Shown here one piece after another: positions 1 to 64,000 of a DNA stretch of 64,000 bases. How positions within the stretch are numbered: position 1 is the first letter of the stretch; each line of letters starts with the position of its first letter. Made by a program: the position numbers and the translations under genes. The stretch covers positions 3,623,001 through 3,687,000 of the forward strand of contig NZ_CP045851.1 of NCBI RefSeq assembly GCF_009650215.1. Direction: 5' to 3'. The notes below the pieces were generated by a model that saw nothing but the letters and a program-made list of their open reading frames with translations, did no database searches and had not been told where the DNA came from. Source of the stretch: Actinomarinicola tropica (lineage in GTDB: Bacteria; Actinomycetota; Acidimicrobiia; Acidimicrobiales; SKKL01).

Positions 1-96
1 CCGGCGGAGGCGCTCGTCGATCGAGCGGCGAGCCGCGTCGAGGTCGACCGGTGGCGTGCGGACGGTCGCACCGCCCAGCAGTTCATCGACGCCCAT
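1..96 (-). CDS. Hypothetical protein downstream of ECF sigma factor (partial, N-terminus only)
   Basis: The first 32 codons of a gene that runs off the left edge are visible. It begins with ATG at 96, inside the 3' end of the sigma factor gene (14-bp overlap), so the two are almost certainly translationally coupled. The visible N-terminus (MGVDELLGGATVR) is hydrophilic and mixed-charge, with no signal peptide or membrane segment yet. Genes in this position after an ECF sigma gene often encode an anti-sigma or accessory membrane protein, but nothing visible here proves that. Confidence 0.6.
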   Translation of the reverse strand, partial: MGVDELLGGATVRTPPVDLDAARRSIDERLRR

Positions 97-580
97 CGGA
101 GACTCCTTCGGCATCGTCGGTGAGCATGGCGGCGAGGGCGGTTCGTCCTCGGTGGAGGTGGACCCGCACGGTCGACTCGGCGCACCCGAGGGTCTCGGCG
201 ACCTCCGCGGCGGGCCACCCGAGCAGGTGGTGGAGGACGACGGCGGCGCGCTGGCGCGCAGGAAGGCGCGAGAGCGCACGATCCAGGTCGACCCGATCCG
301 TGACCGACTCCGCGATCCCCGTCGACGGCGATGGCAGGCCCCAGGGGCGGCGCCGGCGGGTGGCGTGACGGACGGCGTCACGGATCGCCACGCGGCGCAC
401 CCATGCCCCGGGCCGATCGAACCGCCGGACCGTCTCCCAGCGCACCGACGCCTTCACGAACGCCTCCTGCACGATCGCCTCGGCGTCGCCCACGTCTGCG
501 ACGATCGGGAACACGGCGCGCACGAGGGACGAGTACTCCACCTGGAAGAGCTCCTCGAAGTCCGCGTCCGGTCCAGCCAT
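83..580 (-). CDS. ECF-family RNA polymerase sigma factor (SigE-like)
   Basis: A 165-aa sigma-70 family protein that would direct RNA polymerase to a small regulon. Region 2 lies near residues 10-75 (EELFQVEYSSLVRAVF, then AEAIVQEAFVKA). A region 4 helix-turn-helix lies near residues 105-150 (LPARQRAAVVLHHL, then AEVAETLGCAESTVRVHLHR). I chose the ATG at 580 because the region 2 homology starts right after it; an upstream in-frame start at 643 would add 21 unrelated residues. The gene overlaps the next minus-strand gene, its likely operon partner. The N-terminal and HTH spacing is typical of actinobacterial SigE-like ECF factors. No adjacent gene with a clear ZAS anti-sigma motif is visible within the window. 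Confidence 0.88.
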   Translation of the reverse strand: MAGPDADFEELFQVEYSSLVRAVFPIVADVGDAEAIVQEAFVKASVRWETVRRFDRPGAWVRRVAIRDAVRHATRRRRPWGLPSPSTGIAESVTDRVDLDRALSRLPARQRAAVVLHHLLGWPAAEVAETLGCAESTVRVHLHRGRTALAAMLTDDAEGVSDGRR

Positions 581-652
581 CGACCTACACAGTGATCCGG
601 AGGCCGGTTCGTTTACACGCACCCAGGACGGCGCGCCCGCCACACGCCGACG

Positions 653-1774
653 TCAGCCTCGGCGCCGCAGCTCCCCGATGCGGTGCCGCGCGCTGCGCAC
701 GAGGGCGCCCGCGAGCTGGCGCGCCGCCGCCTTGACCCCACGGACCGCTGGCGACGTGGGCTCTGACTGCTCCAGGGCGCGGACGCGGTCGCGCTCGTCG
801 CTGAGCGCCTGGGTCAGCAGCTGCAGCGACGTCGGCGGGTAGTACGAGCCGGCGTCGCCTGCGGCAGCCTCGCGACGCTCCTCCTCGGCCGACCAGGTCG
901 CCAGCTGCTCGGTCTCGGCCAACACGTCGTGGCGCGGACGGGCCAGGAAGAACGCGAACAGGTTGTGCTCGGGGTGGGCGGCGGTGAACACCCGATCGTG
1001 GTCGAGGACCAGCCGCACCCACTCGTCGGTCTCGTCGTGGGGTCGGGCGTGGAGCCGGGCGTTGTGCGTGAGCAGGAGGTAGGCGATCGCGCCGCCGAGG
1101 TCCTCCCACTGCTCGACCTCGAAGTACCGCCGGACGGTCTCCTCGATGAGCTCGGAGTGGACCGCCTCGGTCGGGTCGTCGACGAGCATCGTCGGGAGGT
1201 GCGGGTAGGTCATCTCCTGCCGCAGGTGCTCGGGCAGCAGGAGGTTGACCTGGTGGGCGGCCTCCCAGACCTCCCAGGGGTACTGGTTGCGGTGCGGGCC
1301 GACGTAGTCGAAGCCGACGAGCGTGCCGCCGGGCTCGAGGCGCTCACAGAGGCCGCGCACCACCCGGTCGATGTGGGCGACGTGGTGGAGGGCGGCGTGG
1401 TCGACGACGAGGTCGAACGGACCCCGGTGGAACTCGGCGCGGTTCGTGTCGGCCTGCTCGTAGGTGATCGGCAGTCCCTCCTCGGCCGCGGCGGATCGTG
1501 CCGCCTCCACGAGGTCGGGCAGGTACTCGATGCCGTGGGCCGACTCGACCACACCGAGCCGGACGAGGTCGCGCTCCACCCACCCGTTCCCGACGTTCAG
1601 GCTGAGCGCCGCCCGGTAGGGCGCGCCGCGGTGCTCGAGCGTGCGGTGCATCCACGTCCGGTCGGCGTGGCCGCTCATCCGCGTGTGGAGGTGCTCCACG
1701 ACGGCCGGGAGGTCGTTCCAGTAGGCCCCCGAGTAGTAGACGGCGGAGTCGACGGGGACCACGGGCGAGGACAT
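653..1774 (-). CDS. Class I SAM-dependent methyltransferase
   Basis: A 373-aa protein with a Rossmann-type methyltransferase core in the first ~240 residues. Motif I appears as ALSLNVGNGWVERDL near residue 56, followed by an acidic strand end (HGIEYLPDLVEAA) and a motif II/post-II stretch (FDLVVDHAALHHVAHIDRVV, then LEPGGTLVGFDYVGPHRN). This resembles the Methyltransf_25/12 group. The C-terminal third is helical and charged, ending in a basic tail (VRSARHRIGELRRRG) that could contact a membrane or nucleic acid. The substrate cannot be told; related proteins act on glycans or small metabolites. The gene follows the metalloprotease gene on the same strand, with 37 bp between them. Confidence 0.75.
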   Translation of the reverse strand: MSSPVVPVDSAVYYSGAYWNDLPAVVEHLHTRMSGHADRTWMHRTLEHRGAPYRAALSLNVGNGWVERDLVRLGVVESAHGIEYLPDLVEAARSAAAEEGLPITYEQADTNRAEFHRGPFDLVVDHAALHHVAHIDRVVRGLCERLEPGGTLVGFDYVGPHRNQYPWEVWEAAHQVNLLLPEHLRQEMTYPHLPTMLVDDPTEAVHSELIEETVRRYFEVEQWEDLGGAIAYLLLTHNARLHARPHDETDEWVRLVLDHDRVFTAAHPEHNLFAFFLARPRHDVLAETEQLATWSAEEERREAAAGDAGSYYPPTSLQLLTQALSDERDRVRALEQSEPTSPAVRGVKAAARQLAGALVRSARHRIGELRRRG

Positions 1775-1811
1775 CGGCCACGAGCGTAGAGCGGCGGCGG
1801 GACCGGTCGCC

Positions 1812-2582
1812 CTAGGGACCCTCGATGCAGGGTCCCTGGCCGAGGCGCCACAGGCCGGCGCGATCGCCCGAGCCGGGCTCGACCACCCCGAGGTTGTCGT
1901 GGTGCATCAGCTGGCTCGGGTCGTCCACGTGGTCGAGGCCGAGCACGTGGCCGAGCTCGTGCATGACCACCGCGCGGACCAGGCTCCGCCCGTCGTCCTC
2001 CTCGTCGAGCACGTCGGCGAGCTCCGGACCGTCCAGGGCGACCTGGCCGGTCAGGAAGACCTCGACCTTGCCGCCGACCCCGCGACCCTGGCTCGTGCTG
2101 CCGCCGATGCCGATCGTCCGACCGTCGAGCAGGGGCGTCTCCTCGGGATCGGACCAGGCGATGAGGACCGGCGACCAGACGAGGGTGATGTCCGACGGCG
2201 CGCGAGAGGTCTCGCCCTCGATGACCAGCTCCAGGCCGGTGAGCTCCGCCATGACGTCGACCGCCTCCTCGACCACGCCCTCGGCGCCGGGCGGCATGGT
2301 GCGCGGGTTGACCTCGATCCTGATGGGGCGACAGGAGCTGTAGGTGACCGGCGCGCGGCCGTCGGCCTGGAGAGCGACGAACTCGTAGGACGACGCGCTG
2401 TCGGCGTGCTCCGCGGGCGGACCGACGACGAAGCGGATCCACTCCCCCGGACCGACCACCACGCCGACCACGACGATCACGGCGATGGCCAGGGAACGCC
2501 GCCGGTTCCGCGTCGGCGACGGGGCCACCTGTTCGCTCCACGGTCGGGTCGACCCGCCCTGCCACTCGTCGTCGTGACCCAT
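1812..2582 (-). CDS. Membrane-anchored metzincin/matrixin-like zinc metalloprotease
   Basis: A 256-aa protein with a short cytoplasmic N-terminus, one membrane segment near residues 27-47 (SLAIAVIVVVGVVVG) and an extracytoplasmic domain. Near the C-terminus is the zinc signature HELGHVLGLDH, a full HExxHxxGxxH, followed about 10 residues later by a methionine (SQLMHHD) that can serve as the metzincin Met-turn. The preceding strand (ITLVWSPV) fits an edge strand of the catalytic domain. I took the start at MGHDDEWQGG (2582); the frame is open to 2654, but the extra 24 residues look non-coding. It probably cleaves an extracellular or envelope peptide; the target is unknown. Confidence 0.78.
   Translation of the reverse strand: MGHDDEWQGGSTRPWSEQVAPSPTRNRRRSLAIAVIVVVGVVVGPGEWIRFVVGPPAEHADSASSYEFVALQADGRAPVTYSSCRPIRIEVNPRTMPPGAEGVVEEAVDVMAELTGLELVIEGETSRAPSDITLVWSPVLIAWSDPEETPLLDGRTIGIGGSTSQGRGVGGKVEVFLTGQVALDGPELADVLDEEDDGRSLVRAVVMHELGHVLGLDHVDDPSQLMHHDNLGVVEPGSGDRAGLWRLGQGPCIEGP
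1814..1837 (-). terminator. Perfect hairpin overlapping the metalloprotease stop codon
   Basis: AGGGACCCT (1814-1822) and AGGGTCCCT (1829-1837) form a 9-bp perfect stem with a 6-nt loop, extendable by one wobble and one G-C pair. The hairpin covers the last codons and first stop base of the metalloprotease gene. There is no U-tract after it on the minus strand, so a classical intrinsic terminator is not certain. It could instead pause polymerase or protect the mRNA end between this gene and the methyltransferase gene. Confidence 0.45.
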
Positions 2583-2705
2583 CCGCACCATCATCGGCCA
2601 GGAGGCGGGACGTGTGAGTCCGACGGGAGAGACGATGTCGCGAACCGATCGCACCCTGCCGGACTAGAGGGACATGTGCGAACGCGACGTGTGGCGGAGA
2701 CGACC

Positions 2706-3269
2706 GTGAGCGACCCGCTCGACGACATCGGCCAGATGGTGGACGAACACGGGCCGGCCGTGTACCGGTACCTGGCGAGACGGGTCGGTGGCCAGGCGGC
2801 CGAGGATCTGACCGCCGACGTGCTGTGCGCCGCGGTGGCAGGGGCCCACACCTACGACCCCGCCCGTGGGAGCCCGATCGCGTGGCTCATGGGCATCGCC
2901 ACGAACGCCCTGACCCGCCACTGGCGGACCGAGCAGCGACAGCTCGAGGTGGTCAGCCGCCTGGGTGCAGACCCGCTGCGGCGTCCGACGGTCGACGCGC
3001 CGGATCGCCACGCCGCAGGGTCCGACGACCTCCGTGCCGTCGCCAGGGTGCTGGCAACCCTCCCCGATGGCGAGCGGGAGGCACTCCTGCTCTTCGCCTG
3101 GGCCGACCTGCCCTACGGGGACGTGGCCGCGGCTCTCGGCATCCCGATCGGCACCGTGCGGTCCCGCATCGCCCGGGCCCGCAGCCGACTGCGCGTCGAG
3201 CTCGACGTGCCTGACCGCCCCAGCGACGACACCGACGCCGTGCACGACACGGGAGGCTCCAATGACTGA
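2706..3269 (+). CDS. ECF-family RNA polymerase sigma factor
   Basis: A 187-aa sigma-70 family protein. Region 2 lies near residues 10-70 (DEHGPAVYRYLARRVGG, AEDLTADVLCAAV, SPIAWLMGIATNALTRHWR). Region 4 lies near residues 115-165 (LPDGEREALLLFAWADLPYG, AAALGIPIGTVRSRIARARS). I chose GTG at 2706 because the conserved region starts directly after it, although the frame is open far upstream. The gene ends in an 8-bp overlap with a predicted single-pass membrane protein, the usual layout of an ECF sigma factor and its membrane regulator. Its C-terminal tail after the HTH is short and acidic. Confidence 0.88.
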   Translation: MSDPLDDIGQMVDEHGPAVYRYLARRVGGQAAEDLTADVLCAAVAGAHTYDPARGSPIAWLMGIATNALTRHWRTEQRQLEVVSRLGADPLRRPTVDAPDRHAAGSDDLRAVARVLATLPDGEREALLLFAWADLPYGDVAAALGIPIGTVRSRIARARSRLRVELDVPDRPSDDTDAVHDTGGSND

Positions 3270-4434
3270 CGAGCTCGACATCCTCCGCTCCTTCCGCGCC
3301 GACGTCACCGGGCCCGACACCGACACGATGGCGCGCATCCGCACCGCCGTCGCCGAGCGGACGACCGCTGCGGGTGGCCCCCGGACGGCGGGCACCCCGG
3401 ACGACGCGATCACGTCCGGCGAGGCGCCCGACCTGATCTACGTGCTCCCCAGCGACGGGTCCTCACGATGCCGCCGCCCGTGGCCAGCCCTCGTGGCCGC
3501 CGCGGCGGCTCTGCTCATCCTCGCCGGGATCGTCACCTGGTCGACCCAGGGCGACGACCCCTCGGATGGCGGCATCGCCGACACGACGGGGTCGCTCGCA
3601 CCACTCGGCCTCGACCCCGCACCCGACGGGTACGTCCTGCGCCAGGTCGTCCCGCCCTCCGCCGAGCCGGCACCGGACGAGGACCGCACCGGCACGTGGA
3701 CCTTCTACGGACCGGACGCGCCCGACGACGCGCCACCACACGGCATCGCCGTGGGGAGGGCGGGCGCCGTCGAGGACGGCTTCGGCCTCGACGAGCGGGA
3801 CGATCCCGACGCGACGCGGGTCGAGGTGGGCGACGGGATCGGGCTCCTCCACCTCTCGGACGGCGAACCCGTCCTCGAGGTCGAGCGCGACGGCGAGCTG
3901 TACGCCCTCATGGGCCGCAACGTGGACACCCAGACGCTGCTCGAGGCTGCTGCCACGGTGTCCATCGACGACGGGCGTCGCGCTGTCCTCGACGTCTCCC
4001 GTCTGCCGAACGGGTGGCGGGAACACGGCCACGTCGCGCCGGCCCGCTCGAGGGGGACCGTGGTCTACGCAGGGGGCGGTGCCGCCGCGGACCCGCTCGT
4101 CGTCATCTCGTGGGAGCCCGGCGGCGCAGAGCGCCTGGAGCTCATGCGCTTCCTCGTCGACGAGACCGCAGGCGACTGCGCACCGTGCCCGGCCGTCGAC
4201 GGCCACCCCACCGTCGCCGGCTCGTCGGCCTTCGCCGAGGCACAGGGGGCCGACGTCGTCGCCTACCTCTCATGGGCGGCCGGCGGGCGCGTGGTGTCGA
4301 TCACCGGGCACGGAACGACGCTCGGCGACCTCTACACCGTGGCGGCGTCGCTCGCCGAGACGACGTGGGACGAGCTCGAGGCGGCGATGGTGCCCTTCGA
4401 CTCGGACGACGGCTCGCAGCCGCAGGAGCCATAG
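3262..4434 (+). CDS. Putative membrane anti-sigma partner (single-pass, large extracytoplasmic domain)
   Basis: A 390-aa protein starting at ATG 3262 inside the sigma factor gene (sequence ATGACTGA), with GGGAGG just upstream as ribosome binding site. Residues 1-70 are hydrophilic and cytoplasmic (MTDELDILRSFRADVTG). One membrane segment lies near residues 74-95 (PALVAAAAALLILAGIVTW). About 290 residues outside follow, including a CAPCP motif near residue 310. The N-terminal DELDILRSFRADV stretch resembles the short N-terminus of actinobacterial proteins coupled to ECF sigma genes. No HxxxCxxC zinc motif is present. A role as regulator of the sigma factor is inferred from coupling and topology; the outer domain would be the sensor. 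Confidence 0.7.
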   Translation: MTDELDILRSFRADVTGPDTDTMARIRTAVAERTTAAGGPRTAGTPDDAITSGEAPDLIYVLPSDGSSRCRRPWPALVAAAAALLILAGIVTWSTQGDDPSDGGIADTTGSLAPLGLDPAPDGYVLRQVVPPSAEPAPDEDRTGTWTFYGPDAPDDAPPHGIAVGRAGAVEDGFGLDERDDPDATRVEVGDGIGLLHLSDGEPVLEVERDGELYALMGRNVDTQTLLEAAATVSIDDGRRAVLDVSRLPNGWREHGHVAPARSRGTVVYAGGGAAADPLVVISWEPGGAERLELMRFLVDETAGDCAPCPAVDGHPTVAGSSAFAEAQGADVVAYLSWAAGGRVVSITGHGTTLGDLYTVAASLAETTWDELEAAMVPFDSDDGSQPQEP

Positions 4435-4437
4435 CCG

Positions 4438-5289
4438 TCAGCCGGCACCGCCCCACAACCGGAGCAGCTCGACGGCCAGCTCGTCGGGACGCTCCTCGGG
4501 GAAGAACAGCTTCGCCCCGTCGAGCTCGACGACCCGCTCGCACCCGGGGATCGTGTCCCGCAGCCAGTGGGCCCACTCGACGTCGAAGAAGACGTCGTCG
4601 GTGCCCCAGACGACGAGCGTCGGCGCCGTGAGCGATCGCAGCTGCGGCTCGATCTCGACCGTCTGGCTGTTGTCGTGGGTTTCGGTGAACCAGCGCTCGA
4701 GGTTCGCCGTGGACTCGGCGGTGGCGAACAGCGGCCCGAGGTACGTGCGCACGGTCTCGGCGTCGAGCCGCTCCGGGTGCTCGCAGGCGACGGCGAAGCC
4801 GGCCCGGGCGACCTCGACGTCGGCGAGCATCTGCGCACCGAGGTCGGGCAGCCCGCCGGCGGCGACGAGCTCCTGGATCGAGCCGAGCGCCGCCGGCGGC
4901 CAGTTGTCGTGGACGTCGCAGTTCGTGAGGCTCAAGGTGCGGATCCGCTCGGGGTGACGGGCGGCGAAGATCTGGCAGATCCCGCCCCCGCTGTCGTTGC
5001 CGACGAGGTCGACCTGGTCGAGTCCGAGGGCGTCGCACACGCCGAGGAGCATCTCGGCCTGGCTGCGGAACGACAGGTCCTGGTCCGCCGCGATCCGCGT
5101 GTCGCCGTGGCCGAGCAGGTCGACGGCGACGCAGCGACGCACCGCCGCCACGCGGTCGATCACGTGGCGCCAGAGGTGCCCGTTGAGGAAGACCCCGTGG
5201 ACGAACAGCGCGACGGGCGCGTCGCCTCCGGTGTCCGTGTAGGCGATCTCCCCCTGATCGGTCGTGACGTGCTGCACCGTGCGTCCCAT
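4438..5289 (-). CDS. Alpha/beta-fold hydrolase with Asp nucleophile elbow
   Basis: A 283-aa alpha/beta hydrolase. The oxyanion region is HGVFLNGHLW (near residue 31). The nucleophile elbow reads VGNDSGGG (near residue 97), placing Asp where epoxide hydrolases and haloalkane dehalogenases have their Asp nucleophile, rather than Ser. The second acidic region is VVWGTDDVFFD. At the position of the usual catalytic His near the C-terminus (normally GH.xxxE), the protein reads DGAKLFFPEERP, so the His is replaced. Either the catalytic cycle differs or the protein is non-canonical. It is divergent from an acyl-CoA synthetase gene, which may reflect shared regulation. Confidence 0.82.
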   Translation of the reverse strand: MGRTVQHVTTDQGEIAYTDTGGDAPVALFVHGVFLNGHLWRHVIDRVAAVRRCVAVDLLGHGDTRIAADQDLSFRSQAEMLLGVCDALGLDQVDLVGNDSGGGICQIFAARHPERIRTLSLTNCDVHDNWPPAALGSIQELVAAGGLPDLGAQMLADVEVARAGFAVACEHPERLDAETVRTYLGPLFATAESTANLERWFTETHDNSQTVEIEPQLRSLTAPTLVVWGTDDVFFDVEWAHWLRDTIPGCERVVELDGAKLFFPEERPDELAVELLRLWGGAG

Positions 5290-5327
5290 GTCCCGTCCTC
5301 CGTCGACGTCGTCGTGAGAGGAGCACG

Positions 5328-7157
5328 GTGACGGAGGCGGAGACGAGAGGCGATGACCTGCGACGTCAAGGCGTCGCAGCGCGCGAGCGCCGGTCGCGTG
5401 TCGTGGGTCACACTGTGGAGGTGATCGACCACTTCCGCGCCGCCTGGGACGAGATCCTCGCCCCCGGGACCATGTTCGAGATGACCGAGACGGAGGTCCG
5501 AGGCATCCCCATGCGGGTCTTCGCCGCGGCCCCGCCGTCGATGCGCTCGGTCTGGGAGCTCACGGCGGGCTACGCCGACCGCACCTACGTCGTGTTCGAG
5601 GACGAGCGCTACACCTACGCCGACATCGACGCCCGCGTGCGGGCCCTGGCCCACGTGCTGCGCGAGCAGCACGGCGTCGGCTCCGGCGACCGCGTCGCCA
5701 TCGCGATGCGCAACTACCCGGAGTGGGTCATCAGCTACTGGGCCATCCTCGCCACCGGCGCCGCCGCCGTCGGCATGAACGCGTGGTGGACCGGCCCCGA
5801 GATGCAGTACGCCCTCGGAGACTCGCAGCCGAAGGTGCTCATCGCCGACGGCGAGCGGGTCGAGCGGGTCCTGCCCATGCTCGACGAGCTGCGGGCCGGC
5901 GCGCCGCTCCACCTCATCACGACCCGCCACGACGGCGAGCTGCCCGCCGGCGCCGACCGCTGGGACGACGTCGTCGACCCGTCGACCGCGCCGGACACCT
6001 TGCCCGAGGCGGACATCGACCCGGATGACGACGCCACGATCTTCTACACGTCGGGCACCACCGGCTTCCCGAAGGGCGCCCAGCTCACCCACCGCGGGTG
6101 CGTGCACAACCTGATGCACATCATCGCCATGGGCCAGATCGCCGGCGCCGCGGTGCAGAAGGCCGCCGAGGCCGCGGGCGAGCCCGCACCCGATCCGGCC
6201 GCGCAGGGCCCCGCAGGGTCGCCGGTGATCATGGCGCCGACGCCGCTGTTCCACGTCACCGCGAACAACTGCCTGCTGCACCCGGCCACCATCGGCGGCG
6301 GGACGATCGTCCTCACCTACAAGTGGGACCCGGGCCGCGCGCTCGAGCTCATCGAACGGGAGAAGGTCACCAACTTCAGCGGCGTCCCGACGATGAGCCG
6401 CGAGCTGCTCACCCACCCCGACTGGTCCACCCGCGACACGTCGTCCATCGCAGCGATGGGCGGCGGCGGCGCACCGATGCCCCGCGACCTCGTCGGCAAG
6501 ATCGGCACGTCGTTGAAGAGCGGTGCGCCGTCGACGGGCTACGGCCTCACAGAGACGTGCGGCATCGTCACCGGCAACTCCGGGGCGACCTACCTGGCGA
6601 AGCCGGAGTCCGCAGGGCCGATCGTGCCGACGCTCGACGCCAAGGTGGTCGACGAGGAGGACCGGGAGGTCGCACCCGGCGAGCCGGGCCGCCTGCTCGT
6701 CCGCGGGCCGATCGTCATCAAGGGCTACCTCAACAAGCCGGAGGCGACTGCCGAGTCGATCCGCGACGGGTGGTTCGACACCGGCGACATCGCCCGGCTC
6801 GACGAAGACGGCTTCGTCTACATCGTCGACCGTGCCAAGGACATGGTCCTCCGCGGCGGCGAGAACGTGTACTGCTCCGAGGTCGAGGCCGCGATCTACG
6901 AGCTCGACGGCATCGCAGAGGTGGCGGTGTTCGGCGTGCCCGACGAGCGCCTGGGCGAGGAGGTCGCGGCGGCCGTGGTGCTCGCGCCCGGGACCGACAT
7001 GGACGCCGACGGCCTGCGCGCCGCGCTGAAGGACCGCATCGCGAACCACAAGATCCCCGCGCACGTGTGGTTCCTCGACGAGCAGCTCCCCCGCAACGCC
7101 AACGGCAAGTTCGTGAAGCGGGAGCTGCGGGACCGCCTCGTCGCGGAGATGGCGTAG
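5328..7157 (+). CDS. Acyl-CoA synthetase / AMP-dependent ligase
   Basis: A class I adenylate-forming enzyme of about 580-609 aa that activates a carboxylic acid with ATP and transfers it to CoA. The phosphate-binding loop is FYTSGTTGFPKGAQLTH. The A5 motif is STGYGLTET, the A7/A8 hinge is GWFDTGDIARLDEDG followed by DRAKDMVLRGGENVYCSEVE, and the A10 lysine motif is NANGKFVKREL at the C-terminus. The upstream-most start is GTG at 5328, but conserved sequence begins at IDHFRAAWDEI, so GTG at 5415 or 5421 is quite possible and would leave a larger divergent promoter gap. The chain length of the acid cannot be inferred. Confidence 0.9.
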   Translation: MTEAETRGDDLRRQGVAARERRSRVVGHTVEVIDHFRAAWDEILAPGTMFEMTETEVRGIPMRVFAAAPPSMRSVWELTAGYADRTYVVFEDERYTYADIDARVRALAHVLREQHGVGSGDRVAIAMRNYPEWVISYWAILATGAAAVGMNAWWTGPEMQYALGDSQPKVLIADGERVERVLPMLDELRAGAPLHLITTRHDGELPAGADRWDDVVDPSTAPDTLPEADIDPDDDATIFYTSGTTGFPKGAQLTHRGCVHNLMHIIAMGQIAGAAVQKAAEAAGEPAPDPAAQGPAGSPVIMAPTPLFHVTANNCLLHPATIGGGTIVLTYKWDPGRALELIEREKVTNFSGVPTMSRELLTHPDWSTRDTSSIAAMGGGGAPMPRDLVGKIGTSLKSGAPSTGYGLTETCGIVTGNSGATYLAKPESAGPIVPTLDAKVVDEEDREVAPGEPGRLLVRGPIVIKGYLNKPEATAESIRDGWFDTGDIARLDEDGFVYIVDRAKDMVLRGGENVYCSEVEAAIYELDGIAEVAVFGVPDERLGEEVAAAVVLAPGTDMDADGLRAALKDRIANHKIPAHVWFLDEQLPRNANGKFVKRELRDRLVAEMA

Positions 7158-7272
7158 GTCGGTATCACGGGCCGCCGCCTGGGCTCAGGTGCTCACGACG
7201 GTCGGCCCGGCGCCGATCAGGACACCTGACCCTACGAACGACGCGCCACGACGGCGCAGAAGGATCGACCAC

Positions 7273-7812
7273 ATGCGGGCACGGGTACGACACCTCACGA
7301 TCGCCGGCGCGGCCGGCGCGATGCTCCTCGCGGGAGCGTGCGGCGAGGCGGCGGAGCGGGTGGGCGAGAACGCCCTCGAGGCAGCGATCGAATCGGAGTC
7401 CGGCGCCGACGTCGACCTGAACCTCGACGACGACGGGGCGATCAGCGTCGAGACCGAGGACGGCTCGTTCAGCATGGGCCAGACGGAGATCCCCGACGAC
7501 TGGCCGTCCGACGTGCCGCTGCCGCCGGACCTCGAGACGCAGACGGTCTCGCAGCAGAGCGACGCCACGTCCGGGGAGGCCACGACGCTGGTGATGGGAA
7601 CGACGGGGCTCGAGCCCGCGCAGGTCGCCGAGCTCTACGCCGACGCCCTCTCCGGCTGGGACGAGACCGTCAACAGCACGACCTCCGCCGACGGATCCAC
7701 CACCGTCAACATCGGGTTCGAGCGGCCCGACCGCGACTCCGTCGTCGTCATGGCGACCAACGACGGGACCGGCACCTTCGTCACCGTCATGTACGGCATC
7801 CAGACGCCGTGA
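7273..7812 (+). CDS. Secreted lipoprotein of unknown function
   Basis: A 179-aa protein with a type II signal peptide: basic start (MRARVRH), hydrophobic core, and lipobox LLAGAC with the lipidated Cys at residue 23. I chose ATG 7273, preceded by AGAAGGA, over the upstream in-frame ATG at 7189 because it places the signal peptide at the N-terminus. The mature part is acidic, with a region IPDDWPSDVPLPPDLE and a C-terminal mixed beta segment (STTVNIGFERPDRDSVVVMA) resembling small actinobacterial lipoproteins of unknown role. It stands alone between the synthetase and the phosphatase gene and is followed at once by a strong hairpin. Confidence 0.8.
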   Translation: MRARVRHLTIAGAAGAMLLAGACGEAAERVGENALEAAIESESGADVDLNLDDDGAISVETEDGSFSMGQTEIPDDWPSDVPLPPDLETQTVSQQSDATSGEATTLVMGTTGLEPAQVAELYADALSGWDETVNSTTSADGSTTVNIGFERPDRDSVVVMATNDGTGTFVTVMYGIQTP

Positions 7813-7818
7813 TCGGCC

Positions 7819-7842
7819 GGCCCCGGGGGTGACCCCGGGGCC
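7819..7842 (+). terminator. Strong intrinsic-type hairpin after the lipoprotein gene
   Basis: GGCCCCGGGG (7819-7828) and CCCCGGGGCC (7833-7842) form a perfect 10-bp all-GC stem with a GTGA tetraloop, beginning 6 bp after the lipoprotein stop codon. It is followed by TACACTTCG rather than a T-run. Such GC-only hairpins often act as terminators in high-GC actinobacteria. It separates the lipoprotein gene from the phosphatase gene. Confidence 0.65.
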
Positions 7843-7902
7843 TACACTTCGTCCGCGCCCACGCTCAGGGGGCGCGGTGCCCAGCATCCGAGGGGAGGTG
7901 CG

Positions 7903-9630
7903 GTGCGCGATCCGGACGACACCGGCGACGGCGGCACCGGCACGGGCTCCGCGCTGTTCCAGCAGCTCCGCCTGGCCCTCGACGCCGGTGGGCTCGGCAC
8001 GTGGCGATCCGACCTCCGCACCGGGCACATCTCCTGGGACGAGCGGCTCGAACGCATCTTCGGGCTCGACCCCGGCACGTTCGACGGCACGACCGACATG
8101 TGGATGGAGCGGGTGCACCCCGACGACCGCTCCCGGATCCTGCTCGAGCTCGGTGACGACGCCCCGCACCCGGGGCCGTTCACCGTGCGCCACCGCGTCG
8201 TGTGGCCCGACGGCACCGAGCGCTGGATCGAGGGCTGGGTCCAGGCCGTCGTCGAGGACGACGAGGTCGTCGGGACGATCGGCTGCGCGCGCGACGTCAC
8301 CCGGGACGTCGTCGCCGAGGCCGCGCAGCGGGCGCAGGTGGCCTACCTGGAGCGGGTGGCCGATGCCGAGCGGCTCAACCGCGAGCGACTCGAGTTCCTG
8401 CTGCAGATCAACGACGCGCTCTCCCACGCCTCGACGGTGCAGGAGGTCATGCGACGGGTCACCCGCGCCGCCGTCCCCCGCCTCGGCGACTGGTGCTTCA
8501 TCCACGTCCTCCCCTACGAGGGGGCGACGACGGCGCTCATCGACGCCGCCCACAGCGACCCCGAGATGGTCGAGTCGGCCGCGCGCCTCGCCGACCGCAT
8601 GGCCTACGACCTCGACGCCACGTGGGGCGCGAGCGCGGTGATCCGGGTCGGGCGCCCGGAGTTCTTCCCCCAGCTCGACGTCACCCGGATCAAGGGGATC
8701 AGCGACAACGCCCGGCGGATCCTCATGAGCATGGGCCTCCGCAGCTCGATCGTCGTGCCGATCAAGCTGGGTGACCGCACCTACGGGGCGATCACCTTCC
8801 TCATGACGTTCGGCAGCCGCCCCTACAGCGAGCAGGACCTCATGCTCGCCGAGTCGGTCGCCGGACGTGTCGCCCTGGCCCTCGAGAACCTCGACCTCGT
8901 CGCCCGCCAGGTCGAGATCGCCCAGGTGCTCCAGGAGAGCCTGCTGCCCGGACGGCTCCCGACGATCCCGCACGTCGAGCTGGCGGTCCGGTACACGCCC
9001 GGCGGTGAGGGCACGGAGGTCGGCGGCGACTTCTACGACGTCTTCGAGCTCGACGACGAGCGCGCGTGGGGGATCGCCGTCGGTGACGTCTGCGGCCAGG
9101 GCCCGCTCGCCGCCGCGCTCACCGGGCTGGCCCGCCACACGATCCGCTCGGCGGCGTGGCGGGATGACGACCCGGGCACCGTCCTCGAGCGGCTCAACGA
9201 GGCCGTCTTCCGGTCCGAGACCGACTCGTTCTGCACGGCCGTGTACGGCGTGCTCGACGCCGTGGACCGTCGGCTGCGCCTGGCGCTCGGCGGACACCCG
9301 CTCCCCATCCTCGTACGACCCGACGGCTCGGCCGAGCAGGTCGGCAGCCCGGGGCTGCTCATCGGGGCGTTCGAGGAGGCGCGCACCTCACGGTTCGACG
9401 TCGACCTGCCCTCCGGCTCGTTCCTCGTGCTCTACACCGACGGGGTCACCGACGTGCCGCCGCCGCACGAGCTGAGCCCCGAGCGCTGGGCCGAGATCGT
9501 CGGGACGAGCGCCCGGAGCGCACGGTCGGCCGACCACCTCGCCGACCTGCTCGTCGACGCCCTCGATGCGCTGCGCCCGGCCCGGGCCCTGCGCGACGAC
9601 GTCGCGCTCCTGGTGCTGCGCTCGGTGTGA
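7903..9630 (+). CDS. PAS-GAF-PP2C phosphatase (RsbU/SpoIIE-like)
   Basis: A 575-aa sensor phosphatase. A PAS fold lies near residues 20-140 (LGTWRSDLRTGHISWDERLERIFGL type). A GAF domain lies near residues 165-330. A PP2C-type SpoIIE catalytic domain fills residues ~345-575, with metal-binding motifs GGDFYDVFEL, GDVCGQGPLAAAL and LYTDGVTDVPP. Proteins of this design dephosphorylate anti-sigma-factor antagonists (RsbV/SpoIIAA) in partner-switching pathways. GTG at 7903 follows GGGGAGG. No antagonist gene is adjacent. The window does hold an RsbW-like ATPase gene at 44186-44581, a possible distant partner. Confidence 0.9.
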   Translation: MRDPDDTGDGGTGTGSALFQQLRLALDAGGLGTWRSDLRTGHISWDERLERIFGLDPGTFDGTTDMWMERVHPDDRSRILLELGDDAPHPGPFTVRHRVVWPDGTERWIEGWVQAVVEDDEVVGTIGCARDVTRDVVAEAAQRAQVAYLERVADAERLNRERLEFLLQINDALSHASTVQEVMRRVTRAAVPRLGDWCFIHVLPYEGATTALIDAAHSDPEMVESAARLADRMAYDLDATWGASAVIRVGRPEFFPQLDVTRIKGISDNARRILMSMGLRSSIVVPIKLGDRTYGAITFLMTFGSRPYSEQDLMLAESVAGRVALALENLDLVARQVEIAQVLQESLLPGRLPTIPHVELAVRYTPGGEGTEVGGDFYDVFELDDERAWGIAVGDVCGQGPLAAALTGLARHTIRSAAWRDDDPGTVLERLNEAVFRSETDSFCTAVYGVLDAVDRRLRLALGGHPLPILVRPDGSAEQVGSPGLLIGAFEEARTSRFDVDLPSGSFLVLYTDGVTDVPPPHELSPERWAEIVGTSARSARSADHLADLLVDALDALRPARALRDDVALLVLRSV

Positions 9631-9633
9631 GCG

Positions 9634-11145
9634 TCAGCCGACGAGCAGATCCTGGACGGTCTGGCCGCCGGGGCCGTCGAGGGTGAGCCGGTAGCGGTAG
9701 GGGCCGATCGCACCAGCGGGCACGCACGCCGACTCACGTCCGCTGACGGGCCGCGGCCCGGCGGTGAGGCCGGCACCCGACAGCGACGCCGTGTCGGCAC
9801 CGTCGGTTGCCCAGATGAGGTCGACGGTCTCGCCGGCACAGGTGGAGTCGGGGACGACCCGCCCCGAGAAGCGGATGATCGTCGGCGGTGGCGGTGCGGG
9901 CTCCGTCGGATCGGTGGTCCCGGGCGGCGGCGCCGGCGGTGCCTCTGGTGCCGACGGCGGAACGGACGGTGGCGCGGGCTCCGTCGGCTGAGGCGACGGT
10001 GGGGCGATGGTCGAGGCCGTCGTGGGCGGCGCGGCGGTCGTCGACGTCGTCGCCTCGGTGGTCGGCGCCTCGTCGGTGGTGGTGGAGGACGACGGGACCG
10101 TCGTGGCGAGGGCCTGCTCGCCGTCGAGCGCCACCTGGTCGGTGCCGTCGCCCACGGCGTCGGCGATCGCGACCAGCGCCCCCACGACGACGACGGCGGC
10201 GATGATCGCCATCAGCACCCGCGTGCGCGCCTGGTGGGGTGGGCGCCCGCCGTCGGTCGGAGGCTCGGCGTCGGCGTCGGGCGCGCCGTCGTCGCCCGAC
10301 CCGGCCGAGGCGGACCCGTCCATCGGCACGCCGGAGCCGGCGAGGGCCGCGGCCACGTCCGCCTTCAGGAGCGGACCGGCGACGGCGAGCGGGACCGCTG
10401 CGAACATCGCGGTCGGCGAGAGCCGCAGGTCCTGGCGCTCCTCGCAGTCGACGCAGGCACCAGCGTGGCGATCGATCGCCTTGGCGGCCGCAGGACCGAA
10501 CGTGTCGATCCCCTGGGCCGCCAGCACGCCACGCAGCTCCGGGCACGCCGGGGCGCCGCCGCTCCACAGGACCCACGCCCGGATGGCGGCGCCGAGGCGC
10601 GCCTTCAGGCGGAACAGCACCTGGTGGGCGTTGTTGGTGGTGACGCCGAGCGCCTCGGCGATCTCGGCCGGGCCGAGGTCGTGGCGCAGGTGCAGGTCGA
10701 GGACGCTGGCGTCGCGCTCGCCGAGCGCCGCCGAGGCCGCCCACACCAGGTCGATGTCCTCGGCCCGGGCCGCCGCGACGGACGCGTCGGCGTCGCCACC
10801 GCTGCGGTCGATCACCGCGACCGTCTCCTCGTCGCCGAGGGCGACGGATCGCCGCTCCCGCTCGAGCCGGTTGAGCGATCGGTTGCGCGACGTGCGCAGC
10901 AGCCAGCCTCCGAACGACTCCGGCCGTTCGAGCCGGGCCAGCTGCTGCCAGGCCACGAGGAACACGTCCTGGCTGACCTCCGCGGCCAGCTCGCGGTCGT
11001 GGAGGATGCGGTGCGACACGTCGAAGACACGATCGAACCAGCGGTCGAACAGGACGCCGAAGGCGTCCGGGTCCCCGTCCCTCGCCGCGAGGACGAGGTG
11101 GACGTCGTCGAGGCCACGCGTCGCCATCGCTGCACAGTCGATCAC
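9634..11145 (-). CDS. ECF sigma factor fused to ZAS-like motif, membrane segment and extracellular domain
   Basis: A 503-aa single polypeptide. Residues ~15-95 are sigma region 2 (DPDAFGVLFDRWFDRVFD, AAEVSQDVFLVAWQQL). Residues ~150-205 are region 4 (LGPAEIAEALGVTTNNAHQV). Near residue 227 lies HAGACVDC, an HxxxCxxC of the kind found in zinc-binding anti-sigma factors. One membrane segment follows near residues 310-331 (MAIIAAVVVVGALVAI). Outside come a Ser/Thr/Pro-rich linker of about 90 residues and a C-terminal domain (residues ~425-503) with two Cys that looks Ig-like. The GTG at 11145 overlaps the stop of the L,D-transpeptidase gene (GTGA); ATG 11127 is an alternative start. It probably couples an outside signal directly to transcription. 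Confidence 0.85.
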   Translation of the reverse strand: MIDCAAMATRGLDDVHLVLAARDGDPDAFGVLFDRWFDRVFDVSHRILHDRELAAEVSQDVFLVAWQQLARLERPESFGGWLLRTSRNRSLNRLERERRSVALGDEETVAVIDRSGGDADASVAAARAEDIDLVWAASAALGERDASVLDLHLRHDLGPAEIAEALGVTTNNAHQVLFRLKARLGAAIRAWVLWSGGAPACPELRGVLAAQGIDTFGPAAAKAIDRHAGACVDCEERQDLRLSPTAMFAAVPLAVAGPLLKADVAAALAGSGVPMDGSASAGSGDDGAPDADAEPPTDGGRPPHQARTRVLMAIIAAVVVVGALVAIADAVGDGTDQVALDGEQALATTVPSSSTTTDEAPTTEATTSTTAAPPTTASTIAPPSPQPTEPAPPSVPPSAPEAPPAPPPGTTDPTEPAPPPPTIIRFSGRVVPDSTCAGETVDLIWATDGADTASLSGAGLTAGPRPVSGRESACVPAGAIGPYRYRLTLDGPGGQTVQDLLVG

Positions 11146-11936
11146 AGGATGGTGACCGGCGTCCCCAGCGGGAGCAGGTCGTTGAGGGTGGCCGCGACGT
11201 CGTTGGGCACCCGCACGCAGCCGTGGGAGACCGCCTGGCCGATGCTCGACGGGTCGTTCGTCCCGTGGATGCCGATCTGGCCGTCGCCGCCGGCGAACTC
11301 GGTGATGACGTCGGAGTGGCCGGACAGGCCGAAGGCGAACGGCCCGTAGGGGCCGTCGGCGGCGCCGGTGTCGAGCTTGTCGACGACCGAGAACCGGCCG
11401 GTGGGCGTCGGCGACTCGTCGCTGCCGACCGCGATCGGCGTCTCGAGGACGACCACGCCGGCGTCGAGGACGGTGAGGGTCCGCGCCGTCAGATCGACGA
11501 CGACCTCGTGGTCGACCGTGTGGAGGTCCATCCCGTCGAGTCGGATCCAGCCCGTCGAGCCGTTGGGCCGCGTCGGGAGGAGGACCTCGAGCCAGCCGTC
11601 GACGGCGGACTCCACGAGCAGGGCCCGGGCCGAGCCGAACTCGGTGGTCGCGGGCAACGTCTGGACGGGCGTGGCGTCACCAGGGGCGGCGAACACCTCG
11701 ACGGCCGCAGCGGTGCGGGCGACGACGACCGGGGAGGCCGGGCTCTCGCCGTCGTCGGCGACGGCGGCAGCGCTCGGCGTGGCATCCGGAGCGATCGACG
11801 TCGTCGACGCGTCCGGCGAGGTGGGGGCGCTCGTCGACGCGGCGGTCGACGACCCGGCGGGCCCGCCGCACGCCCCCGCCACGACGGTGACGGAGGCGAG
11901 CAGCAGGGCGAGCAGGTGGGTGCGGGTGCGGGACAT
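11142..11936 (-). CDS. L,D-transpeptidase (YkuD domain) lipoprotein
   Basis: A 264-aa cell-wall enzyme that forms 3-3 cross-links in peptidoglycan or attaches proteins to it. It has a lipoprotein signal (TVVAGAC, Cys near residue 22). A Thr/Ser/Ala-rich linker and an SH3-like region near residues 90-130 follow. The C-terminal YkuD domain carries the catalytic motif HGTNDPSSIGQ, then SHGCVRVPN with the nucleophilic Cys. I took ATG 11936 because it starts the signal peptide; the frame is open to 12065. It lies 19 bp after a small secreted protein gene and overlaps the membrane-tethered sigma factor gene by 4 bp, suggesting a wall-stress operon. Confidence 0.88.
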   Translation of the reverse strand: MSRTRTHLLALLLASVTVVAGACGGPAGSSTAASTSAPTSPDASTTSIAPDATPSAAAVADDGESPASPVVVARTAAAVEVFAAPGDATPVQTLPATTEFGSARALLVESAVDGWLEVLLPTRPNGSTGWIRLDGMDLHTVDHEVVVDLTARTLTVLDAGVVVLETPIAVGSDESPTPTGRFSVVDKLDTGAADGPYGPFAFGLSGHSDVITEFAGGDGQIGIHGTNDPSSIGQAVSHGCVRVPNDVAATLNDLLPLGTPVTIL

Positions 11937-11955
11937 GGTGCAGGTCACCTCGCCC

Positions 11956-12342
11956 TCAGCCCGTGAAGTCCGGGCGGCCCGAGACGGTGTCGCCCCGGGG
12001 ATCGACCTCGGCCTGGCCGCCGCCACCGCCCTGGTCGCCGGGCTCGCCGGGATCGCCGGGCTCACCCGGATCGGGGCAGCCGATGCCGAGCAGCTGGCAG
12101 GGGTCCTCGGGCTGGGTCGGGTTGACGAAGTCGTCGGCCGCGCCGGCGCCGGGGAACGGGTGCGGATCCGGGTCGCCCGGATCGGTCGGCGGGAGGGTGA
12201 AGCCGCCGGGACCGTCGGGGGCGGGCGGGGTCAGGGCGTGGGCGGAGGTGGCGGGGACGAGCGTCCCGAGGACGAGGCCGGCGGCCACGAGGGCGGCACG
12301 GCGGCGGGAGTTGGAGGGGCGGGTGGTGGTCGTGCGGCGCAT
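11956..12342 (-). CDS. Small secreted Pro/Gly-rich protein
   Basis: A 128-aa protein with a basic start and a Sec signal peptide (RRRAALVAAGLVLGTLVPATSAHA, cleavage probably after AHA). The mature chain is Pro/Gly/Asp-rich, contains one short Cys pair (PCQLLGIGC) and ends with a low-complexity PGEPGDPGEPGDQ run. I recognise no family. It is the first gene of a likely three-gene unit with the L,D-transpeptidase and the membrane sigma factor, which suggests an envelope role. Confidence 0.65.
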   Translation of the reverse strand: MRRTTTTRPSNSRRRAALVAAGLVLGTLVPATSAHALTPPAPDGPGGFTLPPTDPGDPDPHPFPGAGAADDFVNPTQPEDPCQLLGIGCPDPGEPGDPGEPGDQGGGGGQAEVDPRGDTVSGRPDFTG

Positions 12343-12435
12343 TCGGTCAGCTCCTTGGTCGGTCGCCGGGGTTCCGGCGTCTCGACCGTCCTGACCGACG
12401 GGCGCACGATCTCTTACACGTCCTCCGGAGAAATC

Positions 12436-12855
12436 TCAGACGTCGAGCGAGGAGAGGTCCGGCGGCACGTCGACGGCGTGCTCGCGCAGCACCTCGAGGG
12501 GCACCAGCTCCAGGACGCGGGCGTTGGTGGCGGCGAGCACGACCGGCGCGGCGACACCGTCCTGGTGCGCCCGCAGCCAGTTGCGTGCCGTCACGCACCA
12601 GCGGTCGCCGGGACGCAGGCCCGGGAACCGGTAGGCGGGCATCGGGGTGCTGAGGTCGTTCCCGATGCTGCGCTGGTGCTCGAGGAACTCCGCGGACACG
12701 ACGGCGCAGATCGTGTGCGAACCGAGGTCCTCGGGACCGGTGCTGCAGCACCCGTCGCGGAAGAACCCCGTCATCGGCTCCGTGCCGCACGGTTCGAGCT
12801 CCTCCCCCAGCACGTTGCGCTCGGGCGGGCGGGTGGGCTCCGTCGGATCGCTCAT
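12436..12855 (-). CDS. DUF2237 family protein
   Basis: A 139-aa protein matching the DUF2237 pattern closely: NVLGEELEPCGTEPMTGFF, RDGCCSTGPEDLGSHTICA, EFLEHQRSIGNDLSTPMP, FPGLRPGDRWC, then APVVLAATNARVLE. The conserved Cys residues (EPC, DGCC, RWC) suggest metal or redox chemistry, but the function of the family is not established. The ATG at 12855 starts just before the conserved core. It is divergent from a membrane protein gene, with a 172-bp gap holding an inverted repeat. Confidence 0.85.
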   Translation of the reverse strand: MSDPTEPTRPPERNVLGEELEPCGTEPMTGFFRDGCCSTGPEDLGSHTICAVVSAEFLEHQRSIGNDLSTPMPAYRFPGLRPGDRWCVTARNWLRAHQDGVAAPVVLAATNARVLELVPLEVLREHAVDVPPDLSSLDV

Positions 12856-12910
12856 CTGGCCATCTTGGCCCCTCGGCCCGGGGCGGCGTCCGCGGCGAGG
12901 GGTGTGGCTG

Positions 12911-12937
12911 GCACCACCACCGGACGCATGGTGGTGC
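12911..12937. promoter_or_regulatory. Inverted repeat between divergent genes
   Basis: GCACCACCA (12911-12919) and TGGTGGTGC (12929-12937) are perfect 9-bp arms with a 9-nt spacer. They lie in the 172-bp gap between the DUF2237 gene and the membrane protein gene. The symmetry and position fit an operator for both genes or an mRNA hairpin. No binding protein can be named. I see no separate gene in this gap. Confidence 0.4.
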
Positions 12938-13027
12938 TGTCGTCCCCGGACCGCGAGGAGGCGCACGCTGCCGAGGTCATCGCAGGAGCGGAGGGCACCG
13001 AGCCCTCGCCCGACCCCAGGAGCACCC

Positions 13028-13729
13028 GTGAGCACGATCCTCGATCCCGTCACCGACCTCGACACCACCGACACCCCGAGCACCACCGGGCGGCCACGCT
13101 GGCCGCTGTTCGGCGCCCTCGCCGGCGTCACCGCGCTCGCCGCGGCGTTCACCGGCATGCCCGCCGACCTCACCGAGGAGGACTGGTCGAGCGGCCCGGA
13201 GGTCCTCGACCTGCTCGACCGCGGCAACTACCACGTCGCCTTCATCCTCGGGCTGGTGTCGGTCGCCGCCCTCCTCATCACCGCGTCGGCGTGGCGTCGC
13301 TGGGCCGAGCGGAACGCCCCCGACGACCTCGCCGCCCGCACCATCCCCACCGCGCTGGCCGCCACGGCGGCCATGAACATCCTCGGCTACTCGCTGATGG
13401 GTTCCATGGCCCTCTACCTGCCGGGCGGCGTCGACGAGGGCTGGCTCTCCCGAGAGGCCATGTTCGTCAACTTCACGCTCCTCGACTTCGGGGTGCTCCT
13501 CGGCTGGTGGGGCGGGCTCGTCGCCGCCGGATGCGTCGCCTCGCTCGCCTTCCGCAAGGATCGGGTCCTGCCCCGCTGGATGGGCGTGGCATCCGTCCTG
13601 CTCATGCTGCCGCCCGTGGCGATGGCGCTGATCATGGCCCTGCCCGGGATGCCCGGCTTCACGATGCCGATCTGGCTCACAGTGGTCAGCGTCGGCATGG
13701 TGCTCAGCCGCACCGCTGCCCGCCGTTAG
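13028..13729 (+). CDS. Multi-pass integral membrane protein
   Basis: A 233-aa protein with about five to six membrane segments: near residues 27-43 (LFGALAGVTALAAAF), 72-90 (VAFILGLVSVAALLITA), 105-130, 145-170 (LLDFGVLLGWWGGLVAAGC), 182-200 and 207-225. The start is GTG 13028. No recognised family motif is present; the overall pattern is similar to small actinobacterial membrane proteins of unknown role. Its stop is 10 bp before a NarL-type response regulator, so a sensing or stress role through that regulator is possible but unproven. Confidence 0.7.
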   Translation: MSTILDPVTDLDTTDTPSTTGRPRWPLFGALAGVTALAAAFTGMPADLTEEDWSSGPEVLDLLDRGNYHVAFILGLVSVAALLITASAWRRWAERNAPDDLAARTIPTALAATAAMNILGYSLMGSMALYLPGGVDEGWLSREAMFVNFTLLDFGVLLGWWGGLVAAGCVASLAFRKDRVLPRWMGVASVLLMLPPVAMALIMALPGMPGFTMPIWLTVVSVGMVLSRTAARR

Positions 13730-13739
13730 CGTTCCGCAG

Positions 13740-14414
13740 ATGCCGATCCGCGTCGTGCTCGCCGACGACCACGCCCTCCTGCGTCAGGGGATCGAGCGGC
13801 TCCTCGCCGCCGACCCCGACGTGGAGGTCGTCGCCGTCGCGGCCTCCCTCGACGAGGCACGGGGCGCCGTACGCCGCGAGCAGCCCGACGTGGTCGTCAC
13901 CGACATCCGCATGCCGCCCACCTCCACCGACGAGGGCATCCGCCTGGCCGCCGAGCTGCGCGCCGAGCGCCCCGACTGCGGCGTCGTCGTCCTGTCCCAG
14001 TACGTCGAGGCCGCCTACGCGCTGGCCCTGCTGGCCGACGGCGCCGCCGGCCGGTCCTACCTGCTGAAGGAGCGGGTCGCCGACGCCGAGGAGCTGCTCA
14101 CCGCCGTGCGGGCGGTCGCGTCGGGCGGCAGCCACATCGACCCGCAGGTCGTCGAGCACCTGGTGGCCTCCAACCGCGCCGCGTCGTCCTCCGCCCTCGA
14201 CCGGCTCACGCCTCGCGAGACCGAGGTGCTCGGCGAGATGGCCCGCGGCAAGTCCAACGCCGCCATCGCCGCCTCGCTCGTCCTCTCCGAGCGCGCGGTC
14301 GAGAAGCACACCAACTCGATCTTCTCGAAGCTCGGGCTGTCCGAGGAGCGCGAGCTCAACCGGCGGGTCGCCGCCGTGCTCGCCTACCTCCACGACCACC
14401 GGGTCGACCGATGA
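13740..14414 (+). CDS. NarL/LuxR-type response regulator
   Basis: A 224-aa regulator. The receiver domain (residues 1-120) has acidic residues ADDH near residue 10, phospho-acceptor Asp in VVVTDIRMPP near residue 55, and a conserved Lys region (YLLKERV). The C-terminal LuxR helix-turn-helix (residues ~158-215) reads LTPRETEVLGEMARGKS, then AIAASLVLSERAVEKHTNSI. It overlaps the next gene by 4 bp (ATGA). No histidine kinase is adjacent; the nearest HisKA_3 kinase is at 19186-20565 and lacks its own regulator, so the two could be a split pair. Closely similar in design to the regulator at 28509-29162. Confidence 0.9.
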   Translation: MPIRVVLADDHALLRQGIERLLAADPDVEVVAVAASLDEARGAVRREQPDVVVTDIRMPPTSTDEGIRLAAELRAERPDCGVVVLSQYVEAAYALALLADGAAGRSYLLKERVADAEELLTAVRAVASGGSHIDPQVVEHLVASNRAASSSALDRLTPRETEVLGEMARGKSNAAIAASLVLSERAVEKHTNSIFSKLGLSEERELNRRVAAVLAYLHDHRVDR

Positions 14415-14806
14415 GCGGGGGTGGGGCGGCCGTCGTCCGCACGATCATCGTCGACGACCAGGAGCCCTTCCTCGCCGCCGCCGGCGCCGTCGTCGACCGC
14501 ACGCCGGGGTTCGAGGTCGTGGGACGGGCGACCGACGGCCACGCCGCCCTCGCCCTCGTCGACGAGCTCTCCCCCGACCTGGTCGTGATGGACGTGCGGA
14601 TGCCCGGGCTCGACGGCATCGGTGCGGCGCAGGAGATGGCTCGGCGGCCGCACGCCCCGATCGTCATCCTCGTCTCGAGCCACGCCCGAGCCGACCTGCC
14701 CGCCGAGCTCGAGCGGACGGGCGCCACCTACCTCCACAAGGAGGAGCTGCTCCCCGCCCGCCTGACCGAGGTCTGGGAGCGGCACGGTCGTACGCTCGGC
14801 GCATGA
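14411..14806 (+). CDS. Stand-alone receiver-domain protein
   Basis: A 131-aa protein made only of a CheY-like receiver fold: acidic pair VDDQ near residue 15, phospho-acceptor Asp in LVVMDVRMPG near residue 59, Ser/Thr switch region (VILVSSHA), and a Lys at LHKEE near residue 115. There is no output domain. It overlaps the preceding LuxR-type regulator and the following VOC gene, each by ATGA, so all three are translated together. It may act as a phosphate sink or protein-interaction switch in the same pathway. Confidence 0.88.
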   Translation: MSGGGAAVVRTIIVDDQEPFLAAAGAVVDRTPGFEVVGRATDGHAALALVDELSPDLVVMDVRMPGLDGIGAAQEMARRPHAPIVILVSSHARADLPAELERTGATYLHKEELLPARLTEVWERHGRTLGA

Positions 14807-15174
14807 TCCGCGTCACGGGCTTCGACCACCTGGTCCTCAACGTCGCCGACGTCGAGCGCTCGCTCGCCTGGTACACCGAGGAGCTCGGCCTGCCCGGCGA
14901 TCGCGTCGACCGGTGGCGGCGGGGCGAGGTGCCGTTCCCCTCGGTGCGCGTCGACGACAGGACGATCATCGACCTGCTGCAGAGCGAGCGCCACGACGCC
15001 AACGTCGACCACCTCTGCCTCGTCGTCGAGCCGACCGACCTCGCGGCGGTGGCGGCATCCGGGCGCTTCGACGTCGTCGACGGCCCGGCCACCCGCTACG
15101 GCGCCCAGGGCGACGGCACCTCGCTCTACGTGCGTGACCCCGACGGCAACGTCGTCGAGCTGCGCCACTACTGA
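14803..15174 (+). CDS. VOC superfamily (glyoxalase/bleomycin-resistance fold) protein
   Basis: A 123-aa protein with the paired beta-alpha-beta-beta-beta layout of the VOC fold. Probable metal ligands are His in FDHLVLNV near residue 7, His in VDHLCLV near residue 68, and Glu in NVVELRHY near residue 119. The DPDGNVVEL signature near the C-terminus is classic for the family. It may be a lyase, dioxygenase or binding protein; the substrate is not visible. It is coupled to the receiver gene upstream (ATGA) and lies 10 bp before the PIG-L gene. Confidence 0.85.
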   Translation: MIRVTGFDHLVLNVADVERSLAWYTEELGLPGDRVDRWRRGEVPFPSVRVDDRTIIDLLQSERHDANVDHLCLVVEPTDLAAVAASGRFDVVDGPATRYGAQGDGTSLYVRDPDGNVVELRHY

Positions 15175-15184
15175 GGCGACCGGC

Positions 15185-15952
15185 GTGGGCACCGTCGTCT
15201 TCCTCCACGCCCACCCCGACGACGAGGCGATCTTCACCGGCGGCACGATGGCGCTGCTGGCCGCCGCGGGCCACCGGGTGGTCCACGTGGTCGCCACCGG
15301 CGGCGAGCTCGGCCTGGCGCCTCCGGGGCTCGACATGGCGGCGACCGAGGTCGGCCGTCACCGGCGCGAGGAGACCGAGGCGGCGGCCGAGATCCTCGGC
15401 ATCGGGCGGCTCGAGTGGTTGGGCTTCGCCGACTCGGGCATGGCCGGCGACCCGGCGAACCACGCCCCGGGGTCGTTCTGGGCGGCCGACCTCGAGGAGG
15501 CGGCCGAGCGGCTCGCGCTCATCCTGCGCGAGGAGTCAGCCGACGCCCTGGTCGCCTACGACGACGTCGGCATCTACCACCACCCCGACCACGTCCAGGT
15601 CCACCGGGTGGGCCACCGCGCTGCGACCCTCGCCGGGGTGGGGACCGTGTACGACGCCACGGTCGATCGCGAACACCTCCACTTCGTCGAGACGCACCTC
15701 GTGGAGGAGGCGATCCTCGCCGGCGACCTCGGCCTGGCCCGCTCGCACATCGGGGCGCCATCGGTGCTGATCGACCGGGTGGTCGACGTCCGGGAGGTCC
15801 TGGCCGTGAAGCGAGCCGCCATGGCGGCGCACGCCAGCCAGATCCCCGAGACGACGTCGGCGCTCCGGCTGCCGACGCACCACTTCGCCGACGTCTACGG
15901 GTGGGAGTGGTACGTCCGCCACGGCCCGCCCGGCCCGATCGACCACCTCTGA
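15185..15952 (+). CDS. PIG-L family deacetylase
   Basis: A 255-aa zinc-dependent deacetylase of the LmbE/PIG-L fold. The first zinc motif is HAHPDDEAIFTGG at residues 7-19 (AHPDDE). The third ligand lies in YHHPDHVQVHRVG near residue 138. Relatives act on N-acetylglucosamine-containing molecules, such as MshB and Mca in mycothiol chemistry. Start GTG 15185 gives VGTVVFLHAHPDDE, directly at the conserved core. The frame is open upstream to 15134, but that part overlaps the VOC gene. Whether it acts on mycothiol precursors cannot be told here. Confidence 0.87.
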   Translation: MGTVVFLHAHPDDEAIFTGGTMALLAAAGHRVVHVVATGGELGLAPPGLDMAATEVGRHRREETEAAAEILGIGRLEWLGFADSGMAGDPANHAPGSFWAADLEEAAERLALILREESADALVAYDDVGIYHHPDHVQVHRVGHRAATLAGVGTVYDATVDREHLHFVETHLVEEAILAGDLGLARSHIGAPSVLIDRVVDVREVLAVKRAAMAAHASQIPETTSALRLPTHHFADVYGWEWYVRHGPPGPIDHL

Positions 15953-16004
15953 CCGGCCCGGGGTGGTGGGGAGGAGTGAAGCGGCGGGAGCGGGGTACGA
16001 GGAG

Positions 16005-16016
16005 CCGGGCGCCCGG
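16005..16016. repeat. 12-bp perfect palindrome in SDR leader
   Basis: CCGGGCGCCCGG is a perfect palindrome about 30 bp upstream of the SDR start codon, in the 93-bp gap after the PIG-L gene. It may be a binding site or a short hairpin. In such GC-rich sequence a chance origin is possible. Confidence 0.3.
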
Positions 16017-16045
16017 GTCGGCCGGGCAGCGCAAGGGGACCGGAC

Positions 16046-16864
16046 ATGATCGACCTCACGACCGCGGCGTCGGCGAACGGGCAGGCCATCGTGATGGGCG
16101 GTGACACGCCGATCGGGCGGGCCGTCGCCATCGAGCTGGCCCTGCAGGGCATGGACGTCGGCATCACGTGGTGCGACGACGAGTCGTGCGCGAAGGAGGT
16201 CGTCGCCGAGGTCCGGGCGACCGGTCGCTGGTGCGAGCGTCGCCGCCTCGACGTCGGCGCCCTCGGCAGCGACACAGGAGCCCTCGACGTCGTCGACGAC
16301 CTCGCAGCGGCCCTCGGCGGCCTCACCGCCCTCGTCACGATCACCACCGAGCCCGAGCCCACCGACGCGATGGACCTCGTTCCCGCCCAGTGGCGCGCCG
16401 GCATCGACGGCCTGCTGCTCGGGCCGCTCATCGTGGCTCAGAGGGCCGCCCGCCAGATGATCGACCGGCGCGTCGCGGGCCGCATCATCCACGTCACCGG
16501 CGCCCAGGAGCAGTCGACCGCAGCGGGCGAGGCGGTCACCTGCGCGGCCCGCAACGGGCTGGCGGCGGCATCACGGGTGATGGCCGTCGAGCTCGCTCCC
16601 CACGGCATCACCGTCAACACCGTGGCACCGGGCGAGGTGGCTGCTCCAGCCATCGGGCAGCACGGCGTCGACCCGTGGGACGCGTCCCGACCGGGGGTCC
16701 CCGCAGGGCGAGCCGCCGGCGCGCACGAGGTCGCGCACGCCGTCGTCTTCCTCGCCGGGCCCGCAGCGGACTACGTCACCGGCACGTCCCTCGTCGTCGA
16801 CGGTGGGCTCTCGGCGGTCGGGACCCGGCACCTCGAACGACCGGCCTCGCTCAGCGGCCTGTAA
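16046..16864 (+). CDS. Short-chain dehydrogenase/reductase family protein with degenerate active site
   Basis: A 272-aa SDR-fold protein. The nucleotide-binding glycine motif is altered to VMGGDTPIGRAV (classical TGxxxGIG). The catalytic region also deviates: where classical SDRs have YxxxK, this one reads VTCAARNGLAAASRVMAVEL, so Tyr and Lys appear replaced by Thr and Arg. The structural motif after it (GITVNTVAPGEV) and the C-terminal YVTGTSLVVDGGL are well kept. It may bind a dinucleotide without classical catalysis, or use different residues. The ATG at 16046 follows AAGGGGAC. It is convergent with the permease gene that follows. Confidence 0.8.
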   Translation: MIDLTTAASANGQAIVMGGDTPIGRAVAIELALQGMDVGITWCDDESCAKEVVAEVRATGRWCERRRLDVGALGSDTGALDVVDDLAAALGGLTALVTITTEPEPTDAMDLVPAQWRAGIDGLLLGPLIVAQRAARQMIDRRVAGRIIHVTGAQEQSTAAGEAVTCAARNGLAAASRVMAVELAPHGITVNTVAPGEVAAPAIGQHGVDPWDASRPGVPAGRAAGAHEVAHAVVFLAGPAADYVTGTSLVVDGGLSAVGTRHLERPASLSGL

Positions 16865-16871
16865 CCCCGAC

Positions 16872-19184
16872 TCACCCCTCCCGGAGCACGTCGCGCGGCG
16901 CCGCGTCACCGGCGCGGCGGCCCGGGGGGTACGCCAGCAACGGCGCCACGACGAGGGTGAGGACGATCGCCACGACGACCGATGCCGGGAGCGCCACGTC
17001 GGCCTCGACCCCCGCCCCGCGCGCCGCCTCGCCCCAGGCCAGGCGGCCGACCGCCCAGCCCAGGGGGGCGCCGACCACGACGGCGATCACCGCAGTGGCC
17101 CCGGCCATGGCCACGACGACGAGCCGGACGTGTCGACGCTCGGCACCGAGCACGCGGACGACGGCGAGATCCACCCGACGCGTCTGGGCACCCACCCACA
17201 CCCCGTGGGTGAGCGCCGCGACGCCCACGGCCACGAGGAAGCCGGCGAGGGCCGGCGGAAGGACATCCAGGTCAGCGAGGTCGCGGACGGCTCGCGGCTG
17301 CTCGCGCACGCTGATCTCGTACCGCTCGGCCAGGGCGGCGGCCAGAGCCCCGGCGTCCTCGCCGGGAGCGGCGACGACCAGGGCCTCGCGGAAGAGCTGC
17401 ACCTCGGCGAGCAGCTCCATCGCCGGGCCGTCGACGAGCACCGAACGACCGAGCTGCTCCCCGCCGAGCGGCGGGCCGACCCCGATGCCGACGACCCTGA
17501 GGACCCGGTCGCCGACGGGCAGGTCGTCGCCGACCGACGCGTCCTCGGCCGCCGCGACGTGGAGGCCGAGGACGATCTCGTCGGTGCCGCGCGGCAGCCG
17601 CCCCTCGACCATCGTCCAGCTCGGGGCTCCCCGCAGCTCGCCCAGGCCGTAGCCCTGTACCTCCGTGCCGCCCACCGCCAGCGCGGCGCTCGTCAGCTCG
17701 GTGACGCCGCCGACGCGCGGATCGGCGCTCAGGTCGGCGAGCACGGCGTCGGTGACGTCGACGACCGCCACGTCGGCACCCCAGCCCCAGCGCGCCGGCT
17801 CGTCGAGGAGCCGGCCGAGGCTCGCGCCGACGACGAGGGACGCGACGAGCCCGGCGACCGCCACCATCGCCCCGGCCACCGAGGCACCAGCCGTGACCCG
17901 CGAGCCGGCGCCGGCCCGCGAGAGGGCGAACGTCGCCCCGAGGAGCGTCCAACCGCCCCGTCGGGGTGCGAGCCGACGCGCGCGTGACGATGCGACAGCT
18001 CCGCTGCCCGACCTTCGACGTCCGGCTCGGCGGGCGGTCCGCTCGCCGAGCGCCAGGACGACGACGCCGACCAGGACGGCACCGCCCGCGACGAGTGGCA
18101 GGTCCAGGCGCCACCCGGGCGACGGCTCCATCCGACGGACGGCACCGGGGGGATCGAGTCCGGCGCCGAGGGCGGCGACCGTCGCGGCCACGACGATCGC
18201 CAGGAGCGCAGCGGGAACGAGCGGCAGCACCCGTGCCGCGGACCGCTCCGCCGAGGTGAGGCCGAGGGCGGACTCGACCTCCTGGTCGGCGGCGGTGCGT
18301 GCGTGGTGGCGCATCAGCGACTGCCAGGCGACGACCAGGCTGGACAGCGACGCCACGACCACCGCGACACCGAGCCCGGCGACGAGCACCCCGGTCGAGC
18401 GCGCCGCATCCCGGGTCCCCTCGAGCGGGTCGATGACGGCGACCGGAGGCAGCTCCTCGGCTCCAGGCGGGCGCTCGGCGTCGGCCGCGAGATCGTCGAG
18501 CGCCTGCTCGAACGCAGGACGCACGCCGGCCTCGTCGGCGAGATCGACGTACACGTCGCGACCCGCGACCGCCTCCTCCAGCCGCTCGGCGAGCGCCGTC
18601 GACGCGACGACCGGCGTCCCCGCCATGACCCCGGAGGGGACGCGTCCGATGCCGGCGATCCGCACCTCGACCTCCGGGCCGTCCGGGTCGCCGAACCCGA
18701 CGTCGAACTGCGCGACCTCCTCGGGTTCCAGGTAGGCGAGGTGCAGCGAGTCGCCGACCTCGACCTCGAGGGCGTCCGCCACGTCCTCGATCACCACGAC
18801 CTCGTCGGGGCCGGTCGCCACACGGCCGTCGATGACGACCGGTCGGAGGAGCTCACCGCCGCCCTGCGGCAGGAAGGTGCCCAGGTAGACGAACCCTCGA
18901 CCCTCGACGCGGGCGACGGCGATGCCGCCCACGACCGCACGCTCGACGCCGGGGAGGCCCGGCACGTCCTCGGCGACGCCCTCGCCGAAGACCTGGAGCC
19001 GCAGGTCGCCGGGAGCGACGGCCGCGACCAGGCGATCCGAGGCCGTCGCCGTGCGCCGGAGGACTGCTGCCCCCGTGACGAGGCACCCACCGGCGAGGCC
19101 CGCCAGCACACCGAGGAGCACGATCCCCCGCCAGTGGCGGATCCACTCACGGCGGGCGATCGCGCGGAGCGCGCCCCAGGCCAC
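16872..19184 (-). CDS. FtsX-like ABC permease (MacB-type)
   Basis: A 770-aa membrane protein with an N-terminal membrane anchor (GIVLLGVLAGLAGGCLVTGA), a large extracytoplasmic region, then groups of membrane segments near residues 260-430 and 640-760, as in two-FtsX-domain permeases. Segments such as GVLVAGLGVAVVVASLSSL and GFLVAVGVAALTHGVW are clear. The GTG at 19184 starts 1 bp after the kinase stop, with GGGAGG five bases upstream inside the kinase gene. It works with the ATPase at 20562-21281, probably exporting or extracting an envelope molecule, or transmitting conformational work across the membrane rather than pumping. Confidence 0.87.
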   Translation of the reverse strand: MAWGALRAIARREWIRHWRGIVLLGVLAGLAGGCLVTGAAVLRRTATASDRLVAAVAPGDLRLQVFGEGVAEDVPGLPGVERAVVGGIAVARVEGRGFVYLGTFLPQGGGELLRPVVIDGRVATGPDEVVVIEDVADALEVEVGDSLHLAYLEPEEVAQFDVGFGDPDGPEVEVRIAGIGRVPSGVMAGTPVVASTALAERLEEAVAGRDVYVDLADEAGVRPAFEQALDDLAADAERPPGAEELPPVAVIDPLEGTRDAARSTGVLVAGLGVAVVVASLSSLVVAWQSLMRHHARTAADQEVESALGLTSAERSAARVLPLVPAALLAIVVAATVAALGAGLDPPGAVRRMEPSPGWRLDLPLVAGGAVLVGVVVLALGERTARRAGRRRSGSGAVASSRARRLAPRRGGWTLLGATFALSRAGAGSRVTAGASVAGAMVAVAGLVASLVVGASLGRLLDEPARWGWGADVAVVDVTDAVLADLSADPRVGGVTELTSAALAVGGTEVQGYGLGELRGAPSWTMVEGRLPRGTDEIVLGLHVAAAEDASVGDDLPVGDRVLRVVGIGVGPPLGGEQLGRSVLVDGPAMELLAEVQLFREALVVAAPGEDAGALAAALAERYEISVREQPRAVRDLADLDVLPPALAGFLVAVGVAALTHGVWVGAQTRRVDLAVVRVLGAERRHVRLVVVAMAGATAVIAVVVGAPLGWAVGRLAWGEAARGAGVEADVALPASVVVAIVLTLVVAPLLAYPPGRRAGDAAPRDVLREG

Positions 19185-19185
19185 C

Positions 19186-20565
19186 TCAGCCTCCCACCGG
19201 GGTGTCGACGTCGAAGCGGACGTCGACGCGCGTGCCCCCGCCGGGCGCGGCGGCCCAGGTGATCCGCCCACCGACGGCACCGACCCGATCGGCCATGTTC
19301 ATCAGCCCGTGGCCGGCGACGACCGCCCCCGGATCGAAGCCGGGGCCGTCGTCCTCCACCGCGAGCACCAGCTGCCCGTCGCCGGCGTCGACGATGGTGA
19401 CGCGCACCGACGCCGTCGGCGCGTGCTTGGCGACGTTCTGGAGCGCCTCGACGCAGCAGAAGTAGGCCGCGGCCTCCACCTCCGACGGGTACCGACGCAC
19501 GCCGTCGGTCGACATCGACACGGGTGCGGGCGACCGATCGGCTGCGGCGCGCACCGCCTCGACCAGACCGGCGTCCATCAGCAGCGGCGGGTAGATCCCG
19601 TGGGCGAGGTTCCGCAGGTCGGCGATCGCCTCCCGCAGCTCGGCGCCGAGCGTGCCGAGGACCTCGGGTGTGGCCGCGGGGTCCTCGGAGATCGTCTGCT
19701 CCGCCAGCCGCAGGTGCACCGCCAGGGCGACGAGCCGCTGCTGGGCCCCGTCGTGGAGGTCGCGCTCGATGCGGCGGCGCTCCGCGTCGGCCGCAGTCAC
19801 CAGCCGGACCCGGGAGGCACGCAGCTCCTCGTTCGTGCGGCGCAGGTCGGCGAGCGTCGTCTGGAGGGTCGCGTCGAGCACCCGGTTGTGCAGGACGACC
19901 CCGAGGCGGTCGCCGAGATCGGCCAGCAGCGCGTCCTCCGCCGGGGTGAAGCGGGCGGCGGTCGGTCGTGCCAGGACCACCAGCGCGAGCACGACGTCCT
20001 CGTGGGTGACGGGCACGGCGCGCACCTCGTCGTCGGCGACGTCGACGAGGACGGCGGGCAACCAGAGCTCGAGCCACGCCCTCCCCACCACGCCGGCCCC
20101 GCGCAACGCACGCAGCGTCGGGGCGTCGAGCCCGACCGAGGGGCCCGGCGCGGTGGCGCCGGGGACGACCGCGGCGAGGACGAGCTCGCCCGCCGTCCCG
20201 GCCTGCCAGACCGCGACGCGGCGGGCCGCGAACCCGTGGCGCACCGCGGCGGCGAGCTCCACGACCACCTCCGACTCACCCAGCTCGCCGCGCGACCCGG
20301 CGACGGTCCGGACGATGCGGTCCGTGGCTCGGAGCCCGCCGGTCCCCCCACGCCGTGCCGCCTCGCGAGCCACCCGGCGCGCCGGGCGCCACGTGGCGGC
20401 GCCGACCCCCGTCGCCACGAGGACCGGCGCCACACCCCACCCCTCGCGACCGGGCAGCTCACCGGCGACGAGCGCGGCCGCGGCGAGAGCGGTCGCACCG
20501 ACGGCGCCGGCGGCCAGCAGCGACGCGCCCCCGCCGATCAGCACGTCGAGCACGCGCCGGTTCAC
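19186..20565 (-). CDS. HisKA_3-type sensor histidine kinase
   Basis: A 459-aa kinase. The N-terminus has two or more membrane segments (VLDVLIGGGASLLAAGAVG region, residues 1-60). A GAF-like region follows near residues 100-240. The dimerisation/phospho-acceptor segment is ERRRIERDLHDGAQQRL near residue 265 (H in DLHDG). A HATPase domain follows, with N-box ALQNVAKHA, G1 DDGPGFDPG and G2 GHGLMNMADR. It starts with GTG 20565, overlapping the ATPase stop (GTGA). No response regulator is next to it; the LuxR-type regulator at 13740-14414 is the nearest candidate. It probably controls this transporter operon. Confidence 0.9.
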   Translation of the reverse strand: MNRRVLDVLIGGGASLLAAGAVGATALAAAALVAGELPGREGWGVAPVLVATGVGAATWRPARRVAREAARRGGTGGLRATDRIVRTVAGSRGELGESEVVVELAAAVRHGFAARRVAVWQAGTAGELVLAAVVPGATAPGPSVGLDAPTLRALRGAGVVGRAWLELWLPAVLVDVADDEVRAVPVTHEDVVLALVVLARPTAARFTPAEDALLADLGDRLGVVLHNRVLDATLQTTLADLRRTNEELRASRVRLVTAADAERRRIERDLHDGAQQRLVALAVHLRLAEQTISEDPAATPEVLGTLGAELREAIADLRNLAHGIYPPLLMDAGLVEAVRAAADRSPAPVSMSTDGVRRYPSEVEAAAYFCCVEALQNVAKHAPTASVRVTIVDAGDGQLVLAVEDDGPGFDPGAVVAGHGLMNMADRVGAVGGRITWAAAPGGGTRVDVRFDVDTPVGG

Positions 20566-21281
20566 GCCCGCTCCTCGCCGCTCGTGATCCGGCCGTCGCG
20601 CATCTGCAGGATGCGGTCGGCACGCGCCGCGACGTCGGCGTCGTGGGTGACGGCGACGATCGTCTGCCCGTCGCGGTGCAGACGGGAGAGGAGGTCCATC
20701 ACCTCGGCGCTGGAGTCGCTGTCGAGGGCGCCCGTGGGCTCGTCGGCCAGGACCACCGTCGGTCGGTTGACGAGCGCCCGAGCGATCGCGAGCCGCTGGC
20801 GGAGCCCGCCCGACAGCGCCGCCGGCGGTGCGTCCGCCTTGTCGAGGAGTCCCAGGAGGTCGAGCACCTCGTGGGCCGCGGCGTCGGCCCGTCGACGTGA
20901 CGCGCCGGCGACCAGCGCTGCGAGGGCCACGTTGTCGTGGGCGCTCATCCCGTCGATCAGGTGGAAGAACTGGAAGACGATGCCGACGTGGCGGCGCCGG
21001 TGCCGAGCCAGCGCGTCGGCGTCCATGTGGTCGAGCACCACGCCCGCCACCTCGACCGAGCCGGCGTCGGGGCGCTCGAGCCCGGCGATCACGTCGAGCA
21101 GCGTGGACTTGCCCGAGCCCGACGGGCCCATGACCGCCACCATCTCGCCGGCACGGACCTCGAGGTCCACGCCACGGAGCGCCCGCACCGGCGCGGTGGT
21201 CGGGTCGAACGTGCGGCGCACGTCGCGCACGGCGACGACCGGGACACCGGCGGCAGGATCGGGGAGCGAGGAGGTGGTCAT
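20562..21281 (-). CDS. ABC transporter ATP-binding protein (MacB/LolD type)
   Basis: A 239-aa ATPase: Walker [10 protein letters not shown] near residue 52, Q-loop FQFFHLI, signature LSGGLRQRLAIARAL, Walker B TVVLADEPTGALD, and switch His AVTHDADVAARA. The motif set and length are those of the MacB/LolD/FtsE group, which pairs with FtsX-like permeases. It overlaps the kinase gene by 4 bp and lies in one operon with the permease at 16872-19184. Upstream on the same strand is the cupredoxin-like lipoprotein gene, separated by a hairpin. Confidence 0.92.
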   Translation of the reverse strand: MTTSSLPDPAAGVPVVAVRDVRRTFDPTTAPVRALRGVDLEVRAGEMVAVMGPSGSGKSTLLDVIAGLERPDAGSVEVAGVVLDHMDADALARHRRRHVGIVFQFFHLIDGMSAHDNVALAALVAGASRRRADAAAHEVLDLLGLLDKADAPPAALSGGLRQRLAIARALVNRPTVVLADEPTGALDSDSSAEVMDLLSRLHRDGQTIVAVTHDADVAARADRILQMRDGRITSGEERA

Positions 21282-21322
21282 GGCGGGTCCAGGGCTCGAG
21301 GTGGCGCACAGCGAAGCACATC

Positions 21323-21356
21323 GGCACCTCCCCGGGACGGAACCCGAGGAGGTGCC
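21323..21356 (-). terminator. Hairpin between cupredoxin lipoprotein and ABC operon
   Basis: GGCACCTCC (21323-21331) and GGAGGTGCC (21348-21356) form a perfect 9-bp stem, with an inner GGG/CCC pairing in the 16-nt loop. It lies 6 bp after the stop of the lipoprotein gene and 41 bp before the ATPase start on the minus strand. There is no T-run, so it may be a GC terminator, an attenuator or an mRNA-stability element between the two units. Confidence 0.55.
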
Positions 21357-21361
21357 ACGGC

Positions 21362-22126
21362 TCAGCTGACGGTGATCGTGTGCTGCATGCCCTCCATGAA
21401 GTGCGGGGGCCCGTCCTCACCCCCACCCACGGGGATGAAGCACACGAGGTAGTAGGTGCCGGGCTCGAGGTCGACGGCGGCGTAGCTGGTCGTGCCCGGA
21501 GCGCCGAAGGCGACGCCGGTGAAGGTGAGGTCCGCCATCGCCTCCTCGCCCCGCTCCATCAGCTCGGGGAACGGCACGGGGTCGACCCCGTCGTTCAGCC
21601 GGAACAGCACCATCTCGTGCTCCTCGACGCCCTCGTTCGTCATCGCGAAGCTGGTGCGACCGGCGCGGAGCTCGGTCGGGACGCCCTCGTAGGCGTAGTC
21701 GACCGCCGTGACGTCGACCGGGGCCAGGTCGCAGTCGTCGTGGACCTTCTGGCCGAGCGTCGCCTGGGCGTCGACCACGTCGTCGGACTCCAGCGCCGAC
21801 GGGTCGCCCGTCTCGGCGATCTCCTCGAACGCCGTGGCGAGGGTCGACGCCGCGGCGCCGAGCTCGTCGTCGCCGTCGAAGGCGCCGGCGAACGCCTCGC
21901 CGATCGGGACGAGGGTGTCCTCGGCGAAGGCCGGGAAGGCGTCGGGCTCCTCCGGGGCGGCCCCGAAGGCCGCGCCGAGGTCGACAGCGGCGTCGCACAC
22001 CGCGGACGGTGCGGCGACGGTGCGGGCCTCGGCCGTGTCGTCGTCGTCGCTGCACCCGGCGAGCGAGGCGGTGAGGACGAGGGCGGCGCCGGCGAGCAGG
22101 GCGGTGCGCGCGGGGATGCGGTGCAT
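21362..22126 (-). CDS. Lipoprotein with C-terminal cupredoxin-like domain
   Basis: A 254-aa lipoprotein: signal with lipobox ASLAGC, Cys near residue 25, then an acidic Ala-rich helical region (residues ~45-135). The C-terminal beta domain (residues ~140-254) resembles a cupredoxin. A possible type 1 copper set is visible: His in EEHEMVLFRL, Cys in YYLVCFIP, His in GPPHFMEG, and Met in the same segment (the order His, Cys, His, Met). If folded that way, it would be a periplasmic electron carrier or copper protein. It precedes the ATPase-kinase-permease unit on the same strand, but a hairpin separates them. Confidence 0.72.
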   Translation of the reverse strand: MHRIPARTALLAGAALVLTASLAGCSDDDDTAEARTVAAPSAVCDAAVDLGAAFGAAPEEPDAFPAFAEDTLVPIGEAFAGAFDGDDELGAAASTLATAFEEIAETGDPSALESDDVVDAQATLGQKVHDDCDLAPVDVTAVDYAYEGVPTELRAGRTSFAMTNEGVEEHEMVLFRLNDGVDPVPFPELMERGEEAMADLTFTGVAFGAPGTTSYAAVDLEPGTYYLVCFIPVGGGEDGPPHFMEGMQHTITVS

Positions 22127-22210
22127 GGGGTGGTTCCTCCGAGAGGTCGTGGGGGGACCTGCTCAGAGGACCGCATCGGGCACGTCGCCGGAATGTCACC
22201 ACCATGTGGA

Positions 22211-22236
22211 CCGGGGGTGGTGGTGGCCACACCCCC
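22211..22236. repeat. Imperfect inverted repeat upstream of cupredoxin lipoprotein gene
   Basis: CGGGGGTG and CACCCCCG lie as inverted arms about 10 nt apart, roughly 85-110 bp upstream of the lipoprotein start at 22126. The G/C-run pattern is reminiscent of the palindromes at 27169 and 29987, though the spacer differs. A shared regulator is conceivable but weakly supported. Confidence 0.3.
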
Positions 22237-22241
22237 GTCGG

Positions 22242-22601
22242 TCACATCGGCGTCTGCTGGTGCAGCGCGAGGCGCCACTCGCCGTCGCGCCGCACGTAGG
22301 TGCTGGCGATCAGCGCCTGGTACTCGGGCTGGAAGTCCCGGCGGGCCTGCACCCGGTAGGTGAGCACGGCGGCGTCGTCGCCGAGCGCCAGCGCCTGCGG
22401 GTTGCGGATCTGGAACCACGACCACGGCTGGCCGTCCATGCCGTCGAGCGCCTTGTCGTGGGTGAGGAGCCCGACCTGCGGGAGCAGCATCACCGCGTCG
22501 TCGGTGAGCACCTGGGCGTAGAAGCGCCGGCCGGTCCCCTCCTTCAGGGCGTCCCACCCCGCGGTCTCGAGGGCGAGCAGTGCGTCCTTCAGCTCATCCA
22601 T
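22242..22601 (-). CDS. SnoaL-like / nuclear transport factor 2 fold protein
   Basis: A 119-aa small protein of the NTF2/SnoaL-like (DUF4440) type: N-terminal helix with a Trp (ETAGWDALKEGTGRRFYAQV), a central strand with ADDAVMLLP-like sequence (TDDAVMLLPQVGLL), and a final amphipathic strand pair (STYVRRDGEWRLALHQQTPM). Such proteins bind or process small organic molecules, or serve as a simple domain fold. I chose MDELK at 22601; an ATG three codons upstream (22610) is possible. It is divergent from the MTHFR-like gene with a gap of about 40 bp. Confidence 0.75.
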   Translation of the reverse strand: MDELKDALLALETAGWDALKEGTGRRFYAQVLTDDAVMLLPQVGLLTHDKALDGMDGQPWSWFQIRNPQALALGDDAAVLTYRVQARRDFQPEYQALIASTYVRRDGEWRLALHQQTPM

Positions 22602-22644
22602 GCTCCCCATCCTGCACCAGACCGCCCGTCGGTAACCTCGTCGG

Positions 22645-23442
22645 ATGCCCGACGCGCGGCCGTTCGAGGTCATCTGCGAGATCGAGCCGGCGACCCGTCC
22701 CGACCTGACCCGGGTGCGGCACCAGATCGGCGTGCTGAGCGGCGTGGCCGACGGGTTCCTCGTGCCCGACAACCACATCGGGCGGGCCACCGTCTCGTCG
22801 ATCGCCGTGGCCCACGAGGTGGAGCGGATGGGCGGCCGGGCCATCGCCTGCGTCAACGCCCGCGACCGCAACCTGCTCGGCTTCCGGCGGGACCTCCTCA
22901 CCGCCGCGGCCTACGACGTCGCCGACTTCCTCTTCGTCTACGGCGACGACCCGACGACGGGTCGCCGCACGGGCCAGCTCACCGTCCGCTCGATGATCGA
23001 GGAGGTCCGGACGTTCTCGGACTCGCTCCCCGGACCGGGCCCCGCGATGCGCGCCGCCGTCACGACCGGCCTGCGGCCCCTCCCCTCGTGGAAGGCCGCC
23101 GCCGACGCCCTCTACGTGCAGGTGACCTGGTCGCTCGACGAGCTCGCCCGGTGGCGGGAGACGGTCGACTTCGACGGCCCCGTCTACGCCGGGGTGATGG
23201 TCCTCGCCAGCGCGTCGATGGCCCGCAAGCTCGGCGCCGACGTGCCCCAGCTGGCCGCCCCCGACGACTGGGTCGAGGCGGTGGAGCGCGACCCCGCCGC
23301 AGGCGTCGAGCTGGCCTGCCGGCACCTGCTCGACATCCGCGACCACGGGGGCTTCGCCGGTGTGCACCTCGTCCCGGTGTCGCGGTACCGGGAGACCGCG
23401 GCGCACCTCGAGCCCCTCCTCGGGCGCCGGCCGCGCCGCTGA
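22645..23442 (+). CDS. Methylenetetrahydrofolate reductase-like protein
   Basis: A 265-aa protein resembling the FAD-linked reductase fold of MetF: N-terminal strand with Glu (FEVICEIEP, residues 7-15), a barrel segment with ADGFLVPDNHIGRATVSSIA, then FLFVYGDDPTTGRRTGQ, and a C-terminal GFAGVHLVPVSRY. It is shorter than standard MetF (~290 aa). It may be a divergent MTHFR or a related coenzyme-linked methyl-transfer protein. It is 5 bp before the maf gene. Confidence 0.75.
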   Translation: MPDARPFEVICEIEPATRPDLTRVRHQIGVLSGVADGFLVPDNHIGRATVSSIAVAHEVERMGGRAIACVNARDRNLLGFRRDLLTAAAYDVADFLFVYGDDPTTGRRTGQLTVRSMIEEVRTFSDSLPGPGPAMRAAVTTGLRPLPSWKAAADALYVQVTWSLDELARWRETVDFDGPVYAGVMVLASASMARKLGADVPQLAAPDDWVEAVERDPAAGVELACRHLLDIRDHGGFAGVHLVPVSRYRETAAHLEPLLGRRPRR

Positions 23443-23447
23443 GCCGC

Positions 23448-24038
23448 GTGCTGCGACCACCGGCTCCGCTCGTCCTCGCCTCGGCGTCGCCCCGACGCCT
23501 CGACCTGCTCCGACAGGCGGGGGTCGAGCCCGCCGTCGAGCCGGCCGACGTCGACGAGACCTCTCCCCCGGGAGCGACCCCGGAGTCGCTGGCGGTCGGT
23601 CTCGCACGGACCAAGGCGCAGGAGGTGGCGGCCGGCCACGCGGGCGAGGACCTCGTCGTGCTCGGCGCCGACACCGTGGTCGTCGTCGACGGGCGCATCC
23701 TCGGCAAGCCCACGGACGCCGACGACGCTGCCCGCATGCTGTCCGCGCTGTCCGGACGGACCCACCACGTGGTCACCGGGGTCGCCCTGGTCGACGCGCG
23801 CACCGGCCGGACCGTCGACGGACTGGCCCGCACCGACGTGCGCATGCGCCACCTCGACGCCGAGGAGGTCGCGGCCTACGTCGCCACCGGCGAGCCGCTC
23901 GACAAGGCCGGCGCCTACGGCATCCAGGGCCTCGCCGCCGTGTTCGTCGAGGGGATCGAGGGCGACTACACGAACGTCGTCGGCCTCCCGCTCCCCCTCG
24001 TCGACGTCCTCCTCCGCCAGCTCGACGGGCCGGCGTAG
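23448..24038 (+). CDS. maf: Maf-like nucleoside triphosphate pyrophosphatase
   Basis: A 196-aa Maf/HAM1-fold enzyme that hydrolyses dTTP/UTP or modified nucleotides. The signature SASPRRLDLL lies near residue 11, followed by VLGADTVVVVDG, ILGKPTDADDA, and the C-terminal YGIQGLAAVFVEGIEGD with NVVGLPLPL. Length and order of motifs match the family. Start GTG 23448 is 5 bp after the MTHFR-like gene; the frame is open much further upstream, but that would overlap the previous gene. Confidence 0.9.
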   Translation: MLRPPAPLVLASASPRRLDLLRQAGVEPAVEPADVDETSPPGATPESLAVGLARTKAQEVAAGHAGEDLVVLGADTVVVVDGRILGKPTDADDAARMLSALSGRTHHVVTGVALVDARTGRTVDGLARTDVRMRHLDAEEVAAYVATGEPLDKAGAYGIQGLAAVFVEGIEGDYTNVVGLPLPLVDVLLRQLDGPA

Positions 24039-24101
24039 CCGACGCGCCCCAGGGCGGGGAACCCGGGGGGCGGGGTGGGCTGGCGTCGGTACGCTCGCCG
24101 G

Positions 24102-25010
24102 GTGATCGCGACCCTCGGTGATCTGATCGACGACGTGGTGGTGTGGGCGCAGGGGCCCGTGCGCCGGGGCACCGACACGCCGGCCAGGATCCACCGCCGC
24201 CGGGGCGGGAGCGCGGCCAACGTCGCGTCGATGGTCGCCCGGTGCGGCGGCGCCGTGCGCTTCATCGGCGCGGTGGGCGACGACGGGGTCGCCGACCGCC
24301 TGGTCGACCAACTGGCCGCCGACGGCGTCGACGTGGTCGTCGAACGGGTGGCGGGCCGATCGACCGGCACGATCGTGGTGCTCGTCGACCCCGTCGACGG
24401 CGAGCGCAGCTTCCTCACCGACCGGGGGGCGTGCGACCACCTCGCCACGCCACGGACCGAGTGGCTCGACGGGGTCGCGGCCCTGCACCTACCGCTCTAC
24501 TCGTTCAGCCACGAGCCCCTGTCGGCCACCGCCACGAGCGTCGCCCTCGCTGCCCGCCACCGCGGCGTCCAGCTCACGATCGACGCGTCGTCCACCGGTG
24601 CCATCGAGGACCTCGGCGTCGCCGAGGCGCTCGCGGTGATCGAGGTGCTCGCGCCCGACGCCCTGCTGGCCAACGCCGAGGAGGCGCGCCTGCTCGGCGT
24701 GGGCACCGACCGACCGGCGCGGGGTCCGGTCCGCTCTGTCATCCGCCACGGAGCCGAGCCGACGCTCGTCGTCGACGCCGACGGCCGCACGACCACCATC
24801 CCCGTCCCGCCGGTCGAGGACGTCGTCGACACCACCGGCGCCGGCGACGGGTTCGCCGCCGGCTGGCTCCTCGCCCGCCACCGCGGCGCCTCCGCCGAGG
24901 ATGCCGTCGTCGAGGGCCACGCCGTGGCCGCGCGCGTGCTCCGCCGACCCGGCGCCGACCTCGCACCGGCCGTCCCACCCACCCCCGCACCAGGAGTCGA
25001 ACACTCGTGA
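24102..25010 (+). CDS. PfkB-family sugar/nucleoside kinase (pseudouridine kinase candidate)
   Basis: A 302-aa PfkB kinase. Near residue 30 is the substrate-site motif RRRGGSAANVASMVARCGG (the usual GG.N pattern), and near residue 245 is VVDTTGAGDGFAAGWLLA, the PfkB signature with its catalytic Asp. GTG 24102 is chosen as the start because it begins VIATLGDLIDDVV, the first strand. The stop overlaps psuG by 4 bp (GTGA), as in psuK-psuG operons, so pseudouridine is the most likely substrate (inference from context). Confidence 0.85.
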   Translation: MIATLGDLIDDVVVWAQGPVRRGTDTPARIHRRRGGSAANVASMVARCGGAVRFIGAVGDDGVADRLVDQLAADGVDVVVERVAGRSTGTIVVLVDPVDGERSFLTDRGACDHLATPRTEWLDGVAALHLPLYSFSHEPLSATATSVALAARHRGVQLTIDASSTGAIEDLGVAEALAVIEVLAPDALLANAEEARLLGVGTDRPARGPVRSVIRHGAEPTLVVDADGRTTTIPVPPVEDVVDTTGAGDGFAAGWLLARHRGASAEDAVVEGHAVAARVLRRPGADLAPAVPPTPAPGVEHS

Positions 25011-25933
25011 CCGAGATCGTCCTCAGCGACCCCGTCCGCACCGCTCTCTCCGAGGGGCGAGCCGTCGTCGCGCTCGAGTCCACGATCTTCAGCCACCTCG
25101 GGCTGCCGTCCCCCGCCAACGCCGAGGCCCTCGACCGCTGCCTCGCCGCCGTCGAGCAGGGCGGCGCCGTGCCCGCCGTGACCGCGGTGGTCGACGGCGT
25201 CCCCCGGGTGGGTCTCGACCCGAGCGAGCACCCGCGCATCCTCGGACCGGCCCGGAAGGCGGCCGCGCGCGACCTGCCGGTCGCCATCGGCCAGGCGTGG
25301 GACGTCGGCGCCACGACCGTCTCGGCCTCCCTGGCCCTCGCGGCCGCCGCGGGCATCCGCGTCTTCGCTACGGGAGGCATCGGCGGGGTCCACCGCGAGG
25401 TCGAGCAGACCGGCGACGTCAGCGCAGACCTCGGGGCGATCGCCGCACACCCGGTCGTCACCGTGTGCGCGGGGGCGAAGGTCTTCCTCGACCTGCCCCG
25501 GACCCTCGAGCACCTGGAGATGCTCGGCGTGCCGGTCCTCGGGTGGCGGACCGACGAGCTGCCGGCCTTCACCACCCCGACCAGCGGGCTCCCGGTGCCC
25601 CACCGGGTCGAGGACGCATCCGAGGTGGCCCGCATCGTCGCCGCCGGTCGCGCGCTCGGCGCCACGCAGGGCACGCTCGTCACCGTGCCCGTGCCGGCGG
25701 CCGACGGGCTGCCGAAGGCCGAGATCGACGCGGCGCTCGACGCCGCCCTGCGCGACGCCGCGGCCGAGGGCCTGAGCGGCGCGGCGGTGACGCCGTTCGT
25801 GCTGGGTCGCATCGCCGAGGCCACCGAGGGCCGCTCCGTCCCCGCCAACCTGGCCCTGGCGGAGAACAACGCCCGGGTCGCCGCCTCGATCGCGGTCGAG
25901 CTGGCGCGACGGGACGGAGGGACGGCCGCGTGA
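25007..25933 (+). CDS. psuG: Pseudouridine-5'-phosphate glycosidase
   Basis: A 308-aa enzyme that splits pseudouridine 5'-phosphate into uracil and ribose 5-phosphate. Family landmarks are ALESTIFSHLGLPSPAN (catalytic Glu) near residue 23, VSASLALAAAAGIRVFATGG with GGIGGVHREVEQT, then SADLGAIAAHPVVTVCAGAK with the conserved Lys, GVPVLGWRTDELPAF, and the C-terminal GRSVPANLALAENNARVAA. Its start (GTG) overlaps the kinase stop and its own stop overlaps the next transporter gene (GTGA both times), so kinase, glycosidase and transporter form one tightly coupled unit for pseudouridine salvage. Confidence 0.92.
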   Translation: MTEIVLSDPVRTALSEGRAVVALESTIFSHLGLPSPANAEALDRCLAAVEQGGAVPAVTAVVDGVPRVGLDPSEHPRILGPARKAAARDLPVAIGQAWDVGATTVSASLALAAAAGIRVFATGGIGGVHREVEQTGDVSADLGAIAAHPVVTVCAGAKVFLDLPRTLEHLEMLGVPVLGWRTDELPAFTTPTSGLPVPHRVEDASEVARIVAAGRALGATQGTLVTVPVPAADGLPKAEIDAALDAALRDAAAEGLSGAAVTPFVLGRIAEATEGRSVPANLALAENNARVAASIAVELARRDGGTAA

Positions 25934-26913
25934 CGACGCCTGTCGACGAGCCGCCCGCTGCGCCCATCGGCCCCGGGCCCGCCCCGACCCCCACCGTCGA
26001 CCCCGCCACCGACCGGCTGCCCCGCACGGCGGCGGGCACCAACGCCGGCGCCTTCGCTCCGACCGACTGGGGCCTCCTCGCCGCTTGCACGCTGATCTGG
26101 GGATCGAGCTTCTACTTCATGGCGATCGGGCTGCGGGCGCTCGAACCCGGGGTGATCACGTTCCTGCGCGTCATGTTCGGCGCCCTCGCGCTCGGGGCGC
26201 TGCCCGCCTCGCGCACCAGGGTCCGTCGTGAGGACTGGCCCCGGCTCGTCGTCCTCGGGGCCACGTGGATGGCGATCCCGTTCACCATGTTCCCGCTGGC
26301 CCAGCAGTGGATCGACAGCTCGCTCACGGGGATGCTCAACGCCGCCATGCCGGTGCTGACCGCCATCGTGGCCCTCCTCATCGCACGCCAGCTACCCGGA
26401 CCGGCCCAGGCGGTCGGCCTCGCCGTCGGTCTGGCCGGCACGATCGCGATCGGGTGGGACGGCCTCGGTGACGGCGGGTCCACCGCGCTCGGCGTGGTGC
26501 TGGTGTTCGTCGCCGTCAGCTCCTACGCCGTCTCGGTGAACATCGCCGTCCCGCTGCAGCACCGCTACGGCTCGCTGCCGATCCTCGTGCGCATCCAGCT
26601 GGTGGCCATGGTGCTCACCGCGCCGTTCGCGGCCGCGGGGCTGCCGGACTCGCGGTTCGAGCTCCGGCCGGTGCTCGCCATCGTCGTGCTCGGCGTGTTC
26701 GGCACCGGGCTCGCCTTCGCCGTGATGGGCACGCTGATGGGCCGGGTGGGGGCGACGCGTGCCTCGGTCACCACCTACCTGATGCCGATCGTCTCCATCG
26801 CCCTCGGCGCCGCCCTCCTCGACGAGGCCGTGCACCCCGCGGCGGTGGTCGGCACCGTCCTCGTGCTGGTCGGCGCGTGGCTCGTGAGCCGGGCCGAGCG
26901 CGCCGCCACCTGA
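25930..26913 (+). CDS. EamA/DMT-family transporter
   Basis: A 327-aa integral membrane protein with a Pro-rich cytoplasmic N-terminus (~40 residues) and about ten membrane segments in two EamA repeats. The first repeat begins DWGLLAACTLIWGSSFYFMAIGL-type sequence near residue 45; the second begins near residue 195 (LGVVLVFVAVSSYAVSV) and ends with VVGTVLVLVGAWLVS. It starts by GTGA overlap with psuG. It is therefore likely to move a nucleoside or base linked to pseudouridine breakdown, though DMT proteins carry many substrates. Confidence 0.85.
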   Translation: MTTPVDEPPAAPIGPGPAPTPTVDPATDRLPRTAAGTNAGAFAPTDWGLLAACTLIWGSSFYFMAIGLRALEPGVITFLRVMFGALALGALPASRTRVRREDWPRLVVLGATWMAIPFTMFPLAQQWIDSSLTGMLNAAMPVLTAIVALLIARQLPGPAQAVGLAVGLAGTIAIGWDGLGDGGSTALGVVLVFVAVSSYAVSVNIAVPLQHRYGSLPILVRIQLVAMVLTAPFAAAGLPDSRFELRPVLAIVVLGVFGTGLAFAVMGTLMGRVGATRASVTTYLMPIVSIALGAALLDEAVHPAAVVGTVLVLVGAWLVSRAERAAT

Positions 26914-26917
26914 CGCC

Positions 26918-27124
26918 TCAGCTGCTCAGCAGGGACGCCAGCGCCCAGATGGCGGCGAGGGCGCCGATGCCGGCGTAGAGGAGCGACCGGCCGAGCGGCG
27001 GACGCTCCAGGTCACCCTCCTTGCGGCTCTCCGGCGGGCGCACGAGGGCGAGCAGGTTGCCGACGAGGAGCGCGGCACCGAGGGCCAGGAGGATCCACTC
27101 GAGGAGGTCGTCACCGAGGAGCAC
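26918..27124 (-). CDS. Small two-helix membrane protein
   Basis: A 68-aa protein starting at GTG 27124 with two membrane segments (LLEWILLALGAALLVGNLLAL near residue 7 and SLLYAGIGALAAIWALASLL near residue 47) joined by a basic, hydrophilic linker (RPPESRKEGDLERPP). It is convergent with the EamA transporter gene, with 4 bp between stops. I recognise no family. Confidence 0.6.
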   Translation of the reverse strand: MLLGDDLLEWILLALGAALLVGNLLALVRPPESRKEGDLERPPLGRSLLYAGIGALAAIWALASLLSS

Positions 27125-27168
27125 GGGCCGACCGTAGCCAGCCGCCGCCGGGCGACCCCAACCGCGGC

Positions 27169-27190
27169 GGGGTGGGGGAATCCCCACCCC
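27169..27190. promoter_or_regulatory. Palindrome upstream of the kinase-regulator operon
   Basis: GGGGTGGGG (27169-27177) and CCCCACCCC (27182-27190) are perfect 9-bp arms with a 4-nt spacer (GAAT), ending 57 bp before the kinase start. Almost the same element stands before the ABC transporter gene (29987-30006). Shared shape and position suggest an operator for the LuxR-type regulator encoded between them; a hairpin role is possible. Confidence 0.6.
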
Positions 27191-27247
27191 GACGACACCG
27201 GATCACGTCATGGTCGCCACCGGTGCGCCGCCGTACTGTCGCCCGCA

Positions 27248-28521
27248 GTGGTCTCCCTCCTGCTCCGCCCCTGGCGCGACCCGCGCACCTGGCTCGACCT
27301 CGTCCTCCTCGGGACGACCCTGCCGTTCTGCGCCGTCGCGTTCGCCCTGACGATCGCGCTGCTCGTCACCTCGGGCGTGCTGCTCGTCGTCCTCCCCCTC
27401 GCGCTGCCCTTCGTCTGGCTCCTGTTCGTCGGCGCGCACGCCCTCGCAGGGGTGGAGCGGAGCCGGCTGGCCGCCCTCGCGGACCTCGACCTCGCCGACC
27501 CCGTCCCCCCGCTGCAGGCCGAGGGGACCCCGGTGATGCGCGCGCTGCGACGGCTGGCCGAGCGGGCCCAGAGCGTCCCGCGGTGGAAGGAGGTCGGCTA
27601 CCTGCTGCTCCTCTTCCCCGTCGGTCTCGTCGTCGGCGCCGCCACGATGCTGCTCTGGACCGGCTCGGCGGTTCTGCTCACGCTGCCCGCCTACGTCGGC
27701 GCCCTCCCCGGCGGCACGGCCAAGCTCGGCCTCCTCGAGGTGGGTCCCGGGCCCGGGGCGGTCGCGGCCGCCGTCGTCGGCCTCGCCGGTCTCGTGCTCG
27801 CCGCACCGTGGGCGACACGCCTCGGGGCCGCGCTGCTGCGCCACATCGCCCGCAACCTGCTGGGCCCGAACCCCGACGCCGAGATCGAGCGGACCGTGAC
27901 GCGCCTCGAGTCCAGCCGGGCCGCGGCGGTCGACACCGCCGAGGCCGAGCGCCGCCGGATCGAGCGCGACCTGCACGACGGGGCGCAGCAGCGTCTCGTC
28001 GCCCTGGCCGTGCAGCTCGGCGCGGCGCAGGAGCGGCTCGCGCACGACCCCGAGGGCGGGCGGGCCATGGTGGCCGCGGCCCGCGACGAGGCCAAGGCGG
28101 CCCTCGCCGAGCTGCGCGACCTCGTCCGGGGCATCCACCCCGTGATCCTGGAGGACCGCGGCCTCGACGCCGCGCTGTCGGCTGTCGTGGCCCGCTCGCC
28201 GGTGCCGGTCGACCTCGACCTGCGCGTCGACGAGCGCCCCCCGCCCCCCGTCGAGAGCGCGGCCTACTTCATCGTCGCCGAGGCGCTGACCAACGTCGGG
28301 CGGCACGCCGACGCCACCCGTGCGACGGTCACGATCGTGCGATCCGGCGACACCCTGGTGGTCGAGGTCACCGACGACGGCGTGGGCGGCGCCGACCCGG
28401 CGCGCGGCACCGGCCTCGCCGGCCTGCGCCAGCGCGTCGAGGGGCTCGACGGCGCATGCACGTCCTCAGCCCTGCGGGCGGGCCGACCAGCATCATCGTG
28501 GAGCTGCCGTGCAGATCGTGA
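27248..28521 (+). CDS. HisKA_3-type sensor histidine kinase, frameshifted near its 3' end
   Basis: A kinase of about 424 aa. The N-terminal half has about four membrane segments (LDLVLLGTTLPFCAVAFALT; LLVTSGVLLVVLPLALPF; near residues 118-150; near residues 175-195). The phospho-acceptor segment is ERRRIERDLHDGAQQRLVAL near residue 237. HATPase motifs are AEALTNVGRHADAT, DDGVGG and GTGLAGLRQRVEGLDG. In frame from 27248 the protein then turns into unrelated Arg/Ser-rich sequence. The expected end (MHVLSPAGGPTSIIVELPCRS, then stop at 28521) sits in the next frame from 28456. One missing base between about 28440 and 28456 explains this; the 1274-nt span is one base short of 425 codons. The end overlaps the regulator start, as usual. 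Confidence 0.82.
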
Positions 28522-29162
28522 TCGCCGAGGACTCGGTCCTGCTCCGCGCCGGTCTCACCGGGCTCCTCGCCGACGCCGGACACGACGTCGTCGCCGCCGT
28601 CGGCGACGCCGACGCGCTGATCGAGGTCGTCGAGCGGCACCGACCCGACCTCTGCGTCACCGACGTGCGCATGCCGCCGACCCACACCGACGACGGTCTG
28701 CGTGCCGCTCGGCAGATCCGGGAGCGGTGGCCGGAGGTCGGCATCCTCGTGCTGTCCCAGTACGTCGAGGAGCGCTACGCGACCGAGCTGCTCGCCACCG
28801 ACACCACGGGCCTCGGCTACCTGTTGAAGGACCGGATCGCCGACGTCGCCGACTTCGTCGCGGCGGTCGATCGCGTCGGCAGCGGGGGGACGGCGCTCGA
28901 TCCCGAGGTCGTCTCCCAGCTCCTCGCCCGCTCACGGCGCCGCGACCCGCTCGAGCGCCTCTCGCCGCGCGAGCGGGAGGTGCTCGGGCTGATGGCCGAG
29001 GGTCGCACCAACACCGCGATCGCCCGGCAGCTCGTCGTGAGCGACGGCGCGGTCGAGAAGCACATCAGCAACATCTTCACCAAGCTCGACCTACCGCCGA
29101 CCGACGGGGACCACCGCAGGGTCCTCGCCGTGCTGCGCTGGCTGGAGGGACTGGAGCCATGA
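28509..29162 (+). CDS. NarL/LuxR-type response regulator
   Basis: A 217-aa regulator starting at GTG 28509 within the kinase 3' end. The receiver domain (residues 1-120) has IAEDS near residue 6, phospho-acceptor Asp in LCVTDVRMPP near residue 53, and GYLLKDRI with the conserved Lys. The LuxR helix-turn-helix (residues ~150-200) reads LSPREREVLGLMAEGRT, then AIARQLVVSDGAVEKHISNI. It overlaps the DUF4097 gene by 4 bp (ATGA). It is the obvious partner of the adjacent kinase and may bind the palindromes at 27169 and 29987. Confidence 0.92.
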   Translation: MQIVIAEDSVLLRAGLTGLLADAGHDVVAAVGDADALIEVVERHRPDLCVTDVRMPPTHTDDGLRAARQIRERWPEVGILVLSQYVEERYATELLATDTTGLGYLLKDRIADVADFVAAVDRVGSGGTALDPEVVSQLLARSRRRDPLERLSPREREVLGLMAEGRTNTAIARQLVVSDGAVEKHISNIFTKLDLPPTDGDHRRVLAVLRWLEGLEP

Positions 29163-29983
29163 CCGCCACCACCGCCCCACGCCCGCCGTCCCGCCCGCAG
29201 ATCCGGCACAGGGGCCGGCGCGCCTGGCGCGTCGGCGGCGCCGTCGTCACCGTCGTGGTGCTGCTCGCGGCGTTCCTCGAGGTCCTGACGTTCATCGCCC
29301 GTGAGACGACGGTCGTCGAGACCACCTTCACCGCCGCGCAGCTCGCCGACGTCCGCGTCCTCGAGATCACCGGCGAGCGGGGCTCGGTCGACGTCGTCGG
29401 CTCCGACGGCGGCGGTGCGCGCCTCCGGTCAGAGGTCACCCGGGGGCTCGAGGCGCCGCGCAACGAGTGGCGCCTCGACGGTGATCGGCTGATCGTCACG
29501 TCGCGCTGCCACCTGGTGTTCGAGGAGCACTGCCGGGTCGACCACGAGCTGACGATCCCCGCAGACCTGCGGGTCGAGGTGCGCTCGACGAGCGGCACCG
29601 TGCGGATCGCCGACGTGGACGGCGCCGTGCGCGCCCGGACCACGATGGGCGACGTCGAGCTCGTCGGGCTCAGCGGCCCGGTCGACGTCGACGCCGACAT
29701 GGGTGACGTCACCGCGCTGCGGCTGCGGTCCTCGGTCGTCTCGGTCGGGCTCGACCACGGCCGGGTCGACCTGACGTTCGACGCCCCACCCGACGAGGTC
29801 TCGATCCGCTCGTCGTTCGGCGACGTCGCGGTGGCCGTCCCCGACGTGCCGGGCATCTACGCGATCTCCTCGTCGGTGCGCTTCGGCGACCTCCGCAACG
29901 ACCTGCGAACCGACGGCCGGAGCGACTCGGCGATCACGATCGACTCCGACTTCGGAACGGTCGACCTCCGCTACGCCCCCTGA
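29159..29983 (+). CDS. Membrane-anchored DUF4097-type (adhesin-like beta) protein
   Basis: A 274-aa protein with a basic cytoplasmic start, one membrane segment near residues 28-48 (VVTVVVLLAAFLEVLTFI) and an outside domain of repeated short beta strands, such as VEVRSTSGTVRIADV, RARTTMGDVELVGLSG and VDVDADMGDVTALRL. This is the DUF4097 right-handed beta repeat pattern seen near LiaF-like stress proteins. It is translated with the response regulator (ATGA) and precedes an ABC transporter pair, so it probably senses or modulates the same envelope signal. Confidence 0.82.
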   Translation: MTATTAPRPPSRPQIRHRGRRAWRVGGAVVTVVVLLAAFLEVLTFIARETTVVETTFTAAQLADVRVLEITGERGSVDVVGSDGGGARLRSEVTRGLEAPRNEWRLDGDRLIVTSRCHLVFEEHCRVDHELTIPADLRVEVRSTSGTVRIADVDGAVRARTTMGDVELVGLSGPVDVDADMGDVTALRLRSSVVSVGLDHGRVDLTFDAPPDEVSIRSSFGDVAVAVPDVPGIYAISSSVRFGDLRNDLRTDGRSDSAITIDSDFGTVDLRYAP

Positions 29984-29986
29984 CGG

Positions 29987-30006
29987 GGGTGGGGTCAACC
30001 CCACCC
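29987..30006. promoter_or_regulatory. Palindrome upstream of the ABC transporter pair
   Basis: GGGTGGGG (29987-29994) and CCCCACCC (29999-30006) are perfect 8-bp arms with a 4-nt spacer (TCAA), 4 bp after the DUF4097 stop and 98 bp before the ATPase start. It repeats the element at 27169-27190 almost exactly. It may be an operator for a second promoter in the module, or a terminator/attenuator hairpin. Confidence 0.6.
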
Positions 30007-30104
30007 GGCAGACGCCGGACCCCTCCATCGCCCGTCGCCGCCATCGGTGCGACCGTCGAGGACGAGCCGACGCAACGGGCGGCGGCACGTCCACGGAGGC
30101 GACC

Positions 30105-30869
30105 TTGAGCATCGCGACGAACCCCCTCGACACCCGCAACCCACCGACCCGCGGCGGTGCCGCGCTGACCGCCGTGGCCGCCACCAAGCGCTACGGCAGC
30201 GGCGACACCGCGGTCGACCGCGTCGACGCCACCATCCCCGCCGGTCGCTTCACCGCCGTGATGGGGCCATCGGGCTCCGGCAAGTCCACGCTCGTGCACT
30301 GCCTCGCCGGCCTCGACACCCTGACCTCCGGCGAGGTCTGGCTCGGCGACGTGGAGCTCGGCGCCCTCTCCGACCGTGCGCTCACCCGGCTGCGGCGCGA
30401 GCGCATCGGCTTCGTGTTCCAGGCCTTCAACCTCATCCCGACCCTGACGGCCTACGAGAACATCGTGCTCCCGCTCCAGCTGGCACGCCGCCAGCCCGAC
30501 GGGCCCTGGCTGTCCGAGGTGGTCGACGTCGTCGGCCTCGGCGATCGCCTCGCCCACCGACCGAGCGAGCTGTCCGGCGGCCAGCAGCAGCGCGTGGCTG
30601 TGGCCCGGGCGCTGGCGAGCCGGCCCGACGTGATCGTCGCCGACGAGCCGACCGGCAACCTCGACTCGACGAGCGGCAGCGCCGTCCTCGGCTTCCTGCG
30701 CGAGGCCGTCGACCGGTTCGGCCAGACGACCGTCATGGTCACCCACGACGCGGTCGCCGCCTCCTACGCCGACGCGGTGCTCTTCCTCGCCGACGGCCGC
30801 ATCGTCGACGAGCTGTCCGGTCCCACCCCCGACGCGGTGCTCGACCGCATGAAGCGACTGGGGAGCTGA
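30105..30869 (+). CDS. ABC transporter ATP-binding protein (MacB/LolD type)
   Basis: A 254-aa ATPase. Walker A is [20 protein letters not shown] near residue 55, Q-loop [10 protein letters not shown], signature [16 protein letters not shown], Walker [15 protein letters not shown], and switch region [12 protein letters not shown]. It starts with TTG at 30105, preceded by ACGGAGGC at a good distance. It is 1 bp from the permease gene. With the upstream kinase, regulator and DUF4097 gene it makes an antimicrobial-peptide or envelope-stress response module of the MacB/BceAB kind (inference). Confidence 0.92.
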
Positions 30870-30870
30870 C

Positions 30871-33414
30871 GTGCTGCACACCACCTTCGCCAACCTGCGC
30901 AGCCACCTGCGCCGACTGCTCTCCACCGGGCTCGCCGTCGTGCTCGGCGTCGGGTTCCTGGCCGCCACCCTGCTCATCGGCAGCTCGGTGCGCGGCGCCT
31001 TCGACCAGTCCTTCGACGAGTGGACCGACGGCGTGGCCGTCGCCGTCCGCTCCGACAGCCGCATCGGCAGCGACGAGGTCGTCGCCCAGATCGGCACCCT
31101 CGACCTCGCGCTCGCCGAGCAGGTCGCCACCGTCGACGGGGTCGGGGTCATCGCCCCGTCCGTGGAGGGGTCGGCGCGGATCATCGGCGCCGACGGCGAG
31201 GCGCTCGGCGGCGACGGGCCGCCGACCCTCGCCGGCAACTGGGTGGAGGACGACGGCCTCAACCCCTACGACCTGGCCGAGGGCCGGGCACCGGCCGCGC
31301 CGGACGAGGTGGTGATCGACCGGCGGTCCGCCGACCTCGGCGAGCTCTCCGTCGGCGACACGACGACGGTGCTCACGCCCCGACCCGTCGAGGTCACGAT
31401 CGTCGGCATCGGCACCTACGGCGACCGGGACAGCTTCGGGCCCACCACCTTCACGGCGTTCACGACCGAGCAGGCCCAGGACCTGTTCGTCGGCGACCGC
31501 GAGCAGGTCCACCAGCTGCTCGTCGCCGCGACGCCCGACGTCGACCCCGACGCGCTGGCCGCCGAGGTCACGGCGCTCGTGCCCGACGGCACCGAGGTGC
31601 TCACCGGCGACGAGCTCGCCGCGGACCTCATGGCGATGATCGAGAGCGACTTCATCGGCTTCTTCGAGACGATGCTCCTGGCCTTCGCCGCCATCGCGCT
31701 GCTGGTCGCCACGTTCAGCATCCACAACACCTTCTCGATCCTCGTCGCCCAGCGGGTCCGCGAGTCGGCGCTCCTCCGAGCGATCGGCGCGTCGCGTGGC
31801 CAGGTGCTCGGCGCGGTGACGATCGAGGCGCTGCTCGTGGGCGCCGTGGCCTCCGGCCTCGGCGTGGCGGTCGGCGTCGGCCTGGGGCACCTGGCGCTGT
31901 GGGCGATGGACGGCGCCGGCTTCGGCATGGGCACCGGGCTCGTCCTGTCCCCCGGCCGGGTGGCCGTCGCCTTCGCCGTCGGTGTCCTGGTCACGCTCGT
32001 GGCGTCGCTGGCGCCGTCGGTCCAGGCGTCCCGCGTCGCGCCGCTCGCCGCGATCCGCGACACCGCCGTCGAGCGGACGCGGGCCTCCCGGCCCCGCACG
32101 GCCGTCGGCCTCGGGCTCCTGGGACTCTCGGCCGTCGCCCTCGTCTCGGCGCCCTCCGCGGGCGACGGGGCGATCGCGAGGGCCGGGCTCGGGGCCGCCG
32201 GCGTCCTCGTGGCCGTCGTGATGCTCGGGCCGGTCGTCGCCCGTCCGGTCGCCAGCGCCCTCGGCCTGCCGGTGGCGCTGGTGCGGGGCCAGAGCGGGGT
32301 GCTCGCCCGGCGCAACGCCGTGCGCAACCCACGCCGCACCGCGGGCACCGCCAGCGCCCTCACCCTCGGCGTGGCGGTCGTGGCCCTCTTCACCGTCTTC
32401 GCCAGCTCGATCACGGCGGCGATCGACGACACGGTCGCCCGCCAGTTCGGTGGGGACCTCGTCGTCGCCAGCGACGACTTCTCCTCCGCGGGCCTGAGCG
32501 GCGACCTCGCCCCGGCCATCGAGGAGCTGCCCGAGGTGGCCCGCGCCGTCGGCGGTGGCAACGCGGTGATGGAGATCGACGGCGACACGGAGTACGCCAC
32601 GGCGATCGACGTCGCCCGCCTCGACGGCCTGCTCGACATGGGCGTCGCGGAGGGGTCGCTGGCCGACCTCGGTCCGGACGACCTCGCCGTCTCGAGCGAC
32701 ATGGCGGAGGACCACGGGTGGGAGGTCGGCGACGTCGTCACGGCCATCCCGTCGCCCGGCGCCACCGAGCAGCTGCGGATCGTCGCCCTCTACGAGAACA
32801 CCGACCTGCTCGGCCCGGTGCTCGTCCACCCCGAGATGTGGGCCCGCCACACCGCCCAGCCGGCCGACGTGGCGATCCTCGTCGAGGCGGCGCCGGGCGT
32901 GGGCCTCGACGAGGCCAGGGCGGCGATCGCCGCGGTCACGGAGCGGTTCGACGCCCCGGCGCCCCAGGACCGCGACGAGTACGTCGACGCGGTCGCCGGC
33001 GAGGTCGAGGCCATCCTCGGCATCGTCTACGGGCTCCTCGTCGTCGCCGTCCTCATCGCCCTGATGGGGATCGCCAACACGGTCTCGCTGTCGGTCCACG
33101 AGCGCACCCGGGAGCTCGGCCTCCTGCGGGCCGTCGGCCAGACCCGCCGTCAGCTGCGCTCGATGGTCCGGTGGGAGTCGGTCATCGTGGCCGTCTTCGG
33201 CACGGCGGTCGGGGTGCTGCTCGGCGTCGTCCTCGGCTGGGGCCTGCTGCGGGCCATCTCGGAGGCGGAGGGCATCGCCACCCCGCTCGCCGTCCCCGTC
33301 GGTCAGCTGGCCGTCATCGTCGGCATCGGCGCGGTGGCCGGGATCCTGGCGGCGTGGCGGCCGGCCCGCCGGGCCTCCCGGCTCGACGTCCTGGCGGCCA
33401 TCGCGACCGACTGA
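30871..33414 (+). CDS. FtsX-like ABC permease with two FtsX domains
   Basis: An 847-aa membrane protein: N-terminal segment (LSTGLAVVLGVGFLAATLLI) near residue 15, a large outside domain (residues ~45-240), FtsX domain 1 with segments near residues 260-400 (MLLAFAAIALLVATFSIHNT), a second outside domain (~500-690), and FtsX domain 2 (residues ~715-840, ILGIVYGLLVVAVLIALMG), ending with the typical PARRASRLDVLAAIAT. It starts 1 bp after the ATPase gene and is the large-type permease that senses or moves lipids, peptides or envelope antibiotics. Confidence 0.92.
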   Translation: MLHTTFANLRSHLRRLLSTGLAVVLGVGFLAATLLIGSSVRGAFDQSFDEWTDGVAVAVRSDSRIGSDEVVAQIGTLDLALAEQVATVDGVGVIAPSVEGSARIIGADGEALGGDGPPTLAGNWVEDDGLNPYDLAEGRAPAAPDEVVIDRRSADLGELSVGDTTTVLTPRPVEVTIVGIGTYGDRDSFGPTTFTAFTTEQAQDLFVGDREQVHQLLVAATPDVDPDALAAEVTALVPDGTEVLTGDELAADLMAMIESDFIGFFETMLLAFAAIALLVATFSIHNTFSILVAQRVRESALLRAIGASRGQVLGAVTIEALLVGAVASGLGVAVGVGLGHLALWAMDGAGFGMGTGLVLSPGRVAVAFAVGVLVTLVASLAPSVQASRVAPLAAIRDTAVERTRASRPRTAVGLGLLGLSAVALVSAPSAGDGAIARAGLGAAGVLVAVVMLGPVVARPVASALGLPVALVRGQSGVLARRNAVRNPRRTAGTASALTLGVAVVALFTVFASSITAAIDDTVARQFGGDLVVASDDFSSAGLSGDLAPAIEELPEVARAVGGGNAVMEIDGDTEYATAIDVARLDGLLDMGVAEGSLADLGPDDLAVSSDMAEDHGWEVGDVVTAIPSPGATEQLRIVALYENTDLLGPVLVHPEMWARHTAQPADVAILVEAAPGVGLDEARAAIAAVTERFDAPAPQDRDEYVDAVAGEVEAILGIVYGLLVVAVLIALMGIANTVSLSVHERTRELGLLRAVGQTRRQLRSMVRWESVIVAVFGTAVGVLLGVVLGWGLLRAISEAEGIATPLAVPVGQLAVIVGIGAVAGILAAWRPARRASRLDVLAAIATD

Positions 33415-33430
33415 CGATCAGCGGCGGGAC

Positions 33431-33468
33431 GGACCGGATCGGAGGCTGCTCAACCTCCGGTCCGGTCC
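33431..33468. terminator. Long bidirectional hairpin between convergent genes
   Basis: GGACCGGATCGGAGG (33431-33445) and CCTCCGGTCCGGTCC (33454-33468) form a 15-bp stem with one T-G wobble and an 8-nt loop. It starts 16 bp after the permease stop and overlaps the stop of the convergent membrane protein gene. It is the clearest terminator-like structure in the window, usable from both sides. Confidence 0.7.
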
Positions 33469-34253
33469 TCGAGCAGCTCCAGGTCGACGTCGCCGGCCGC
33501 CACCCGCTCGAGGTCGGCGTCGGTGACGTCGGTGCGCACGCTGAGGAGGGTCACCTCGTCGGTGCCCTCCGCACGCTCGACGCGCTGCAGCGAGGGGGCG
33601 CCGCTCTCGGCATCGAAGCAGAACCGGGCGTTCTGTCCGTAGGGCGGCGCGTGGATGGCCCGCGCGAGCCGCAGGGAGAAGCAGTCGCCGTCCTGCGCCA
33701 CGCGGTAGAGGGGCAGGTCGCCCTCGAGGTACCCGGCGAGGGTGGCCAGCTCGCGCTCGACGGCAGCGGCGGCGTCCCGCTCGGTCGCCACCGATCGGCA
33801 GCGCACCAAGCCGTCGAGCTGCTCGTCGCAGACGCGGGTCTCCCCACCGACCACGCCCGACACCGACGACCCGGTCGAGACGACCCGGTCCGGCGGCCGC
33901 TGCGCCACGACGATCGGCAGCTCGACGGTCGCCCCTGCGGCGGTGGTCCGACGCAGGAGCGAGCCGCTGAGGAACGTGGCCGTGCGGCTCCGCTCCCAGG
34001 CGACGAGCAGCGCGTCGGCGGCCTCCGCGGTCTCGGCCGGTCCCTCCGGCTCGACCGGCGCATCGTCGGACCCGTCGCCGTCATCCACGAGCCACGCGAC
34101 GCCCACACCGCCGAGGACGCCGACCAGGAGCCCGACGGCGACGAGGACGGCGATCGGCCGGCGACCGGTGGCCGGCGCGTCCCCACTTGCCTCCCGATCC
34201 TCCGGGGCCGCCGGTGCGGGCTCCTCGGCGTCCCTCTCGTCGTCCTCCGGCAC
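33450..34253 (-). CDS. Membrane-anchored protein of unknown function
   Basis: A 267-aa protein. An acidic, Pro/Ala-rich cytoplasmic start (PEDDERDAEEPAPAAPEDRE) precedes one membrane segment near residues 35-57 (IAVLVAVGLLVGVLGGVGVAWLV-type, split here for length). An outside domain follows, with four Cys (VCDEQLDGLVRC, GDCFSLRL, ARFCFD) that could form two disulfides. I take GTG 34253 as start; the frame is open to 34388, overlapping the divergent hydrolase gene. I recognise no family. Its end overlaps a strong hairpin. Confidence 0.7.
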   Translation of the reverse strand: MPEDDERDAEEPAPAAPEDREASGDAPATGRRPIAVLVAVGLLVGVLGGVGVAWLVDDGDGSDDAPVEPEGPAETAEAADALLVAWERSRTATFLSGSLLRRTTAAGATVELPIVVAQRPPDRVVSTGSSVSGVVGGETRVCDEQLDGLVRCRSVATERDAAAAVERELATLAGYLEGDLPLYRVAQDGDCFSLRLARAIHAPPYGQNARFCFDAESGAPSLQRVERAEGTDEVTLLSVRTDVTDADLERVAAGDVDLELLEDRTGG

Positions 34254-34341
34254 GGCGCGGACGCTAGCGGCACCTCCCGGACGGTACGGTCCGGGCAGAG
34301 AGCGCCGGGACGACCGGCCACGAGGGGGAGGATCTCCGACG

Positions 34342-35256
34342 ATGACCGACGCGACCAGCGGGACCGTGCGCACCGGGCGGGCCACCAACGGCCCGGTCGA
34401 GCTCCACTACGAGGCCGCCGGCGACCCGTCCGATCCGGCGCTGCTCATGGTCAGCGGGCTCGGCTCGCAGTGCATCACCTTCGTGGACCCGCTGATCGAG
34501 CGCTTCGTCGAGGCCGGCTTCTTCACCATCCGCTACGACAACCGCGACGTCGGCCTGTCCTCCAAGTTCGCCGAGGTGCGTCCCGACCTGGGCGCGGTCG
34601 TCGCCGCGCTCAAGGCCGGCGAGGAGCCCCCGGTCCCCTACCTGCTGAGCGACATGGCCGCCGACGCCGCGGCCGTGCTCGACGCCCTGGAGGTCGAGGC
34701 GGCGCACGTGCTCGGCGTGTCGATGGGCGGCATGATCGTCCAGACGATGGCGATCGAGCGCCCGGAGCGGATGCTCTCGCTGACGTCGATCATGTCGACC
34801 ACGGGCGACCGCAGCGTCGGACGATCGACCCCGGAGGCCAACGCCCTGCTCATGACCCCGGCCGGGCCCTCGCGCGACGAGGCCGTCGAGCGGATGATCC
34901 TAGGTGCCCGCACCTACGGGTCGCCCGACCACATCGACGAGGAGCGGCTCGCCGAGATCGCCGGTGCGGCCTACGACCGTTGCTTCCACCCCGAGGGCAC
35001 GGCCCGGCAGCTGATGGCGATCACCGCCTCGGGCGACCGCACCGAGAAGCTGCGGGGGGTGACGGTGCCGGCCCTCGTGATCCACGGCGACCAGGACAAC
35101 CTCATCGACGTGAGCGGCGGCGTCGCCACCGCCGACGCCATCCCCGGCGCGTCGCTGGCCGTGCTCGAGGGCATGGGCCACGACCTGCCCCCCGCCTACT
35201 GGGACCGCCTCGTCGACCTCGTGACCGAGCACGCGGCGAGGGCCGCCGGCAGCTGA
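34342..35256 (+). CDS. Alpha/beta-fold hydrolase (Ser-type)
   Basis: A 304-aa hydrolase: oxyanion region MVSGLGSQCITF near residue 36, nucleophile elbow GVSMGGMI near residue 131 (Ser), acid region VIHGDQDNLIDV near residue 252, and catalytic His in EGMGHDLPPAYWD near residue 279. The sequence RYDNRDVGLSSKF near residue 66 is common in TAP/proline-iminopeptidase-like hydrolases. ATG 34342 follows GGGGGAGGA. It is a likely esterase or lactone hydrolase; the substrate is unknown. Confidence 0.87.
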   Translation: MTDATSGTVRTGRATNGPVELHYEAAGDPSDPALLMVSGLGSQCITFVDPLIERFVEAGFFTIRYDNRDVGLSSKFAEVRPDLGAVVAALKAGEEPPVPYLLSDMAADAAAVLDALEVEAAHVLGVSMGGMIVQTMAIERPERMLSLTSIMSTTGDRSVGRSTPEANALLMTPAGPSRDEAVERMILGARTYGSPDHIDEERLAEIAGAAYDRCFHPEGTARQLMAITASGDRTEKLRGVTVPALVIHGDQDNLIDVSGGVATADAIPGASLAVLEGMGHDLPPAYWDRLVDLVTEHAARAAGS

Positions 35257-35340
35257 GCACCCCTCGGGGAGCCGGAGCACGTGCCCGCGTGCTGCGCCTC
35301 CCCATGGGTGCAGGGTCGGCGGGTGACGCTCGGCGCGGGG

Positions 35341-35619
35341 TCAGCTCAGCTTGAGGAAGAGCTTCTCCAGGTCCTCGACGTCGAGGCCGGTCTCGTCGTC
35401 CGCCGGGGCATCGGGCTCCAGCCGGGCGCAGTGGCGCATCCCCGCGGCCACCAGCCGGTAGCCGACGCGGTCGAGCGCGGCCTTGGCCGCGGCGAGCTGG
35501 GTGACGATCGACTCGCAGTCCTGGCCCTCGTCGAGCATCCGCTGGAGGCCCCGGATCTGGCCCTCCAGCCGGCGGAGGCGCAGGCGGACGTCGTCGGACA
35601 CGTCATCGGGGAACTTCAC
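35341..35619 (-). CDS. CsoR/RcnR-family repressor, CstR-like (persulfide-sensing type)
   Basis: A 92-aa all-helical regulator of the CsoR/RcnR/FrmR family (RLRRLEGQIRGLQRMLDEG near residue 14). The family's first Cys is Cys35 (QDCESIV) and the second is Cys64. In copper sensors a His sits three positions before the second Cys equivalent (CsoR pattern C36-H61-C65); here residue 60 is Gly, so the set is Cys-Cys without that His, the pattern of the persulfide sensor CstR. I start at GTG 35619 (VKFPDDVSDD); an ATG at 35658 is in frame. A palindrome lies just upstream. Confidence 0.8.
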   Translation of the reverse strand: MKFPDDVSDDVRLRLRRLEGQIRGLQRMLDEGQDCESIVTQLAAAKAALDRVGYRLVAAGMRHCARLEPDAPADDETGLDVEDLEKLFLKLS

Positions 35620-35656
35620 GGGCGACCTCGATCGTGGCGGTGGGGGTGCCGTCACC

Positions 35657-35672
35657 ATACCGGGCCGGGTAT
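35657..35672. promoter_or_regulatory. Candidate CsoR/CstR-family operator
   Basis: ATACCGGGCCGGGTAT is a near-perfect 16-bp palindrome (one mismatched pair) placed 38 bp upstream of the repressor start at 35619. Its ATAC/GTAT ends and G/C core resemble operators of the CsoR/CstR/RcnR family. It overlaps the stop codon of the GGDEF-EAL gene. Autoregulation is the likely use. Confidence 0.55.
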
Positions 35673-38281
35673 CACCTGCCTCCGCGGCTCGGAAGGCCCG
35701 ACGGGATGACGAGGTCGTCCCCCGGGCCGGGAGCGCCGAAGAGGAAGCCCTGACCGAGTCGGCACCCGAGCGCGGCGAGGGCGGCCGCCTGGCCCGGGGT
35801 CTCGACGCCCTCGGCGACGACGTCGAGGCCGAGCGACGCGGCGAGGGCGACGACGGCCGCCACGATGGCCCGGTCGTGGCCGCGCGCGTCCTCGATGCCC
35901 GCGACGAACGACCGGTCGACCTTGAGCAGGTCGATCCCGGAGAGGCGCCGGACGTAGTCGAGCGAGGCGTGGCCCGTGCCGAAGTCGTCGATCGCCAGCG
36001 TCACGCCGAGCGCCTTCAGGCCGGCGATGGCGCCCATGGCCCGGTCGTCGACGAGGACGGTCTCGGTGATCTCGCAGCAGAGGTGCTCGGGCGCCAGACC
36101 CGACTCCTCGAGGACCCGAGCGACCAGACCGACGAACCCGGGATCGGTCAGCTGGCGGGGGGACACGTTCACCGACAGCAGCGGCGTCACCGGCCCACCC
36201 GGGGCCGGCCAGGCGGCCGCGCGCCGGCAGGCGGTCGTCAGGACCAGGTGGCCGAGCCGGCCGATCAAGCCGCTCTCCTCGGCGACGGTGACGAGCTCGA
36301 TCGGCGCGACGGGACCGACGCCGGGGCGCGTCCAGCGCACGAGCGCCTCGTGGCCCACGACCGCGCCCGTGCCGAGGTCGACGATCGGCTGGAAGTGGAC
36401 GTCGATCTCCTGCCGCTCGATCGCGAGGCGCAGCGCGCCCTCGAGCTCGAGCGAGCGGGCCACGCGCTCCTGGTCGCCCACCTCGTAGAACGCCACCGTG
36501 TCGCGGCCGTGCCCCTTGGCGCGGTACATGGCGACATCGGCGTCCCGGATGAGCGACTCGGCCGTGCCCGGGGCGCCGTCCGGGCGGGCGATGCCGATGC
36601 TGGCGGTCGCGACGACCTCGGACCCGTCGACCACCACAGGCGCGGCGAGCGCGGCCCGCAGGCGGTCGGCGAGGCGGCGGGCCGCGTCGTCGTCCACCCC
36701 GTCGCACACCACGACGAACTCGTCGCCGCCGAAGCGGCCGACGACGTCCCCCGGCCGCACGACGCCCCGGAAGCGCTCGGCGACCTGGACGAGGAGCTGG
36801 TCGCCCGCCGCGTGGCCCAGGCTGTCGTTGACCACCTTGAACCGGTCGAGGTCGATGAACATCACGGCCACCGCGACCGGGCCGACGCCACGACGGGCCA
36901 GCAGGCCGGAGAGGTGCTCGAGGACCGCCGGGCGGTTGGGCAGACCGGTCAGCGCGTCGTGCATCGCCCGGTGCTCGAGGGTCTCCTGGAGGCGGTGGCG
37001 GTCGATGGCGATCGCCGCCAGGTTGGTGACGCGGTCGAGGAGCTGCACCTCCTCGTCGGTCGGTTCCCGACGCTCCTCGTGGAAGATGACGACCGCACCG
37101 AGCAGCGTCCCCGCCGACTGGTGGCTGCCGATCGGCCGGACCCAGCAGGACCGCAGGCCGTGGGCGTCGAGCGCCGGCCGGACGTCGGCCCACACCGGCG
37201 TCGACATGTCGGTCGTGACGTACACGGGCGCGTCGGGATCGAGCCCGCGCAGGCCGGTGCCCATGTCGCTCGCGGGCGACACGTCGTCGAGCTGCTCGAC
37301 GAGCGGAGCCGGCACCATCGGCGCCGCCTCGTAGCGCACCCAGCCGTCGGGGTGCAGTGTGCCGACGAGCGCCATGGCACCCGGGGCCCGCTCCTCGACG
37401 ATCCGTGCCACCCAGCGCAGCGTCTCGGACAGAGGGAGCCCACGGGTCATCGCCTCGAGCAGCGCCCCCTGCTCGGCCAGGAGGCTCTCGGCGGCCCAGC
37501 GGTCGGTGAGGTCCGTGGCGTTGACGACGATGCCCGCGACCTCCGGGTCGCCCATGAGGTTCGTGGCGTAGACGCCGAGGTGCCGGATCGTCCCGTCGGC
37601 ACGTCGCACCCGCAGCGGCGCCGGCCGGTCCTTCGGGTGGGCCAGGAGCCGCTCCACCGCCTCGGCCCCGGAGCCGCCCTCGGGTTCGACGATGTGGTCG
37701 AGCCAGCTGCGCCCCACGACCTCGTCGGCGGCGCGGCCGAGCACCTGGTCGACGGCGGGGTTGGCGTAGGAGACGACGCCGTGGCGGTCGGTGACGAGGA
37801 TGAGCTCGGACCCCCGCCGGATCAGGGCGTCGGCCCACGCCTCCCGCCGGCGCAGCAGCTCGACCTCGCTCGACCGCTTCGTGATGTCGCGGATCGCCAC
37901 CACCACCGCGCCGAGCTCGGGATCATCGAGCCCGTTGCTCAGCATCAGCTCGAGCTCCCGGAGCGCGCCGTCGGGCCGGGTCACGGTGACCTCCACGGGC
38001 CCGTGCGCGCCGGGCGCCGCGAGCACGCCCTCGAAGTAGGCCCGGTGCAGCTCGCGGTTGTCCTGCTTGGCGAACAGGTCGTAGGCCAGCGTCCCGACGA
38101 GCCCGTCCGGATCCACGCCGAGGACGGGGCCGGCGCTCGGCGAGATCCAGCCGATCACGCACTCCTCGTCGACGAGCGCGTACACGTCGGTGATGACGTC
38201 GAGCATGCGTCGGAGGCGGGAGGGGTCCACCGGGGTCGTGCGGTCCACACCCTCCTCATCGGCGGCCGGAGCGGATCGCAC
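35672..38281 (-). CDS. PAS-PAS-GAF-GGDEF-EAL cyclic-di-GMP protein
   Basis: A roughly 869-aa protein. Two PAS domains lie near residues 20-150 and 160-270, and a GAF domain near 285-420. The GGDEF domain (residues ~440-600) has the intact active-site motif GRFGGDEFVVV and is preceded by the RxxD region. The EAL domain (residues ~615-855) has the signature HEALVRW and metal/catalytic motifs such as CCEITETVLVDD, IDDFGTGHASLDYV and KVDRSFVAG, with EGVETPGQ. The start is uncertain: GTG 38281 is used here, GTG 38248 next to AGGAGG is an alternative. It both makes and breaks down c-di-GMP in principle, tuned by the PAS/GAF inputs. Confidence 0.92.
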   Translation of the reverse strand: MRSAPAADEEGVDRTTPVDPSRLRRMLDVITDVYALVDEECVIGWISPSAGPVLGVDPDGLVGTLAYDLFAKQDNRELHRAYFEGVLAAPGAHGPVEVTVTRPDGALRELELMLSNGLDDPELGAVVVAIRDITKRSSEVELLRRREAWADALIRRGSELILVTDRHGVVSYANPAVDQVLGRAADEVVGRSWLDHIVEPEGGSGAEAVERLLAHPKDRPAPLRVRRADGTIRHLGVYATNLMGDPEVAGIVVNATDLTDRWAAESLLAEQGALLEAMTRGLPLSETLRWVARIVEERAPGAMALVGTLHPDGWVRYEAAPMVPAPLVEQLDDVSPASDMGTGLRGLDPDAPVYVTTDMSTPVWADVRPALDAHGLRSCWVRPIGSHQSAGTLLGAVVIFHEERREPTDEEVQLLDRVTNLAAIAIDRHRLQETLEHRAMHDALTGLPNRPAVLEHLSGLLARRGVGPVAVAVMFIDLDRFKVVNDSLGHAAGDQLLVQVAERFRGVVRPGDVVGRFGGDEFVVVCDGVDDDAARRLADRLRAALAAPVVVDGSEVVATASIGIARPDGAPGTAESLIRDADVAMYRAKGHGRDTVAFYEVGDQERVARSLELEGALRLAIERQEIDVHFQPIVDLGTGAVVGHEALVRWTRPGVGPVAPIELVTVAEESGLIGRLGHLVLTTACRRAAAWPAPGGPVTPLLSVNVSPRQLTDPGFVGLVARVLEESGLAPEHLCCEITETVLVDDRAMGAIAGLKALGVTLAIDDFGTGHASLDYVRRLSGIDLLKVDRSFVAGIEDARGHDRAIVAAVVALAASLGLDVVAEGVETPGQAAALAALGCRLGQGFLFGAPGPGDDLVIPSGLPSRGGR

Positions 38282-38286
38282 AGCGA

Positions 38287-39180
38287 TCAGCGTCGGTGCG
38301 GCTCGTCGCCGACACCGGGGCCGTAGCGCAGACCGACGAACCCGTCGCCTGCCAGGAGGGCGGTCGACCCGGCCGACGCGGGCACGACGGCGGTGTCGCC
38401 GGGTCCGAGAACGAGACCGTCGAGGGTGGCCTGGCCGGCGACGCCGTGGACGGCCACCCACCGGCTCCGTGGGTCGAGGAGCGCCTCGGGGCCCGTGAGG
38501 TCCCGTCCGATCCGGTCGACCCAGAAGTGGGGGCAGTCGACGAGGCGGGTGGCCCCGTCGTCGAGGGTGGCGGCGACGGGACGAGCCGGGGGAGGACCGA
38601 GGTCGGCGCAGGCGAGCCCGGCGTCGAGGTGCAGCTCTCGGCCCTCACGTCCCCAGTCGAACAGCCGGTAGGTGGTGTCGGAGGACTGCTGGAGCTCGAA
38701 CAGGACCAGGCCCCCGCCGATGGCGTGGACGGTCCCGGCCGGCACGAGGACGGCGTCGCCCACGGCCAGCTCGACGAACTCGAGCACGTCGGCCACCGAG
38801 CCGTCGAGGGAGCGACGCGCGACCTCGTCGGCGTCGACCGGCTCCCGGAACCCCAGGTAGACGCCGGCCCCCGGCTCGGCGTCGAGCACCACCCAGGCCT
38901 CGGTCTTCGGGTCGCCCTCCCGCGGGTGGACCTGGACCGACAGGTTGCGCGCGCAGTCGAGCCGCTTGGCGAGCAGGTCGATCGGGCCGCCGAAGTCGGC
39001 GGGACGCTCGTCGACGACGGCGGCGAGCTCACGGCCGGCGTGGGTGCCGCTGCGGATGCGGGCCGGCCCGTTCGGGTGGATGGAGAGGTCCCAGGCCTCG
39101 CCGATGCCGTCGCCGAGCCGGGTGCCGCCCCACGGCCGCTCCGCCAGGCTCGGTTCGAGGAGGAAGGCGCCCGTCGTCAC
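38287..39180 (-). CDS. manA: Mannose-6-phosphate isomerase, class I
   Basis: A 297-aa zinc isomerase linking fructose 6-phosphate and mannose 6-phosphate. It has the N-terminal RPWGGTRLGDGIGEAW, zinc ligands in LSVQVHPREGDPKTEAW (Gln, His, Glu), and a second His in PAGTVHAIGGGLVLFELQQS. The C-terminal domain is short, as in small bacterial ManA-type proteins. Start GTG 39180. It sits 5 bp upstream of the GGDEF-EAL gene on the same strand and is divergent from the HD protein gene. Confidence 0.9.
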   Translation of the reverse strand: MTTGAFLLEPSLAERPWGGTRLGDGIGEAWDLSIHPNGPARIRSGTHAGRELAAVVDERPADFGGPIDLLAKRLDCARNLSVQVHPREGDPKTEAWVVLDAEPGAGVYLGFREPVDADEVARRSLDGSVADVLEFVELAVGDAVLVPAGTVHAIGGGLVLFELQQSSDTTYRLFDWGREGRELHLDAGLACADLGPPPARPVAATLDDGATRLVDCPHFWVDRIGRDLTGPEALLDPRSRWVAVHGVAGQATLDGLVLGPGDTAVVPASAGSTALLAGDGFVGLRYGPGVGDEPHRR

Positions 39181-39232
39181 CGCGCCATCGTAGGGGCCGC
39201 CTCCCCGGCGCTCGATCCGGCAGGATGGGCGT

Positions 39233-39916
39233 GTGGCGGACGACCGCAGCACCGACACGCCGGGTGGCTCCCTCGCCGCCGAGTGGGACCGGCTGGCGGC
39301 CGACCTCGGCCTCGACCCGCAGGCCGGGGCCGCCCTGGGCGACGAGCTGATCGCCCGCTGGAGCGAGCCCCACCGGCGCTACCACGACCGCCGGCACCTC
39401 GCCCAGGTGCTCGTCGCACTGTCCGATCTCGCCTCCCCCGCCGCTCCGGGGCCCGAGGTGCGGGCCGCCGCCTGGTTCCACGACGCGATCTACGAGGGTC
39501 GAGCCGGCGACGACGAGGAGGCCAGCGCGAGCCTCGCCGCGCAACGGCTCGTCGCCGCCGGGGTCGACGGCGCCCGGGCCGACCGGGTCGCCGCCCTCGT
39601 CCGGGCCACCGCCGGGCACCTCGACCCCTCGCGCGACGCACCAGCCGACCCCGACACCGACCTGCTGCTCGACGCCGACCTGTCGATCCTCGCCGCGGCC
39701 CCCGCCGACTACGACCGCTACGTGCGCGCCGTGCGCGAGGAGCACCCCGGCATCGACGACGCGGCGTTCCGGACCGGGCGCACCCGTGCCGTGCAGGCGC
39801 TGCTCGCCCGCGAGCCGCTGTTCCGCACCACCGCCGGCCGGACGGTGCTGGAGCCGGCGGCGCGGGCCAACCTCACCGCCGAGCTCGACCGGCTCACCGC
39901 GGGGCGGGGCGGCTGA
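39233..39916 (+). CDS. HD-domain predicted metal-dependent phosphohydrolase
   Basis: A 227-aa protein with HD-type metal ligands: RYHDRRHLAQVL near residue 50 (His), AAWFHDAIYEG near residue 81 (HD pair), and LLLDADLSILAA near residue 142 (Asp). It matches the group annotated as predicted metal-dependent HD phosphohydrolases, whose true substrate is unknown. It starts with GTG 39233 and its 3' end overlaps the convergent membrane protein gene by 23 bp. Confidence 0.85.
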   Translation: MADDRSTDTPGGSLAAEWDRLAADLGLDPQAGAALGDELIARWSEPHRRYHDRRHLAQVLVALSDLASPAAPGPEVRAAAWFHDAIYEGRAGDDEEASASLAAQRLVAAGVDGARADRVAALVRATAGHLDPSRDAPADPDTDLLLDADLSILAAAPADYDRYVRAVREEHPGIDDAAFRTGRTRAVQALLAREPLFRTTAGRTVLEPAARANLTAELDRLTAGRGG

Positions 39917-40439
39917 CCCACCACGCGCCCGCCAGCACGAGCACGACCACGGCCAGCGCCCCGATCCGGTAGGCGCCGCCGCCTCGTGGGCCGCCCGATG
40001 CCGCGACGAGGGCGAGGCCGCCGACGACACCCGCCACCAGCCCCAGCAGCGCCAGGTCGCCGACCCGACGGGCTCGCCACGCGGGCGTCGGTCGGGAGGC
40101 CGTGCGGTGCTCGAGCGCCGACCAGGAGAGCTCGGCCCCGAACCACACGAGCAACCCGAGGGGGACGGCGGCGAGCTGGGCCTCGTCCCCGACGTCGAGC
40201 GTGACGGCGATCGCCGCCGCGCCGAGCTGGGCACACGAGCCGATCACGGCGAGGGCGGGGACCCCGCCGACCACGGCCGCCGTGAGGAGGGCGGCACCAC
40301 CGAGGGCGAGGGCCGCCGGACCGTTCGCCCCGTCGACGACGACGATGGCCGCGACGACCACGAGGGCGGCAACGACGGCCAGCGCCGCACCGCGTCGGGC
40401 CCGGACCGGTGCCCAGCGCACCGTCCCGACGCGCCTCAC
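39894..40439 (-). CDS. Membrane protein of the MoxR-DUF58 operon
   Basis: A 181-aa integral membrane protein with about five membrane segments (ALAVVAALVVVAAIVVV near residue 17, AALALGGAALLTAAVVG, ALAVIGSCAQLGAAAIAV, LALLGLVAGVVGGLALVA, and a C-terminal AYRIGALAVVVLVLAGAWWV). It starts with GTG 40439 overlapping the DUF58 stop (GTGA), so it is the last gene of that operon. It probably assembles with the other membrane members; no family name can be given. Confidence 0.7.
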   Translation of the reverse strand: MRRVGTVRWAPVRARRGAALAVVAALVVVAAIVVVDGANGPAALALGGAALLTAAVVGGVPALAVIGSCAQLGAAAIAVTLDVGDEAQLAAVPLGLLVWFGAELSWSALEHRTASRPTPAWRARRVGDLALLGLVAGVVGGLALVAASGGPRGGGAYRIGALAVVVLVLAGAWWVSRPAPR

Positions 40440-41704
40440 CGCGCCCACCGCGCCACCGCCTCCCGATGGCGCACGAGCTCGTCGACCGCCTGCTCCACGC
40501 CGGTCCCGACCTCCCAGGGCACGAGGGCGACACCCGCCCGCCGGATCTCCTCGCGCACGGCGTCGCGCTCCATCCGCCAGAGCCGGTGGGCGACGCGCGC
40601 CCGGGAGTCGGCGCCGGCGGGCAGCTCCAGGTCCGGGACGACCTCCACCACCGCGAGGTCGAGCCCCCGGGCGCGCATGCGGCGCACGGTCGCGGTGCTG
40701 CGGACGTCGAGCAACGGGGAGAGCACGACGACGAGCGCTCTCTGCGGCAGCGCCCGGGCCGGCATGACCTCGAGGGGCTTGTCGACCTCGCTGCGCCACA
40801 CCTCGGTGTCGGCCAGCGCCTCGGCGAGCCGGTAGAGCTGGACGGTGCCGCCGGCCGGGCGCACCCAGCGGAGCACGCCGCCGAGGTCGACGAGGCCGAC
40901 GCGGTCGTTCGCGGCGAGGTGGCGGCCGGCCAGCGCCCGGGCCAGCTCCACCGTGCGGCGGAGGGTGTCGTCCCGGTCTGAGGTCGCGGCGGCGAAGGAG
41001 TCCACGAACAGGACGACCTCCCCGCTGCGATCCGGGTGCCGCTCGTCGACCCACAGGTCGCCACGACGGGCGGTGACCCGCCAGTTGACGTTGCGCGCCC
41101 GGTCGCCGGGCACGAAGGGCCGGACGTCGGCGGGTTCGATCCCCTCGCCGCGCTGGCGGGAGCCGTGCCCGCCGGGGATCGTGCGGAGGGCCCTCGGGGC
41201 GGCGATCCGCCGCAGCGACGCCTCGTCGGGGAGCACGCGCAGCGGTGCCGAGGCGCCGGCGACGCGCGCCACACGGAGGCCCAGCCGGTCGGAGAGAGCG
41301 GCGTCGACGGTCAGCGGCCCGATCCCGCCCCAGCGGTCCGCCCGCAAGCGCCAGCGGAACTCGCAGCGCCCGTCGACCACGACGTCCTCGACCGCCGGGT
41401 GCCCCTCGACGAGGGTCGTGCCGTCGGGCACCACCAGGCGCACCTCGGCGCTGCCCACCGAACCCGCCGCCACCACCCTCGCCTCGACGTCGATCTCGTC
41501 CCCGGCGACGGCGCGCGTCGTGCCGATGCGAACCATCACCTCACCGCCCGGCGCGCGGTCGACCGCGAGCCCGACGAGGAGCGTGACGAGGAAGGGCGCG
41601 GCCAGCGCGACCGGTTCGGGGCGCGAGGACGCCACCGCGACGACGAGGCCGAGGGTGGCGAGGCAGGCGGCCCCGACGAGCCTGGCGCGGGCCCGGACGG
41701 CCAC
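40436..41704 (-). CDS. DUF58 domain protein
   Basis: A 422-aa protein: two N-terminal membrane segments (ARLVGAACLATLGLVVAVA and APFLVTLLVGLAVD), a beta-rich middle, and the DUF58 region near residues 175-240 with EPADVRPFVPGDRARNVNW, RVTARRGDLWVDE, then a VWA-like strand EVVLFVDSFAA. DUF58 proteins are the usual partners of MoxR ATPases and DUF4129 membrane proteins. The start (GTG 41704) is 3 bp after the moxR-type gene stop. Its role in assembling or activating a cell-surface complex is inferred from the conserved operon. Confidence 0.88.
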   Translation of the reverse strand: MAVRARARLVGAACLATLGLVVAVASSRPEPVALAAPFLVTLLVGLAVDRAPGGEVMVRIGTTRAVAGDEIDVEARVVAAGSVGSAEVRLVVPDGTTLVEGHPAVEDVVVDGRCEFRWRLRADRWGGIGPLTVDAALSDRLGLRVARVAGASAPLRVLPDEASLRRIAAPRALRTIPGGHGSRQRGEGIEPADVRPFVPGDRARNVNWRVTARRGDLWVDERHPDRSGEVVLFVDSFAAATSDRDDTLRRTVELARALAGRHLAANDRVGLVDLGGVLRWVRPAGGTVQLYRLAEALADTEVWRSEVDKPLEVMPARALPQRALVVVLSPLLDVRSTATVRRMRARGLDLAVVEVVPDLELPAGADSRARVAHRLWRMERDAVREEIRRAGVALVPWEVGTGVEQAVDELVRHREAVARWAR

Positions 41705-41707
41705 GGT

Positions 41708-42697
41708 TCAGGTGGCCCGGAGGGCGTGGTCCTCCGCGGCGGGGGTCGGCACGGTGGCCACGATGCCGGCCACCACGTCGTCCCCCGAGAGCCCGCGCAC
41801 CCACAGCTCGGGTCGCAGGATCAGCCGGTGGGCGAGGGCCGGCACCGCGACCTTCTGGACGTCGCTCGGCGTCACGAAGTCGCGGCCCGCGAGCGCCGCC
41901 GCCGCTCGTGCGAGCTTCACGAGGGCGAGCGAGCCACGGGGGCTCGCGCCGGTCTGGAGCTGCGGATCGACACGGGTCGCCTCGACGAGGGCCACCACGT
42001 AGTCGAGGATCGGCGCGGCCACGTGGACCTCCTCGAGCGCGGCCTGGAGGCGGAGGAACGTGTCCCGGTCGACCACCTGGCGCAGCTCGGCGTCGTCGTG
42101 CTTGCGCTCGATGCGACGACGCAGCACCTCGATCTCGCCGTCGGTGTCGGGGTATCCGAGGCGCACGCGCAGGAGGAACCGGTCCATCTGGGCCTCGGGC
42201 AGCGGGTAGGTGCCCTCGAACTCGACCGGGTTCTGGGTGGCGATGACGAGGAACGGCCGGGGCAGCGGGTGGGTGGTGCCGTCGATCGTGACCTGCCGCT
42301 CGGCCATCGCCTCGAGCAGCGCCGCCTGCGTCTTGGGGGGCGCCCGGTTGATCTCGTCGCCGAGCAGGAGGTGGGTGAAGATCGGTCCGGCACGGAAGAC
42401 GAAGTCCTTCTGCGACGGATCCCAGATCGACGAGCCGGTGACGTCGGCCGGCATGAGGTCCGGGGTGAACTGGACGCGGCTCACGTCGACACCGGTGACC
42501 GTGGCGAACGAGCGGGCGAGGAGGGTCTTGGCCAGGCCGGGCAGGTCCTCGATGAGCACGTGGCCGTCGGCCAGCCATCCGGCCAGCACGAGCTCGAGCG
42601 CGGCCCGCTTGCCGATGACCGCCCGTTCGACCTCGGCGACGACGGCGGCCGCCGCGTCCGCGACCTCGGCGACCGTCGCCGCGCTGCTGCTCGTCAT
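41708..42697 (-). CDS. MoxR-family AAA+ ATPase
   Basis: A 329-aa AAA+ ATPase/chaperone. The P-loop region is HVLIEDLPGLAKTLLARSFA near residue 46, Walker B LLLGDEINRAPPKTQAALL, sensor 1 FLVIATQNPVEFEGTYPLP, and arginine finger region EAQMDRFLLRVRLGYPD. The C-terminal lid contains RVDPQLQTGASPRGSLAL. MoxR proteins use ATP to mature metal-dependent or VWA-containing partner complexes. It starts at ATG 42697, 64 bp after the small membrane protein gene, and leads directly to DUF58. Confidence 0.93.
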   Translation of the reverse strand: MTSSSAATVAEVADAAAAVVAEVERAVIGKRAALELVLAGWLADGHVLIEDLPGLAKTLLARSFATVTGVDVSRVQFTPDLMPADVTGSSIWDPSQKDFVFRAGPIFTHLLLGDEINRAPPKTQAALLEAMAERQVTIDGTTHPLPRPFLVIATQNPVEFEGTYPLPEAQMDRFLLRVRLGYPDTDGEIEVLRRRIERKHDDAELRQVVDRDTFLRLQAALEEVHVAAPILDYVVALVEATRVDPQLQTGASPRGSLALVKLARAAAALAGRDFVTPSDVQKVAVPALAHRLILRPELWVRGLSGDDVVAGIVATVPTPAAEDHALRAT

Positions 42698-42761
42698 GTC
42701 CGTCCCCCCGGTCGTGGTGGCCCCACCTCCGCCGGAGGGGTCGTCGGTGCAGGCTGCCACA

Positions 42762-43193
42762 TCAGCCGCGGTCGGAGCCGCCGCCCGCCTCCAACCGGTC
42801 GAGGAGCACCTCGACCGCGGCGACCACCGCAGCCGTCCCCTCCCCCGGCGCGGTGGGGGGCTGCGGACCGTCGCCCGTGAGGTAGCGCCACTCCGCGCCG
42901 AGGAGGTCGGCAGCCCGCGGGTCGCCCATGGCCAACCCGTGCCGGCCGAGCAGGGTCGTGGCCACGAGGGGCTCGAGCTGACGGGCCAGGCGGGCTCGAC
43001 CACGACCACCCGACGTGCCGGCCGCGAGCATCGCCGACTCCCACCGGGCCAGGCCTTCGGGGCGCTCCTGCGGGGTCGGCCGACGAGGCCCGAGGAGGGC
43101 CGGCACGAGGGTCGCACCCCCCGGGTGGACCCCGACGAGCCGGACGAGGAGCACCACCACGAGGACCGCGAGGACCGCCAGGGCGACCGTCAC
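42762..43193 (-). CDS. Small membrane-anchored protein of the MoxR operon
   Basis: A 143-aa protein with one N-terminal membrane segment (VALAVLAVLVVVLLVRLVGV) and a hydrophilic, partly helical tail (LARWESAMLAAGTSGGRGRA, then LEPLVATTLLGRHGLAMGD). Its GTG at 43193 overlaps the DUF4129 stop (GTGA). It has no recognised family, but its place between DUF4129 and MoxR genes ties it to this complex. Confidence 0.75.
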   Translation of the reverse strand: MTVALAVLAVLVVVLLVRLVGVHPGGATLVPALLGPRRPTPQERPEGLARWESAMLAAGTSGGRGRARLARQLEPLVATTLLGRHGLAMGDPRAADLLGAEWRYLTGDGPQPPTAPGEGTAAVVAAVEVLLDRLEAGGGSDRG

Positions 43194-44101
43194 GCCGAGG
43201 CCCCCACGTGCAGCTCGTCACGCACGGCACGCAGCGCCTCGACCGCCTCCAGCTGGGCGGCCCGGTCGATGGCGTGGGGCGAGAACATGGCCCGCTCGAA
43301 GGAGTCGCCGAGGCGTCGCACCAGGGGGCCCGACACGTCGACGGCGTCGAGGACCCGCGCCACGAAGTCCGTCGGGGTCTCGGCGTCGCGCCGCGGCTGG
43401 CCCACAGCCGCCACGGCCAGCTCGAAGCGGGCCCACGCCGAGATGACCGCACGCCGGGGATCGGGGTCGTCGCGCAGATCGCCGAGCGCGTCGTCGAGGA
43501 GCACGCGAAGGCGGTCGCGTCGCTCCTCGACCGTCTCGGCCTGGGGCACCGAGGGGGGTGCCAGACGCCGACGCGGCCCGGCGAACCACGCGGTGACGGC
43601 GACCGCGCCGAGCAGCCCGACGACGAGTCCGACGAGCAGCGGCGTCGTGCCGCTGTCCTCGGCGGCACCGCCGTCGCCAGGCTGGACCTCGAGGTCGACC
43701 GGCGCGATCTCCATGACGTCCTGCTCCTGCTCCTCGGGTGGACCGATCCACTCGAAGAGCCGGTCGAGGAGCGGGGCGGTGACGAGGAGGACTCCGGCGA
43801 CGACGAGGGTCGGCACGAGCGAGCTGCGGCGGGAGGTCAGCTCGGCGGCGCGGCCGTCGCGACCCCGGAGCAGGACGACGACGAGGGCGACGAGCAGCAT
43901 GGCGCTGCCGAAGCTCAGCATCGCGACCATCCCCGCGTCGGTCAGGGCCCGCGTCGCGTCCCCGCCGAGGTCGATCCCCCCGCCCGCCCCGGACCCCCTC
44001 GCCCCCGAGGCGAGCACCGCGACGCCCGCCGCCGCCGCAGCCGCCAGGCCGACCGCGAGCACGGCCCGAGGTGCACGGGGACGGGCGTCGTTTGGCGGCA
44101 T
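43190..44101 (-). CDS. DUF4129 membrane protein
   Basis: A 303-aa protein with four membrane segments (near residues 14-32, 61-78 AMLLVALVVVLLRG, 96-116 LVPTLVVAGVLLVTAPLL, 150-170 LLVGLVVGLLGAVAV) and a cytoplasmic C-terminal DUF4129 domain (residues ~205-303: RRAVISAWARFELAVAAVG, TPTDFVARVLDAV, DSFERAMFSPHAID). I start at ATG 44101; the frame is open to 44146. It is the first gene of the DUF4129/small protein/MoxR/DUF58/membrane operon. Confidence 0.85.
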   Translation of the reverse strand: MPPNDARPRAPRAVLAVGLAAAAAAGVAVLASGARGSGAGGGIDLGGDATRALTDAGMVAMLSFGSAMLLVALVVVLLRGRDGRAAELTSRRSSLVPTLVVAGVLLVTAPLLDRLFEWIGPPEEQEQDVMEIAPVDLEVQPGDGGAAEDSGTTPLLVGLVVGLLGAVAVTAWFAGPRRRLAPPSVPQAETVEERRDRLRVLLDDALGDLRDDPDPRRAVISAWARFELAVAAVGQPRRDAETPTDFVARVLDAVDVSGPLVRRLGDSFERAMFSPHAIDRAAQLEAVEALRAVRDELHVGASA

Positions 44102-44119
44102 GACCCGAAAGGGTGGCAC

Positions 44120-44144
44120 GGTCGCGACATCGGCGCCCGCGACC
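44120..44144. promoter_or_regulatory. Inverted repeat between divergent operons
   Basis: GGTCGCG (44120-44126) and CGCGACC (44138-44144) are perfect arms with an 11-nt spacer, about one helical turn and a half centre to centre. They lie in the 84-bp gap between the DUF4129 operon and the RsbW-like gene. An operator serving both is possible; no regulator can be named. Confidence 0.4.
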
Positions 44145-44185
44145 ACCTAGCGTGTGCCGGTCTCCCGACGACAGGCACCCACCCA

Positions 44186-44581
44186 GTGAGCAGTCTCGAC
44201 ACGGACCAACTGCGGGCCACGCGGTCCTTCCCCGCAGACGTCGCGAGCGCCGAAGCGGCGCGTCGCTTCGTCGAGTCCGTGCTGCACCGGTGGGGGTGCG
44301 ACGGCTTTCGCGACGATGCCCTGCTGCTCGTCTCCGAGCTGGTCACCAACGCCGTCGTCCACGCCCGCAGCGGCTGCGAGGTGGTCGTCGTCCACGAGTC
44401 GCTCGGCGTCCGGGTGGAGGTGTCCGACCAGGACCGCCACCACGATCCCGTCCAGCAGCCGCTCGACCTGGTGTCGCCGCACGGCCGCGGGCTGCTCATC
44501 GTCGACCGGGTGGCCACCGCCTGGGGCACCGTCCACGAGGACGGCGGCAAGCGGGTGTGGTTCCAGCTCCACGCCAGCTGA
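44186..44581 (+). CDS. RsbW-like ATP-binding anti-sigma/regulatory kinase
   Basis: A 131-aa HATPase_c_2-type protein: N-box LLLVSELVTNAVVHA near residue 50, G1 region VEVSDQDRHHDPV, and G2 region LDLVSPHGRGLLIVDRVA near residue 90, ending with VWFQLHAS. Such small ATPases phosphorylate an antagonist or bind a sigma factor in partner-switching circuits. The GTG at 44186 begins the protein. No antagonist or sigma gene is adjacent. The PAS-GAF-PP2C phosphatase at 7903-9630 is of the type that opposes such kinases. Confidence 0.85.
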   Translation: MSSLDTDQLRATRSFPADVASAEAARRFVESVLHRWGCDGFRDDALLLVSELVTNAVVHARSGCEVVVVHESLGVRVEVSDQDRHHDPVQQPLDLVSPHGRGLLIVDRVATAWGTVHEDGGKRVWFQLHAS

Positions 44582-44627
44582 GCCGTCCCTGACAGCTGCT
44601 GTCAGCATCGCTCCGTAGTCTCGGGGC

Positions 44628-45596
44628 GTGCGCGCCAGCCGGCTGATCGCCCTGCTCCTCCGCCTCCAGCACCAGGGACCGACCACGGCGGCGCGCCTCG
44701 CCGAGGAGCTCGAGGTGTCGGTCAGGACGATCTACCGGGACGTCGCCGGGCTCCAGCAGGCCGGCGTCCCCATCTGGACCGAGACCGGCCCCGGCGGCGG
44801 CATCCGGCTGCTCGACGGGTGGCAGGGGCGCATCGACGGGTTGACCGCCGACGAGGCCAGCGCCCTGATGCTCTCCGGCGCGCCGGCCGCCGCCGCCGAG
44901 CTCGGCCTCGGCTCGGTCGTCGCCGCGGCGCAGGCCAAGGTCATGGCCACCCTGCCCCCCGAGCTGCGGAGCCGAGCCGGGCGGGTCCGCGAGCGCTTCC
45001 TCCTCGACGCCCCGGGGTGGTTCCACCGCGACGAGCCGACGACCCACCTCGACGTCGTCGCCGACGCGGTCTGGTCGGAGGCCCGCCTCGACGTCCGCTA
45101 CGGCCGCCAGGACCGCGAGGTCCGCCGGCGGATCGACCCGCTCGGCCTCGTGCTGAAGGGCGGCGCCTGGTACGTCGTCGCCGCCCACCGAGGGCAGGTG
45201 CGCACCTACCGGCTCGCCCGCGTCGTCTCGGTCCGGCGCCTCGACGAGACGTTCGTGCGACCGGCCGACTTCGACCTGGCCGGCTGGTGGGGGGCGTCGA
45301 GCACCGAGTTCGAGCTGTCGCTCCTCCGTGAGCGCATCGAGCTGCGCGTCGACGCCGTGGGCGCCCGCCTGCTCCCCGCCCACGTCGGCCACGCCGCGGC
45401 CGAGCCGGCGCTGGCCGCCGCCCCGCCGCCCGACGCGCACGGCTGGCGCACCGTCGAGCTGCCGGTCGAGTCGCTCGAGGTCGCGGCCCACCAGCTGACG
45501 TCGCTCGGCGAGCACGTCGAGGTCGTCGCCCCTCCGGCCCTGCGCTCCGAGATGGCCCGCATCGGCCGGGCGATGGCGGTCCGCCACGGCGGCTGA
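44628..45596 (+). CDS. WYL-domain transcriptional regulator
   Basis: A 322-aa DeoR/YafY-type regulator. The N-terminal winged helix (residues 1-60: RLIALLLRLQHQG, TTAARLAEELEVSVRTIYRD, VAGLQQAGVPIWTE) binds DNA. The WYL domain (residues ~140-215) has LVLKGGAWYVVAAHRGQVRT and YRLARVVSVRRLDETF. A WCX-like C-terminal region follows. WYL regulators respond to nucleic acid or small ligands and are often found near defence or DNA-damage genes, but none is adjacent here. Start GTG 44628; convergent with hisG. Confidence 0.9.
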   Translation: MRASRLIALLLRLQHQGPTTAARLAEELEVSVRTIYRDVAGLQQAGVPIWTETGPGGGIRLLDGWQGRIDGLTADEASALMLSGAPAAAAELGLGSVVAAAQAKVMATLPPELRSRAGRVRERFLLDAPGWFHRDEPTTHLDVVADAVWSEARLDVRYGRQDREVRRRIDPLGLVLKGGAWYVVAAHRGQVRTYRLARVVSVRRLDETFVRPADFDLAGWWGASSTEFELSLLRERIELRVDAVGARLLPAHVGHAAAEPALAAAPPPDAHGWRTVELPVESLEVAAHQLTSLGEHVEVVAPPALRSEMARIGRAMAVRHGG

Positions 45597-45625
45597 GCCC
45601 GCGGGTCGGGCCGCCCGGTCGGGCT
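45596..45625. terminator. Candidate bidirectional hairpin between WYL gene and hisG
   Basis: AGCCCG (45596-45601) and CGGGCT (45620-45625) can pair, with an inner CGGG/CCCG stem (45607-45610 and 45614-45617). It spans the entire gap between the convergent stops. No T-run is present; a role as a shared terminator is likely from position. Confidence 0.4.
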
Positions 45626-46466
45626 AGGGCAGGACGGCGTCGGTCGGCAGGGCGACGATGCCCGTCGCGCCGAGCTCGCGGAGGGCGCCGAGCTTGGCCC
45701 ACAGGTCCGACCGCTCGACGACGAGGTGGGCGGCCACGAGGTCGTCACGCTCGGCGAGCGGCATCACCGTCGGCGACGCCAGCCCGTGGAACAGCTCGGT
45801 CAGCGCGTCCAGCCGGTCCGGCGGCACGTGGAGCAGGAGGTACTGGCGCTTGCGGGCGTCGAGCGCCGCGCCGATGCGCAGCTCGAGGTCGGTGAGGATG
45901 CCCGCGCTGTCGTCCGACCGCACGAAGCGGGCCTGGCAGCGCTCCATCTCCGCCACGACGCGGAGGCGGTTGCGGGCCAGGCTGGCGCCGGTCTCGCGGA
46001 GGTCGACGATGGCGTCGGCCATCCCGGCGGCGCACACGCCCTCCAGCGCCCCGCCCATGGGGACGACGGTGACGTCGATGTCGCGCGCGGCGAACCACCG
46101 CTCGGTGACGTTCGGCATGTGCGTGGCGACGACGCCGCCGGCGAAGTCGGCCGCCTCGCGGCGCGGATCGTCGTCGCGCGCCGCGAGGACGAGGTCCGAG
46201 CGGGCGAAGCCGAGATCGGCGGCCGGCCAGTCCGCCAGGTCGTACTCGAGCGCGATGTCGGTGGAGATGAACGCCGCCGTCAGGCGGCCGGCGCGCAGCC
46301 AGGCCGCGGCGTCGCGGGGCCGCATCTCGATGAACTCGACGCCCTCGATCGTCGCCCGGGCGTCGGAGCCACGGAACGCGCTGACCGTGAACCCGGCGTG
46401 GTCGAGGAGACGCAGGACCTCGTCGCGGAGGCGGCCGCGGGACGGGAGGCCGACACGGGTGGTCAT
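45624..46466 (-). CDS. hisG: ATP phosphoribosyltransferase (HisG, long form)
   Basis: A 280-aa enzyme for the first step of histidine synthesis, joining ATP and PRPP. The N-terminal strand is VGLPSRGRLRDEVLRLL. The central part holds VATHMPNVTERWFAARD and the PRPP-site stretch GMADAIVDLRETGASL (near residue 147). The C-terminal ~80 residues form the extra ACT-like regulatory domain of long-form HisG, which allows feedback by histidine without HisZ. ATG 46466 overlaps the hisE stop (ATGA), so the pair forms a mini-operon. Confidence 0.92.
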   Translation of the reverse strand: MTTRVGLPSRGRLRDEVLRLLDHAGFTVSAFRGSDARATIEGVEFIEMRPRDAAAWLRAGRLTAAFISTDIALEYDLADWPAADLGFARSDLVLAARDDDPRREAADFAGGVVATHMPNVTERWFAARDIDVTVVPMGGALEGVCAAGMADAIVDLRETGASLARNRLRVVAEMERCQARFVRSDDSAGILTDLELRIGAALDARKRQYLLLHVPPDRLDALTELFHGLASPTVMPLAERDDLVAAHLVVERSDLWAKLGALRELGATGIVALPTDAVLP

Positions 46467-46741
46467 CGCTTGCGCTCCTCGAGGACTCGGAGGACGTGGT
46501 CGAACGGGACGTCGGCGCCGACCAGGCCGACCATCAGGTGGTACACGAGGTCGGCGGCCTCCTCGGCGATCCGCTCGTCGGACCGGTCGGTGCGCCCGAG
46601 CTCGAGGCACACCTCGAAGGCCTCCTCCATGATCTTGCGCTGGGTGCGCTCGGGGTCGGCGAGCAGCTCGGCGGTGTAGGAGCCGGCAGGGGCGTCGTCG
46701 CGGCGCGACCGCAGGACGGCTTCGAGATCGTGGAGGGGCAC
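46463..46741 (-). CDS. hisE: Phosphoribosyl-ATP pyrophosphatase (HisE)
   Basis: A 92-aa all-helical MazG-like pyrophosphatase for the second histidine-synthesis step (PR-ATP to PR-AMP). Signature acidic residues lie in RKIMEEAFEVCLELG (EExxE type) and ERIAEEAADLVYHLMVGLVG. The start GTG 46741 gives VPLHDLEAVLRSRRDDAPAG, the usual N-terminus; the frame runs on to 46840 without homology. It is coupled to hisG by a 4-bp overlap. The rest of the his pathway is not in this window. Confidence 0.9.
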   Translation of the reverse strand: MPLHDLEAVLRSRRDDAPAGSYTAELLADPERTQRKIMEEAFEVCLELGRTDRSDERIAEEAADLVYHLMVGLVGADVPFDHVLRVLEERKR

Positions 46742-46808
46742 GCCGGAACGGTAGTGCCCGGGCCAGGTCGGCCGGAAAGGCGGGCCTCCGTTGTGGTGGA
46801 CTGCGGCC

Positions 46809-47267
46809 ATGACCGACCGCATCGAGATCACCCGTGACATCGCCGCGTCCCCCGAGGACGTCTACGCCGCCATCTCCGACGTCACCCGCATGGGCGAGTG
46901 GTCCGAGGAGTGCACCGGCTGCGAGTGGACCGGCGGGCACGACGGCCCCGCGATCGGGGCCACCTTCGACGGTCACAACCGCCACGGCGACAAGGAGTGG
47001 ACGAGCCAGTGCACGGTGATCGAGGCCGACCCCGGCCGGTCGTTCGCCTTCGAGTGCGCGATGTTCGACTTCCACTACTCCACCTGGGGCTACCGCATCG
47101 AGCCGATCGACGGCGGCAGCCGGGTCACGGAGTGGAGCGACGACCTGCGCCCCGAGTCGGCGCTCGAGTTCAGCAAGCAGATGTCGGGCGTCGAGGACCG
47201 GGCCGAGCGGAACCGCCAGACGATCAGCGGCACGCTCGAACGTCTGGCTGCCGCGCTCGGGGGGTAG
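46809..47267 (+). CDS. SRPBCC (START/polyketide cyclase-like) protein
   Basis: A 152-aa protein of the Bet v1/SRPBCC fold: TRDIAASPEDVYAAISDVTR near residue 8, then RMGEWSEECTGCEWTGG with the typical Trp and two Cys, FDGHNRHGDKEWTSQCTVIE, and a C-terminal long helix with Arg residues. The fold holds a hydrophobic pocket for lipid or polyketide-like ligands; members without catalytic residues are often called cyclase/dehydrase. ATG 46809 sits next to the divergent hisE gene. Confidence 0.85.
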   Translation: MTDRIEITRDIAASPEDVYAAISDVTRMGEWSEECTGCEWTGGHDGPAIGATFDGHNRHGDKEWTSQCTVIEADPGRSFAFECAMFDFHYSTWGYRIEPIDGGSRVTEWSDDLRPESALEFSKQMSGVEDRAERNRQTISGTLERLAAALGG

Positions 47268-47304
47268 CGCGCCCGACTGCGGGCCCGTACGGAAGGAGCC
47301 ACCG

Positions 47305-47703
47305 ATGCCGAAGCAGCCGAGCGGGAGCTCGTCGCGCCGACCGCCCGAACCCTCCGAGGACCACGCCGAGATCGACGACTGGATGGGTCGGCAGGTGCCC
47401 GACCTCCAGCCGATCGTCGAGCACCTCGACGCCACCATCCGCGACGTGCACCCCGACGCCCACTTCGCGCTGAAGTGGAAGAAGGCGTACTACGGGCTGC
47501 CCGACGTCGGCTGGATGATCGAGCTCGTCGCCTACGACGTGTCGGTCAACATCGTGTTCCACGGCGGCGCCGACCTCGACCCGCCCCCCGACCAGGGGTC
47601 CGGCAGCAGCCGCTACGTGAAGCTGCGGAGCCTCGAGGAGGCGCAGGACCCGCAGCTGCGTCGCTGGATCGAGCAGGCAGGCGAGGTCAAGGGCTGGACC
47701 TGA
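47305..47703 (+). CDS. DUF1801 domain protein
   Basis: A 132-aa protein matching DUF1801 (YdhG-like): an N-terminal Ser/Pro-rich stretch, helix VPDLQPIVEHLDATIRD, then HPDAHFALKWKKAYYGLPD, VSVNIVFHGGADLDPPPDQG, and the C-terminal SSRYVKLRSLEEAQDPQLRR. These small proteins have an iron-sulfur-assembly-like fold of uncertain role. ATG 47305 is preceded by GGAAGGAG at proper spacing. Confidence 0.85.
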   Translation: MPKQPSGSSSRRPPEPSEDHAEIDDWMGRQVPDLQPIVEHLDATIRDVHPDAHFALKWKKAYYGLPDVGWMIELVAYDVSVNIVFHGGADLDPPPDQGSGSSRYVKLRSLEEAQDPQLRRWIEQAGEVKGWT

Positions 47704-47720
47704 CCCCAACCGCCCCCGGT

Positions 47721-49277
47721 TCAGGAGGCGCTGGCGCCGTCGCCTGAGTCGGAGGCCGTCGAGGACGACGCCCCCACCGACGCCGGCGGCGAGTCGGAGC
47801 CGCCGTTGGCGCGGCGGGTGGCGAGCTGGGTGAACAGCGCCGTCAGGTCCACGCCCGTCAGGTCGGAGGCCAGCTGGAGGCCCTGCGCGACGTTGGTCGA
47901 CACGTTGCGGGTGATCTGGCTGGCGCCGTCGGTCGAGATCACCGTCATCTTGTCGATGGCGCTGAGCGGCTCGGCGGCCCGGCCCACGACCTCGGGCAGC
48001 GCCGACGCGAGGAGGTCGACGATCGCCGCGTCGCCGTACTGCTCGAACGCGTCGGCCTTCTTCTCCATGGCCGTCGCCTCGGCCTCGCCCCGGGCCAGGA
48101 TCGCTGCCGCCTCCGCCTCACCCTCCACCCGCACGGCCTCGGCCAGCGCCTCGCGGCGGGCCTTTTCGGCCTCGCCCTCGGCCCGACCTTCGATCTCGCG
48201 CGCCTTGGCCAGCTCCTCGCGCCGCTGGCGCTCGCCGGCACCGATCAGTCGGTCCTCCTCGGCCTTCGCGGTCGCGGCGGCGATCGTCGATTCGCGACGC
48301 GCCTCGGCGTCGCGGATCGCCGCGACCTTGCGACCCTCGGCCTCCTGCTCCACCGCGTAGCGGGCGGCGTCGGCGGGCTTGCGCACCTCGGTGTCGAGCT
48401 CGCGCTCCTTGAGCGTCGCCTGCTCCTCGGCCACCTCCTGCTGGGCAGCCAACACCTCGCGATCCTGCGCCGCCTTCGACTTCGGGCCGGCGGCGGCCGC
48501 CTCGGCCTCGGCGGCGTCGGTCTCGGCCTTGATCTGGGCCACGCGCAGGGCGAGCTGCCGCTGCGCCTCGGCGACCTCCTCCTCGGCCTGGAGGCGCGCC
48601 TGCTCCGACTCCCGCTGGGCGACGGCCTCGGCGATCTTGGCCTCCTTCTCGGCCCGCGCCGCCTCCGGACGACCGAGGTCCTGGATGTAGTTGCCCTCGG
48701 CCTGGATGTCCTGGAGCTGGAAGGTGTCGAGCACGAGGCCCTGGTTCGTGAGAGAGACCTCGGCCTCCTCCGACACCTCACGGGCGAACGCGGCGCGGTC
48801 GCGGATGATCTCCTCGATCGTCAGGCGACCGACGATCGAGCGGAGCGAGCCCGCCAGCACCTCGGTCGTGAAGCGGTCGACCTCGGTCTGCTGGCCGAGG
48901 AACCGCTGGCCCGCCGCTCGGATGGCGTCCTCGGTGCCGCCGACCTTCACGATGGCGACGCCCTCGAGCGAGCAGCGGATGCCGTTCGACGACACGGCAG
49001 AGCCGACCTGCACGAGGATCTGGCGGCTCGACAGGTCGAGCGACTCCAGCCGCTGGACGAACGGCACGACGAACACGCTCGCCCCCATCACGACCTTCTG
49101 GCCCGACAGGTCGGTGGTGACCTCTCCCGTCTCCGGGTTCTTCACCGGCTGGCCCTTGCGGCCGGTGATGATGAAGGCCTCGTTCGGCCCCGCGACCTTG
49201 ATCCGGCTGAGCAGGAACGCGATCACCAGGACGAGCAGCCCGACGGCGGCGGCGACGGCGATGAGGACGGTGTTCAT
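47721..49277 (-). CDS. Flotillin-like SPFH-domain protein
   Basis: A 518-aa protein: one N-terminal membrane segment (VLIAVAAAVGLLVLVIAFLL), an SPFH domain (residues ~30-190, VAGPNEAFIITGRKGQPV, then RSIVGRLTIEEIIRDRAAF), a long Ala/Glu coiled-coil region (~190-380, EAEKARREALAEAVRVEGE type), and a C-terminal hydrophobic segment (GDAAIVDLLASALPEVVG), ending in a Ser-rich tail. Flotillins build membrane microdomains and assist secretion or stress tolerance. It lies 4 bp after an NfeD-type gene, the typical pairing. Confidence 0.93.
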   Translation of the reverse strand: MNTVLIAVAAAVGLLVLVIAFLLSRIKVAGPNEAFIITGRKGQPVKNPETGEVTTDLSGQKVVMGASVFVVPFVQRLESLDLSSRQILVQVGSAVSSNGIRCSLEGVAIVKVGGTEDAIRAAGQRFLGQQTEVDRFTTEVLAGSLRSIVGRLTIEEIIRDRAAFAREVSEEAEVSLTNQGLVLDTFQLQDIQAEGNYIQDLGRPEAARAEKEAKIAEAVAQRESEQARLQAEEEVAEAQRQLALRVAQIKAETDAAEAEAAAAGPKSKAAQDREVLAAQQEVAEEQATLKERELDTEVRKPADAARYAVEQEAEGRKVAAIRDAEARRESTIAAATAKAEEDRLIGAGERQRREELAKAREIEGRAEGEAEKARREALAEAVRVEGEAEAAAILARGEAEATAMEKKADAFEQYGDAAIVDLLASALPEVVGRAAEPLSAIDKMTVISTDGASQITRNVSTNVAQGLQLASDLTGVDLTALFTQLATRRANGGSDSPPASVGASSSTASDSGDGASAS

Positions 49278-49281
49278 GGGG

Positions 49282-49794
49282 TCACTCCTGTTCGAACAGG
49301 TCGGTGGTCGCGACGACGGCGACGGCGTTGGGGCTGAGGACCTCGACCACGACGACCTCGACGCCCCGTGCGAGGTCGCTGTCGCTGCGGGCCGTGAGCT
49401 TGTGGGGCGTGCCCCCCATGCGGATCATCACCTCGCCGCGGCCGGCGGCGATGGGCGTGACGACCTTGCCGATCTGGCCGAGGTAGTCGCCGCTCGTCGG
49501 CGTGGCGTCGGTCGGCATGTCGACGAACGCGAGGGACAGGCGCAGAGCGAGGTAGCCGAGGACGAGGCCGGCGAGCCCTGCGGCCACGAGGGCGACGAGG
49601 ACGCTGCTCGTGCTGCGCTGCGCGAGCCAGCCGCCGATGCCGAAGGCGCCGAGGAACGCTCCGATGACGGGCGCCGACAGGGCGCCGCCGCTGTCGAACA
49701 CGTCGAACAGCCCGTCGAGGACGTCATCGAGGAGCAGCCCGAGGACCAGCAGCCCCACGCCCAGCCCGCCGACGACGATGAAGAACGTCGTCAT
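49282..49794 (-). CDS. NfeD-like membrane protein
   Basis: A 170-aa protein with about three membrane segments (FFIVVGGLGVGLLVLGLLLD, SAPVIGAFLGAFGIGG, SSVLVALVAAGLAGLVLGYL) and a C-terminal OB-like domain (residues ~105-170: YLGQIGKVVTPIAAGRGEVM, then GVEVVVVEVLSPNAVAVV). It is immediately upstream of the flotillin gene (4-bp gap). NfeD/flotillin pairs are widespread; the OB domain is thought to contact the SPFH partner. Confidence 0.85.
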   Translation of the reverse strand: MTTFFIVVGGLGVGLLVLGLLLDDVLDGLFDVFDSGGALSAPVIGAFLGAFGIGGWLAQRSTSSVLVALVAAGLAGLVLGYLALRLSLAFVDMPTDATPTSGDYLGQIGKVVTPIAAGRGEVMIRMGGTPHKLTARSDSDLARGVEVVVVEVLSPNAVAVVATTDLFEQE

Positions 49795-49850
49795 CGGCGG
49801 TCACTCTCGCACATCTGCGCCGCCGCCGCGCCGGCGAGACACTGAACCGG

Positions 49851-50570
49851 TCAGACCTGGATGACCTGGAGCGCGAGCGCGTGCTCGACGCCCAGCTGGT
49901 CGCCGGCGCCGCGTGCGAAGCCTTCGAGCATGCCCCGGGCGTCGAAGTCCCGGCCGAGGCCGTCGATGTACGCGCGGTGGCACTCGAGCGACGCCACGCC
50001 GGCGTCGAGGAAACCGGTGACGTCCACACCGTGGGTCGGCGAGGTGGTGGCCGAGATGCCGACCCACCGCACGCCGTTCCACGGCTCGAGGCCCTCGTCG
50101 AGGAGGTCGGTGAAGATCCAGCGGTTGCCGGCGTCGCGCGCCGCGTCGAGCGTCGCCAGGCCGACGTGGCGGTGGTCGGCCATGTTGAGCATCTCGCCGC
50201 CGAAGGTCAGCTCGTGGTTGATGGTGAGCACGACGTCGGGTCGATGCCGACGGATGGCGGCGGCGACCTCCCGGCGCAGCGGAAGCCCGTACTCGACCAC
50301 GCCGTCACGGTGGTCGAGGAACTCCACCACCTCGACGCCGACGACCGCCGCGGACTCGCGCTCCTCCACCTCGCGGAGCGGGCCGGCCTCCGACGGGTCC
50401 ATGCCGTCGATCCCCGCCTCGCCCCGCGTCGCCAGCAGGTACGTCACCTGCTTGCCGGCGGCCGTCCACTTCGCCACCGCCATGGCGATGCCGTACTCGA
50501 TGTCGTCGGGGTGGGCGACGACGACGAGCGCCCGCTCCCAGTCCTCGTCCAGGTGCTCGAGGTCAGCCAC
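49851..50570 (-). CDS. PIG-L family deacetylase (second copy)
   Basis: A 239-aa LmbE/PIG-L-type zinc deacetylase: first motif VVVAHPDDIEYGIA near residue 18 (AHPDD, the usual next Glu is replaced by Ile with Glu one further), TYLLATRGEAGIDGMDP, and the third ligand in NMADHRHVGLATLDAA near residue 132. It differs in length and sequence from the PIG-L protein at 15185-15952. It may belong to the Mca/MshB-like group. It overlaps the upstream gene by 8 bp on the same strand. Confidence 0.86.
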   Translation of the reverse strand: MADLEHLDEDWERALVVVAHPDDIEYGIAMAVAKWTAAGKQVTYLLATRGEAGIDGMDPSEAGPLREVEERESAAVVGVEVVEFLDHRDGVVEYGLPLRREVAAAIRRHRPDVVLTINHELTFGGEMLNMADHRHVGLATLDAARDAGNRWIFTDLLDEGLEPWNGVRWVGISATTSPTHGVDVTGFLDAGVASLECHRAYIDGLGRDFDARGMLEGFARGAGDQLGVEHALALQVIQV

Positions 50571-51051
50571 GGTCCTCCTCCAGTCGCCACAGGCTCACCT
50601 GCGAGCGGGTCGTCAGCTCCCGGCGGCGACGGAACTCCGCCGAGTTCGTGTCGGCGCGGCTCGTCTCCCAGGCCGACACGCTCGGGTAGCGCGTGCACAG
50701 GAGGAACCGCGCCACGTCGGTGTCGGGTGCCTCGACTCGGAACAGGCCGAAGATCAGGGTCCCCGGGGTCCCTGCCTCGAACGCCGGCCACGCCGCTTCG
50801 GACAGCTCCACCAGCTCGTCGGCGTCAGACGCTCGGCACTCGAACCAGCGGAGGGCGAACACCCCAGGCCCGACCGGCGCGTGCTCCGTGCCGTCGTCGA
50901 CCGGGCGCGCCGTCGCGATCATCGGTACGCCGTCGGTGGACGACCCGACGTCGATCGAGATCCGCTCGTCGGTCCACCCGCCGATCAAGGGCGTGAACGA
51001 GGCCCAGCCACCGCGATCGTCGCGACGCAGGGTGAAGGCGGTTCCGGCCAT
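50563..51051 (-). CDS. Hypothetical protein (NIPSNAP/ferredoxin-like fold candidate)
   Basis: A 162-aa protein beginning MAGTAFTLRRDDRG. The later half has FALRWFECRASDADELVEL, then TPGTLIFGLFRVEAPDTDV and FLLCTRYPSVSAWETSR, a pattern like the ferredoxin-like NIPSNAP/EthD domains (Phe/Trp-rich strand, DxxxF helix, Trp after Ser). The first half is beta-rich and unassigned. The stop overlaps the PIG-L gene. The assignment to NIPSNAP is tentative. Confidence 0.65.
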   Translation of the reverse strand: MAGTAFTLRRDDRGGWASFTPLIGGWTDERISIDVGSSTDGVPMIATARPVDDGTEHAPVGPGVFALRWFECRASDADELVELSEAAWPAFEAGTPGTLIFGLFRVEAPDTDVARFLLCTRYPSVSAWETSRADTNSAEFRRRRELTTRSQVSLWRLEEDRG

Positions 51052-51061
51052 GCCGCGGACG

Positions 51062-51637
51062 CTAGCGCCCGAGGTACGCGCGACCTCGGGGTGACAGCCG
51101 GTACCCGACCGACAGGCTCTCGGTCAGACCGAGGTTCTTCAGCTTGCGCACGTCGACCTTGAACGGCTCGGTCTCGCGGCCGACCGTCGCGGCCAGGTCC
51201 GGGGCGCGGACGCCGGGGTTGTCGGCGATGAGGGCGAGCGTGGGGCGGGTCCACGCCCCGTGAGAGGACCGAGCATCGAGCCGGTCGAGGCGGCGGTCGA
51301 CGTCGGCGCGGTCGGCGTCGCTCAGGGCGTCGTCGGCGGCGAGGAGGCTGCGCGGGTCCGGCGCGTGGTCGACGTGGAACGCGACCCGATACAGCGGCAG
51401 GTCGGGGTCCCCGGCCACGGCCGAGAGGAGCTCGTCCACGGTGGCGTAGCCGGCACGGCGCGCCTCGTCGGCCGTGACGTCGGCCGGCTCGACCACGTCG
51501 ACGGCGTCGACGGCGACGCGGCCGATGAACGTCCGGTAGGTGTGCCCGGGGACGGCCTGCCGACGTCGCCACCGCCGGAACGTGAGCGTGACCTCGCCCG
51601 CCAGGATCTCGTCGCGGTGGCGCCCGTCGAACTGCAC
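51062..51637 (-). CDS. ASCH-like domain fused to a winged-helix region
   Basis: A 191-aa protein. Residues 1-95 match the ASCH/PUA-like pattern (GRHRDEILAGEVTLTFRRW at the N-terminus, then GHTYRTFIGRVAVDAVDVVE). Residues ~120-191 look like a winged helix: SHGAWTRPTLALIADNPGV, RAPDLAATVGRETEPFKVD, then RKLKNLGLTESLSVGYRLS. ASCH domains bind nucleosides or RNA; joining one to a DNA-binding-like helix set suggests a nucleoside- or RNA-responsive regulator. Start GTG 51637. Confidence 0.75.
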   Translation of the reverse strand: MQFDGRHRDEILAGEVTLTFRRWRRRQAVPGHTYRTFIGRVAVDAVDVVEPADVTADEARRAGYATVDELLSAVAGDPDLPLYRVAFHVDHAPDPRSLLAADDALSDADRADVDRRLDRLDARSSHGAWTRPTLALIADNPGVRAPDLAATVGRETEPFKVDVRKLKNLGLTESLSVGYRLSPRGRAYLGR

Positions 51638-51749
51638 GCCGCGACGCTACGCCGCCGGCCCCCGTCCCGCCGCGGTGCCCGCCCTCGGGGAGCGACAACA
51701 CCTCCAGGCGTGGCCCGCGTCCCCAAGGGAGGGGGCCCGGCGAGGTCGG

Positions 51750-52961
51750 TCAGGAGCCGCCGAGGACGCCGGCGTCGCGCAGGGCAGCGACCCGGTCGGC
51801 GTCGATGCCCCGCTCTGCGAGCACCTGCTGGGTGTGCTCGCCGATCTCCGGCCCGACGCCGCGCACCTCGAGCGGGGTGTCCGACAGCGTGAACGGCGCG
51901 GCCATCGTGCGGAACCGACCCGCCTCCGGGTGCTCGACCTCGACCCACATGCCCATCTCCTCGGCCTGCGGGTCGGCGACGAGGTCGGGCAGCTCGGCGA
52001 CCGGCCCCCAGATGATCCCGGTGCTGTCGAGCGGAGCGGTCCACTCGGCGACGGTGCGGGTGACGAACACCTCGTCGAGGAGGTGGATGAGCTCGCGGTT
52101 GTTGCGGAAGCGGGCCTGCGGCGTGGCGAAGCGCTCGTCGTCGGCCAGCTCGGGCCGTTCGACGGCGTCGCAGAAGCGCGACCACAGGCCCTGGTTGAAC
52201 GTCGAGAGGTTGATCCACCCGTCGGCGCAGCGGAACCGGGTGTTCATCGGGCTGAAGGCGTCGTCCCGGGCCCGCTTGTTCGGCTGCTGGCCGTCGACGA
52301 GGGCCACGGCGACGTCGCAGCCGATCGTCCACGCCGCGGTGCGCATGAGCGCGGTCTCGACCACCTGCCCCTCCCCTGTGCGGTCGCGCACGCGCAGCGC
52401 GGCGAGGATCCCCGACAGCAGGGCGAGCCCGGTCGGGTGGTCGCCCTGACCCGGTCGGAACGCGGGGGGCGGCTCACCGGGCTCGCCGATCAGGCTCATC
52501 ACCGCGCCCCGCCCGAAGAACGCGGTGAGGTCGAAGGCGATGCGATCGGCGTCCTCGCCCGTGCTGCCGTAGCCGGTGACGAGGGCATAGACGAGGCGGG
52601 GGTTGACCTCCCGCAGCTGCTCGGCGCCGAGGCCGTAGCGCTCCAGGCGTCGGGGCAGCAGGTTGGTGATGACGACGTCGGCCGTACGGGCGAGGTCGCG
52701 CACCAGCTCGCCACCGCGAGGGTCACCGAGGTCGACGGCCAGCGACCGCTTGCCCCGGTTGTCGAGGTGGAACGGCACATCGGTGCGGGGCGCGCCCTCC
52801 GGCAGCTCCGGCTGACGTAGGAGGCCGCGCATCGAGTCGCCGGCCAGGGGCTCGACCTTGATGACGTCGGCCCCCATGTCGGCCATGATCGCCCCGGCAC
52901 TCGGCCCGGCCACCCAGTTGGCGATCTCCAGCACACTGATGTCGTCGAGCGCTCCGGCCAT
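51750..52961 (-). CDS. CaiB/BaiF-type (class III) CoA-transferase
   Basis: A 403-aa formyl-CoA-transferase family enzyme: N-terminal ISVLEIANWVAGPSAGAIMA, DMGADVIKVEPLAGDSMRGL, HLDNRGKRSLAVDLGD, ADVVITNLLPRRLERYGLG, and GQGDHPTGLALLSGILAAL with the catalytic Asp. The C-terminal half has the usual NTRFRCADGWINLSTFN pattern. It moves CoA between carboxylic acids, perhaps in steroid, carnitine or aromatic breakdown; the substrate is not shown. ATG 52961. Downstream on the same strand is the ASCH gene after a 112-bp gap. Confidence 0.92.
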   Translation of the reverse strand: MAGALDDISVLEIANWVAGPSAGAIMADMGADVIKVEPLAGDSMRGLLRQPELPEGAPRTDVPFHLDNRGKRSLAVDLGDPRGGELVRDLARTADVVITNLLPRRLERYGLGAEQLREVNPRLVYALVTGYGSTGEDADRIAFDLTAFFGRGAVMSLIGEPGEPPPAFRPGQGDHPTGLALLSGILAALRVRDRTGEGQVVETALMRTAAWTIGCDVAVALVDGQQPNKRARDDAFSPMNTRFRCADGWINLSTFNQGLWSRFCDAVERPELADDERFATPQARFRNNRELIHLLDEVFVTRTVAEWTAPLDSTGIIWGPVAELPDLVADPQAEEMGMWVEVEHPEAGRFRTMAAPFTLSDTPLEVRGVGPEIGEHTQQVLAERGIDADRVAALRDAGVLGGS

Positions 52962-52990
52962 GGTCCCCCCTCGGTCGCGACGACCGGACC

Positions 52991-53505
52991 CTACAGGGAG
53001 GCCCGCTCGCCCGATCGCCGCCGCGACCACCACCGCTCGAGCCCGATGAGGGCGAGCCCGACGAGGAGACCCAGGGCCTGCCCCGACACGTTGGAGACCA
53101 TGTCGTGGACCTCGATGTCGCGGCTGGAGGTGACGAGCGGCTGGAGGAGCTCGAGGGCGAAGGCGCCGCCGAACACCGCCGCCTGGCCGGCGAGGAGGAC
53201 CGGCCACGACCAGGCCAGGAGCGCGGCGAGCAGCGCCAGGCCGCCGAAGAGCACGACGTGCATGACGACGTCGGCCTCGGGGACGAGCGGCTTGATGTCG
53301 TGCCACCAGACGTCGGGGAACCACCGCTCCTCGATCTCGTCGGTGATCCGGTCGAAGACGTCCGGCGCCCGGTCGAGCAGCATGATCGGGACGGCGAGCA
53401 CCGCGCCGAGGACGACGACGCCCGCGAGCCACGGGCGCAGGCCCGCCGTCGGACGACCGCCGGGCCCGAACGGGGTGCCCGTCCTCGCGTCGCCTCCCGC
53501 CGTGG

Positions 53506-53509
<4 letters not shown>
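52991..53509 (-). CDS. VanZ-like membrane protein
   Basis: A 172-aa protein with about four membrane segments (LAGVVVLGAVLAVPIMLL, VVMHVVLFGGLALLAALLA, PVLLAGQAAVFGGAFALEL, SNVSGQALGLLVGLALIG). The pattern ADVVMHVVLFGGLA, FALELLQPLVTSSRDIEVHD and VSNVSGQALG matches VanZ-like proteins. Their function is mostly unknown (teicoplanin resistance in VanZ itself). It starts with GTG 53509 overlapping the ino1 stop, so it is co-translated with inositol phosphate synthase. Confidence 0.8.
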
Positions 53510-54810
<1,301 letters not shown>

Positions 54811-54850
54811 CGCGCCATCGGATCAGGAACCTGACGACTCTGCAACGATC

Positions 54851-54867
54851 GTTCAGCAACGCTGAAC
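54851..54867. promoter_or_regulatory. Candidate LysR-type operator (T-N11-A inverted repeat)
   Basis: GTTCAGC (54851-54857) and GCTGAAC (54861-54867) form perfect 7-bp arms with a 3-nt spacer; the inner bases give TCAGCAACGCTGA, a T-N11-A motif. It lies 13 bp before the LysR start and 41 bp before ino1. A second palindrome AACGATCGTT (54844-54853) touches it. This is the expected place for LysR-type control of both genes. Confidence 0.6.
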
Positions 54868-54879
54868 TAATGTGCACGA

Positions 54880-55773
54880 GTGGACAGCCCTCCGGTGCCG
54901 CTGCCCAACCTCACCGTGCAGCAGCTCGAGTACCTCGTGGCCGTGGGCCGCACCGGCACGTGGGCCGAGGCCGCGGCCACCGTCGGGGTCACCCCCTCGG
55001 CCCTCTCCCAGGGGCTGGCCGAGCTGGAGCGACGGGTCGGCGTCGCCATGTTCGAGCGCGACGGCCGGCGTCGGGTCCTCACCGCGTCGGGCCGCGAGGT
55101 CCTGGCCCACGCCGAGGCGGTCGTCGCCCGCACCGCCGACCTCGCCCGGTGGGCGGCGGGCGTCCGCGCCGGGTCGGTGGGCCAGGTCCGCATCGGCATG
55201 ATCGACGCCGCGGCCGTCCACCACCTGCCCGACCTGCTCCGCCGCTTCCGACAGGACCACCCCGACGTCGAGCTCCACCTCCGGGTGGGCCCGTCGCGGG
55301 GCCTGCTCGACGAGCTCGTGCGGGCCGACCTCGACCTGGTCGTCTGCGTCCGCCCTCCCCGTCCCGTCGAGGGCGTCGAGACCACGCCCCTGCTCGACGA
55401 ACCGCTGCGCGTCTACGCCCCACCCGGCGCCGACACCGACGCCCCGCCGGCCGGCTGGGGGCCCTGGGTCTCGTTCCCCGCCGGCTCGCACTCCCGGCAG
55501 CTCATCGCCCGAGCGGTCGCCGCGGCCGGCGCCCCCTTCGACGTCGTCGCCGAGTCGCACCAGCCCGAGGTGCTGCGGGAGATGGTCGCGATGGGCATCG
55601 GCTGGACGGTGCTGCCCGTCCCCCAGGCCGAGAGCGGGCTCGACCCGATGCGTCCGGCGCGGGTCCGTCCGCTCGTGCACCGGACCCTGGTGCTCGCCCG
55701 CCGCACCGACACCGTCGCCCCCGCGGCGGTCGAGGCGTTGAACGCGGCCCTCCTCGTCCGGGCCGCTGAGTAG
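54880..55773 (+). CDS. LysR-type transcriptional regulator
   Basis: A 297-aa regulator: winged helix-turn-helix at residues 10-65 (LTVQQLEYLVAVGRTGTWAE, AAATVGVTPSALSQGLAELE, RRVGVAMFERDGRRRVLT), then two periplasmic-binding-type effector subdomains (residues ~90-290; GQVRIGMIDAAAVHHLPDLL start). GTG 54880. It is divergent from ino1 with a 69-bp gap containing a T-N11-A palindrome, so control of ino1 is likely. The effector is unknown. Confidence 0.9.
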   Translation: MDSPPVPLPNLTVQQLEYLVAVGRTGTWAEAAATVGVTPSALSQGLAELERRVGVAMFERDGRRRVLTASGREVLAHAEAVVARTADLARWAAGVRAGSVGQVRIGMIDAAAVHHLPDLLRRFRQDHPDVELHLRVGPSRGLLDELVRADLDLVVCVRPPRPVEGVETTPLLDEPLRVYAPPGADTDAPPAGWGPWVSFPAGSHSRQLIARAVAAAGAPFDVVAESHQPEVLREMVAMGIGWTVLPVPQAESGLDPMRPARVRPLVHRTLVLARRTDTVAPAAVEALNAALLVRAAE

Positions 55774-55818
55774 GGTCACGAGGTCTCGCCCGCCACGCCC
55801 GACCCGGAGACGAACGCC

Positions 55819-56757
55819 ATCGACGCCATCCTCGACGTCCGCGCGATCAGCAAGCGCTTCGGACACGTCCAGGCGGTCCGGGAGCTCAGCTTCCAGGTCG
55901 CCCCCGGCGAGACCTACGGGCTGCTCGGGCCGAACGGTGCCGGCAAGTCCACCGCCATCTCGGTCATCGCCGGGCTGCTCGTCCCCGACGACGGCGACGT
56001 CCACGTGCACGGCGAGCGCATCACCACGCGCAGCACCGCGGCGCGCGGAGCGATCGGCCTCGTGCCCCAGGAGGTCGCGGTGTACCCCGACCTCACGGCC
56101 CGGGAGAACCTGCGCTTCTTCGGCCGGCTCTACGGCCTGGCCGGCGCCGACCTCGACGCTCGCGTCGACGAGGTCCTCGAGGTGATCGGCCTCACCGAGC
56201 GCGCCGGCGACAGGTCGAGCGAGTTCTCCGGTGGCATGAACCGGCGGCTGAACATCGGGATCGGCCTGCTCCACCGACCGCAGCTGCTGATCCTCGACGA
56301 ACCCACCGTCGGCGTCGACCCCCAGTCCCGCAACGCCATCCTCGACTCGGTCGAGCAGCTCTCCGGCGCCGGCATGGCCGTGCTCTACACCACGCACTAC
56401 ATGGAGGAGGCCGAGCGGCTCTGCGACCGCATCGGCATCATCGACGAGGGTCGACTCCAGGCCGAGGGGACCCGCCGCGAGCTCACCACCTCGATCGGTG
56501 AGCGCGACACCATCCGCATCGAGGCCTCCGGCCACCTCGAGGCCGCCGCCCTCGCCATCCAGGGCATCGACGGCGTCGTCGAGGCCACGTCGGCGGACGG
56601 CAGCATCCGCGTCCTCGCCGTCGACGCCGGCGCGGTGATCGCCGAGGCCATCGCGATCGTCTCCGGCGACGGCGGCAACGTGTCGTCGGTCGAGATCGCC
56701 CAGCCGGACCTCGAGGCGGTCTTCCTCCACCTCACCGGCAAGGCCCTGCGGGACTGA
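55819..56757 (+). CDS. ABC-2 type exporter ATP-binding protein; no conventional start codon
   Basis: A roughly 312-aa ATPase: Walker A GLLGPNGAGKSTAISVIAGL (about residue 40), signature EFSGGMNRRLNIGIGLLHRP, Walker B QLLILDEPTVGVDPQSRN, switch TTHYMEEAERLCD. The frame is open from the stop of the LysR gene (55773), but there is no ATG, GTG or TTG in frame before GTG 56005, which lies after Walker A and would give a useless protein. I use ATC at 55819 (IDAILDVRAISKRFG), 9 nt after GGAG; ATC 55828 is an alternative. A rare start codon or a sequence error must explain this. Followed 3 bp later by the permease. Confidence 0.85.
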   Translation: MDAILDVRAISKRFGHVQAVRELSFQVAPGETYGLLGPNGAGKSTAISVIAGLLVPDDGDVHVHGERITTRSTAARGAIGLVPQEVAVYPDLTARENLRFFGRLYGLAGADLDARVDEVLEVIGLTERAGDRSSEFSGGMNRRLNIGIGLLHRPQLLILDEPTVGVDPQSRNAILDSVEQLSGAGMAVLYTTHYMEEAERLCDRIGIIDEGRLQAEGTRRELTTSIGERDTIRIEASGHLEAAALAIQGIDGVVEATSADGSIRVLAVDAGAVIAEAIAIVSGDGGNVSSVEIAQPDLEAVFLHLTGKALRD

Positions 56758-56760
56758 TCC

Positions 56761-57942
56761 GTGCGCGCCGCCTGGCTGGTCGCCGTCAACGACCTGCGCG
56801 TGCAGCTCCGGCGCGGGACCATCCTCGTGCTCGGCTTCGTGGCGCCGCTCGCCCTGGCGTTCGTCATGAACCTCGTCTTCGGCGGGGTCGACGACGGCAG
56901 CGGCCCGACCACCTTCGACGTCGCGGTCGTCGACCACGACGGCGGCGAGGAGGCCGACGGGTTCGTCGGCGTCCTGCGGGACGTGGCGTCGAGCGGCCTG
57001 CTCGACCTGACCAGCTACGACGACGAGGACGCCGCCCGCGCCGCGCTCGACGACGGCGACGTCGGCGCGATCTGGATCGTGCCCGACGGGTTCTCCGACG
57101 CCGTGCGGGCCGGCACCGAGACCGGGATCGAGGTCGTGGGCGACGTCGACGCCCCCACCACCGCGTCGGTCGCACGCGCCATCGCCCGCGGCTACGCGTC
57201 GAACGTCGGGCTCGGCACGATGGCCGCGACCACGGCGATCGAGACGGGGGTCGCCACCCCCGAGGACGCCGCGAGCGTCGCCGAGGAGGCCGCCGCGGCC
57301 GGATCCCCCGTGACCCTCGTCGACGCCACGGCCGACACGCGGCTGCTCGACATGTCCACCAACCTCATGGCCGGCATGGCGCTGTTCTTCGTGTTCTTCA
57401 CGTCCGGCCTGCCCGTGCTCGGCATCCTCGAGGAGCGCGACCAGGGCACGCTGCACCGGCTGCTCGCCGCGCCGATCCCCGCCTGGTCGATCACCGCCGG
57501 CAAGGTGCTGAGCGCCGCGATCCTCGGCTCGCTCTCGCTGTGGAGCCTGATGGCGGCGTCGAGCGTCCTGATGGGGGCCGAGTGGGGGCCGCCGATCGGC
57601 GCTGCGCTGCTCGCCGTGGCCGGGGTCGTCGCCGCCATCGGCATCATGTCGGTCGCCGGCTCGATCGCCCGCTCGACCGAGCAGGCGGGCAACGCCCAGG
57701 GCATCGTCGCCGTCGTCTTCGCGATCCTCGGCGGCGCCTTCGTGCCGATCCCCGGCGGGTCGGGCGGCGTGCTCGGCCTGCTCCAGCAGCTCACGCCCCA
57801 CGGCTGGTTCTTCGACGGCGTGGCCGACCTCCGCCACGACGGCGTCGCCGGTGCCGCCCCCGCCCTCGCCGTGCTGCTCGCCATGGGCCTCCTCACCGGT
57901 GCGGTCGGGCTCTGGCTCTCACGATGGGTCCTGCGGCGATGA
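56761..57942 (+). CDS. ABC-2 type permease 1
   Basis: A 393-aa membrane protein with an N-terminal segment (ILVLGFVAPLALAFVMNLVF), an outside domain of about 180 residues, and five C-terminal segments (residues ~200-390, e.g. LMAGMALFFVFFTSGLPVLG and ILEERDQGTLHRLLAAPIPA between them). The SPVTLVD.. lumen region and the ERDQGTLHRLLAAPI motif are typical of drug or lipid ABC-2 exporters. GTG 56761 begins 3 bp after the ATPase stop; its stop overlaps the next permease start (ATGA). Confidence 0.88.
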   Translation: MRAAWLVAVNDLRVQLRRGTILVLGFVAPLALAFVMNLVFGGVDDGSGPTTFDVAVVDHDGGEEADGFVGVLRDVASSGLLDLTSYDDEDAARAALDDGDVGAIWIVPDGFSDAVRAGTETGIEVVGDVDAPTTASVARAIARGYASNVGLGTMAATTAIETGVATPEDAASVAEEAAAAGSPVTLVDATADTRLLDMSTNLMAGMALFFVFFTSGLPVLGILEERDQGTLHRLLAAPIPAWSITAGKVLSAAILGSLSLWSLMAASSVLMGAEWGPPIGAALLAVAGVVAAIGIMSVAGSIARSTEQAGNAQGIVAVVFAILGGAFVPIPGGSGGVLGLLQQLTPHGWFFDGVADLRHDGVAGAAPALAVLLAMGLLTGAVGLWLSRWVLRR

Positions 57943-59120
57943 CCGGCGGGCTCGCCCGTGCCGGCGCCATCGGGGCGGTCAACCTCCGTCGCCACCTCCG
58001 CGACCGGGGCAACCTCTTCTTCACGTTCGTGTTCCCGATCGCCATGATCCTCGTCATCGGCCTCCAGTTCGGCAGCAGCGTCGACCCCCGCCTCGGCGTC
58101 GTCGGAGCCGACAGCGACCTCGCGGCAGCCGTGCTCGCCGAGCTCGACGACGGCGAGACCGACGTCGAGGTGGTCGACGTGGCGGACCTCGACGCAGGCA
58201 TCGACCAGGTCGAGTCCGCCGACCTCGACGCGGTGGTCGCGTTCCCCGACGGTGTCGATGCCTCCCTCCTCGACGGGGACGTCGACGTCGAGGTCGAGCT
58301 CGTCGCCGCCGCCGACGCCCAGGGCCAGGAGCTGCGCACGCTGCTGGACGGCGCGCTGTCCCGGGCATCCGCGCCGGCCGCGGCCGCCCGGGCCGCGGCG
58401 GCCCGCGGGGCCGACCCCACCGAGGCCGCGGCGGCTGCCGCCGGCCACGTCGATGCGCTCGACCGCGTCGCCGTGCGGACGGTCACCGCCGGCGACCGCA
58501 TCTTCCCGGAGGGCACGGGCGGCTTCGACGTCGCCGGTCCGAGCATGCTCGTCCTCTTCGTGTTCGTGAACGGCCTGGCCGGCAGCTACGCGCTCATCGT
58601 GTCCCGGCAGCTCGGGATCAGCCGCCGGATGCTGTCGACCCCCACCTCGTCGCGCAGCATCATCCTCGGGGAGGGCCTCGGCCGGTTCGTCATCGGCATC
58701 GTGCAGGGGGCGTACATCCTCGTCGCCACGCTCCTCCTGTTCGACATCGAGTGGGGCGGGCTGCTCGGCGCCACCGCCATCGTCGTCGCCGTCGCCGCGG
58801 TCGCCGCCGCGGCGGCCATGATCTTCGGCACGTTCTTCTCCAACCCCGAGCAGGCGAGCGGCATCGGGGTCGTCGCATCTCTGGCCCTCGGCGCCCTCGG
58901 CGGGGCGATGATGCCGATCGAGCTGTTCAGCGACACGCTGGCCGCCGCCGCCCGGTTCACCCCCCACTACTGGGCCATCGACGCCTTCGCCGAGCTGATC
59001 CGACACGACGGAGGGCTGGCCGACATCTGGTCGCAGCTCGCCGTGCTCCTCGCCATCGCGTCGGTGCTGCTCGTCATCGCCTCGTGGCGGATGCGACAGG
59101 TCCTGACCCGCACGCGCTGA
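57939..59120 (+). CDS. ABC-2 type permease 2
   Basis: A 393-aa membrane protein of the same design: N-terminal segment LFFTFVFPIAMILVIGLQFG, an outside Asp/Ala-rich region (residues ~45-190), then several segments (GPSMLVLFVFVNGLAGSYA, TAIVVAVAAVAAAAAM, SGIGVVASLALGALGGAMM, LAVLLAIASVLLVIASW). The cytoplasmic loop ISRRMLSTPTSSRSIILGE matches the first permease's loop position. Two permeases plus one ATPase form a heterodimeric exporter. ATG 57939 overlaps the previous stop. Confidence 0.88.
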   Translation: MTGGLARAGAIGAVNLRRHLRDRGNLFFTFVFPIAMILVIGLQFGSSVDPRLGVVGADSDLAAAVLAELDDGETDVEVVDVADLDAGIDQVESADLDAVVAFPDGVDASLLDGDVDVEVELVAAADAQGQELRTLLDGALSRASAPAAAARAAAARGADPTEAAAAAAGHVDALDRVAVRTVTAGDRIFPEGTGGFDVAGPSMLVLFVFVNGLAGSYALIVSRQLGISRRMLSTPTSSRSIILGEGLGRFVIGIVQGAYILVATLLLFDIEWGGLLGATAIVVAVAAVAAAAAMIFGTFFSNPEQASGIGVVASLALGALGGAMMPIELFSDTLAAAARFTPHYWAIDAFAELIRHDGGLADIWSQLAVLLAIASVLLVIASWRMRQVLTRTR

Positions 59121-59138
59121 GGGGTCTACCGTCCTCGC

Positions 59139-59855
59139 ATGCACACACGGCGGATCACGGCGGGCGGCCTCTCGGCCGCGCTCTCGCTCCTTCTCCTCGC
59201 GGGCTGCTCCGACGAGCCCGACCCCACCGCGCAGGACTACGTGGACGCCGCCACGGCGGCCATGCTCGCCGACGGCGAGGACACCGGGGTGGAGGACGAG
59301 GAGGACGCCCGCTGCCTGGCCGAGGGCGTGGTGGAGGCCGTCACCCTCGAACGGCTCGTGCGCGAGGACGTCTCCCCGCGCGAGTTCGCCGAGCTGGACG
59401 CCCTCGTCGACCTGCCCTTCCTCCTCCCGGAGGACGCACCGGAGCGGATCGAGACCACGATCCAGGAGTGCATCGACCTCGACGCCACGCTCCAGGAGCA
59501 GGTCGGTTCCGGCATGCCGATCGGCGACGCCTCGTGCCTCACCGACGCCATGGACCACGACGTGGTCGCGGGCATGCTCGCCGACGCGCTCATCCACGCC
59601 GACGAGGACCGCGCCGCGGAGCGGTTCGGCGCGAGTCTGCTCCAGGGCGCGCCGCCCGACTGCATCGAGCGACTGATCCTCGACGGGCTCGTCGGCGATG
59701 GTTCCTTGACGCCGGAGCAGGCGGCGTGCGTCGCGCCGGCGCTCGACGACGCTCTGGCCCACAGGGTCTTCGTCACCGCCGCCGGAGGCGGCACGCCCAG
59801 CCCCGAGGACCAGGCCGCCTTCGAGGGTGCGCTCCGCGGCTGCCTCGGCGGCTGA
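59139..59855 (+). CDS. Cysteine-rich lipoprotein, paralogue 1
   Basis: A 238-aa lipoprotein: lipobox LLLLAGC with lipidated Cys near residue 23, then an acidic helical chain. Mature Cys residues appear in evenly placed motifs: DARCLAEGVVEAV, TIQECIDL, GDASCLTDAMDHD, PPDCIERLI, QAACVAPAL and the C-terminal LRGCLGG. The next gene encodes a related protein with the same Cys frame. I know no family name; the helical repeat-like Cys layout suggests disulfide-bound bundles on the outer face. The gene lies 18 bp after permease 2 and may belong to the exporter unit. Confidence 0.78.
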   Translation: MHTRRITAGGLSAALSLLLLAGCSDEPDPTAQDYVDAATAAMLADGEDTGVEDEEDARCLAEGVVEAVTLERLVREDVSPREFAELDALVDLPFLLPEDAPERIETTIQECIDLDATLQEQVGSGMPIGDASCLTDAMDHDVVAGMLADALIHADEDRAAERFGASLLQGAPPDCIERLILDGLVGDGSLTPEQAACVAPALDDALAHRVFVTAAGGGTPSPEDQAAFEGALRGCLGG

Positions 59856-59888
59856 GGATGCGGCGACCGGTCTCGTTAGGGTCACCGG

Positions 59889-60635
59889 ATGCCGTTCCGC
59901 ACGTCCCCCGCCCGCGGCCTCGTGGCGCTGGTCGCCGCCACGCTCGTCCTCGCCGCCTGCGGTGACGACGGCTCCTCGGCGGAGGCCGGCCCCTACGTCG
60001 ACGCCCTGGCCGAGGAGCTCCGCTCGCCGTCCGAGGAGGGAGAGCTCGTCCTCCCCGACGACAGCGCCGAGTGCTTCGCCGAGGGCGTCGTGGAGATCCT
60101 CGACGCCGAGCGCCTCGACGAGGCCGGCGTCACCCCGCAGGAGCTCGCGGAGGTGGGTGCCTTCCCCGAGCTCGAGATCGATGTCCCCGATGACGCCCAG
60201 GAGCGCATCGCCGAGCTGGCGACGGGCTGCTTCGACGTGCGCAGCTCCCTCGGTGAGTCGTTCTCGAGCGCCCTCGGCGTCGACGTCTCCTGCCTGACCG
60301 ACGCCGCCGACGAGGACCGCGTCGCCGACGTGTTCGCCGAGCAGCTGGTCACCGGCGCCGCAGCCGAGTCCACCCAGGCGCTGCTCACCGACCTCCTCGA
60401 CGACGTCGAGCCGGCCTGCGGGGAGGAGATCTTCCTCCGCACCGCGGTGGCGCAGGGCGCACTCGACGAGGAGCAGGCGGCCTGCGTGGGCGAGCAGCTC
60501 GACGACGAGGTCGCCCTCCGGGCGTTCACGCTGACCGTCGCCGGCGAGCAGGCCGACGAGGCCGAGCTGTCCTCGATCGACGACGCCATCAGCGGGGCGT
60601 TCGACGCCTGCGGGGTGCCAGCGCCCGGCCAGTGA
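59889..60635 (+). CDS. Cysteine-rich lipoprotein, paralogue 2
   Basis: A 248-aa lipoprotein: signal and lipobox LVLAAC (Cys near residue 23), mature chain acidic and helical. It shares with the previous gene product the motifs ECFAEGVVEIL, ATGCFDVR, DVSCLTDAADED, EPACGEEIF, EEQAACVGEQLDD and a final Cys (FDACGVP). Similar length and spacing show a tandem duplication followed by divergence. Function unknown; export or envelope association follows from the lipid anchor. Confidence 0.78.
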   Translation: MPFRTSPARGLVALVAATLVLAACGDDGSSAEAGPYVDALAEELRSPSEEGELVLPDDSAECFAEGVVEILDAERLDEAGVTPQELAEVGAFPELEIDVPDDAQERIAELATGCFDVRSSLGESFSSALGVDVSCLTDAADEDRVADVFAEQLVTGAAAESTQALLTDLLDDVEPACGEEIFLRTAVAQGALDEEQAACVGEQLDDEVALRAFTLTVAGEQADEAELSSIDDAISGAFDACGVPAPGQ

Positions 60636-60647
60636 GCGCCGAGGCCG

Positions 60648-62132
60648 TCAGGCCGGCGGCATGGGGCAGGCAGCTGGCGCCATCGGGTCGGCCACCTCGA
60701 TGTAGAAGGCGGCGCACTGGATCGGCGCCGCCCCGAGGTGGACGTACTCCCACGGCTCGGGGTCCGGCCCCTGGTGGGCGACGCCGCGCGGATAGCTCGG
60801 GATGAAGCCATGGCGCTTCGCGTTGTGGAAGTTGTTCGAGCGCAGCCAGACCTCTGTGCGCGAACCCTCGAACGCACCCAACGAGCTGCCGGCGTTGAGG
60901 TCGACGGTTCGGCCGAGGTGGTGCTTCGACGTGCCAGGGATCGAGTGGTAGCGCAACGCGGACAAGATGGCGCCGTCAGCGGATCCGTTCGCGATCGCAG
61001 CAGCGGAGTGGTTCCCCATCTGTCGCCGGAAGATCTGCCTCTGGTGGTCGACCGACCGGTAGCCCGAACTCGCTGCGATGGGTAGGCCCTGTGCGCGAGC
61101 ATCAGCGACGAGGCCAGCAAAGCCGTGGGCCGCCTCGGGGACGAGGAGGACCCCGTGGACGCTGACGAGGCCCACGGTCGGCACGGCCCGCAGCCGATAC
61201 CCGCGCTGTTGCGCCAACGTCTGGATCCGCTGATCTGCGCCGGCGTGACCGGTGATGTGCGGCCACGTCGTCAGCTGCCTGGTCCCGGGCAGCGGCTCGA
61301 TCGCCAGGTGGAGCTGGCGGAACTCCTCGGGGGTGAGCGTGGGGAAGGCGGGAGGCGGCGGCAGCTCGCGGCAGACGACGCCGTCGCGGTCGGGATCAAG
61401 TCCGGCGACGTCGCCGTAGTAGCGGCGGTACAGGTCGAACCACGCCTGGGCCTCGACCTGGCTGCGGAACGAACCGCAGTCGCGTGCACCGCCCGGGTTC
61501 GGCGGGGGCGGGCTGCCCTCGTACCGCCAGATGAACGTGGCCGCCTGGCCGCGGGTGCTGGTGCCGTCGGGCTCGAAGCGGTTGCTGCCGCCGACGCCGG
61601 TGGTGTGGCCCTCAGCCCGCGCCCACCGCACCGCGCGCTCGTAGAACGCGTTCGGGGTCGTGTCGACGAACCCGTGCGCCGGGTGACCCGAGGGTGAGCC
61701 GTCGAGGCGCCAGAGGAACGTCACCAGCTCGGCGCGGGTGACGGGACGGTCGGGCTCGAACCGGTTGCTGCCCCCGACGCCAGTTGTATGGCCCTCAGCC
61801 CGCGCCCACTGCAGCGCCCGCTCGTAGAACGCGTTCGGGATCGTGTCGACGAACTCGTGGGCGGCGTGCCCGGTCGGGGCACCGGCCATGCGCCACGTGA
61901 ACGTGATCATCTGGCCCCGGGTGACGGCGCCGATCGGGTGGTACCGGTGAGGGGACACGCCCGTGGTGATGCCCGAGGAGCGCATCCAGGCCACAGCGGG
62001 GGCGTAGTACTCGTGGCCTCGGACATCGACGAAATCCGCGACGTCGGCGGCCGCTGGCGGGGGCGGAGCCACGACGAGCGAGGCGGCGAGGACGGTGAGC
62101 GCGCCGACGAAGGCGACGATCGTGCGAGGCAC
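60648..62132 (-). CDS. SLH-repeat, Excalibur-like, VanY-type D,D-peptidase
   Basis: A 494-aa secreted protein: signal peptide (IVAFVGALTVLAASLVVAPP), three SLH-type repeats (residues ~30-215, each about 61 aa with ARAEGHTTGVGGSNRFEPD), a Cys-flanked Ca-binding Excalibur-like segment (GLDPDRDGVVCRELP near residue 248), and a C-terminal VanY/D-alanyl-D-alanine carboxypeptidase domain: ASSGYRSVDHQRQIF, SKHHLGRTVDLNAG (zinc His and Asp), and EPWEYVHLG (general base Glu and zinc His). SLH repeats bind secondary wall polymers. The GTG start 62132 is 1 bp after the dnaB stop. Confidence 0.9.
   Translation of the reverse strand: MPRTIVAFVGALTVLAASLVVAPPPPAAADVADFVDVRGHEYYAPAVAWMRSSGITTGVSPHRYHPIGAVTRGQMITFTWRMAGAPTGHAAHEFVDTIPNAFYERALQWARAEGHTTGVGGSNRFEPDRPVTRAELVTFLWRLDGSPSGHPAHGFVDTTPNAFYERAVRWARAEGHTTGVGGSNRFEPDGTSTRGQAATFIWRYEGSPPPPNPGGARDCGSFRSQVEAQAWFDLYRRYYGDVAGLDPDRDGVVCRELPPPPAFPTLTPEEFRQLHLAIEPLPGTRQLTTWPHITGHAGADQRIQTLAQQRGYRLRAVPTVGLVSVHGVLLVPEAAHGFAGLVADARAQGLPIAASSGYRSVDHQRQIFRRQMGNHSAAAIANGSADGAILSALRYHSIPGTSKHHLGRTVDLNAGSSLGAFEGSRTEVWLRSNNFHNAKRHGFIPSYPRGVAHQGPDPEPWEYVHLGAAPIQCAAFYIEVADPMAPAACPMPPA
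61568..61660 (-). repeat. Internal DNA repeat of SLH unit, copy A
   Basis: A stretch of the SLH-coding region (61568-61660) is nearly identical to 61751-61843, 183 bp away (61 codons). Copy A holds the core CGGGCTCGAA and the run encoding ARAEGHTTGVGG on the minus strand. High DNA identity means the SLH repeats are kept alike by recent duplication or gene conversion. Confidence 0.7.
61751..61843 (-). repeat. Internal DNA repeat of SLH unit, copy B
   Basis: The second copy of the repeat starting CGGGCTCGAA at 61751, offset 183 bp from copy A, with only scattered base changes. The outermost SLH repeat further upstream is more diverged in DNA. Confidence 0.7.
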
Positions 62133-62133
62133 T

Positions 62134-64000
62134 TCAGACGCCCTTCGCCATGTTGGCGTAGCGGGCGTAGTGGTCGAGGAAGGCCAACCGGCTCACGCCG
62201 GTGGGGCCGTTGCGGTGCTTCGAGACGATGATCTCCGCCGTACCCCGATCGGCGGAGTCCGGGTTGTAGACCTCGTCGCGGTAGATGAACATCACGACGT
62301 CGGCGTCCTGCTCGATCGAACCGGACTCGCGGAGGTCGGCGAGCACCGGCCGCTTGTCGGCCCGCATCTCGAGGCCGCGGGACAGCTGCGACAGCGCCAC
62401 GACCGGGACCTCGAGCTCGCGGGCGAGGATCTTCAGGCCACGGCTCATCTCCGACACCTCGACCTGGCGGTTCTCGGCGTTGCCACGACCGGTCATCAGC
62501 TGGAGGTAGTCGATGACGATCATGCCGAGGTCGCCGACCTTGCTCTTCAGGCGACGGGCCTTGGAGCGGATCTCCATCACGGTGAGGGCCGGGTTGTCGT
62601 CGATCCACAGCGGGGCCTCGGCGAGGCGGCCGGTGGCGTGGGCGATCTTGTTCCAGTCCGCCTCGACGAGCTTGCCGTTGCGGACCCGCTGCGAGTCGAC
62701 CCGGGCCTCGGCGCAGACGATGCGCTGCGTGAGCTCGAGTCGGCTCATCTCCAGCGAGAAGAACAGCACGGGCCGGTGGCTCTCCAGCGCGGCGTGGGCG
62801 GCCATGCCCAGGGCGAAGGACGTGTTGTGCGTGGGGACGAGCGACTCCCCTGCCAGGTAGAGGTGCGACGGCGAGTCGACGGTGATGCAGCTCACCGGCA
62901 CGCTGTCGACGGGGTGCAGGCCGACGATGGCCCGGGCGCTCGGCAGGCCGGGCGCCGGCGACCAGCGCGCCGCCTTGCGCGGGAGGCGGAAGACCGGGTC
63001 GCGCGGGAGCCACCGAAGGGCCCAGGCGTCGAAGCGGGCGTCGCCGTCGGGCGTGGCGATCGTGCGGTGCTCGACCGGGTCGGGTCGGCCACCGAGCGAG
63101 CAGACCAGCTCGCGGACCTGCCCGGCCACGGTCGGATCGGCGAGGACGAGCTCGACCGCCCCGCCGTCGAGGATCGTGCCCTCGGTGTCCATCAGCCCCT
63201 CGAGCAGGGACTGGCGGTGCTTGGCGGCGCCGCGGAGGTAGCGGTCGGGGATGAGGGGCGGGACCCCGCCGAGGAGGCCGAGCTGCTGGAGCTCGCGGGC
63301 GAGCAGGCGCCCGCCGGAGACGTAGCCCGCTGCCTCGTGCTCGGCGCGGAAGTGGGCGGGGTCGTCGCCGTCGATGTCGAGCGCCGACGACACGCCGCAC
63401 GCGCCGGCGATCCAGCTGCCGAGCACGTAGGGGTCGGCGGGCAGGTCGTGCGCCGCGAGGTCGAGCGGCTGGGCGAGCGGGATCGACCAGCGGGGGCGGC
63501 CGGCATGGCGCACGCCGCCCTCCACGAGCTGCGCGGTGGTGGCGACGCGGGTCTCGCCCGTCGCGGCGTCCCGCACGCACCACTGGTGCTCGGCGTCGGC
63601 GACGATCCGCGCGCCGTCGTCGAGCTCGACCTCGTAGCAGTCCCGCTCGAGGTGGATCGGCGACCTGTAGGTGACCCGTGCCGACCCGCCGCGCTCGTCG
63701 AGCACGAGGTCGCCCTCGCGGAGCTCGCCCATCGTCGTCCACCCCGTCGGCGTCGGGATCGGGGTGTCGAGGGCCAGCGCCTTGCCCATGGCGGGGCGGG
63801 CGCCGACGACGTAGAGGGCGTTCGGCTGCAGGCCCGACAGGAGCTCGTCGAGGTCGTGGTAGCCGGTGGGGACGCCGGTGATCGATTCGCCCCGCTCGTA
63901 GAGCGCCTCGAGCCGGTCGAGGTTGTCGGCGAGCAGGTCGCGGATGGCCGACATCGAGTCGGTGGTGCGGCGCTGGGCGACGTCGAAGACCAGCTGCTCC
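62134..64000 (-). CDS. dnaB: Replicative DNA helicase DnaB with intein (partial, N-terminus outside window)
   Basis: The replicative helicase, 5' end cut by the window edge (622 codons seen). Extein N-part includes EQLVFDVAQRRTTDSMSAI linker, SITGVPTGYHDLDELLSG and GARPAMGK (Walker A start). The intein interrupts between Lys and Thr of the P-loop. Extein C-part resumes TSFALGMAAHAA and continues with Walker B IVIDYLQLM, GNAENRQVEVSEMSRGLK and ADLRESGSIEQDADVVMF, ending NMAKGV. The helicase needs protein splicing to gain a working ATP site. The SLH gene follows 1 bp later and may be co-transcribed. Confidence 0.95.
   Translation of the reverse strand, partial: EQLVFDVAQRRTTDSMSAIRDLLADNLDRLEALYERGESITGVPTGYHDLDELLSGLQPNALYVVGARPAMGKALALDTPIPTPTGWTTMGELREGDLVLDERGGSARVTYRSPIHLERDCYEVELDDGARIVADAEHQWCVRDAATGETRVATTAQLVEGGVRHAGRPRWSIPLAQPLDLAAHDLPADPYVLGSWIAGACGVSSALDIDGDDPAHFRAEHEAAGYVSGGRLLARELQQLGLLGGVPPLIPDRYLRGAAKHRQSLLEGLMDTEGTILDGGAVELVLADPTVAGQVRELVCSLGGRPDPVEHRTIATPDGDARFDAWALRWLPRDPVFRLPRKAARWSPAPGLPSARAIVGLHPVDSVPVSCITVDSPSHLYLAGESLVPTHNTSFALGMAAHAALESHRPVLFFSLEMSRLELTQRIVCAEARVDSQRVRNGKLVEADWNKIAHATGRLAEAPLWIDDNPALTVMEIRSKARRLKSKVGDLGMIVIDYLQLMTGRGNAENRQVEVSEMSRGLKILARELEVPVVALSQLSRGLEMRADKRPVLADLRESGSIEQDADVVMFIYRDEVYNPDSADRGTAEIIVSKHRNGPTGVSRLAFLDHYARYANMAKGV
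62824..63780 (-). other. Class 3 intein in DnaB P-loop with degenerate LAGLIDADG endonuclease
   Basis: A 319-aa in-frame protein intron between GARPAMGK and TSFALG. Residue 1 is Ala (ALALDTPIPT), so the normal N-terminal Cys/Ser is missing. Block B has H65-Q66-W67 (EHQWCV), block F has Cys298 (VSCITVD), and block G ends VPTHN with Thr317, His318, Asn319. This Trp/Cys/Thr set is the hallmark of class 3 inteins, which start splicing at the block F Cys. A dodecapeptide endonuclease remains between: first motif LGSWIAGAC (residues 120-128) lacks the expected acidic residue, the second, LLEGLMDTEGTI (192-203), is kept. Confidence 0.92.

Follow-up and report, generated by a model that had tools for sequence, protein, structure and literature searches.

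A membrane-tethered ECF sigma factor with a built-in anti-sigma-like domain in Actinomarinicola tropica, its predicted promoter, and its operon with an L,D-transpeptidase and a PxFTG-tailed secreted protein

The gene under study lies in a 64,000-nucleotide stretch of Actinomarinicola tropica contig NZ_CP045851.1 (positions 3,623,001 to 3,687,000; hereafter the window), and its product is probably a tethered, self-inhibited ECF sigma factor that senses the wall surface and controls its own operon, which also encodes an L,D-transpeptidase (LDT) and a tagged secreted protein. In this protein, a zinc anti-sigma-like domain (ASD) would keep sigma regions 2 and 4 inactive on the cytoplasmic side of the membrane; a signal at the outside domain (Ig-like here and PASTA in a relative) would set the sigma part free, through regulated proteolysis or else by a shape change, as proposed for ECF52; and the freed sigma, if active, would read the promoter GTAAG-N17-GTCAGG and drive its own three-gene operon, a step for which promoter and gene order are drawn from conservation. 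Its job would be upkeep of the cell-wall surface, with a wall crosslinking/attachment enzyme and a tagged protein supplied when that surface changes. The gene and the parts of its product were as follows (window coordinates; residues numbered from the ATG at 11127):

9634..11145, minus strand: fused ECF sigma factor gene (sigma, zinc anti-sigma-like domain, transmembrane helix and outside Ig-like domain)
10846..11121, minus strand: sigma region 2 (Pfam PF04542, E=1e-9, above cut-off; model residues 3-94)
10564..10785, minus strand: sigma region 4 (PF08281, 21.2 bits, sub-threshold with a cut-off of 25.7; model residues 115-188; region-4 structure matches)
10336..10545, minus strand: zinc anti-sigma-like domain, ASD (ligands C195, H221, C225 and C228)
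10156..10233, minus strand: transmembrane helix (hydropathy; model helix 299-324)
9640..9882, minus strand: outside Ig-like beta-sandwich (model residues 416-496; the G073 orthologue has PASTA instead)

The gene had two start options, GTG at 11145 (503 aa), which overlaps the stop of the LDT gene, and ATG at 11127 (497 aa). Frame 9634-11145 was accepted as coding because of its GC content by codon position (0.76/0.58/0.92) and because homologues of the protein kept the same order of parts. This domain order was sought in other genomes, as the sequence-only reading had suggested, and single-chain homologues were found in 33 of the 148 genomes of the order (matches at E <= 1e-20 with sigma plus ASD as query, the window's own genome included); 14 of 59 sampled relatives had a match at E <= 1e-15. 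The ten orthologues comprised the window genome (G000), a close clade with 50-64% identity and E <= 1e-74 (G063, G133, G127, G143, G003, G073, G008, and G096), and G148 (its locus being L023), which had 43% identity and was counted with the close clade; a wider group of fused sigma homologues stood at 27-37% identity. Matches from Nocardia and Pseudomonas carried no zinc motif, belonged to other kinds of sigma factor, and were set aside.

It is scarcely credible that the fusion is an artefact in which separate sigma and anti-sigma genes were merged by a sequencing error. Most inspected homologues were single chains with a natural stop at the end, a two-gene split among homologues was looked for and none was seen, and the artefact was rejected on these single-chain homologues; the in-frame stop in the sigma2-sigma4 linker of one homologue (L023) would speak for a merger, but it sits elsewhere than the fusion joint. 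In that orthologue (L023:4561-6100, JAJRQY010000029.1), the stop is a TAA between regions 2 and 4, full homology resumes after it, and it may represent an assembly error, a pseudogene, or recoding.

The sigma part scored 60.4 bits against TIGR02937 (cut-off 42.9), its regions 2 and 4 were joined by a short linker only, as is characteristic of ECF sigma factors, and the nearest structures in the fold search were sigmaE, SigW, AlgU, and SigK, the Foldseek/VIA rows covering mainly this sigma part. The motif HAGACVDC at residues 227-234 (503-aa frame) belonged to the ASD pattern C-x25-H-x3-C-x2-C, which has the ligand set of ZAS domains (H-x3-C-x2-C plus an upstream Cys/His). A hydrophobic segment followed at residues 310-328 (mean hydropathy 3.08), and on sequence inspection the helix was flanked by basic residues on its N-terminal side and by acidic ones on its C-terminal side, which fits an N-inside topology; a Thr/Pro-rich linker separated the helix from the outside domain. 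In the AlphaFold model, sigma2, sigma4, a helical zinc domain (residues 196-264), and the C-terminal beta sandwich were modelled confidently (pLDDT mostly about 85-96), the helix at the hydrophobic segment was of low confidence, the linkers were disordered, and pTM was 0.40 with unreliable relative placing of the domains. The one-chain layout first read from the letters (sigma regions 2 and 4, zinc motif, membrane segment, linker, and Ig-like domain) was borne out by profiles, hydropathy, this model, and homologues.

The ASD profile (80-residue region) was compared with 177,635 PDB sequences, and its top matches were RsiW (E 0.0035) and ChrR (0.08); the four ligands were invariant in 17/17 aligned homologues. 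Pfam zf-HC2 matched only two of the 17 ASD members (best 0.0014), with no match to the ASD of the window protein itself. The proposal of a tethered sigma factor with a built-in anti-sigma-like domain was supported by this profile match, the invariant ligands, and the homologues. Alternatively, the zinc domain might not be inhibitory, the membrane part merely localising the sigma factor and control lying in its synthesis (autoregulation) or in another partner. Such an arrangement would agree with the conserved autoregulatory promoter (see below), and conserved ligands by themselves do not prove inhibition; however, both RsiW and ChrR are inhibitors, the zinc ligands vary in none of the aligned homologues, and IutY and SCO4117 offer precedents (PMC8999054). 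A non-inhibitory zinc domain is accordingly judged quite improbable, and self-inhibition is retained as the preferred reading.

The outside domain was Ig-like in most homologues, but PASTA took its place in the G073 orthologue (3.4e-11) and, in two copies, in the G036 homologue (1.5e-17), and the outside part of the G009 homologue gave a sub-threshold HYDIN-like Ig match. Since outside domains differ among homologues, the cytoplasmic switch is constant and the sensor exchangeable. Ig-like domains of this sort are common, and the presence of one does not prove wall binding. Within the wider fused-sigma group (L031, L079, L030, and L035), the outside regions varied: PASTA, a weakly matched HYDIN-like Ig domain, and, in G042, a long region that was judged by eye to be propeller-like.

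Upstream of the sigma gene, the following features were recognized:

12390..12417, minus strand: predicted target promoter GTAAG-N17-GTCAGG (conserved at all ten orthologue loci, with a mismatch at one of them)
11956..12342, minus strand: small secreted Pro-rich protein of 128 aa, first gene of the operon, ending exactly GRPDFTG (PxFTG tail)
11142..11936, minus strand: YkuD L,D-transpeptidase lipoprotein (PF03734, 2.5e-22; lipobox VAGAC, beta domain, and YkuD domain)

The operon of the window genome thus read, from the promoter, PxFTG secreted protein, LDT lipoprotein, and sigma factor, and the coupling of an L,D-transpeptidase gene and a secreted protein gene to the sigma gene, claimed in the sequence-only reading, proved to be real. 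For the LDT, 11936 was a more plausible start than 12065, its catalytic motif was intact (HGTN...SHGCVR), the motif HGTN...S-x-GC[VI]R was present in 8/8 LDTs compared, and B. subtilis YkuD was the best fold match. This was the only YkuD gene found in the window genome. An LDT gene lay directly upstream of the sigma gene in six of the ten orthologues (G000, G063, G133, G143, G073, and G148), and in each of these six genomes the linked LDT was the one that matched the window LDT best; the sigma loci of G127, G096, and G008 were without a linked LDT, and the G003 genome had no LDT at all, from which it follows that the sensor can do without one. Two further loci were observed nearby: (i) a PAS-GAF-SpoIIE phosphatase (RsbU-like) gene at window 7903-9630, plus strand, which converges on the sigma gene with three bases between the ends; and (ii) two response regulators in overlapping frames at window 13740-14806, plus strand, one with a LuxR-type HTH and one with a receiver only.

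The ten orthologue loci displayed the promoter motif in different settings: (i) 5' of the operon in G000, G063, G143, G073, G148, and G127; (ii) directly before the sigma gene in G003; (iii) on the sigma side in G096; (iv) as N18 copies facing both divergent genes in G008; and (v) twice, each with one mismatch, in G133. No further exact match was present on either strand of the 868 kb of sequence searched, and genome-wide counts of exact sites were 0-3 per orthologue genome. A backward-motif control gave 10 hits in total over the ten orthologue genomes, so isolated extra sites need care and some of them may be due to chance; for the sites at all ten orthologue loci, chance is a very unlikely explanation. 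A promoter of this kind before the factor's own operon or gene is typical of ECF sigma factors that autoregulate, as this one probably does. The window genome had two exact sites, one at the sigma operon; in G003 and G096, too, the extra sites preceded genes of predicted exported proteins. The second G000 copy (L158, G000:C1:2347776-2347803) lay 52 bases before the gene of a secreted protein of 178 aa that looked Calx-beta-like by eye, and the second G096 copy (L165, G096:C27:3150) preceded a lipoprotein whose C-terminal domain resembles, by eye, the Ig-like domain of the sigma protein.

The protein might also be an ordinary ECF52/ECF53-type sensor of an outside carbohydrate or protein, with the LDT and the tagged protein as operon bystanders; ECF52/53 share its layout and have carbohydrate-binding or hydrolase outside domains (PMC5826349, PMC10766802), and 4/10 orthologue loci are without an LDT. 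This explanation is considered unlikely: in six genomes from several families the conserved promoter headed both the LDT and the tagged gene, the linked LDT matched that of the window best in these six and was the only one in the window genome, PASTA was found in one orthologue, and the window sigma protein had no carbohydrate-binding Pfam match. Wall-surface sensing is thus still preferred; the peptidoglycan sensing proposed at the outset gained indirect support, namely from the LDT linkage (6/10), from the PASTA domain of one orthologue, and from the tagged secreted proteins that the operon encodes.

At 9/10 orthologue loci, the adjacent secreted protein ended exactly in P-x-F-T-G, and at the G096 locus the tail was borne by a quite different protein. 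A coded PxFTG-stop occurred once in the window genome, at the sigma operon. The highest counts of PxFTG sites among the 148 genomes of the order were 20 in G127, 14 in G008, 10 each in G055 and G100, and 9 in G096, with 0-1 in the backward controls of the high-count genomes; all 20 sites of G127 fell on predicted secreted proteins. Many secreted proteins with Thr/Pro-rich linkers bore the tail in G127, G008, G096, G055, G100, and G133 (loci L113-L147 and L190-L192). Over 64 long frames, a few of which are possibly not real proteins, the residues preceding PxFTG were mostly small or hydrophobic, the linker was about one-third Thr plus Pro, and Lys was nearly absent (62/64 had none among the last 10 residues). 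In the stretches examined, no copy of the conserved promoter preceded the other tagged genes of G127 and G008, and the tag regulon is therefore wider than that of the sigma factor. NCBIfam models gave no match to four PxFTG proteins (three of them as joined ends, without middles), and no paper in the literature searched mentioned the tail. Of all the findings, the PxFTG tail has the best chance of being new to a specialist.

A PxFTG stop lay within 1 kb of a relative of the window LDT at 11 loci against 0.19 expected, some of these loci being related by descent, with a Poisson value that is not to be taken literally. Five of the 11 were the sigma operon; the others were tandem in G143:C11, G056, and G128 and convergent in G008, G017, and G049. 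Among inspected genomes, real tagged proteins were present in 21/27 with an LDT match versus 1/17 without (p about 5e-6), these counts being approximate because tagged proteins were judged by hand. An LDT is not sufficient for the tag: G005, G006, G007, and G044 had LDTs and zero tag sites. One plausible tagged protein without an LDT match was found in G057, whose genome is 86% complete; G085 (four tag sites and no LDT) was dismissed as a counterexample, all four sites being short chance frames without a signal peptide. Sortase (PF04203) gave no match in G056 and G128, which are 95-96% complete and have both tail and LDT, and these PxFTG proteins without PF04203 argue strongly, though not finally, against sortase as the necessary tag enzyme.

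It is possible, as a tentative proposal, that PxFTG is a new C-terminal sorting tag of the order on which the linked LDT acts in a sortase-like manner, with Gly leaving. In that case, the L-Thr-Gly end would imitate the L-centre-D-Ala/Gly donor bond of a stem peptide, the protein would become linked via Thr to peptidoglycan once Gly is lost, and the tethered sigma would monitor the state of the wall surface and tune enzyme and substrate jointly. Because the tail is without Lys, chemistry with the protein as donor is put forward as an idea for the case that the LDT does act on it. The tail was found on dozens of secreted proteins linked to LDTs, and if it does direct wall attachment, a protein-anchoring route would be added beside the sortase and Lpp-type ones.

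Known protein-anchoring LDTs (LdtA/B/C with Lpp, and OutB in Dickeya) likewise combine a YkuD enzyme with a protein carrying a short C-terminal box, and the acceptor they use is either an N-terminal amine or a C-terminal Lys (PMC12274547, PMC12729407). The known boxes end in Lys, which provides the acceptor amine, whereas the window PxFTG protein has no C-terminal Lys and only 2/64 tails contain one within their last 10 residues. LPXTG sortase substrates share with PxFTG proteins a signal peptide, a Thr/Pro-rich linker, and a short C-terminal motif with T-G; however, LPXTG needs a transmembrane segment and a basic tail after the motif, while PxFTG is the exact C-terminus and neither follows it.

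The fusion itself had been taken as unusual, a view that found no support: ECF48/52/53 share the layout (PMC8999054, PMC5826349). The idea of proteolytic release stands as a proposal and is not new, having been made for ECF52 (PMC5826349) and for ECF48/52/53 together (PMC8999054). IutY of Pseudomonas putida (ECF243) is the tested case of sigma/anti-sigma fusion proteolysis (PMC8999054); it is likewise a single chain under regulated proteolysis, being cut by Prc and RseP, but serves iron-starvation surface signalling via an outer membrane receptor. ECF48 and ECF53, compared here by layout, are actinobacterial sigma factors fused to a zinc anti-sigma-like domain with 1-2 transmembrane helices, an extension that the window protein also has. 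ECF52 (SCO4117 of Streptomyces coelicolor) likewise combines sigma, zinc finger, transmembrane segment, Pro-rich stretch, and outside domain in one chain, with release by proteolysis and positive autoregulation both proposed, and truncation of SCO4117 supports release by processing (PMC8999054, PMC5826349). The window protein had the C-terminal zinc domain, transmembrane segment, and Pro-rich extension of ECF52 but not its carbohydrate-binding outside domain, that of the clade here being Ig-like or PASTA; the motif proposed for SCO4117 is CSGYN-17-SRHA versus GTAAG-N17-GTCAGG here; and an operon with an LDT and a PxFTG protein was found in no description of SCO4117/ECF52 in the literature searched. 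The fusion architecture is therefore known in Actinobacteria and is not new alone; what sets this clade apart are its outside domains, its predicted promoter, and its LDT/PxFTG operon, the last two being new. A sigma/anti-sigma fusion thereby gains a predicted promoter and a target operon, so that a simple reporter would allow its signal and its mechanism of release to be tested.
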